Shown here: piece after piece, positions 1 to 37,166 of the stretch
How the letters are laid out: each line of letters opens with the position of its first letter
Position numbering within the stretch: position 1 is the first letter of the stretch
Source: Bacteroidales bacterium Bact_14
GTDB taxonomy: Bacteria; Bacteroidota; Bacteroidia; Bacteroidales; UBA932
Length of the DNA stretch: 37,166 bases
Assembly: GCA_001602865.1 (NCBI GenBank)
Contig: LUZF01000022.1
Location: 1-37,166 of the forward strand
Direction of reading: 5' to 3'
Notes under the pieces: model-generated
Databases searched by the model: none
What the model saw: the letters and a program-made list of their open reading frames with translations, nothing else
Told to the model about the DNA's origin: nothing
Made by a program: the position numbers and the translations under genes

Positions 1-1109
1 GCCGTGTTGACGGCCCGCTTGCCGGCGGCGGCGCGCGGCCTGCGGCCAAGCGCCTGGCGGAGGGCGTCGATCTCGGCCTTGTGCTCCTGCGCGGCCTTTT
101 CACCGCGCACGATGAGGCTGTCGACGCTGCGGGCATCGAAGCTGAGCATTCCGTAGCCGCTGATGTCCGGGCGGATATAGAGGTCGGTCTGGGAGACGCC
201 CTGTTCGTAGGACTTCTCCCCCATCAGGTCCATCACGTGGCCCAGGATGTCCAGCAGGTTGTCGAGCTGGGCGTTCGTGTCGCCCGGCGAGGAGATGTCG
301 ATGCCGATGATGATGTCGGCGCCCATCCGGCGGGCCAGCTGGGCGGGATAATTGTTGATGAGGCCGCCGTCCATCAGGATCATCCCGTCCTTGCGCAGGG
401 GCGCGAAGAGACCCGGGATGGACATTGTGGAGCGCAGCGCATCCCCCAGCTTGCCGCTGTGCCAGATCTTGGGGCCGGCGGTCACGACGTCCGTCGCGAT
501 GCAGACGAACGGGATCGGGAGGCGCAGGAAGTCGATTTCATCCTCGAAGCCCGGCAGCAGGCTGCTGAAGAGGTTGCGCACGTTCTGGCCCTGGACGATG
601 CCGCCCGGCAGGATGCCGCGGAAACTTTCGTCCTCGGTCTCGCGCTCCCCGAAGAGGTTGAGGTTGTCGCTGCCGAAGGAAAGCGAGACGGGGAAACGGT
701 TCTGGTAGTCTTTCTCCTGGAGCGCGTCGTAGGCGCGGGGATACGTGTCCTTCAGGAGATTGTCCCAGTCCAGGCCGCGGATGATCACCTCCAGCTCCTC
801 CCCGCGGTAGCCGCAGGCGTACAGGCCGCCGATCAGGCCGCCCACGCTCGTTCCGAGGACCATATCCACCGGAATCTCCGCGTCGTCGAGGGCTTTCAGG
901 AGCCGCAGCTGCGCGGCGCCCTTCGCTCCGCCGCCCGACAGGACCACCGCCACGACGGGCCGCTGGCGGCGCACGGATTCCATCCTTCTCGCGAATGCGG
1001 CGATGGCCGCATCGTCCCGCCGCGTGTCGATGCCATAGCTGTATTGCGTCTGCGCGCCGGCGCTGAAAACGGCCAGCAGCAGCGCTGCGATCAGTATCAA
1101 ACGTCTCAT
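1..1109 (-). CDS. Patatin-like phospholipase (RssA/NTE type), C-terminus truncated by window start
   Basis: Reverse-strand translation MRRLILIAALLLAVFSAGAQTQYSYGIDTRR...VVAVVLSGGGAKGAAQLRLLKALDD...GTSVGGLIGGLYACG...LMDGGLINNYPAQL: signal peptide, oxyanion GGGAKG, GxSxG (GTSVG) and DGG motifs. Runs off the left edge, so it is absent from the ORF track. Confidence 0.9.
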   Translation of the reverse strand, partial: MRRLILIAALLLAVFSAGAQTQYSYGIDTRRDDAAIAAFARRMESVRRQRPVVAVVLSGGGAKGAAQLRLLKALDDAEIPVDMVLGTSVGGLIGGLYACGYRGEELEVIIRGLDWDNLLKDTYPRAYDALQEKDYQNRFPVSLSFGSDNLNLFGERETEDESFRGILPGGIVQGQNVRNLFSSLLPGFEDEIDFLRLPIPFVCIATDVVTAGPKIWHSGKLGDALRSTMSIPGLFAPLRKDGMILMDGGLINNYPAQLARRMGADIIIGIDISSPGDTNAQLDNLLDILGHVMDLMGEKSYEQGVSQTDLYIRPDISGYGMLSFDARSVDSLIVRGEKAAQEHKAEIDALRQALGRRPRAAAGKRAVNT

Positions 1110-1187
1110 AGCGCAAATTTACATTAATCTTACATCAAAACGCACAATTTTTGTTAACTTCGCAAGGTTGTACAGAAAACCGTCCTT

Positions 1188-1607
1188 ATGACAGAACGAC
1201 ACCTCATTTTTCACAATGACATCCAGCAGATTCCGCAGCTCGCGGCGTTCGTGGAAACGGTCGCCGAGGAAGCGAATCTCGACCAGTCCCTCGCAATGGG
1301 GCTGAACCTGGCGCTGGAAGAGGCGGTCACGAACGTGATCATGTATGCGTACCCGCCCGGATCCGACGGCCTCGTCGACATCGAAGCCGTCATCCACGCG
1401 GATGCGCTGGAGTTTATCCTGAGCGACAGCGGGACGCCGTTCGACCCGACGGCGGCCGCGGAAGCGGACATCACGCTGGACGTCCAGGACCGCCCCATCG
1501 GCGGCCTCGGCATCTTCCTCGTCCGGAACATCATGGACGAAGTAACCTATCGCCGTGAGAACGGAAAGAACATACTGACAATGCGCAAGCACTTAAAAGC
1601 CAAATAA
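1188..1607 (+). CDS. Anti-sigma regulatory factor / serine kinase (RsbW/SpoIIAB-like HATPase)
   Basis: N-box LALEEAVTNVIMYAYP, G1 box DSGTPFDP, G2 box GGLGIFLV; 139 aa single-domain GHKL ATPase. Confidence 0.9.
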   Translation: MTERHLIFHNDIQQIPQLAAFVETVAEEANLDQSLAMGLNLALEEAVTNVIMYAYPPGSDGLVDIEAVIHADALEFILSDSGTPFDPTAAAEADITLDVQDRPIGGLGIFLVRNIMDEVTYRRENGKNILTMRKHLKAK

Positions 1608-1625
1608 TAAAACACGAATAGCACA

Positions 1626-1934
1626 ATGGAAGTCAAAATTACGGAACAGGGCGGCACCATGACCGCCGCTTTCATCGGACGCCTCGACACCCCGGCCTCG
1701 CTCGACGTGACCCGCGAAGTCCAGCCCCTCCTGGACCACGCCGACCGGACCCTCGTGCTCGACTGCAAGGACCTGACCTACATCAGCAGCTCCGGTCTCC
1801 GCATCTTCCTGACCATCCGCAAGGCCGCCGCGGCCAAGGGAGGCAAGGTGATCGTCCAGGACATCTGCGACGACATCCGCCAGGTCTTTATGATGACCGG
1901 TTTCCTGAATCTGTTCGAAGTACGCAATGGCTAG
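1626..1934 (+). CDS. Anti-sigma factor antagonist, STAS domain (RsbV/SpoIIAA-like)
   Basis: 102 aa; LDCKDLTYISSSGLRIFL matches the STAS phospho-serine motif. Confidence 0.9.
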   Translation: MEVKITEQGGTMTAAFIGRLDTPASLDVTREVQPLLDHADRTLVLDCKDLTYISSSGLRIFLTIRKAAAAKGGKVIVQDICDDIRQVFMMTGFLNLFEVRNG

Positions 1935-3393
1935 GCGGACCTTATTTCGCCTGCTGTGCCTCCTTCTCCTCCTCCCGGTTGTCTCCTGCTCTGCCGACAG
2001 GCAGCAGGAGATCCGTGATTTCGGGGATCTGGAGCGCGGCAACGTCGGCGTCCTGACGGGACGCAGCAATGACACCGCAGTCAGGGAGCTGCTGCCGGGC
2101 GCCGACATCTATTACTTTGAAGACCTAGTGTCGATGTGTATGTCGCTCCAGCGCGGCCACATCGACGCTTTCGCTTGTATGGAGACCGGCGTGGACGTGC
2201 TCCTGCAGCGCAATCCGGGCTTCCGCGTCCTTGACGGCACGCCCGAAATCCCGGATACGGCGGCCGTCGCCTTCCGCAAGGACAACGCCCTGCTCGCCGG
2301 CCAGTTCAACGCCTTCCTGCGGGACATCCTCGCCGACGGCACGATGGACGACATCCGGGCGAACTGGTTCGCCCCCGACGCCGCCGGCGCCCATTACCAC
2401 CAGCACGCGACCGAAGGCGAGCCCCTCCGCGTCGGCATCGAAGCCGGCCAGACCTTCTTCACCGTGATCTACGAAGGTGAAGGCGTGGGCCTGGAGCCCG
2501 AGCTGATGATGCGCTTCGGCGACGCGCTGGGACGCCCGGTCAAGTTCGTTGAGATGACCAATCCCGGAATGATCCCGGCGCTGCTCTCCGGCAAGGTGGA
2601 CGCCCTCGTGAGCGCCATCAACCCGACCCTGAGCCGTTCCAACCGCGTCCTCTTCTCGGCCCCGTACGACATTTCCAACGTCTGTTTCGTCGTCAGCGAC
2701 GCCGCGCCCGTCCTGAGGCGCACGAGCTTCTGGGAGAAGACCCGAGAGACCCTGATCAGCGAAGGCCGCTACGAGCTGATCCTCGAAGGCCTGAAGAACA
2801 CGCTCATCATCACCCTCCTGTCCGTCATCTTCGGCTTCCTGCTGGGCTGCCTGCTCTGCTGGATGAAGCGGCGCGGGCCCCGCTGGATGGAAGCATTCGC
2901 CCACGGTTACTGTGAAATCGTCGAGGGCATCCCGATCGTGGTGCTCCTCCTCTTTATGTTCTACGTCGTCTTCGCGACGAGTCCCCTGACCGCCCTCGTG
3001 GTCGCCGTCATCACCTACTCCCTCCACTTCGCCGCCGGCGCCGCCGAGTGTCTCGAGCGCAGCATCGAGGCCGTCGACAAGGGCCAGTGGGAGGCAGGCA
3101 AGGCGCTGGGATTCAGCCGCTTCGAGACGTTCCGCTATGTCATTGCGCCGCAGGCGCTCAAGGATTTCCTGCCCCTGCTGAAGGGCAAGGCCGTCGGCCT
3201 GATCGAGAACACCTCCATCGTCGGCTTCATCGCCATCGAGGATATGACCAAGGTCACGGACATCATCCGCAGCCAGACCTACGACTCGCTCGTCCCCCTG
3301 CTCGTCGTCGGCCTCATCTACTTCCTCATTGCCCGGGGCATCAGCGTCGGCCTCGACAAGCTCGGTGACCATTTGAACTTCAAGGTGAAATGA
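1927..3393 (+). CDS. Amino-acid-type ABC transporter substrate-binding domain fused to permease (HisM/GlnP-like)
   Basis: Lipoprotein-like signal LLLLLPVVSC, SBP_bac_3-like segments, then a permease with EAGKALGFSRFETFRYVIAPQALKDFLP (EAA motif). Start overlaps the STAS stop. Confidence 0.88.
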   Translation: MARRTLFRLLCLLLLLPVVSCSADRQQEIRDFGDLERGNVGVLTGRSNDTAVRELLPGADIYYFEDLVSMCMSLQRGHIDAFACMETGVDVLLQRNPGFRVLDGTPEIPDTAAVAFRKDNALLAGQFNAFLRDILADGTMDDIRANWFAPDAAGAHYHQHATEGEPLRVGIEAGQTFFTVIYEGEGVGLEPELMMRFGDALGRPVKFVEMTNPGMIPALLSGKVDALVSAINPTLSRSNRVLFSAPYDISNVCFVVSDAAPVLRRTSFWEKTRETLISEGRYELILEGLKNTLIITLLSVIFGFLLGCLLCWMKRRGPRWMEAFAHGYCEIVEGIPIVVLLLFMFYVVFATSPLTALVVAVITYSLHFAAGAAECLERSIEAVDKGQWEAGKALGFSRFETFRYVIAPQALKDFLPLLKGKAVGLIENTSIVGFIAIEDMTKVTDIIRSQTYDSLVPLLVVGLIYFLIARGISVGLDKLGDHLNFKVK

Positions 3394-4439
3394 TTCAGGT
3401 ATCCCATCTTTCCAAAGAGTATCCCGGCGGCGTCAAGGCCCTCCGGGACGTCAGCCTGGAAATCCATCCGGGAGAAGTCATTTCCGTCATCGGCCCCTCC
3501 GGCTGCGGCAAGAGCACCCTCGTGCGCTGCATCGAAGGCCTGGAGGCCCCGACCTCCGGCACGGTCGACACCGGCGACAGCCGCCTCGGTATGGTATTCC
3601 AGCAGTTCAACGTCTTCCCGCACCTCAGCGTGCTGGACAACGTCACCCTCGGCCCGGTCAAGATCAACAGGATTCCCAAGGCCGAAGCCGAAAAGAAGGG
3701 AATGGACCTCCTGCGCCTCGTCGGTCTCGCCGAGAAGGCCCAGGCGATGCCGGATTCCCTCTCCGGCGGCCAGAAACAGCGCGTCGGCATCGCCCGCTGC
3801 CTGTCGATGAACCCCGACGTCCTGCTCTTCGACGAGCCCACCTCCGCCCTCGACCAGACGATGAAGACCGAGGTCTTCGGCGTCATCAACGAGCTCGCCA
3901 AGCAGGGCATGACGATGCTCATCGTGACCCACGAGCTCGAATTCGCCCGCAAGGTCAGCACCCGCGTCGTCTTTATGCACGACGGCGAAATCTGCGAGGA
4001 AGGCGCCCCCGAGGAGGTCTTCGAGCGTCCGCAGAAGACCCTCACGCGCATCTTCATCCGCAACCGCCGCAGCCTCCTGTTCCAGGCGGACAGCCGCGAA
4101 TACGACCTCTACAAGTTCAACGCCGACATCGAGTGGTTCTGCCAGCGCAACCACCTCGGCAAGAAATACTTCACCCTCGAGCTCATCACCGAGGAGCTCC
4201 TCTCCCACTTCCTCCCCTTCACCGGGCCCATCCATTTCCGCATCTTCCTCAACGAGGAGAAGAAGCTCGCGATGGAGATCGAGCAGGAAAACTGCTCCTC
4301 CCCCATCGTCGATTCCCCGGATGCGGACGAGATCGCCCTGATGATCCTCCAGGGCCTCTGCGCCTCGATCCAGGAGGTCCAGGAAGGCGACAGCCGCTTC
4401 CTCCACATCGTCGTCAACGACGTCTACGACCAAGATTAA
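3390..4439 (+). CDS. Amino-acid-type ABC transporter ATP-binding protein with extra C-terminal domain
   Basis: Walker [10 protein letters not shown], signature [15 protein letters not shown], Walker [14 protein letters not shown]-loop VTHE; about 120 aa C-terminal extension. ATGA overlap with the upstream gene. Confidence 0.9.
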
Positions 4440-4449
4440 ATCCAACTCC

Positions 4450-5391
4450 ATGAAAGCGCTTACCCATACCGATTTCCATTTCCCCGGCCAGCAGTCCAAG
4501 TACGTCGGCAAGGTCCGGGACGTCTATGACCTCGGAGAATACTTCGTGATGGTCGCGACCGACCGCATCTCCGCCTTCGACGTCGTGCTGCCGAAGGGCA
4601 TCCCCTGCAAGGGCCAGGTCCTGAACCAGATCGCCGCCAAGTTCCTCGACGAGACGGCGGACATCGTCCCCAACTGGAAGATCGCCGCGGTCGACCCGAT
4701 GGTGACCGTCGGCTACCGCTGCGAGCCCTTCAAGGTGGAAATGGTCATCCGCGGCTACCTGGCGGGCCACGCCTGGCGCGAGTACAAGGCCGGCAAACGG
4801 GAGATGTGCGGCGTCGCCCTGCCCGAGGGGATGGTCGAAAACCAGCGCTTCCCCGAGCCCATCATCACCCCCACGACGAAGGCTGACGAAGGCCACGACC
4901 TCGACATCAGCCCCGCCGAACTCATCGCCCAGGGCATCGTCTCCGCGGAGGATTACGCGGAGCTGGAGCGCTACACGCGCGCCCTCTTCGCCCGCGGGAC
5001 TGAACTCGCTGCCGCCAAGGGCCTGATCCTCGTGGACACGAAATACGAGTTCGGCAAGAAGGACGGGAAGATCTACCTGATGGACGAGATCCACACCCCG
5101 GATTCCTCCCGCTACTTCTACGCGGACGGCTACGAGGAGCGCCTCGCCCGCGGAGAGCGCCAGAAACAGCTCTCCAAGGAGTTCGTGCGCGAGTGGCTGA
5201 TGTCCGAGGGCTTCCAGGGCCAGGCCGGCCAGAAAGTCCCGGAAATGACCGAAGAAATCGTCTCCGGCATCACCGCCCGCTACATCGAGCTCTATGAGCA
5301 CATCACCGGCGAGTCCTTCGTCCGCCACGACGACGAGGACCTCGAGGCCCGGATCGGAAAGAACATCGAAGAATTCATCGCAAAGCTATGA
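4450..5391 (+). CDS. purC: Phosphoribosylaminoimidazole-succinocarboxamide synthase
   Basis: [53 protein letters not shown]. Confidence 0.95.
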
Positions 5392-6683
5392 TCGAACGCT
5401 ATTCCCGGAAAGTGATGCGGGATGTCTGGACCGAAGAGAACAAGTTCGGCGCGTACCTGGAAGTTGAAATCCTCTCCTGCGAGGCCTGGAGCAAGCTGGG
5501 CGTCATCCCGGCGGAGGACGTCGCGAAGATCCGCGAGAACGCCCGCTTCAGCGTGGACCGCATCAAGGAGATCGAAGAGCAGACCCGCCACGACGTCGTG
5601 GCCTTCACCCGCGCCGTCAGCGAAAGCCTCGGCGAGGAGCGCAAGTGGGTCCACTACGGCCTGACCTCGACCGACGTCGTCGACACGGCGAACGGCTACC
5701 TCCTCAAGCAGGCCGACGCCATCCTCCTGAAGGATCTTGAAGAATTTCTTGAAGTACTCCGTCGCAGAGCGCTGGAATTCAAGCAGACACCTTGTATCGG
5801 CCGTACCCACGGCATCCACGCGGACATTACCTGTTTCGGCCTGAAATGGGCCCTCTGGTACGAGGAGATGAAGCGCAACATCCGCCGCTTCAAGGCCGCC
5901 GCCGCGGACGTCGAAGCCGGCAAGATGAGCGGCGCTGTCGGCAATTTTGCCAACATTCCCCCGTTCATCCAGGACTACGTCTGCGAGAAGCTCGGCATCC
6001 AGTCGGCCGACATTTCGACCCAGGTCCTCCAGCGCGACCGCCACGCCTGGTACATCGCCACGCTCGCCGTCATCGCCTCGACCCTTGAGCAGATGGCCTT
6101 CGAGGTCCGCAACCTCCAGCGGACCGAGGTGCGCGAAGTCGAGGAGGCCTTCCGCAAGGGCCAGAAAGGCTCCAGCGCGATGCCCCACAAGCGCAACCCC
6201 ATCTCCAGCGAGAACATCTGCGGCTGCGCGCGCGTGATGCGCGGCTATATGTGCGCCTCCGGCGAGAACGTCGCCCTCTGGCACGAGCGCGACATCTCCC
6301 ACTCCTCCACGGAGCGCATCATCCTCCCCGACGCGACCGAGCTGCTCGACTATATGCTCTGCCGCTTCAAGGGCATCCTCGAGAACCTCGTCGTCTATCC
6401 GGAGAATATGCTGGAGAACATCTGGCGCACGAAGGGCGTCATTTTCGCCCAGCGCGTGATGAATGCGCTGATCGGCAAGGGCCTCTCCCGCGAGGAAGCC
6501 TACGACACGGTCCAGCCGATCGCAATGAAGGCCTGGACCGGGAAACTCGACTACCAGACCCTCCTGAAAGAATCCGAGCGTGTCACAGCGCTGCTTTCCG
6601 AAGAAGAGCTGGCGAACTGCTTCACGCTCGAGTATTACTTTAAAAACGTGGATTACATCTACAACCGGGTAGGCATCCTTTAA
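5388..6683 (+). CDS. purB: Adenylosuccinate lyase
   Basis: [41 protein letters not shown] signature; ATGA overlap with purC. Confidence 0.95.
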
Positions 6684-7951
6684 TCCCGGTACACGATTTC
6701 ACTTCTGTCGGGGCCGACCGAGATGATCTTGACGGGACATCCGGTTTCGGCCTCGATGTAGTTAACATAGTCCTTGAAGGCCTGCGGGAAATCCTCATAC
6801 CTGCGGATATCGCTCAGCGGCGTCTGCCAGCCCTTGAATTCCCGGAGCACCGGCTCGATTGACTCGTCCGCGTCGTACGGGAAATAATCCAGGTCCTGGC
6901 CGTAGCGCTTGTAGCTGACGCCCACCTTGATGGTCTCGAAACCGTCCATCACGTCCGGCTTCATCATAATCAGCTCCGTCACACCGTTCATCATCACGGT
7001 CTGCTTCAGCGCGACCATATCCAGCCAGCCGCAGCGGCGGGAACGGCCGGTCGTGGCGCCGTACTCGTGGCCGATTTTGCGAAGTTCCTCCCCGGTCTCG
7101 TCGAAGAGCTCGGTCGGGAACGGGCCGTTGCCGACGCGCGTGCAGTAGGCCTTGAAGATGCCCATCACCTTACCGATGCGGTTGGGAGCCACGCCGAGGC
7201 CCGTGCAGACGCCGGAGGCCATCGTATTGGAAGACGTCACGAACGGGTAGGTGCCGAAGTCGATGTCGAGCAGCGAGCCCTGGGCGCCCTCCGCGAGGAT
7301 GGCGACGTCATTCATCATCGCGTCGTTGACATAGCGTTCGCTCTCGATGAAGGTGAATTTCTTGAGCTCCTCGATCGCGGCGAGCCAGGGGCCCTCGAGC
7401 GGCGCGAGGTCGTAGGTGAAGTCAGGGTACTGGGTCAGCATCTGGATGTGGCGCTGCTTCTTGGCCTCGTAGCGCTCCCGGAAGTCCGGCAGCAGGACGT
7501 CGCCGATGCGCAGGCCGTAGCGGCCCGTCTTGTCCATATACGCGGGGCCGATGCCCTTCAGGGTCGAGCCGATCTTGCCCTTGCCCATCGCGCTCTCGCT
7601 GGCCGCATCGAGGATGCGGTGGGTCGGGAGGATGAGGTTGGCGCGCTTGGAGATGAGGAGCTTGGACTTGACGTCCACGCCCTTCGCCTCGATCTTGTGG
7701 ACCTCGTCCATCAGGATGGCGGGGTCGACGACGACGCCGTTGCCGATGATGTTGAGGGTCTTGTCCCGGAAGATGCCCGAAGGAACGGTATGCATCACGA
7801 ACCCTTCGCCGTCGAACTGGAGCGAGTGGCCGGCGTTCGGACCGCCCTGGAAACGGGCGACCACGTCATAGGCCGGAGAGATGGAATCCACGATCTTTCC
7901 TTTTCCTTCATCGCCCCACTGGAGGCCGAGAACTACGTCAATTTTCTTCAT
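6680..7951 (-). CDS. purA: Adenylosuccinate synthetase
   Basis: [49 protein letters not shown]. Start trimmed from the longer ORF (7987) to the conserved MKKIDVV. Confidence 0.96.
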
Positions 7952-7973
7952 ACTGTATTGATAATTAATTATT

Positions 7974-9494
7974 TTATTCCCATTCAATCGTTGACGGCGG
8001 CTTCGACGAGACGTCGTAGCAGACGCGGTTCACCCCTTTCACGCGGTTGATAATCTCGTTGCTGAGGGCGCGGAGGAACGGCGTCGGAAGTTCCGCCCAG
8101 TCGGCGGTCATCGCGTCGCTGCTCGTCACGGCGCGCAGCGCGACGGCGTAGTCGTAGGTCCGCTCGTCGCCCATCACGCCGACGGTCCGGACCGGCAGCA
8201 GGATCGCCCCCGCCTGCCAGATGTCGTCGTAGAGGCCTTCGCGGCGCAGGGCGGTGATGAAGACGTCATCGACTTCCTGCAGGATCGCGACCTTCTCGCG
8301 CGTCACCTCGCCCGGAATGCGGACCGCGAGGCCCGGGCCCGGGAACGGGTGCCGGAAGACCATATGGCGGGGCATCCCGAGGCTCAGGCCCACGGCGCGC
8401 ACCTCGTCCTTGAAAAGCCATTTCAGGGGCTCGCAGAGCTGGAGTTTCATATGCTCCGGGAGTCCGCCGACGTTGTGGTGGCTCTTGATGACCTTGCCCG
8501 TGATGTTGCAGCTCTCGATGCGGTCCGGGTAGATCGTGCCCTGGGCGAGCCAGCGTGCGCCCGCCACTTTCGCCGCCTCGGCGTTGAAGACTTCGATGAA
8601 GTCGGCGCCGATGATCTTGCGCTTGCGCTCCGGCTCGCAGACGCCTTCCAGGTCCTTCAGGAAACGCCCGGAGGCGTCCACGCCGACGACGTTCAGGTCG
8701 AGCGCGCGGTAGTCCGCGAGGACGTCCGCGTACTCGTTCTTGCGCAGCAGGCCGTGGTTCACGAAAATGCAGTGGAGGTTGCTGCCGATCGCGCGGTGGA
8801 GCAGGACGGCGGCGACGGAGGAATCCACGCCTCCGCTGAGGCCGAGGATGACCTTGTCGTCTCCGAGCTGCGCGCGCAACTCCCCTACCGTCTTCTCGAC
8901 GAAGGAGTCGGCGGTCCATTCGCGGCGGCTGCCGCAGATGCCGACGACGAAATTCTCGAGGAGGAGCTTGCCCTGGAGGCTGTGGACCACTTCCGGGTGG
9001 AACTGGACGCCCCAGACGGGCGCGTCGTCCGCCTGGAAGGCGGCGTTGGCGACGGTCGGCGTCGAGGCGACGCAGCGCCAGCCCTGCGGGAGCGCCGTAA
9101 TCGTGTCGCCGTGGCTCATCCAGACCTGGGAGCCGGGCTCGAGGCCCCGCAGCAGCGGGCATTCCTTATTAATAAAGGAAAGGTTGGCGCGGCCGTATTC
9201 GCGGCTGCCGGCGCTTTCGACGCGGCCGCCGTAGGTCTGGCTCAGGAGCTGGGCGCCGTAGCAGATGCCGAGGACCGGATATTTGCCGACGATGCCGGAA
9301 AGGTCCGGGCGGAACGCGTCGGGCGCGTAGACGCTTAAGGGCGAGCCGCTCAGGATGACGCCGATGACGTCCCTGTCGTCCTGCGGGAAGCGGTTGTAAG
9401 GAAGGATTTCGCAGAAGGTGTCCAGTTCGCGCACCCGGCGTCCGATCAGCTGGGTCGTCTGTGAACCAAAATCAAGGATAATAATTTTCTGCAT
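7974..9494 (-). CDS. guaA: GMP synthase (glutamine-hydrolysing)
   Basis: [58 protein letters not shown]-terminal [11 protein letters not shown]. Start set at [10 protein letters not shown]. Confidence 0.96.
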
Positions 9495-9506
9495 TTTCGC
9501 ACACAC

Positions 9507-9537
9507 AAAAAACGATTCTCCGGGCGGCGGAGAATCG
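9507..9537 (-). terminator. Intrinsic terminator-like hairpin inside the guaA leader
   Basis: Perfect 10-bp inverted repeat CGATTCTCCG-GGCGG-CGGAGAATCG (9513-9537); on the minus strand it is followed by six T residues (plus-strand A6 at 9507-9512). Confidence 0.7.
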
Positions 9538-9552
9538 GGAGTATCCTTTGAA

Positions 9553-9583
9553 CAAAGATACTTGTTTTTCCCGATTTTCCAAA
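9553..9583 (-). promoter_or_regulatory. Bacteroidota-type promoter for guaA-purA
   Basis: Minus strand TTTG (9583-9580), 19-nt spacer, TATCTTTG (9560-9553), matching the TTTG/TAnnTTTG -33/-7 consensus. Confidence 0.65.
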
Positions 9584-9614
9584 CGTCCGGAGAAACTTTT
9601 TTTAATGATGCCTT

Positions 9615-12137
9615 CTAGCGCATCGACACGGCACTGATCGTTTCCGGCCAGTAGATGGCGTTCGCGGTCAGTTTCGCGGTACCGTACCAGACGGCACGGA
9701 AGTTAGGATCGATCGTGAAGCTGATCACGCGTCCGCTGCCCAGCGCGGTCAGGACCGCGACCGGAGTGCCGGCCAGCATTTCCTGCAGGCGCGGCAGCAT
9801 ATTGCCGGACAGGAGGACCTTGGCCGGGTGCACCACCGGGGTGCGCAGCTTGTTCTGGATCGGCTCCAGCATAATCGCATTGTTCTTGAAGACGGGCAGC
9901 GCGTCATTCCTGTAGCCCCAGCAGAGCGGATGGGTGATGTCGATCTTCGAATCGAGGATGACGCCCGGGATGCTCTGGGCACGCGCCGCAGTCGCGATGT
10001 TGTCGTAGGCGATGTCCGTCGGGAAGGCCTGGGACTTCGTCTTGAGGGGCTCGAGGCCGAGCTTGCGGAGGAACTGGTGGCCCTGTTCCGTGGTCACCAG
10101 CGTGCCGCCGCGCTCCACCCAGGACTTGATCTTCGCAACCGCCGCGGCGCTCAGCGCGTTGTGGGCGGCCGTCACGAAGAGGACGTTGTAGCGGTCGAGG
10201 TCCAGCGAGGCGAGGCTCTCGGACGGGAGGATGCTGAGCGGAATCCGGTAGTGCTGGTCCATCAGGTGCCAGAGGCCGCCGACGGGCACGGAGGAAGCCT
10301 CGGTGCTGCCGATGACGGCGACGCGCGGCAGGCGGGCCGTGGCGAAATTGGCGCTGCCGATGTTGTGGCCGCTCGTAAAGCCGCTGGAAAGGGCGTATAC
10401 GTCGACCCAGTCCTCCTTGGCAATGGTGGCCATCAGTTCGTGGATGCGCGCCTCAGGAACGCTCTGGTAGAGCTCGCCGAGGGGCACGACGACCGTGCCG
10501 CGGCTGAAAACCTTGCCGTCGGCGGAGAACTTGCCCTGGGCGACCTTGGCGAAGACGCCGGCGGAGAGAAGCCTGTAGAGGGCGCGCGGGGCGTAGAAGC
10601 CGGTCCATTCGAACGCGTAGGCGTACGAGGCGCGGCTGTACTTCCCTGCCGGCACGTCCTGCTCGTCGAACTTGTCGCCGAGCGTAGCCGCCGGAGCCTT
10701 GGCGTAGGCCAGGTTGAAGGCCATCGGCATCGTCCAGCCGGTAATGTCGTAGGAAAGGCTGTCCGCGTAGGTTTCGCGGATCTCGAAGAGGGCTTCCACC
10801 ATCCGGTGGTTGGCCTGGCGCACGGGAACGACGTAGGCGGAATCCGGGACGAAAGTCTTGCCGCCGACGGTCAGCTTCTTGCCGAGCTTGTAGATCTGGA
10901 CGTCGTTGCGGGCGACGGTCTGGGCCAGTTTGTAGGTGGCCGCGGCATCGTCCGAAGAGCCGAAGACATAGAATCCGGAGCCCTCGCAGGAGGTCTGGCG
11001 GAAGTAGTTCTTCTGGTAGGCCAGCAGCTCTTCACGCATATCCAGGCCGCCCAGCAGGGTCGCCAGTTCGGTCGTCAGCTGGTTGTGGATGGACTGCGGG
11101 AAGGAAAGGACGCCGTTCACGGTGTTGCGCAGGAAACCGCGGGAGCTCTGTTCCTCCCAGAGGAGGGCGATGCCGCCGTAGAAGTCCATATACTCACGGC
11201 CGCGGCCCGGATAATAGTCGTCATACACTTCGCCCGAGAAGTACATCAGGCCCTGCCTGTCGAACGCGGGGGCATAATAATCCTTCGCGAGGCGCCGGAT
11301 GAAGGCCTGGCACTCGTCCGGGATGAGGGGATGGACGCGCGTCGGCTCACCCGGCGAGAAGTGGTAGTTGGCGTCCGAGCCCTGCTCGTGGGCGCAGGTG
11401 TAGATGTTCGGCTTCCAGGCGAGCATCTCGACGGCGCGGGAACTGGACTCCGGCTGGGTCTGGTTGATCCAGTCGCGGTTCAGGTCGAACCAGTAGTGGT
11501 TGGAACGGTTGCCGGGCCAGCCCTCGAGGTGCTCCAGTTCCTGGTCGTCCAGGTTCGGGGTCGCGCCGCGGTGGGAATTCACCCACTCGGCGAAGCGGCC
11601 GATGCCGTCCGGGTTGATCATCGGGTCGATAATGACGATGGTGTTCTGGAGGACTTTCTGGACGTAGGGCGTCTGTGCGGCGGCCAGGTAGTAAGCCAGC
11701 AGGAGCGAAGCGTTGAAACCGCTCGTCTCGTTGCCGTGGATGCTGTTGCCGAACCAGTTCACCAGCGGGCCGCTCGTGGAACCGTCCGCGTCGGGATCGG
11801 CCAGCTTGGCGTGCTCGGCCTTGATGGTCTCCAGGTTGCGGATGTTCTCCGGGGTGGAGATGAAGACGACGTAGAGCGGGCGGCGTTCGTGGGTCCAGCC
11901 ATACTGCTTCACGGCGACGCGGTCGGAAGCCGCGGCGAGGGCCTTGATGTAGCTCACGCCCTGCTCCGGCGTGGTCTGGAACTCGCCGATCTCGAAGCCG
12001 AGGACTTCGGCGGGCGTCGGAACCGCCTTGTTGAAGCTGCAGGTATCCGGCAGGAAGAAGGAAAGCGGAACCGCTTCCTGGGCGTGGAGGGAACCCAGCA
12101 GGCAGAAGCCTGCGAGGAGGGTCATCAGTTTTTTCAT
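9615..12137 (-). CDS. Secreted M14-family zinc carboxypeptidase
   Basis: Signal peptide MKKLMTLLAGFCLLGSLHAQ; NSIHGNETSG (HxxE zinc ligands), IIDPMINPDGIGRF, WFDLNRDW, TCAHEQG, ALLWEEQSSRG; GATase-like C-terminal region. Confidence 0.88.
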   Translation of the reverse strand: MKKLMTLLAGFCLLGSLHAQEAVPLSFFLPDTCSFNKAVPTPAEVLGFEIGEFQTTPEQGVSYIKALAAASDRVAVKQYGWTHERRPLYVVFISTPENIRNLETIKAEHAKLADPDADGSTSGPLVNWFGNSIHGNETSGFNASLLLAYYLAAAQTPYVQKVLQNTIVIIDPMINPDGIGRFAEWVNSHRGATPNLDDQELEHLEGWPGNRSNHYWFDLNRDWINQTQPESSSRAVEMLAWKPNIYTCAHEQGSDANYHFSPGEPTRVHPLIPDECQAFIRRLAKDYYAPAFDRQGLMYFSGEVYDDYYPGRGREYMDFYGGIALLWEEQSSRGFLRNTVNGVLSFPQSIHNQLTTELATLLGGLDMREELLAYQKNYFRQTSCEGSGFYVFGSSDDAAATYKLAQTVARNDVQIYKLGKKLTVGGKTFVPDSAYVVPVRQANHRMVEALFEIRETYADSLSYDITGWTMPMAFNLAYAKAPAATLGDKFDEQDVPAGKYSRASYAYAFEWTGFYAPRALYRLLSAGVFAKVAQGKFSADGKVFSRGTVVVPLGELYQSVPEARIHELMATIAKEDWVDVYALSSGFTSGHNIGSANFATARLPRVAVIGSTEASSVPVGGLWHLMDQHYRIPLSILPSESLASLDLDRYNVLFVTAAHNALSAAAVAKIKSWVERGGTLVTTEQGHQFLRKLGLEPLKTKSQAFPTDIAYDNIATAARAQSIPGVILDSKIDITHPLCWGYRNDALPVFKNNAIMLEPIQNKLRTPVVHPAKVLLSGNMLPRLQEMLAGTPVAVLTALGSGRVISFTIDPNFRAVWYGTAKLTANAIYWPETISAVSMR

Positions 12138-12961
12138 GGGTTAACTATCGGTTTGTGTTCTTTCAGGTCGTAACGCTGGCCCTTGCGGAGGAAGTAGAAC
12201 TTCTCCCGGTCAGCCTGGTTGACGGCGACGTAGGATTCGCCGATGACTTCGAATTCATCCTTCTGCACCACGATCGCGGTCGATTCGTCGAGGCCGATGC
12301 CGATGAATTCCGGGGCGGCCTGGATGAAGGCGGCGAGGTCGTGCTGGCGGTTGCGCACCAGGATGTGCTGGTCGATGGCGGAGAGCTTCAGGAAGCCGAG
12401 GCCCTGCGTGTGGTCGCCGATGCCGTACTGGTTGCCGCGGGTGTCGCCGCGCCAGAGGAAGGAGCCCTGGATGCTCGCGCCCGCGGAAGAGCCGGCGATC
12501 ACGCCGCCCCGCGCGAGGAGCGCGAAGAACTCCCGGTGGGCTTTCGTATTCAGGTACACCTCGGAGATGCGCCACTGGCGGCCGCCGCTGAAGTAGATGC
12601 CGGTCGCGCGGCGCAGCGGGGCGAGGTTGCGGTCGTCGTTGGCCTCGTCGATGGTCTCCAGGTGCATCCGGGTCACGCGGTCCGCGCCGAGGCGCTCCGA
12701 GAGCGTGTTGATCGCTGCGGAATGGTAGTCTTCGCCGGGGCCGGAGGCGTTCGTGACGACGACGATGCGCGCGTCCTTGCCGCCGGCGAGTTCGATGAAG
12801 CGGTCCCAGATTTCCGGGGTCACGGTACCGCCGCCGATGATGATGAGGGAGCCGTTTTCAGGCCCGTGGCGGGTCACGGAGAGGTCTACGGACGTAGGAT
12901 TCTGGGCGGACAGCGTCACACCCAGAATCAGGCTCAAAAGGATGGGGAATAACTTTCTCAT
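12134..12961 (-). CDS. Secreted cyanophycinase-like peptidase (S51 family)
   Basis: Signal peptide; FSGGRQWR, GGVIAGSSAGASIQG nucleophile elbow, SAIDQHILVRNR, GIGLDESTAIVV. Confidence 0.85.
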   Translation of the reverse strand: MRKLFPILLSLILGVTLSAQNPTSVDLSVTRHGPENGSLIIIGGGTVTPEIWDRFIELAGGKDARIVVVTNASGPGEDYHSAAINTLSERLGADRVTRMHLETIDEANDDRNLAPLRRATGIYFSGGRQWRISEVYLNTKAHREFFALLARGGVIAGSSAGASIQGSFLWRGDTRGNQYGIGDHTQGLGFLKLSAIDQHILVRNRQHDLAAFIQAAPEFIGIGLDESTAIVVQKDEFEVIGESYVAVNQADREKFYFLRKGQRYDLKEHKPIVNP

Positions 12962-12976
12962 ATGGGTTCGTTGCTA

Positions 12977-14308
12977 TTAATAGCCGTCGTTCTGTTCCAG
13001 GTCGTCGTCCGCGAGGATGGCGTTGTTCGGGAAAGGGAGCACCCAGTAGCGGGAATCCTTGAAGATCGGATCGAAGGCGCCGAAGACTTCCGCGGCGCGG
13101 CCGGTGCGGACGATGTCGTTGAAACGGTGGGCCTCGAAGGCCAGCTCATAGCGTCGCTCGGACTCGAGCAGGCGCAGCAGCGAGGCCGCGTCGGCGAGCT
13201 CCGTATCCGGCAGGCCGGCCCGGCTGCGGATCACGTTGATGTCCGCGCGGGCGCCGGCGAGGTCCGGCGTGGCGGCCTTCAGGCGCGCCTCCGCCCGGAT
13301 CAGGTACTGCTCCGCGAGGCGGAGGACCGGAATGGAGCTGGAACCGTCCTGCTTGGCGTATTCTTCAATGACGTAGACGCCGTCGCCCTTGTCCCGGATC
13401 AGCTGGGCGCGCTTGCCGCCCAGGGCCGGATCCAGCAGTTCGCCGACCAGTTCCTGGCTCGGAATGTAGTCGAGGCGGCCGCCCTTGTCCGACGGGAGGT
13501 AATAGGTAAAGAACGGGAGACGGTCCGCGCTGCTGAACACCAGTTCGAAGATGGACTCGGCGTTCAGCGCCGTGGTGTAGACGTCCTTGATTTCCGGCAT
13601 CAGCGAGAACTTGCCGCTGTCGATGACCCTGGAAGCGTACTGCGCCGCCTCGTCCCACTGCTCGAGGTAGAGGCAGACGCGCGCCTTCAGCGCATACACG
13701 GCCCAGAGCGAGGCTTTCGCCTTCGTGGAGAGGCCGTTGCCGAAGAGGCCTTCGGCCAGGGTCAGGTCGGTTTTCACCTGCCCCAGGACGTCCTTGTAGG
13801 AGCTTTTCTTGATGCCGCTGCCGTTGTCCGGGGACTCGGAGGGATCCAGGACAAGCTGGACGCCGCCGTAGGTACGGGCGAGGTCGAAATAGGCCAGGGC
13901 GCGGAGGAAATAGGCCTGCGCGAGCAGATCCGATTTCTTCGTCTCGTCCCCGGAGATATCCGGAAGGTATTTGATGACCGTATTGGACTGGTTGATGCCT
14001 GCGTAGTAGGAATCGAAACCGCCGCCCGCCGTCGGGTCCCAGCCGGCCGTACCGGCCGCCTTGAACTGGGGAACGACGATGGCCTGGGCGCTGAACAGGA
14101 TCACGTTGTCGGACGCGTAGTTCAGCGTCACGATTTCCAGGGCTTCAAAGGACTGGGCTGCGTCGTAGGCGCCGGTCAGGGCGACCTGCGCGGACTTGAG
14201 GTCGGTAATCACGCCGTCGGCCGGTATGGAATCCACCGGAACGCGGTCCAGGCAGGAAGAAAGCGTAAGCGCAGCAGCTGCGAGAAGGAGTGTATATCTC
14301 ATTTTCAT
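12977..14308 (-). CDS. RagB/SusD-family nutrient uptake outer membrane lipoprotein
   Basis: Lipobox LTLSSCLDRVPVDS, YFLRALAYFDLARTYGGVQLV, VIRSRAGLPDT, LLRLLESERRYELAFEAHRFNDIVRTG. Confidence 0.92.
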   Translation of the reverse strand: MKMRYTLLLAAAALTLSSCLDRVPVDSIPADGVITDLKSAQVALTGAYDAAQSFEALEIVTLNYASDNVILFSAQAIVVPQFKAAGTAGWDPTAGGGFDSYYAGINQSNTVIKYLPDISGDETKKSDLLAQAYFLRALAYFDLARTYGGVQLVLDPSESPDNGSGIKKSSYKDVLGQVKTDLTLAEGLFGNGLSTKAKASLWAVYALKARVCLYLEQWDEAAQYASRVIDSGKFSLMPEIKDVYTTALNAESIFELVFSSADRLPFFTYYLPSDKGGRLDYIPSQELVGELLDPALGGKRAQLIRDKGDGVYVIEEYAKQDGSSSIPVLRLAEQYLIRAEARLKAATPDLAGARADINVIRSRAGLPDTELADAASLLRLLESERRYELAFEAHRFNDIVRTGRAAEVFGAFDPIFKDSRYWVLPFPNNAILADDDLEQNDGY

Positions 14309-14321
14309 AAGGCAATCCATT

Positions 14322-17300
14322 TTAGAAGGTCAGGTTGATTCCGGCGGTGAAGGAACGGGGCTGCGGCGGCATGCCGAAGTCCATACCCTGGACGAGTCCG
14401 TTCACGCCGTCCCGGTTGACGTTGACTTCCGGATCCGGTCCGGTATAGCGGGTCAGCAGGAAGAGGTTGCCGCCCGTGACGTTGACGGTCGCGCGCTGGA
14501 GGCCGATCTTCTGAACCATCCTGGTCGGAAGGACATAGCTGAGCGTGACGTTCTTCAGGCGGATGAAGGAACCGTCCTCGACGACGCGGCTGCTCTGGCC
14601 TTCGTAGTTGAAGCTGCCGTCCGCGTTGGCCGAGCTCTTCGGGCGCGGCAGGACGCCGGTGTCGCCCGGATTCTTCCAGTAGTTGACGGAGCTCTTCTGC
14701 ATCGAGCGGGTCACGCCGCGCGTGCCGCCGGATTCGAGGAACATACGGGTGTAATTGAACACCTTGTTGCCGTACTTGTAGTAGAGGTTGATGTCGATGT
14801 TGACCGGACCGAGGGCGAAGGTGTTGCGGAAGAGGCCTTCCACGATCGGCCAGGCGTTGCCGACGACCTGCTTGTCCGCGACGGTGATCTTGCCGTCGCC
14901 GGTCAGGTCCTCGTACATCGCGTCGCCCGTCTGGGGATCGACGCCGAGGTACTTGTAGACCCACATCGAATAGAGCGGGTAGCCTTCGAACAGCTTGAAG
15001 GGCGTGTAGTTGCCGGAGACGTCGGTGGTCAGTTTCTCAACCTTGTTGGCGTTGTGGGCCAGGGTGAAGGTGGTCTTCCAGGAGAAGCTCTTCTTCTCGA
15101 GATTGACCGTGGTGAGGCTGAATTCGACGCCCTTGTTGCTGATTTCGCCGGAGTTGTCGACGATGGACTTGAAGCCCGTCTTCCACGGCACGGTGCGCGC
15201 GAGGAGGAGGTCGTAGGTGTACTTGTCGTAGTAGTTGAGTTCGATGTCGACGCGCTGGTGCCAGAGGGTCGCGTTGAGACCGATGTTCCACTGGCGGGTC
15301 GTCTCCCATTTCAGGTCGGGGTTGCCGAGCTGTTCCGGGGAGAGGCCGGCCTCGCCGTTGTAGTTGGAACCGCCGCTCCAGAGGGCCAGGGAGGCGAAGT
15401 CGCCGATGTTCTCGTTACCCCCGAGTCCGATGCTGCCCTTGAGCTTGAGGCTGTTGAAAGTCTGCTTCCAGGGGAAGAACTTCTCGTTGGTGAGGTTCCA
15501 GGCGCCGCCGACGGCCGGGAAGTAGCCGAAGCGGTTGTTCTTGCCCACGCGGGAGGAGCCGTCCGCGCGCAGGGTGACGTCGAGGCTGTAACGGCTGTCG
15601 TAGGAGAGGTTCGCTCCGCCGAAGAAGGACAGCAGCGAGGAGGAGGTGCCGGTCGAGGTGCCGGTCTGGTTCGCCGAGGAGACGATGCGGGTCAGCTGGT
15701 CGCTCGGATAGTCCTTGCCGTTGATGTAGGAGCTGTTGATGGAGGTCTCCTGGTAGGAGGTGCCGAGGAAGGAGGAAAGGGTCAGGGCCGAGGGGAAGCT
15801 GCGATAGAAGTTGAGCAGGTGCTCGGTCGAGAAGACGTTCGAAGTGTTGGATCCTTCCACGCCGGCGCCGTTGGGCTGGCCGTAGATGAGGTTGGTGTTG
15901 TAGTAGAAGCGCTCGAGGTAGATGCTCCGGTCGTTGTTGAAGGAGGACTTCCAGGAGATGCCTTCGGCGATGTCCCAGGTCAGCGCGACGCTGTTGGTCA
16001 CACGGAAGTTGTTGGAACCGCCGTTCCAGTTGTCCAGGATGCCCTGGTGGTTGTCGAAGGCGACGGGCTTGTTGTAGGAGCCGTCTTCCTTGTAGACCGG
16101 CTGGAAGGTCGGGGTGTGGAGGGCCGCCTGGAAGAGGCCGGCAGGGCCGTCACCGACGCGCATCAGGTGGCGGTCCGTGTAGACCACGGCATTGCTGGAG
16201 CTCAGTTTGAGGCTCGGGCGGAGCTGGTGGTCCAGGTTGAAGCGGAGGCTCATACGCTCGAAGTCGATGAGCTTGAGGGTGGAGTCCTCGTTGGTGTACT
16301 CGCCGCCGATGTAGAAGCTGGTCGTTTCGTTGCCGCTGGTGACGGAAAGGTTGTAGGTCTGCTGGAGGGCGGTGCGGAAGACGTCGGAGAGGCGGTCGAC
16401 CGTGATCTGCTCCTCGGGCGTGCCGTAGGCCGGGGATCCGCTGATGACCTCGGAGGTCGGGCGGAACGGGCGCTTCGCCCAGTCCTTGCCGTCGTTTTTC
16501 CAAGCCTCGTTGACGATTTCCGCGTGCTCGGGGCCGGTGACAAGCTCCCAGAGGTTGGTCGCCTTGCTGAGGCCGAGCTGGGCCTTGAAGTTGATCTGGG
16601 TGCGCTGGTTGTAGCTGCCGCGCTTGGTGTTGATGATGATGACGCCGTTTGCGGCGCGGGCGCCGTAGGCTGCCGTCGCACTCGCATCCTTGAGGACCGT
16701 GATGGAAAGGATGTCCTCCGGATTGATGTCGGCGATGGGGTCGATGGCGAGGCCGCCGAGGTCGGTACGGCCGGGGTTGTCGACGTTGACGAAGACGCCG
16801 TCAACGATGTAGATCGGCGTGTTGGCCGCCGAGATGGAGGTCGCGCCGCGGAGGCGGACCATCGACGAGGTGCCGGGGATACCGGCGTTGCTGGAGATCA
16901 GCAGGCCCGGGACCGCGCCCTGGATCTTGCCGTTGATGTCGGAGGACTGGATGTTCTCCAGGGTTTCCGACTGGACGGTGTTGACGGCGCTGGTCATCGC
17001 GTTCTTGGTCGTCTTGGCGTAACCGAGGATCACGACTTCGTTCAGCAGTTCCCCGTCCTCGACGAGCGCGACGTTGAGCGGTTCGTTGAAATTGCGGACC
17101 GTGAGAATCTGGGTCTGGTAGCCCATATAAATGACCTCCACGCGGATCGGAAGGTTGGCCGCGACGCGGAGGGAGAATTCTCCGTCCAGGTCGGCGGCGG
17201 CGCCGGCGGAATGGTCTTCCAGGGCTACGAATGCGCCCACGAGCGGGGCGCCGGTCTTGGAGTCTACGATCTTACCCCGCAGGATTCCGTCTTCGACCGC

Positions 17301-17369
17301 GCCGAGCGGAAGCACGCGCAGCACGGAGGCCAGCAGGATAAGGATGGATACAAGTTTTTTGTGGCTCAT
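14322..17369 (-). CDS. SusC/RagA-family TonB-linked outer membrane transporter
   Basis: N-terminal carboxypeptidase-regulatory-like domain, NEVVILGYAKTTKNAMTSAV, plug-domain PIYIVDGVFVN...ILSITVLKDASATAAYGARAANGVIIINTKRG, C-terminal AGINLTF. Confidence 0.95.
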   Translation of the reverse strand: MSHKKLVSILILLASVLRVLPLGAVEDGILRGKIVDSKTGAPLVGAFVALEDHSAGAAADLDGEFSLRVAANLPIRVEVIYMGYQTQILTVRNFNEPLNVALVEDGELLNEVVILGYAKTTKNAMTSAVNTVQSETLENIQSSDINGKIQGAVPGLLISSNAGIPGTSSMVRLRGATSISAANTPIYIVDGVFVNVDNPGRTDLGGLAIDPIADINPEDILSITVLKDASATAAYGARAANGVIIINTKRGSYNQRTQINFKAQLGLSKATNLWELVTGPEHAEIVNEAWKNDGKDWAKRPFRPTSEVISGSPAYGTPEEQITVDRLSDVFRTALQQTYNLSVTSGNETTSFYIGGEYTNEDSTLKLIDFERMSLRFNLDHQLRPSLKLSSSNAVVYTDRHLMRVGDGPAGLFQAALHTPTFQPVYKEDGSYNKPVAFDNHQGILDNWNGGSNNFRVTNSVALTWDIAEGISWKSSFNNDRSIYLERFYYNTNLIYGQPNGAGVEGSNTSNVFSTEHLLNFYRSFPSALTLSSFLGTSYQETSINSSYINGKDYPSDQLTRIVSSANQTGTSTGTSSSLLSFFGGANLSYDSRYSLDVTLRADGSSRVGKNNRFGYFPAVGGAWNLTNEKFFPWKQTFNSLKLKGSIGLGGNENIGDFASLALWSGGSNYNGEAGLSPEQLGNPDLKWETTRQWNIGLNATLWHQRVDIELNYYDKYTYDLLLARTVPWKTGFKSIVDNSGEISNKGVEFSLTTVNLEKKSFSWKTTFTLAHNANKVEKLTTDVSGNYTPFKLFEGYPLYSMWVYKYLGVDPQTGDAMYEDLTGDGKITVADKQVVGNAWPIVEGLFRNTFALGPVNIDINLYYKYGNKVFNYTRMFLESGGTRGVTRSMQKSSVNYWKNPGDTGVLPRPKSSANADGSFNYEGQSSRVVEDGSFIRLKNVTLSYVLPTRMVQKIGLQRATVNVTGGNLFLLTRYTGPDPEVNVNRDGVNGLVQGMDFGMPPQPRSFTAGINLTF

Positions 17370-17385
17370 AGTATTTTAGGAGAAT

Positions 17386-18603
17386 TTAAACGTCGATGGA
17401 AAGGGATTCCTTCTCGGATTTGGCAACCAGCACCGCGATGCAGGTGTCGCCGTAGACATTCACGGCGGTCCGGAGCATATCCAGGATGCGGTCCACGCCG
17501 ATGACGAGGCCGATGCCCTCGACCGGCAGGCCGACGGCGCTCAGGATGATGGCCATCATCACCATCGCGGACATCGGGATGCCCGCCGAACCGATGGCGC
17601 AGATCAGGGAGAGGAAGCAGATGACGAGGGTCTGGACGAGGCCCAGCTCCACGCCGTACACCTGCGAGATGAAGATCACGGCCACGCATTCCAGCAGCGC
17701 CGCACCGTTCATATTGACCGTCGCGCCCAGCGAGACGACAAAGTCGGCGATGCGCCGCGAGACGCCGTCCTTCTTTTCGACGGCTTCGAGCGTCAGCGGC
17801 AGCGTCGCGCCGGAGGAGGCGGTCGAGAAGGCCGTAATCATCGGGACGGACATATTGCGCAGGTGGGCCCAGGGACGGACTTTTCCGACCAGGCGCAGGA
17901 GGAGCGGCAGCGTGACGAAGGTATGGATCACCAGGCCAGCGGCCACGGTCACCACGTAGAAGAGCATATTCCGGAGCATCAGCAGGACGTCGCCGATGGC
18001 GGCGAACTGCCCGGCGACGATCGCGAAGATGCCCAGCGGCGAGAGAGAGATGACGGCGCGCGTGACACGCATCGTCAGCTCATATGCGCTTTTCATCCCG
18101 ACGGAGAGGACGTCGCGGGATTTCTCCGAGAGCCGGGGAACCGTGATGCCTGTCACAAGGGCGAGGAAAATGACCGGAATGGTGTTGTTGCGGGCGAAGG
18201 CTGCGAAAATGTTCGAAGGGATGAAGCCGGAGATGATGTCGGTCACGGAGGTGGAGGTCACCATCTGCGGGACTTCCGCCGCGGGGACGGTGACGCCGGT
18301 GCCGGGCCGGATGAGCCGGACCAGCAGGACGCCGGTCGCGACGGCGAGGAGCATCGTGGCGATGTACCAGAAGACCGTCTTCGCTCCGATGCGTTTCAGA
18401 CCGCCCTGGCCGCCCGCGCTGATTTCCGAAACGCTCAGGGAAACGGAAAAGAAGATGATCGGGACGATCAGCATGCAGAGCGCATTCATAAACAGCGTCC
18501 CGACCCAGGAATAGTATCGGGTCGACTCCGGAAGGAAAGTACCAGCGAGGATTCCAAGCACCAGGGCGATCAGAATCTGGAGGTACAACGGAATTTTCTT
18601 CAT
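17386..18603 (-). CDS. Dicarboxylate/amino acid:cation symporter (DAACS, GltP/DctA-like)
   Basis: TASSGATLPLTLEAVEKKDGVSRRIADFVVSLGATVNMNGAAL, SAGIPMSAMVMM, GVDRILDMLRTAVNVYGD. Start set at MKKIPLYLQ. Confidence 0.93.
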   Translation of the reverse strand: MKKIPLYLQILIALVLGILAGTFLPESTRYYSWVGTLFMNALCMLIVPIIFFSVSLSVSEISAGGQGGLKRIGAKTVFWYIATMLLAVATGVLLVRLIRPGTGVTVPAAEVPQMVTSTSVTDIISGFIPSNIFAAFARNNTIPVIFLALVTGITVPRLSEKSRDVLSVGMKSAYELTMRVTRAVISLSPLGIFAIVAGQFAAIGDVLLMLRNMLFYVVTVAAGLVIHTFVTLPLLLRLVGKVRPWAHLRNMSVPMITAFSTASSGATLPLTLEAVEKKDGVSRRIADFVVSLGATVNMNGAALLECVAVIFISQVYGVELGLVQTLVICFLSLICAIGSAGIPMSAMVMMAIILSAVGLPVEGIGLVIGVDRILDMLRTAVNVYGDTCIAVLVAKSEKESLSIDV

Positions 18604-18624
18604 AGGTTCGGATTTCAGTACACG

Positions 18625-18632
18625 CAAAAATA
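18625..18632 (-). promoter_or_regulatory. Candidate -7 element for the symporter-SusCD operon
   Basis: Minus strand TATTTTTG matches TAnnTTTG in the divergent intergenic region; no clear -33 identified. Confidence 0.35.
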
Positions 18633-18710
18633 TAATCTGCTTGCTTCGCGCGCGAGGAAAAAAATCCGTTTTTTTTGTAAATTCGTCCGAAATAATTTTT
18701 CGAGGCATCC

Positions 18711-19910
18711 ATGACCCTGTTTTTCGCCATCCTCTTCGCCCTGACGCTCGCTTTCCTGGTGGGGGTCATCGTGGTTGCCGTCGTCAACCGGAACCGCTAC
18801 CGGAAGCGCATCCGCAAGGCCCTCCGGAAGAAGATCGAGGAGCAGTACGCCGGCAAGGTGGGCCGCCTCCATTTCTCGGGAATCATGGACAAGCTCCGGA
18901 CCCCGCTCGCCCGGATGGAGAGCGCCGTCGCGGTCCTGGGCTCCCAGAAAAACGTCGCCGAGACCGGACGCGCCCAGCTGGACGTCCTCCAGTCCGGCCT
19001 GGACCAGGCGCAGCTGGTCCTCGAGCAGGCGGAGACGCTCCGCGGGCTGTTCGAGAAGAAACTGGCCCTCGCCCTGCGCAGGAACCAGCCGGTCGGCCCA
19101 TCCGTCCACAGGATCACAGACTGTTTCAAGGCCGACGCCAGCCTCGCCGGCATCGCCCTCTCCGCGACACTCCCGCCCGGCGACATCCGCCTCCCGCTCG
19201 ATACCGGCATCTTCGAGAGCATCCTTTTCGATATGATGCTCAGCGCGATGAAATATACGCCCCAGGGCGGCAGCATCCGCGTCCACGTCAACCGCACGGA
19301 CCGCCACGGCGTCAGCTGGTATACGCCCTTACGCGAGAAAGACACCTGCGGCTCCTATGTCTACGTAGCCGTCTACTGTTCGGAATCGGCGATGGAACAG
19401 GCGGCGCCGGAGCTCCAGCTGACCCGCAGCCTGGCGGAGCTCCACCACGGCTACCTCTGGATCGCAGACTCCGAGACCGGCAAGGGCATCAAGCTGATGC
19501 TCGCGCTGCCGGAAGACGCGACCGCGTACCCGGCGAACCTCTTCCTCCCCGGCGAAGAGAGCGCCGAGCCGGCGCCCGTCCCCGCCTCGAAAGAGGACCG
19601 GGATTTCCACGCGTTGCTGGTCAGCACCCTCCGGGAGAACCTCTCCGACGAGAATTTCGACATCGCCGCACTCGCGCAGAAGATGGGTATGTCCCGTTCG
19701 GTCCTGTTCTCGCGCGTCAAGGACGTGACGGGCAACAGTCCGAAGCAGCTGCTCAACGAGTTCCGGCTCCGCACGGCGGCAAACCTCCTGGCCCAGGGAA
19801 AGATGAGCGTTTCCGAGGTTGCGGACGCGACCGGCTGGGGCTCCCTCTCCTATTTCTCCAAATCCTACAAGCGCCGTTTCGGGCACAGTCCCACGAGCGG
19901 CAGGAATTAG
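18711..19910 (+). CDS. Membrane-anchored degenerate histidine-kinase-like protein with C-terminal AraC-type HTH
   Basis: N-terminal TM helix, HisKA-like FSGIMDKLRTPLARMES, HATPase-like LSAMKYTPQGGSIRV, C-terminal FDIAALAQKMGMSRSVLFSRVKDVTGNSPKQLLNEFRL...SEVADATGWGSLSYFSKSYKRRFGHSP. Confidence 0.85.
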   Translation: MTLFFAILFALTLAFLVGVIVVAVVNRNRYRKRIRKALRKKIEEQYAGKVGRLHFSGIMDKLRTPLARMESAVAVLGSQKNVAETGRAQLDVLQSGLDQAQLVLEQAETLRGLFEKKLALALRRNQPVGPSVHRITDCFKADASLAGIALSATLPPGDIRLPLDTGIFESILFDMMLSAMKYTPQGGSIRVHVNRTDRHGVSWYTPLREKDTCGSYVYVAVYCSESAMEQAAPELQLTRSLAELHHGYLWIADSETGKGIKLMLALPEDATAYPANLFLPGEESAEPAPVPASKEDRDFHALLVSTLRENLSDENFDIAALAQKMGMSRSVLFSRVKDVTGNSPKQLLNEFRLRTAANLLAQGKMSVSEVADATGWGSLSYFSKSYKRRFGHSPTSGRN

Positions 19911-19966
19911 CAAAAACGGGAGATTTTGCCTATATTTGTTTGATTCAATAACCAAAACGGCAGTTT

Positions 19967-21151
19967 ATGATAAAATCGCTAAGCAACATGGTCAAATACA
20001 TCGGTGTAGACGACCTGGACCTCGACCTCTTTGAAAGCCAGTACATTGTCCCCGAGGGGATGGCTTACAATTCATACCTCATCACGGATGCCAAAATCGC
20101 CATCCTCGACACCGCGGACGCCCGCAAAGGCTACGAGTGGAAGAGCAACCTGGCCGAAGCCCTCGAGGGCCGCACGCCGGACTACCTGATCGTCCACCAC
20201 CTCGAGCCGGACCATTCCGCCCTCATCGGCTGGGTCCTGGAGACCTACCCCAACCTGACCGTCGTCGCCGGCGCCAAGGCGCTCCAGATGCTGCCGCAGT
20301 TCTTCGACGGCGCCAGCCTGGAAGGCCGGACCCACGCCGTAAAGGAAGGCGACGTCCTCGACCTCGGCGAACACAAACTCCGTTTCATCGCCGCCCCGAT
20401 GGTCCACTGGCCGGAAGTGATGCTCTCCTTCGACGAGGCCGACGGCGCGCTCTACAGCGCGGACGCGTTCGGCAAGTTCGGCGCCCTCGCCAAATGCGGT
20501 TTCTACGGCCGCGAGGACGATGACTGGGCCTGCGAAGCCCGGCGCTACTACTTCAACATCGTCGGCAAATACGGCGCCCAGGTCCAGGCCCTCCTGAAGA
20601 AGGCCGCTCCCCTGCCGGTCAAGACCATCCGCCCGCTCCACGGCCCCATCCTGGAGGACAACCTCGTGGACTACATCAACCTCTATGACATCTGGAGCCG
20701 CTACGCCGTCGAGACGGAAGGCATCTTCATCGCCTGCGCCTCGATCCACGGCGGGACCCTCGCCGCGGCGGAGAAGCTGAAGGAAATCCTGGAGGCCAAG
20801 GGCGCGACCCGCGTCGTCCTGAGTGACATCACCCGCAGCGACCTCGCCGAGGACGTAGAAGACGCCTTCCGCCATTCGAAACTGGTCGTGGCCGCCGCCT
20901 CCTACGACGCCGGCATCTTCAGCCCGATGCACGACTTCCTCCACCGCCTCAAGATCAAGGGCTACTGCAACCGCACCGTCGGCATCCTCGAAAACGGCTC
21001 CTGGGCCCCTTCCGCGGGCCGTGTTGCCCGTGAGATGCTCGCGGAGATGAAGAATGTCACCATCCTCGAGCCGCAGGTAACCATCCGCAGCCGGATGAAA
21101 CCGACCGACATCCCCGCCATCGAAGCCCTCGCCGACGCCCTCCTCGCCTAA
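19967..21151 (+). CDS. Flavodiiron protein (FprA family A-type flavoprotein)
   Basis: Diiron ligand motif HHLEPDHS (HxExDH), PMVHWPEVMLSFDEADGALYSADAFG, C-terminal flavodoxin-like domain. Confidence 0.9.
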   Translation: MIKSLSNMVKYIGVDDLDLDLFESQYIVPEGMAYNSYLITDAKIAILDTADARKGYEWKSNLAEALEGRTPDYLIVHHLEPDHSALIGWVLETYPNLTVVAGAKALQMLPQFFDGASLEGRTHAVKEGDVLDLGEHKLRFIAAPMVHWPEVMLSFDEADGALYSADAFGKFGALAKCGFYGREDDDWACEARRYYFNIVGKYGAQVQALLKKAAPLPVKTIRPLHGPILEDNLVDYINLYDIWSRYAVETEGIFIACASIHGGTLAAAEKLKEILEAKGATRVVLSDITRSDLAEDVEDAFRHSKLVVAAASYDAGIFSPMHDFLHRLKIKGYCNRTVGILENGSWAPSAGRVAREMLAEMKNVTILEPQVTIRSRMKPTDIPAIEALADALLA

Positions 21152-21175
21152 CCACTTAATTAAAAGCATAAAAAT

Positions 21176-21754
21176 ATGTTCACCCTCATAGAACTCCCCT
21201 ACGCGCCCGAAGCGCTCGCGCCCGCCATCAGCGCCGAAACCCTTTCCTTCCACCACGGCAAGCACCTCCAGACCTATGTCAACAACCTCAACGCAGCCCT
21301 CCCCGGCAGCCCCTGGGAAGGCAAGAGCCTCGAGGAGATCGTCAAGGGCGCGGAAGGCGGCATCCTGAACAACGCCGGCCAGACGCTGAACCACAACCAC
21401 TATTTCACGCAGTTCCGCGCGCCGCGCGCGGACAACGCCCCCGCCGGCAGCCTCGCCGCCGCGATCGACCGCGACTTCGGCGGTTTTGACGCTTTCAAGC
21501 AGGAATTCGCCGCGAAGGGCGCCGGCCTCTTCGGCAGCGGCTGGGTCTGGCTCTCCGCCGACGCCGACGGCAAACTCGTCATCACCCAGGAGCCCAACGC
21601 CGGCAACCCGGTGCGCAAGGGCCTCAAGCCCCTGCTGACCTTCGACGTCTGGGAGCACGCCTACTATATTGATTACCGTAACCGCCGCCCGGACCACCTC
21701 AAAGCCCTCTGGGACATCATCGACTGGGATGTGGTCCAGGCCCGCTACGAATAG
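21176..21754 (+). CDS. sodB: Superoxide dismutase, Fe/Mn type
   Basis: FHHGKHLQTYVNNLN, NNAGQTLNHNHYFTQF, GSGWVWL, DVWEHAYYIDYRNRRPDHL. Confidence 0.93.
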   Translation: MFTLIELPYAPEALAPAISAETLSFHHGKHLQTYVNNLNAALPGSPWEGKSLEEIVKGAEGGILNNAGQTLNHNHYFTQFRAPRADNAPAGSLAAAIDRDFGGFDAFKQEFAAKGAGLFGSGWVWLSADADGKLVITQEPNAGNPVRKGLKPLLTFDVWEHAYYIDYRNRRPDHLKALWDIIDWDVVQARYE

Positions 21755-21756
21755 GT

Positions 21757-23124
21757 ATGAGCCGCTTTTCCGCCTATCTGCGCGCCCTGCTGAACCTGAC
21801 TGAGTTCATCGACCGGGAAAGCGCCGAGAACGCCATCCGCAAGAACATTTCCTTCCGCGGGCCGACGGTCTTCATCCTCGCCTGCGCGATCATCATCGCC
21901 TCCGTCGGCCTGAACGTCAACTCGATTCCGGTCATCATCGGCGCGATGCTGATCTCCCCCGTGATGGGTCCGATCCTCGGCTTCGGCTTCGGCCTCGCGA
22001 CCCTGGACGACGGCCTCGTCAAGGATTCCCTGCGGAATTACATCGTGATGGTGCTGATCAGCATCCTGGCTTCGACGGTCTTCTTCCTGCTCAGCCCGCT
22101 GACGCTGCAGAACCCCTCGGAGCTGCTTGCGAGGACGAATCCGTCCGTCTATGATGTCCTGGTCGCGCTCTTCGGCGGCTTCGCGGGGATGTTCGAGATC
22201 TCGCGCCGCGAGAAAGGGACCGTGATCTCCGGCGTCGCGATCGCGACAGCCCTGATGCCCCCGCTCTGCACCATCGGCTACGGACTTTCCATCATGAGCG
22301 CGCGCTACATTTTCGGCGCCCTCTACCTCTTCCTCATCAACAGCATCTTCATCGCCCTCGCGACCTTCCTCACGAGCAAGTACCTCCGCTTCCCGACCCT
22401 CGAGACCGAGCAGCGGAAACACCTCTCGAAGCAGGCCGTGACCGCGATCCTGCTCATCATCCTCGTCCCGAGCGTCTTCTCCGCCTTCCGCATCGTGCAG
22501 GAAAACAATTTCAAGATCCACGCGGAGAAGCTCGTTTCCGCCAACAAGACCATCGGCAAGGGCTTCATCTACGACTACAAGGTCAACTACGCCGCCAGAG
22601 AATCGACCCTGGAGCTCTACCTTGCCGGTGAGGAGCTCTCCGCCGAAGAGCGGGAACGCTTCTATGTCCAGGCCGAATCCTACGGCATCCCGCGCAGCGA
22701 GATCATCTTCCACGAGGACGCCGCGATGAGCCGCGACAATATGACGGAATCCGAGCTCATCAAGAGCATCTACGAATACAACGACCAGCAGTTCAAGACG
22801 ATGTACGAGTTCAAGGACCAGCAGGTCCGCGAGCTCAGCGACAGCCTCGCGAAGATTTCCCGCGAGCTCTCCGGCTACCGGGCGCAGGACATCCCCGCGG
22901 ACGCCATCGCCCGCGAGCTGTTCGCCCAGTACCCGGCGATCAAGCGCGTCAGCCTCAGCGGCGGCTCTTCCGTCTCTTCCGAGACGGAAGGCACTGAGCC
23001 CCAGGTCGTTGCCGTGCTTTTCTGCCGCCCGATGCCCGACGCCGCGACCGTTACCCGGATTGAAAACTGGCTCCGCGTGCGCCTGAACAGCCAGAACATC
23101 CTAGTACTGACCAAGACCGAATAA
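21757..23124 (+). CDS. DUF389 family membrane protein
   Basis: IIASVGLNVNSIPVIIGAMLISPVMGPILGFGFGLATLD; multiple TM segments. Confidence 0.85.
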   Translation: MSRFSAYLRALLNLTEFIDRESAENAIRKNISFRGPTVFILACAIIIASVGLNVNSIPVIIGAMLISPVMGPILGFGFGLATLDDGLVKDSLRNYIVMVLISILASTVFFLLSPLTLQNPSELLARTNPSVYDVLVALFGGFAGMFEISRREKGTVISGVAIATALMPPLCTIGYGLSIMSARYIFGALYLFLINSIFIALATFLTSKYLRFPTLETEQRKHLSKQAVTAILLIILVPSVFSAFRIVQENNFKIHAEKLVSANKTIGKGFIYDYKVNYAARESTLELYLAGEELSAEERERFYVQAESYGIPRSEIIFHEDAAMSRDNMTESELIKSIYEYNDQQFKTMYEFKDQQVRELSDSLAKISRELSGYRAQDIPADAIARELFAQYPAIKRVSLSGGSSVSSETEGTEPQVVAVLFCRPMPDAATVTRIENWLRVRLNSQNILVLTKTE

Positions 23125-23125
23125 T

Positions 23126-24814
23126 ATGCTGATAGTCCTAAAGCTCCTGGGTTCCATCGCCCTCCTGATCTACGGTATGAAGGTGATGAGCGAGGCCCTC
23201 CAGAAAATGGCGGGTCCCCAGCTGCGCCACCTCCTCGGCGCGATGACCACCAACCGCTTCACCGGCGTGGCGACCGGCGCCCTCGTGACCGTCGCCGTCC
23301 AGTCCTCCGCCGCGACAACCGTGATGACGGTGTCCTTCGTGAACGCCGCCCTCCTGACGCTCCGGCAGGCCATTTCCGTCATTATGGGCGCGAACATCGG
23401 TACCACGATGAGCGCCTGGATCATGTCGGCGGGCTTCTCCTTCAACATCACCAACGTGGTCTGGCCGGCCTTCCTCGTCGGCATCCTCCTGATCCAGCTG
23501 CGGAAGCACCGGTACGTGGGCGATTTCCTCTTCGGTCTCTCCTTCCTGCTCTTCGCGCTCGGAATGCTGAAGCAGACCGGCACGGAGCTGGACCTTGCGG
23601 GCAACCCGGCCGTCGTGGCCTTCTTCGCGAGCTTCAAGACCAATTACGGGACCATCCTCCTGTTCCTGCTCATCGGAACGATCCTGACGGCCCTGGTCCA
23701 GAGTTCCGCGGCCCTGATGGCCATCACGATGGTCCTCTGCTCGACCGGCGCCATCACGATCTACCAGGGTATCGCGCTGGTCATGGGTGAAAACATCGGT
23801 ACGACCGTGACCGCCAACCTCGCGGCCCTCAGTGCCAACACCCAGGCCCGCCGGACCGCCCTTGCGCACCTCCTGTTCAACGTCTTCGGCGTCATCTGGG
23901 TGCTCATCGCCTTCTTCCCCTTCGTGCGCTTCGTCTGCGGCCTCGTCGGGATGGACCCGACGGCGGAGACCCAGACCCCGACGCAGCTGTCCTTCACCCT
24001 TGCGACCTTCCACACCTGCTTCAACCTCATCAACACGGCAGTGCTGATCTGGTTCATCCCGCAGATCGAGAAGATCGTCTGCGCCTTCATCAAGCCCAGG
24101 ACGGCGGACGAAGAAGACGAATTCCGCCTCCGCTATATCCGCGGCGGTATTATGAAGACCCCGGAACTCTCCGTCTTCCAGGCCCAGAAGGAGATCGTCA
24201 CCTTCGGCGAACGGATGCAGAAGATGTTCGACCTCGTGAAGGAGCTCTACCACGCCACGGAAGAGGAGGAATTCCAGCAGCTCTTTGAGCGCATCGAGAA
24301 ATACGAGGACCTCAGCGACCGCATCGAGGACGGCATCGCCCGCTACCTCGGCCAGGTCGGAGACGCCCACCTGTCCGACGACACCAAGGAGAAGATCCGT
24401 GCGATGCTCCGGATGATCGGCGAGCTGGAATCCGTCGGCGACAGCTTCTACAACCTCGCCCGCATCCTTCGCCGCCGCCGCGACAAGAACATCGAGTTCA
24501 CGCCGGCCCAGATCAAGTACGGCACGGAAATGACCCGCCTGATGGAAGACGCCATCGTCCATATGAACACGGCCCTCTCCGGCCGCAAGGAGGATTTCCA
24601 CCTCTCCGAGTCCATCTCCATCGAGCGCCGTATCAACGAGTTGCGTAACGAGATGCGCCAGCGCAACGTCTCCGCCGTCGACAACCACGAATACAGCTAC
24701 GAAGCCGGCACGGTCTTTATGGACATGATCAACGAGTGCGAGAAGACGGGCGACTACATCATCAACGTCCTCGAAGCCCGCCTCGGCGTCGACCACAACC
24801 TCCAGCCCATCTAG
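23126..24814 (+). CDS. Na/Pi cotransporter family protein with PhoU-like C-terminal region
   Basis: Two repeats QSSAATTVMTVSFVNA and QSSAALMAITMVLCSTGA (QSSA motifs), GANIGTT / GENIGTT, helical C-terminus. Confidence 0.92.
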   Translation: MLIVLKLLGSIALLIYGMKVMSEALQKMAGPQLRHLLGAMTTNRFTGVATGALVTVAVQSSAATTVMTVSFVNAALLTLRQAISVIMGANIGTTMSAWIMSAGFSFNITNVVWPAFLVGILLIQLRKHRYVGDFLFGLSFLLFALGMLKQTGTELDLAGNPAVVAFFASFKTNYGTILLFLLIGTILTALVQSSAALMAITMVLCSTGAITIYQGIALVMGENIGTTVTANLAALSANTQARRTALAHLLFNVFGVIWVLIAFFPFVRFVCGLVGMDPTAETQTPTQLSFTLATFHTCFNLINTAVLIWFIPQIEKIVCAFIKPRTADEEDEFRLRYIRGGIMKTPELSVFQAQKEIVTFGERMQKMFDLVKELYHATEEEEFQQLFERIEKYEDLSDRIEDGIARYLGQVGDAHLSDDTKEKIRAMLRMIGELESVGDSFYNLARILRRRRDKNIEFTPAQIKYGTEMTRLMEDAIVHMNTALSGRKEDFHLSESISIERRINELRNEMRQRNVSAVDNHEYSYEAGTVFMDMINECEKTGDYIINVLEARLGVDHNLQPI

Positions 24815-24831
24815 GGGTTTGTCCTATAATA

Positions 24832-24896
24832 GGAAGAAGGACTATTTTTCAGATTTTCCATTTTTCTGGAAATATCTGGAAAATAGTCCTTCTTCC
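24832..24896. repeat. Long near-perfect inverted repeat between convergent genes
   Basis: GGAAGAAGGACTATTTT (24832-24848) is the exact reverse complement of AAAATAGTCCTTCTTCC (24880-24896). Inner arms continue pairing with one G-T wobble and one bulge down to a 6-nt loop, about 29 bp in total. Confidence 0.9.
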
Positions 24897-24910
24897 GGAT
24901 TCTACAGAGA

Positions 24911-26218
24911 CTAAGTGTTCTGGAGGGCGCCGGCGAGGAACTGATCGTAGGCGCTCATATCCATCAGGCCGTGGCCGGAGAGGTTGAAGAGAATCACCTT
25001 CTCTTCGCCTGTTTCCTTGCACTTCAGGGCCTCATTGACAGTTGCGGCAATGGCATGGCAGGACTCCGGAGCCGGGATGATGCCTTCGGACTGGGCGAAG
25101 AGCACGCCGGCGGAGAAGGAATCCTGCTGGGCGATGTCGACCGCCTCCATCAGGCCGTCCTTCAGGAGCTGCGAGACGATCGTACCGGCGCCGTGGTAAC
25201 GGAGGCCGCCGGCGTGGATCAGCGCGGGCTTGAAGTCGTGGCCGAGGGAGTACATCGGGAGGAGCGGGGTATAACCGGCCTCGTCGCCGAAGTCGTACAT
25301 AAACTTACCCTGGGTCAGCTTCGGGCAGGATTTCGGCTCCGCGGCGATGTAGCGGGTCTGCTTGCCCTCGAGGAGGGTGTGGCGCATAAACGGATACGCG
25401 ATGCCGCTGAAGTTGGAACCGCCGCCGAAGCAGGCGATGATGATGTCCGGGTACTCCCCTGCCATCGCCATCTGCTTCTCGGCCTCGAGGCCGATGACTG
25501 TCTGGTGGAGCGAGACGTGGCTGAGGACGGAGCCGAGGGTGTACTTGCAGTTCGGGGTCATCTGGGCCAGTTCGACCGCTTCGGAGATCGCGGTGCCGAG
25601 GGAGCCCTGGTGGTTCGGATCACGCGTGAGGATGTCCTTGCCGGCGCGGGTCGACATCGACGGCGAAGGGGTCACCTGGGAGCCGAAGACCTGCATCACG
25701 CTGCGGCGGTAAGGCTTCTGCTCATAGCTGATCTTGACCTGGTAGACGGCGGATTCGATGCCGAACACCTTCGCGGCATAGGCCAGCGCGGCACCCCACT
25801 GACCGGCGCCGGTCTCGGTTGTTAAGTTCGTAACTCCCTGCTGCTTCGCATAATAGGCCTGCGGAAGCGCGGAGTTGATTTTGTGGGAACCGAGGGGGTT
25901 GACGCTCTCATTCTTGAAATAGATGTGGGCGGGCGTCCCGAGGGCTTCCTCCAGGCCGTAGGCGCGCACGAGCGGCGTGCTGCGGTAATAGGCGTACTTC
26001 TCCCGGACGGCTTCCGGGATGTCGATCCAGGCGTCAGTCTGGTTCAGTTCCTGCCGCGCACACTCCTCGCAGAAGATCGGGAAAAGGTCTTCCGCCTTCA
26101 GGGGCTGCTTTGTCGCCGGATGGATCGGGGGCATGGGCTTGTTCTTCATGTCCGCCTGGATGTTGTACCATTGCTTCGGAATCTCGGTTTCCGGGAGAAT
26201 AAAACGCTTCTGTTTCAT
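24911..26218 (-). CDS. trpB2: TrpB2-type tryptophan synthase beta chain-like PLP enzyme
   Basis: RSTPLVRAYGLEEALGTPAHIYFKNESVNPLGSHKINSAL (PLP Lys), TTETGAGQWG, ACFGGGSNFSG; N-terminal extension typical of TrpB2. Confidence 0.92.
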   Translation of the reverse strand: MKQKRFILPETEIPKQWYNIQADMKNKPMPPIHPATKQPLKAEDLFPIFCEECARQELNQTDAWIDIPEAVREKYAYYRSTPLVRAYGLEEALGTPAHIYFKNESVNPLGSHKINSALPQAYYAKQQGVTNLTTETGAGQWGAALAYAAKVFGIESAVYQVKISYEQKPYRRSVMQVFGSQVTPSPSMSTRAGKDILTRDPNHQGSLGTAISEAVELAQMTPNCKYTLGSVLSHVSLHQTVIGLEAEKQMAMAGEYPDIIIACFGGGSNFSGIAYPFMRHTLLEGKQTRYIAAEPKSCPKLTQGKFMYDFGDEAGYTPLLPMYSLGHDFKPALIHAGGLRYHGAGTIVSQLLKDGLMEAVDIAQQDSFSAGVLFAQSEGIIPAPESCHAIAATVNEALKCKETGEEKVILFNLSGHGLMDMSAYDQFLAGALQNT

Positions 26219-26240
26219 TGTTGTAAGGTTTTATGGGGAA

Positions 26241-26270
26241 AATAAAAAAGGCCGTCCTTCCAGGGCGGTC
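26241..26270 (-). terminator. Terminator-like hairpin in the trpB2 leader (attenuator)
   Basis: Minus-strand CCGCCC-UGGAA-GGACGG stem (5 GC pairs, one C-A mismatch), then CC and UUUUUUAUU. Confidence 0.6.
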
Positions 26271-26317
26271 TCGCTACTATATCTTCGCCGGATTATACCC
26301 GGCACATACTTGCACGC

Positions 26318-26389
26318 TTAGTTCCGCCCGGAAATATCTTTCGGACGCCACCAGCTGAAAACAGCCGCTATGGAACTCTTTGCGATCAT
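26318..26389 (-). CDS. Putative Trp leader peptide MIAKSSIAAVFSWWRPKDISGRN
   Basis: Minus-strand ORF of 23 codons between the trpB2 promoter and terminator-like hairpin, with tandem TGG TGG codons (26353-26348) in an otherwise non-coding leader. Confidence 0.75.
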   Translation of the reverse strand: MIAKSSIAAVFSWWRPKDISGRN

Positions 26390-26397
26390 CACTTCTG

Positions 26398-26405
26398 CAA
26401 AACTA
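26398..26405 (-). promoter_or_regulatory. Candidate -7 promoter element for trpB2 leader
   Basis: Minus strand TAGTTTTG matches TAnnTTTG, with a TTG about 19-20 nt upstream. It lies only 8 nt before the leader ATG. Confidence 0.45.
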
Positions 26406-26439
26406 TAATAAAATAATTAAAAAAGCAACATTTAAATGT

Positions 26440-26447
26440 TATCTTTG
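26440..26447 (+). promoter_or_regulatory. Candidate -7 promoter element for the esterase gene
   Basis: TATCTTTG matches TAnnTTTG, 21 nt before the ATG at 26469; -33 weak. Confidence 0.4.
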
Positions 26448-26468
26448 GACAAAACAAGATTCCAGCTT

Positions 26469-27746
26469 ATGAAACGACTCCTGCTCCTTGCCGTCCCTGC
26501 GATGCTCCTCGCAGGCGCGTGCGCCAAGAATGTCCCCACCGTGGTTGAAAGCATCGACGCCTATACGAGCGTCGGCGATACCGGCATCCTCGTGGATGCC
26601 ATCGAGATTACCGTCGCGGACGCGCGGTCCATCCGCGGCCTGAAAGCGGCCGATTTCGACATCGTCTGCAACGTCCCGGACGGGCAGGTCGACAAGGAGA
26701 CCGGCGGTCCCCTGAAGGAGTATGAGGACGACGGCATCGTCGTCAGCCGCAAGGGCAAGACCCTCCGCATCGCGGCGAATCCCTTCTCCATCAACGGGAT
26801 GCGCGGCGAGAACTATCGCCGCCTGCCCTGGAAGCTCGTCTGCAGCGCCGATACGCTCCTCAACGTCGACCTCCAGAAAGTGACCAACCGCCACACGGCG
26901 GTCCTGGACGACTGCATCCAGGGTTCCTTTACATACGCGGGTATCACGCGCGAGTATATGCTCTACCTTCCCAGGGACAAGAAGGGTGAGACGCTGAAGA
27001 ACGTGCCGCTCCTCGTCTGGCAGATCGGCGGCGGCGAATACAACCGCGACCTCTGGACGGCCGCGACCGCCAACCGCTGCCTCGTCTCCCTGCCGACGCA
27101 GGGCGTTCCCTGCGCGACCCTGGTCTTCGCCATCGCGAACCCCAACTATACCTACAGCGCCTCCCTCTATCCGGACCGCATCGAGCTCGTGGACCGCAAC
27201 AACGCCCTCCAGATGGCCTTCATCGACACGCTCATCGCGGACGGGACCGTCGACGGCAGCCGCGTCTTCTGCGCGGGCGCTTCGAGCGGCGGCGGCTGTA
27301 CGATGCGCTTCGTGATGCAGTTCCCGGACCGTTTCAAGGCGGCCATCCCCTGCTGCTCGATGGACCCGATCGTCCCGATCCACCGCGTCGAGGAGAAGTA
27401 TCCCGGCCAGTTCGCGGATGACGTCGAGAAGGCGTTCCAGGGCCAGGTATATAAGTGGAACGGCAACGAGATGGCCCTCGCGGACATCGATACCCAGGCT
27501 TTCGTGAAGCTCCCGCTCTACTTCGTCCACGCGGAGTCCGACCGGACCTGCAAGGTCGCGAGCACCTATGCCTATTACGAGGCGAGAAAAAGACTGGGCG
27601 CCACCAACGACCGGGTTGCGATCTTTGATGACGCCTATATGCAGTCTTATGGCATCAGTCCGATGATTACCCATTTCTCCTGGGTTCCGCTCCTCGACGA
27701 TTATTCCGAGGGAACGGCCATGGACTGGCTTGTGAAGCAGCTGTAA
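26469..27746 (+). CDS. Lipoprotein alpha/beta-hydrolase (CE1/PHB-depolymerase-like esterase) with Ig-like N-terminal domain
   Basis: Lipobox MLLAGACAKN; ITREYMLYLPRD, CAGASSGGGCTMR (GxSxG), HAESDRT. Start set at MKRLLLL. Confidence 0.75.
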   Translation: MKRLLLLAVPAMLLAGACAKNVPTVVESIDAYTSVGDTGILVDAIEITVADARSIRGLKAADFDIVCNVPDGQVDKETGGPLKEYEDDGIVVSRKGKTLRIAANPFSINGMRGENYRRLPWKLVCSADTLLNVDLQKVTNRHTAVLDDCIQGSFTYAGITREYMLYLPRDKKGETLKNVPLLVWQIGGGEYNRDLWTAATANRCLVSLPTQGVPCATLVFAIANPNYTYSASLYPDRIELVDRNNALQMAFIDTLIADGTVDGSRVFCAGASSGGGCTMRFVMQFPDRFKAAIPCCSMDPIVPIHRVEEKYPGQFADDVEKAFQGQVYKWNGNEMALADIDTQAFVKLPLYFVHAESDRTCKVASTYAYYEARKRLGATNDRVAIFDDAYMQSYGISPMITHFSWVPLLDDYSEGTAMDWLVKQL

Positions 27747-27752
27747 GCCGCT

Positions 27753-28385
27753 TTAATCCACGAATTTGATCTTGCTGAGGTCGCGCGGGCGCGGCTCCGG
27801 AGACTCGTCCGGATAGCCGATGCCGATGACGTACAGCAGGCGGTAGCCTTCCGGGAAGTCCAGCTTCTTCAGGAACGGGGCCGCCTGCGGATTCGTGTTC
27901 ATAAACATCACGGGACCCGCCATGCAGCAGGTGCCGAGGCCCAGCGAATAGGCCGCGAGCATAATATTCTCGCCCAGCAGGCCGCAGTCGATCGCGGAGA
28001 ACTGGTTCTCCGGGGCGGCGACGGCGATGAACGCCGGGGCGTTGCGGAACATATTCTTGAAGTTCGGGTCGTTCTCGACCATCCGCGGATTCGCTTTCTT
28101 ATAAATCTCGCTGAGATCGTTGATATACTTCGCGTCGTCGACGATGCGGACGGCCCAGTTCTGGGCGTTCATCGCGTTCGGAGCCCAGACGCCGCATTCG
28201 GCGACCTGCTGGAGGAGTTCCCGCGGAACGGCGGTGTCCTTGTAGGCGCGGATGGCGCGGCGGTTCATAATGGCTTCGATGACGGGGTTGCCGTCGCCTT
28301 CCGCCGGGGCTGCGGAGGCGTTCTTGCAGGCGCCGGTCAGCACAAGGGCGAACAGGGCTGCGCAGGAAATCAATAACTTTTTCAT
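27753..28385 (-). CDS. Nitroreductase family protein with lipoprotein signal
   Basis: Lipobox LVLTGACKN; IEAIMNRRAIRAYKDTAVPRELLQQVAECGVWAPNAMNAQNW, GLGTCCMAG, IGIGYPDE. Confidence 0.88.
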   Translation of the reverse strand: MKKLLISCAALFALVLTGACKNASAAPAEGDGNPVIEAIMNRRAIRAYKDTAVPRELLQQVAECGVWAPNAMNAQNWAVRIVDDAKYINDLSEIYKKANPRMVENDPNFKNMFRNAPAFIAVAAPENQFSAIDCGLLGENIMLAAYSLGLGTCCMAGPVMFMNTNPQAAPFLKKLDFPEGYRLLYVIGIGYPDESPEPRPRDLSKIKFVD

Positions 28386-28405
28386 TTTAAAGCAATTTAG
28401 AATTA

Positions 28406-29332
28406 TCAGTTGGAACCGGAGTTGACGACCGGCTGGGCGGGTTCGTCGCCGCAGAGGACGACCAGCAGGTTGCTGACCATCGCGGCCTTGCGCTCTTCGT
28501 TAAGGTCGACGACGCCCTGGTCCTTGAGCTTGTCGAGGGCCATCTTGACCATGCTGACGGCGCCGTCGACGATCTTCTCGCGGGCGGCGATGATGGCGTC
28601 CGCCTGCTGGCGGCGCAGCATCACGGCGGCGATTTCCGGCGCGTAGGCGAGGTAGTTGATCCGGGCTTCGATGATGTGCATGCCGGCCATCGAGAGGCGC
28701 TCGTTCAGCGTCTTCTCGAGGCGTTCATTGATCTCTTCGGCGTTGCTGCGGAGGGTCAGTTCGTCCGCATGGTCCGCATTGTCGTAGGCGTAGCAGCCGG
28801 CGACCTGACGGAGCGCGGCGTCGCTCTGGACGCGCACGAAGTTCTCGAAGGCCTTGGCGAGGCCGCGGGAGACGCTGCCTCCCTGGGCGCCCGGCGCCGC
28901 GAGCGACTGGCTGTCAATCTCGAAGAGGGCCTTGTACGTATCCTGGAGCTTCCAGACGAGGACCATACCGATCATCACCGGGTTGCCGGCCTTGTCATTG
29001 ACCTTGATCGGCTCCGGGTTCAGGTTGCGGGCGCGCAGGCTGACTTTCTTCTTCGAAAGCAGGAAGCTGACCCAGTAGAAACCGGTCTTGGAGAAAGTGC
29101 CCTTGTATTTGCCGAAGAAGACGAGGACGCAGGCCTCGTTCGGCTCCAGCTTGATGAAGCCCGAGCAACCGAAGATGAAGAGGAGCAGGAAGGCGATGCC
29201 GCAGGCGACCTTGCAGACCGACTCGCCGGGAACGAGCAGCAGGATGGCGCACGCCAGGATGGCGAGCAGGACGAGCAGGGCGAGGAAGCCGTTGACCACC
29301 AAGCCTTTGTAAGAGAATTCCTTGTTTTCCAT
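28406..29332 (-). CDS. SPFH/Band 7 domain membrane protein
   Basis: Two N-terminal TM helices, [81 protein letters not shown]. Confidence 0.9.
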
Positions 29333-29351
29333 ATCCTTGATTATTAGTTAA

Positions 29352-30698
29352 TTATCTTGCTTTGAACACTTTCTCGTCGAGGATGCCGCCGGTCTTGACG
29401 TTGTGGACGCGGACCTTCAGCTGCCGGCCTTCGACGAAGCCTTCGATAACCGTCGGGAAACTGGTCTCGTTCGTGAGGTTCGGGCCGCCGCCGACCATCT
29501 GCGCCCATTTGCGCGTCCCGTCGGGGGCGTCGAAGCGGTACTTGTGCTGGTGGGCCGTGATGATCAGCTGGCATCCGGCTTTCTGGAGCAGCGGGGTCCA
29601 GAGATTGGCGCAGGTACGCTGCCACATCGCGAAATCGTGCGTGTACTGCGGGTCCTTGTCCGCAGGAGCGACATCGCCGGGGTTCATCTTCGGATCCGGG
29701 TCGAAGAGCGGGATGTGGCAGAAGGCGACGAGGAAGGGCGCCTTCGCGATCTCCTTGCGCTTCAGCACGTCCGCAAGCCAGACGGCCTGCGCCTCGCGGT
29801 AGGCGGCGCTGTTGAAGAGGCCCGCGAAGATCGGGTTCGAGTCCATTTTGTCCTCCGCAGTGTCGAGGCCGATCATCGCGATGTCGCCCATCCGGACGGC
29901 GAAGTTGCGGCCGAGGTCCCAGTCGCGCGGCGAACGCTCCTCCGGCTGGCGGAACATCAGGACGCGGTCGATGTGGCGGTTCGCCATTCCGCGGGAGTCG
30001 TGGTTGCCGGGGCTGAAGAGGACCGGGAGCTGCGCGGCATAGTCCGGGCGGTCGATCGGCGGGTTCAGGAAGATGCGGACCTGGCTGTCGATGTTCTCCT
30101 CGACGTTGGTCGCATCGCCGTTCCAGACGAGGCAGGAAGGGGCCAGGGAGGCCACCTTGTCGATGGTTTTGGTAAAGGCGTCGAACTTGGCGTGGGTGTC
30201 GTTGATGACGCAGAAACGGGCTTGCGCACCGGGGCCGGCGGTCGTAAAGGAATAGACGCGCGGATCTTCCTCGTTGCCGAGGACCTTCATGTCGTAGCCG
30301 CCCTTGTAGCTGATGTGGTCGGCGCCGATCCGGTAGTAGTACTTCGTCGCCGGCTTGAGGCCCGTGATGCGGACGAGCATCACCTTGTCGTTGACGTCCG
30401 TAATGCGGTAGCCGCCGCACTTGACACGCCTCGCGCCGGACATATCCGGGCGCTCGGAGATGTCGGCATAGCCGTTCGCCATATCGCTGACGCTGAATGC
30501 AATGCCGATGCTCGTCGCAGCGTAGTTCTGCAGCATCGGCGCGGAGGTGATGAGCTTCCCGTCAGCGGCGGGAGCGGCGTTCGAAGCGGCTGCCGCCGGC
30601 GTCGCCTTCTCCCCGGCGCCCAGCACCTGGGGCGCTACGACGCCCGCCGCGGCCAGCGTCGCCGAATCCCGGAGGAATTGTCTTCTGTCCATTTTCAT
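29352..30698 (-). CDS. Tat-signal metallophosphoesterase (purple-acid-phosphatase-like)
   Basis: DRRQFLRDSATLAAAGVV Tat-like signal; FCVINDTHAK, LVWNGDATN, PGNHDSRG, ITAHQHKYRFD. Confidence 0.87.
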   Translation of the reverse strand: MKMDRRQFLRDSATLAAAGVVAPQVLGAGEKATPAAAASNAAPAADGKLITSAPMLQNYAATSIGIAFSVSDMANGYADISERPDMSGARRVKCGGYRITDVNDKVMLVRITGLKPATKYYYRIGADHISYKGGYDMKVLGNEEDPRVYSFTTAGPGAQARFCVINDTHAKFDAFTKTIDKVASLAPSCLVWNGDATNVEENIDSQVRIFLNPPIDRPDYAAQLPVLFSPGNHDSRGMANRHIDRVLMFRQPEERSPRDWDLGRNFAVRMGDIAMIGLDTAEDKMDSNPIFAGLFNSAAYREAQAVWLADVLKRKEIAKAPFLVAFCHIPLFDPDPKMNPGDVAPADKDPQYTHDFAMWQRTCANLWTPLLQKAGCQLIITAHQHKYRFDAPDGTRKWAQMVGGGPNLTNETSFPTVIEGFVEGRQLKVRVHNVKTGGILDEKVFKAR

Positions 30699-30701
30699 AG
30701 C

Positions 30702-31214
30702 TTATGAGTCTTTTTCCGTAAGTTTCTGGTAGGCAAGGCGTTCGTCGCCGCTCTCGAGGTAGATGATCCCGCAGTAGGTGAAGCCGTAGCGGGCGATGCA
30801 ATGCTGCATGATCCTGTTGTCGCGGTGGGTGTCGATGCGCAGGTTGCCGTCGCGCGCGCTGCACCAATCGAGGATGGAGACGAAGACGCCGTGGGCGTCG
30901 GGGATGCTGCCGATGCGGTGGATGACGTGGTAGGGACGCGTATCGTCGAGCCAGGCGCCGCCTTCAATATAGGAATAGGTCGGCTCCGGGGACGGACGGA
31001 AGGCGAAGTAGGCGACGGGCGCGCCGTCGTCCTCGACGACGAAGCCCGCGCCGAGCCGGAAGTCCTCCCGGAGGACCTCCGGGGTCGGATACCCGTCCAC
31101 CCACTGGTGGAGGTTCCCGGAGGCGCGCATAATGCCTTTCGCGGCCTCCAGCACCCGGAGGATGGCCGGAAGGTCCGCTTCCCGCGCCGCGCGTATTTCC
31201 CGTCTTGCGTCCAT
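30702..31214 (-). CDS. GNAT family N-acetyltransferase
   Basis: IRAAREADLPAILRVLEAAKGIM, VVEDDGAPVAYFAF, LRIDTHRDNRIMQHCIARYGFTYCGIIYL. Start set at MDARREIR. Confidence 0.82.
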   Translation of the reverse strand: MDARREIRAAREADLPAILRVLEAAKGIMRASGNLHQWVDGYPTPEVLREDFRLGAGFVVEDDGAPVAYFAFRPSPEPTYSYIEGGAWLDDTRPYHVIHRIGSIPDAHGVFVSILDWCSARDGNLRIDTHRDNRIMQHCIARYGFTYCGIIYLESGDERLAYQKLTEKDS

Positions 31215-31230
31215 ATCCTTACAAATATAC

Positions 31231-31259
31231 AAAAAAAACCGTCCCGGGAATCGGGACGG
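31231..31259 (-). terminator. Intrinsic terminator downstream of tRNA-Val
   Basis: CCGTCCCG-GGAAT-CGGGACGG (31239-31259), with T8 on the minus strand (31238-31231). Confidence 0.85.
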
Positions 31260-31271
31260 TATCTGGGTTTG

Positions 31272-31346
31272 TGAGGATTACTGGATTTGAACCAGTGACC
31301 TCTTGCCTGTCAAGCAAGCGCTCTGAACCAACTGAGCTAAACCCTC
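31272..31346 (-). tRNA. tRNA-Val (anticodon GAC)
   Basis: Minus strand GAGGGTT TA GCTC AGTTGGTTCA GAGC G CTTGC TTGACAG GCAAG AGGTC ACTGG TTCAAAT CCAGT AATCCTC A folds as a complete cloverleaf of 75 nt; CCA not encoded. Confidence 0.95.
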
Positions 31347-31361
31347 ATTGATTTGGGATTG

Positions 31362-31393
31362 CAAAGTAAGGGAAAAAAACTCAATCCTCCAAA
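31362..31393 (-). promoter_or_regulatory. Candidate promoter for tRNA-Val
   Basis: Minus strand TTTG (31393-31390), 20-nt spacer, TTACTTTG (31369-31362), one mismatch to TAnnTTTG. Confidence 0.45.
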
Positions 31394-31399
31394 TAAAAC

Positions 31400-32428
31400 T
31401 CAATCCAAATCGACGATGACTTTCATCGAGGTCTCGCGGTCCGTATCGATGAACTGATACGCAGCATTGTAGTCCTCGAAGGCGAAGTGCTTGCTAATGA
31501 GCGGTTCCAGGTGGACCGAGCCGCGGTGGACGAAGTCGATGGCGTCCAGGTAGTCCTCGTGGCGGTACATCATCGTGCCGATGAGCCGGAGCTCGTGCTC
31601 GCCCAGGTAGAACATACTCAGCGCCGGATCCTTCTCGAAGACGGCTACGACGACGATGTCCCCGCCCTTCTCGATGGCTTCCATCAGCGAACGGATCGAA
31701 GATTCGACGCCGGCGACCTCGAAGCCGACCTGGAAGCCCTCGTCCCCGAAGATTTCCTTCGCGCCGTCCTTCAGGGACTTGTCGCGCACGTTCAGCGTAT
31801 GCGGAATCCCGCATTCGCGGGCCTTGGCGAGGCGGAAGTCGCTGACGTCCGTAATGAGGACGTCCCGCGCGCCGCGCGCCAGGCAGAACTGTGCGACGAG
31901 GTTGCCGATCGTGCCGGCGCCGCTGACGACGACGTTTTTGCCGCGGAGGTCCGTGCGGCGGCTGGCATGCGCGCCGACGGCCGCTGGCTCGACCATCGCC
32001 CCGAAATCAGCGTTCATCCCCTCCGGAAGCACGACGATGCGGTCCTCGTCCATCACGAAGTAGTCCTGGGCCACGCCGTCGGCCTGGAAGGCCTGGACGC
32101 GCAGGTGCTCGCAGACGTTATACTGCCCGCGCTTGCAGGGGTTGCATTCGCCGCAGACGAGCTGCGGGCGCGCCGTGACGGCGTCGCCGGGCTTGCAGGC
32201 ACGCACGTCCGCGCCGCAGGCGACCACGACGGCCGAATACTCGTGGCCCTGCACGACGGGATAGAAGGTCGCGGGGTGCGTTCCGTGGTAGGAATGGATC
32301 TCGCTGCCGCAGATGCCGATGCGGCGGATGCGGAGGAGGACCTGGTGGGGGCCGAGGCGCTCGGCGCCCGGGGCGGGCACTTCCCGGAATTCCAGGGTCC
32401 GGGGTGCGGTCAGGACGACTTGTCTCAT
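31400..32428 (-). CDS. Zinc-dependent alcohol dehydrogenase (sorbitol/xylitol/idonate dehydrogenase-like)
   Basis: GICGSEIHSYHG, GHEYSAVVVACG, CGECNPCKRGQYNVCE structural-zinc motif, VVSGAGTIGNLVAQFC Rossmann motif. Confidence 0.9.
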   Translation of the reverse strand: MRQVVLTAPRTLEFREVPAPGAERLGPHQVLLRIRRIGICGSEIHSYHGTHPATFYPVVQGHEYSAVVVACGADVRACKPGDAVTARPQLVCGECNPCKRGQYNVCEHLRVQAFQADGVAQDYFVMDEDRIVVLPEGMNADFGAMVEPAAVGAHASRRTDLRGKNVVVSGAGTIGNLVAQFCLARGARDVLITDVSDFRLAKARECGIPHTLNVRDKSLKDGAKEIFGDEGFQVGFEVAGVESSIRSLMEAIEKGGDIVVVAVFEKDPALSMFYLGEHELRLIGTMMYRHEDYLDAIDFVHRGSVHLEPLISKHFAFEDYNAAYQFIDTDRETSMKVIVDLD

Positions 32429-32429
32429 A

Positions 32430-33794
32430 TTAACTGGATGCGTTTTGTTTGCGTGCCTGGAGTTCTTCGACGATCGCGTTGTACTGGTTCTTGTTGAGGC
32501 GGTAGAAGGTCAGGGCGATGGCTGTCACGATCCAGAGGACGCCCGGGATCGTGCTGAAGCCGTGCTTCATAATGCTGAGGACCTGGGGATTCTGGACGCT
32601 GTTGGCGACGTAGCCGGCGGAGCCGAGGGCCAGGGCCAGGAGGGAGGTTCCGAGGGCCATGCCGAGCTTGTTGCCCAGGGAGATGAAGGCGTACTGGAAG
32701 CCGTCGTTGCGGATGCCGGTCTTCCACTCGCCGTATTCCACGCAGTCCGGGATGATGGCGTAGATGGCCGTGTTGAAGCCGGAGAAGAAGAACTGGGAGA
32801 GGCCGGCGAGGACGTAGAAGCCGACGGGCGTCGTGCCGGGGCTCACATAATAGAGGAAGAACATCGAAACGCCGGTCAGCGCGGCGAAGATGGAGGCCGT
32901 CCAGCCCTTGTTCTTCGTCCAGCGGAAGACCATCGGGAACAGGGCCGCGCCGATGATGGAGGGCACGATGATGGCCATCGAATAGAAGCTGAACAGGTTC
33001 GCGTCCCCTTCCACATAGGTGAAATAATAGAGCAGGTCCGCGTTGCGGCCGTAGAGGACGAAGCCGAAGAGGAGCTGTCCCAGCAGGGCCAGCAGGTAGG
33101 GCCGGTTCTTCAGGACGGCCTTCAGCTGGGTCCCGAGCGGGAGCTTCTGCTCCGCCGGGGCTTCGACGACCTCGCGGGTCTTGCTGAAGCAGAAGAGGTG
33201 GCAGAGGGCGAAGATGGTACCGTAGAGGATGGCGACGGAGAGGTAGCCCACCCGCGCGCTCCCCCGGCCGAACCAGGTAATGAGGGGAACCGTGACGATG
33301 TTGATGACGCCGATGGCGATCATCGCGCTCACGGAACGGGAGGTGTTGAGCGAGGCGCGCTCGTCGATGTCCTGGGTCATGGCGCCGCAGAGCGTGCCGT
33401 AGGGCAGGTTCACGCTGGTGTATCCCAGGACGAGGAGGCAGTAGGTTGCGGACATGTAGGCGATCTTCGCGGCCTGGGGCCAGTCGGGATGAGCCCAGAA
33501 GACCAGGATCAGGATCAGGGCGGTGATGGGCGCGCCGAAAAGGAGCCAGGGGCGGTAGCGGCCCCAGCGGCTCTTCGTGCGGTCCGAGAGCGCCCCGATG
33601 ACGGGGTCGTTGACGGCGTCCCAGAGGCGGGAGACGAGCATCAGCGTCGCCACCGCGCCCATTCCGATCCCGAAGACGTCCGTGTAGAAGATCATCAGGA
33701 AATTGCTGACAAACATCCAGCTGAAATTGCAGCCCACGTCGCCCATCCCGTAGGCGACCTTGCTGAGCAGGGGTATTCTTCCTTCGCGTTTCAT
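32430..33794 (-). CDS. GPH-family sugar/uronide:cation symporter (MFS, MelB-like)
   Basis: KVAYGMGDVGCNFSW, SRLWDAVNDPVIGALSDRTKSRWGRYRPWLLFGA. Start set at MKREGRIP. Confidence 0.92.
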   Translation of the reverse strand: MKREGRIPLLSKVAYGMGDVGCNFSWMFVSNFLMIFYTDVFGIGMGAVATLMLVSRLWDAVNDPVIGALSDRTKSRWGRYRPWLLFGAPITALILILVFWAHPDWPQAAKIAYMSATYCLLVLGYTSVNLPYGTLCGAMTQDIDERASLNTSRSVSAMIAIGVINIVTVPLITWFGRGSARVGYLSVAILYGTIFALCHLFCFSKTREVVEAPAEQKLPLGTQLKAVLKNRPYLLALLGQLLFGFVLYGRNADLLYYFTYVEGDANLFSFYSMAIIVPSIIGAALFPMVFRWTKNKGWTASIFAALTGVSMFFLYYVSPGTTPVGFYVLAGLSQFFFSGFNTAIYAIIPDCVEYGEWKTGIRNDGFQYAFISLGNKLGMALGTSLLALALGSAGYVANSVQNPQVLSIMKHGFSTIPGVLWIVTAIALTFYRLNKNQYNAIVEELQARKQNASS

Positions 33795-33837
33795 TTTACG
33801 AAAGATAATGCGTATCTTCGGAAAAATAAAAGGGAAG

Positions 33838-34530
33838 ATGAAAAATACGACAAAATTATACCTGATTCCGGGTGCGTTTTTCCTGCTCGCGTGCGCCGTG
33901 GACCTGGCGAGCCACCTCTGCGGCTGGAACGCCCATGATACCGTCAAGGGAGCGCTGATTTCCCTGCTCTGCGCGACGACGCTCGCCTACGCGCTCCCGC
34001 GCAAGCCGGATGCGAAGAAGCTCGGGATGCTCGTCTGGGCGCAGCTGGCGGGCCTGACCGGCGACCTGCTGCTGCAAGGCCCCGGTTTCGTGCTCTTCGT
34101 CTCCGGCATGGGCGCCTTCCTCGTCGGACATGTGCTCTACATCACCCTGCTGGGCAGCCATTCCTGGAAGGGGCTGGGCTGGAAGGTCTGGATGCCGGCG
34201 CTGGCGGTGATGGCCGCGCTCTCTTATGTGCTGATCAAGACGATCGGCGTCAACGGCGCGCTCTTCTGGCCGATGATCGTGTACGGCCTCGTGCTGCTGC
34301 TCCTGGTGTTCAGCGCGCTCTGCGGAGTCGTGCGCCTGGGCGGCGGTACCTGGTGGATCCTGCTGGCGGCCGCGCTCTTCTTCATCGGCTCCGACAGCCT
34401 TATCGCCATCCGCAAATTCGGCGGCCCGAACACGGGCCCGATGGCTTTCGCCGTGATGGGGACTTACCTGGCGGCGCAGACGCTCCTGGCCGTCGGATGC
34501 CTCAAACTCATCTGCAAAACAAAAAATTGA
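33838..34530 (+). CDS. YhhN-family (lysoplasmalogenase-like) membrane protein
   Basis: KPDAKKLGMLVWAQLAGLTGDLLLQ, GMGAFLVGHVLYI, FFIGSDSLIAI; 7-8 TM segments. Start set at MKNTTKLY. Confidence 0.8.
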   Translation: MKNTTKLYLIPGAFFLLACAVDLASHLCGWNAHDTVKGALISLLCATTLAYALPRKPDAKKLGMLVWAQLAGLTGDLLLQGPGFVLFVSGMGAFLVGHVLYITLLGSHSWKGLGWKVWMPALAVMAALSYVLIKTIGVNGALFWPMIVYGLVLLLLVFSALCGVVRLGGGTWWILLAAALFFIGSDSLIAIRKFGGPNTGPMAFAVMGTYLAAQTLLAVGCLKLICKTKN

Positions 34531-34535
34531 CCGAT

Positions 34536-36092
34536 ATGAAAAAGACTGTTCTCCTCCTGGCCGTCGCGCTGCTGGCCCTCGCCTCCTGCGCGCAGCAGCC
34601 GAAAAAAGTGGACTTTCGCCTGAAGCGCGGCGCCAATGTGAGCCACTGGCTCTCCCAGAGCCGCCTCGACAGCGCCCGGCGCGTGACCTACTTTACCGAA
34701 GCCGACGTCGCCCGCTTCGCGGAGCAGGGCTTTGACCACCTGCGCCTCCCGATCGACGAGGTTACGATGTGGGACCGCGACCACAACAAGATCTCCGCGA
34801 GCTGGGGCTTCCTCCACAACGCGCTCGACTGGTGCGTCAAATACAACCTCCGCTGCATCGTGGACCTGCACCTGCTGCGTTCCCACAGCTTCATCGTGGC
34901 CCCCGGCAGCAAGAATCCCCTCTTCAGCGAGCCGGAAGCCCAGGAATGGCTGGCCGAAATGTGGCGCCAGCTGTCCGCCGAAATGAAGGACTACCCGCTC
35001 GAGCTCGTCGCCTATGAATTCATGAACGAGCCCGTCGCGGACGATCCGGAAGACTGGAACAAGCTGATCGAGAAGATCCACGGCGTCATCCGCGCCCAGG
35101 AGCCGCGCCGCGTGCTCGTGATCGGCTCGAACCACCAGCAGAGCGTCTTCACCTTCGGCGACCTCCGCGTCCCGGAAGGCGACCCGAACCTCATCCTCAG
35201 CTTCCACTTCTACCACCCGATGCTCCTGACCCACCACAAGGCCAGCTGGACCGAGTTCCGCCGCTACACGGGGACGGTCCACTACCCCGGCGTGATGGTG
35301 ACCCCGGAGGAATTCGCGGCGCTGGACGAGTACAGCCAGTCCGTCGTGGGCGACTTCACGAGCCTCTGGGACCGCGCGAAGCTCCAGTCGATGATGCAGG
35401 AAGCCATCGACTGCGCCGACAGGCTGAACCTGCAGCTCTTCTGCGGTGAATGGGGCTGCATCAACCTCGCCCCGCGCCCGGACGTGGAGCGCTGGTACCG
35501 CGACATGATCTCCCTCTTCGATGAATTCGACATCGCCTGGACCATCTGGGACATCAAGGCCGAATTCGGTTACTGGAACCCCGACGGGACGATCGATCCC
35601 GACTTCCTGGCCCTCCTGATGTCCGGCAAGGACATCGACGGCCATTCCCCGATGGACCAGTACTACCCGACCCTTAAGACCGGCAGCAAGGCGCCGGCGC
35701 TGACCCTTCCGTCGAGCGACGGCCGGGAAGTCAGCCTGAAGGACTACAAGGGCAAGTGGGTCGTGCTGGACTTCTGGGCCAGCTGGTGCCCGGACTGCCG
35801 GGAGGAATTCCCCGCCGTACGGCAGCTGCAGGCTGATTTCGCGCCGAAGGGCGTCGAGTTCCTCGGCGTCTCCTTCGACCACGACGAGGCCGCCTGGAAG
35901 GACTGCCTCGCCGCGCAGCAGTTCCCCTGGACCCAGGTTTCCAACCTGATCCGCTGGAAGGAGAATCCCGTTTCGGAGGCCTTCGGCATCCACTGGATTC
36001 CGACGATGGTCCTCGTCGGCCCGGACGGCAAGGTCGCCGGCTCCGCGCTGACCGCGGGCGAAATGCGCAAACTGCTTAAATCCAAGCTGTAA
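34536..36092 (+). CDS. Lipoprotein: GH5-like glycoside hydrolase fused to TlpA-like thioredoxin domain
   Basis: Lipobox LALASCAQQ; GH5 RGANVSHWLSQ, FDHLRLPID, YEFMNEPV (acid/base Glu), FCGEWGC (nucleophile Glu); then GSKAPALTLPSSDGREVSLKDYKGKWVVLDFWASWCPDCREEFP...HWIPTMVLVGPDGKV. Confidence 0.9.
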   Translation: MKKTVLLLAVALLALASCAQQPKKVDFRLKRGANVSHWLSQSRLDSARRVTYFTEADVARFAEQGFDHLRLPIDEVTMWDRDHNKISASWGFLHNALDWCVKYNLRCIVDLHLLRSHSFIVAPGSKNPLFSEPEAQEWLAEMWRQLSAEMKDYPLELVAYEFMNEPVADDPEDWNKLIEKIHGVIRAQEPRRVLVIGSNHQQSVFTFGDLRVPEGDPNLILSFHFYHPMLLTHHKASWTEFRRYTGTVHYPGVMVTPEEFAALDEYSQSVVGDFTSLWDRAKLQSMMQEAIDCADRLNLQLFCGEWGCINLAPRPDVERWYRDMISLFDEFDIAWTIWDIKAEFGYWNPDGTIDPDFLALLMSGKDIDGHSPMDQYYPTLKTGSKAPALTLPSSDGREVSLKDYKGKWVVLDFWASWCPDCREEFPAVRQLQADFAPKGVEFLGVSFDHDEAAWKDCLAAQQFPWTQVSNLIRWKENPVSEAFGIHWIPTMVLVGPDGKVAGSALTAGEMRKLLKSKL

Positions 36093-36619
36093 TGAGCGAA
36101 GACATCCTCATCCGCAGCGCGGGCCTGGAGGACATCCCCCTGATCCGCGAGCTCGCGGGCGTCATTTTCCCCGACACCTACGGCAAGATCCTGACCCCGG
36201 AGCAGATCGACTATATGATGGACTGGATGTACTCCGCGGCCAATCTGGAACGCCAGATGACGGAGCAGATGCACAAGTACTTCATCGCCGAATCCGGCGG
36301 GCTCCCCTGCGGCTACCTCTCCCTGAACCGGGACGGCGTCTCGGAAGACAGGCGCGTCCTGTTCCACCTCCAGAAGATCTACGTCCTCCCGGAGTTCCAG
36401 GGCCGCCACATCGGAAGCGCGCTCTTCGACCACGCCGTCGAATTCATCCGGGACGCCGTCAAGGGCGATCCGGCGCGCATCCAGCTCAACGTCAACCGGT
36501 ACAACACGCGCGCCTACAAGTACTACCTCGCGAAGGGAATGACCGTCGCCTACCAGGGTGACTTCCCCATTGGGAACGGCTACTATATGAACGATTACAT
36601 CATGCAACTCGACATCTGA
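36092..36619 (+). CDS. GNAT family N-acetyltransferase
   Basis: ILIRSAGLEDIPLIRELAG, IYVLPEFQGRHIGSALFDHAVEF, LNVNRYNTRAYKYYLAKGM. Confidence 0.88.
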   Translation: MSEDILIRSAGLEDIPLIRELAGVIFPDTYGKILTPEQIDYMMDWMYSAANLERQMTEQMHKYFIAESGGLPCGYLSLNRDGVSEDRRVLFHLQKIYVLPEFQGRHIGSALFDHAVEFIRDAVKGDPARIQLNVNRYNTRAYKYYLAKGMTVAYQGDFPIGNGYYMNDYIMQLDI

Positions 36620-37154
36620 TGGCAGACGAAAAAATCATCTTCTCGATGTGCGGGGTCGGCAAGACGCTCCCCCACAACAACAAGGTCATCCTCAAGGACA
36701 TCTACCTCAGCTTCTTCTACGGCGCCAAGATCGGCATCATCGGTCTCAACGGCTCCGGCAAGTCGACCCTGCTGAAGATCATCGCCGGGGTCGAGAAGGG
36801 CTACAAGGGCGAGGTGGTCTGGGCGCCGGGCTACAGCGTCGGCTACCTCGAGCAGGAGCCGCAGATGGACCCGTCCAAGACCGTGATCGAGGTCGTGCGC
36901 GAAGGCGTCCAGGAGGTCGTCGACCTGCTGGACGAGTACAACGCGATCGGCCTGAAGTTCTGCGAGCCGATGTCGGACGACGAGATGAACGCGCTGATCG
37001 AGCGCCAGGGCGAGCTGACCGAGCTGATCGAGCACCACGACGGCTGGGAGATCGAGTCCAAGCTCGAAAGGGCGATGGACGCGCTCCAGTGCCCGCCGCC
37101 CGACGCCTCCGTCGCGACGCTGTCCGGCGGCGAGCGGCGCCGCGTCGCGCTCTG
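36619..37154 (+). CDS. ABC-F family ATPase (EttA-like), 3' end truncated by contig end
   Basis: GLNGSGKSTLLKIIAG, GYLEQEPQMDPSKTV, LSGGERRRVAL signature. The TGA stop in the ORF track is created by adapter sequence. Confidence 0.9.
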
Positions 37155-37166
37155 AGATCGGAAGAG
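37155..37166. other. Residual Illumina adapter sequence
   Basis: Terminal 12 nt AGATCGGAAGAG equals the start of the TruSeq adapter and interrupts the ABC-F gene right after the signature motif. Confidence 0.93.

Follow-up and report, generated by a model that had tools for sequence, protein, structure and literature searches.

The window analysed here is a stretch of 37,166 nucleotides from Bacteroidales bacterium Bact_14 (contig LUZF01000022.1), and all coordinates refer to it. Its minus strand carries a stand-alone trpB2 gene, which encodes a TrpB-like tryptophan synthase beta subunit and is preceded by a leader region at 26405-26239. A very strong hairpin ends the gene and separates it from a convergent, membrane-transporter-like gene at 23126-24814. 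Because of this terminal hairpin (-39.6 kcal/mol) and the convergent neighbour, trpB2 appears to be monocistronic, alone in its transcription unit. The features of the locus, in the order of transcription, are as follows.

26398-26405, minus strand: -7 box of the Bacteroidetes type, TAGTTTTG, with a TTG 20 nt upstream of it (from sequence).
26318-26389, minus strand: leader ORF MIAKSSIAAVFSWWRPKDISGRN, 23 codons followed by a stop, its ATG 8 nt past the -7 box (from sequence).
26348-26353, minus strand: sensor codons, tandem TGG (Trp13-Trp14), from the conservation of WW in trpB2 upstream regions.
26341-26346, minus strand: region 1, GUCCGA, partner of region 2 in the 1:2 hairpin (from covariation).
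26324-26333, minus strand: region 2, UUCCGGGCGG, codons 19-22, 5' arm of the antiterminator (from folding and covariation).
26287-26303, minus strand: spacer hairpin GCCGG/CCGGC (from folding; present in the sister species).
26258-26268, minus strand: region 3, CCGCCCUGGAA, which serves the antiterminator as its 3' arm and the terminator as its 5' arm (from pairing and covariation).
26239-26272, minus strand: intrinsic terminator, whose stem of 10 positions (26272-26248) contains two A-C mismatches and is followed by UUUUUUAUUUU (from folding and covariation).
24911-26218, minus strand: trpB2, start at 26218 (from profile scores).
24832-24896, minus strand: 3' hairpin ending trpB2 (-39.6 kcal/mol, z -8.2).

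The product of the gene scored 584.9 bits against TIGR01415, reaching the TrpB2 criterion (cut-off 518.85), and 689.3 bits against PRK12391 (cut-off 366). Its score against the TrpB1 model TIGR00263 was 144.8 bits, below the cut-off of 392.45. Among solved structures, the nearest chains are beta chains of tryptophan synthase, and the SHK lysine and the TTETGAGQ motif are kept in the predicted protein. Judged by its sequence, the gene product is a clear member of the TrpB2 family.

An earlier note had read the upstream region as a tryptophan attenuator, and its elements all lie where it placed them. The -7 box TAGTTTTG is present at 26405-26398, the leader ORF at 26389-26318 has its tandem Trp codons 13 and 14 at 26353-26348, and the spacer hairpin GCCGG/CCGGC occupies 26303-26287. 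The antiterminator arms CCGGGCGG (26331-26324) and CCGCCCUGG (26268-26260) are also positioned as described, but the pairing between them is longer than had been proposed and joins UUCCGGGCGG with CCGCCC-U-GGAA. Similarly, a stem and a U-run (at about 26249-26239) do precede trpB2, but the stem contains two A-C mismatches instead of the one originally counted. The spacer hairpin is retained with an altered loop in the sister species described below, and it is no general feature among the other leaders.

Taken alone, the window is unremarkable. The minimum free energy of the leader has a z-score of about -1.8 relative to shuffles, which is within chance, and the pairing of the antiterminator arms was equalled in 31% or 12% of shuffles in two separate tests on the window only. 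A scan of the window for a consensus terminator returned no match, and its terminator folds at about -7 kcal/mol, compared with -11 to -25 kcal/mol for most relatives. Single-sequence folding was not significant and was dropped as evidence. The window's own sequence statistics do not exceed chance; the comparison of relatives lies far beyond it.

We searched 150 relatives and found TrpB-type homologues in 119 of them, using a loose threshold that also catches TrpB1. Leaders were counted in 88 trpB2 upstream regions as ATG ORFs of 10-30 codons that contain Trp-Trp and end 60-200 nt before the gene. Such WW-containing ORFs were present in 53 of the 88 regions, compared with 0-1 per round in 20 dinucleotide shuffles and 0 on the reverse strand. 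The WW ORFs in genomes G015 and G089 overlap upstream coding sequence and were discarded. Leaders also occur in other genera of the order and in named rumen, gut and Paludibacter assemblies. They are absent from Mediterranea massiliensis, Paraprevotella clara and Hoylesella, and the distribution is therefore patchy; within the genus, 24 of 68 trpB2 genes have no such leader. Some of the leaderless genes lie in other settings. Genome G043 (C11 and C44) holds two trpB2 copies, and L058, the copy whose upstream region is complete, lacks a leader. In five genomes (G065, G058, G080, G008 and G015; L005-L009) a leaderless trpB2 directly follows a PLP aldolase gene, which resembles low-specificity threonine aldolase with a weak family score. 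The first four of these genomes, unlike G015, carry trpA alongside the leaderless gene.

The leaders also share a promoter-like element. Among same-genus leaders, TTTG ends 4-10 nt ahead of the leader ATG in 40 of 44 cases, against 6% in shuffles. The distance from the -7 box to the leader AUG is 5-9 nt in most leaders, and in the window the ATG and box together span 26389-26405. Provided that the box acts as a -7 element, we infer that transcripts would begin a few nucleotides before the AUG, so that these leader mRNAs would be almost leaderless themselves.

To follow the pairing across relatives, we aligned the 13 leaders closest to the window (alignment A2) and compared them with 500 shuffles and with slid controls. 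Of the cells, 89% are paired in the antiterminator (2:3), which has three double-changed pairs, and 91% in the 1:2 hairpin and the terminator (3:4) taken together, which have seven. None of the 500 shuffles matched the covariation score in either case. The 1:2 hairpin by itself (columns 17-22 with 36-41) is paired in 88% of cells and has double changes at 3 pairs, and the paired share drops to 16-51% in the slid controls. A second subgroup of leaders (alignment A3) has different arms, and there the partners of region 2 are the terminator's loop and 3' arm. The antiterminator of this subgroup is 98% paired with little variation, and its terminator (92% paired, eight double-changed pairs) gives the subgroup's strongest signal. 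The window differs at one position in all four arms, with U replaced by C in region 1, A by G in region 2, U by C in region 3, and A or G by G in region 4. This coordinated change preserves pairing in all three alternative helices at that position. Comparison thus reveals three conserved and mutually exclusive helices: 1:2, the 2:3 antiterminator and the 3:4 terminator. The earlier note had proposed that Trp codons and pairing should be conserved in related leaders, and both are: tandem Trp codons recur in 53 of the 88 upstream regions, and the antiterminator, 1:2 and terminator helices covary.

A covariance model of these 13 leaders (R1) was then used to search 400 genomes of the genus, 61 of which had matches at E up to 1e-4. 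Genomes outside the model contributed 45 loci; 43 of these precede trpB2, and 42 of the 43 have a WW ORF in the expected place. Another (L284) stands at the head of an operon that encodes a PaaK-like ligase, an ACT protein, TrpB2 and a thioesterase. The sole unexplained new locus, L289, has no WW ORF and was treated as a false match. The closest new locus, L271, comes from a sister species whose TrpB2 is 97% identical to that of the window and whose leader ORF reads MMAKSSRVAVFSWWRPKDISGRN. Its DNA is identical to the window over a stretch that begins ahead of the Trp codons and runs beyond the stop codon; spacer bases have changed, and the weak terminator stem and U-run are retained. Sequencing or assembly error was ruled out as the source of the weak terminator, because the sister species has identical A-C mismatches, which are therefore a trait of the lineage.

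At L290 (about 6140-9758, G449:C46), the operon headed by a Trp leader, MKSSVRYFFWWLLSIPLDSAFHLA, encodes a PaaK-like phenylacetate-CoA ligase, an ACT-domain-like protein, TrpB2 and a PaaI-like thioesterase. This gene order suggests that Trp may jointly control how indole and aryl or indole acids are salvaged. Trp attenuators are not general on paaK genes: no WW leader was found upstream of the 30 paaK loci read.

The position of the ribosome is predicted to set the choice between these helices. Full-length equilibrium folds were dominated by strong terminators, and we supplemented them by folding the transcripts of 52 leaders just short of the complete terminator, with the ribosome footprint masked. 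Stalling the ribosome at the Trp codons gave a median of 14.6 predicted leader-terminator pairs; the median was 3.9 when it stood at the stop codon, and shuffled leaders gave 9.5. Pairing in silico was stronger for the stalled ribosome in all 52 leaders (52/52), including the window (11.9 pairs stalled, 2.2 at the stop), in agreement with the stall-versus-stop logic that the earlier note had drawn from the window itself. When ribosome masks were applied to full-length equilibrium folds, many relatives retained the terminator even when stalled, and the switch would therefore have to be kinetic. Fold choice is kinetic in known attenuators.

A further explanation would be chance, with two TGG codons falling by accident in a short ORF ahead of an ordinary hairpin. 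The window's own folding statistics would be compatible with such an accident, but it is scarcely credible in view of the WW ORF counts, the covariation, the stall-versus-stop folding and the loci in new genomes, which together show conservation in dozens of species. When no ribosome is present, the median relative forms 4.1 leader-terminator pairs, as expected if the 1:2 hairpin shields region 2, and the window forms 11.5. Termination in the window lineage therefore seems to require that the leader be translated. The attenuation reading is supported overall, but the terminator of the window is weaker than the earlier note assumed, and in the window, unlike in the median relative, termination on an untranslated leader is not predicted to be enforced by a 1:2 hairpin.

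Such features could also mark an inherited, partly decayed attenuator, in which the leader is still translated but the mismatched terminator is leaky and trpB2 is expressed almost constitutively. The two A-C mismatches, the low stability of the stem relative to those of most relatives and the missing 1:2 protection in the absence of a ribosome all fit this explanation. However, the sister species keeps the stem, the U-run and the DNA of the Trp codons and region 2 while the spacer has drifted, which looks like continued selection, and the coordinated four-arm change maintains pairing. We consider decay an unlikely account of the window.

The metabolic setting of these leaders points to tryptophan supply. 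Only 12 of 91 same-genus genomes have trpA and trpC (IGPS), the same 12 for both genes, and the distribution of trpE agrees in the same-genus genomes searched. The window's own assembly (G000) has neither trpA nor trpC, though at 66% completeness its missing trp genes are weak evidence. Among same-genus trpB2 genes, 41 of 44 with a leader and 16 of 24 without one are in genomes that lack trpA (Fisher p 0.012, with kinship ignored). The source bacterium, one of the Bacteroidales of gut or rumen, apparently cannot synthesise tryptophan de novo. TrpB2 enzymes are reported to use O-phosphoserine (Busch 2014, as cited in PMC11917138), and TrpB2 homologues are described as having a high affinity for indole (cited in PMC11917138) and as taking part in indole salvage in Thermococcus (Hiyama 2014, as cited in PMC11085991). 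Since most leader-bearing relatives are without trpA and trpC, we infer that TrpB2 probably salvages indole into tryptophan. The earlier note's placement of the enzyme in Trp metabolism, with indole salvage as an example, accordingly finds good support in same-genus leader-bearing genomes, most of which are without trpA, trpC and, where searched, trpE.

Attenuation could nevertheless be real while TrpB2 mainly performs another Trp-linked reaction or acts as a second synthase beside a trp operon. Leader, trpB2 and trpA do occur together in eight genomes (G001, G012, G088, G092, G097, G121, G127 and G133), and TrpB2 activity in these bacteria is only predicted. We consider such a role improbable given the 41 of 44 leader-bearing genes in trpA-less genomes, several of which are more than 95% complete, and the indole affinity and Thermococcus salvage attributed to TrpB2 homologues in the two citing papers. 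A separate search of same-genus genomes with a tryptophanase model returned two groups of scores (about 1e-150 and about 1e-93), which may represent tryptophanase and tyrosine phenol-lyase. A match to this model is present in some of the leader-bearing genomes.

Taken together, we think it very likely that the window contains a ribosome-mediated, classical trp-type transcription attenuator on a solo trpB2 gene whose product would salvage indole. In this model, transcription would start a few nucleotides ahead of the leader AUG. A shortage of charged tRNA-Trp would stall the ribosome at Trp13/14, where it would cover region 1 and leave region 2 free to pair with region 3 as the antiterminator, and RNA polymerase would read into trpB2. 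When tRNA-Trp is charged, the ribosome would reach the stop codon and cover region 2, allowing the 3:4 terminator to form. From salvaged indole and either serine or phosphoserine, TrpB2 would then form tryptophan by condensation, a role proposed because most such genomes lack the remaining trp pathway.

The attenuator of the E. coli trp operon has tandem Trp codons, alternative 1:2, 2:3 and 3:4 helices, and stall-versus-stop logic. The window leader appears to share all three properties. It differs from the E. coli system in that it would control one gene instead of a pathway, its region 2 lies inside the last leader codons, its AUG is probably almost at the start of the transcript, and it has no Rfam match. 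A scan of the window found no Rfam leader family at threshold, and Bacteroid-trp (RF01692), described by Rfam as a Bacteroidete tryptophan peptide leader, was absent even at E up to 10. At the gathering threshold, RF01692 matched none of 40 trpB2 loci, most of which have leaders; the best of the trpB2 leaders below threshold, L144, reached 40.4 bits (gathering 49). Bacteroid-trp resembles the trpB2 leaders in its occurrence in Bacteroidetes and in its tandem Trp codons and terminator directly before Trp genes. In contrast, its arm sequences differ, and those of its matches whose downstream gene was read precede a trpB1-headed operon, not a solo trpB2. R1 gives weak matches to several Bacteroid-trp sites ahead of trpB1, and the two groups are probably related. 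R1 also found two leaders with WWW in other Bacteroidales (L231 in G094 and L236 in G103), which lie with their terminators immediately ahead of trpE and fall below the RF01692 threshold. The Bacteroid-trp motif is listed in PMC2864571, the main text of which gives no detail on it. According to PMC2965389 (2010), leader peptides were then not known outside Proteobacteria and Actinobacteria, with one reported in Firmicutes. A search of the open-access literature (for PMC2864571, its main text) found no published Trp attenuation of a trpB2 gene. The mechanism looks classical; what seems novel is the gene under control and the group of sequences.

We propose, tentatively and as something short of an even chance, that in Bacteroidales without a trp operon the solo-trpB2 attenuator forms the core of a dedicated Trp-salvage control, with the ribosome starting almost at the 5' end of the transcript. 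If so, bacterial TrpB2 would be a physiological, Trp-regulated enzyme of indole salvage, and the attenuator that also governs a PaaK-type ligase and a thioesterase in one species would hint at salvage of indole acids. Leader-peptide attenuation in Bacteroidetes would extend past Rfam's Bacteroid-trp, which missed every trpB2 leader scanned. Stand-alone TrpB2 has no settled role in bacteria, and an attenuator present in dozens of species, the majority of which are missing the remaining trp pathway, ties the enzyme to tryptophan supply. The idea of indole salvage thereby becomes directly testable in gut and rumen Bacteroidales.
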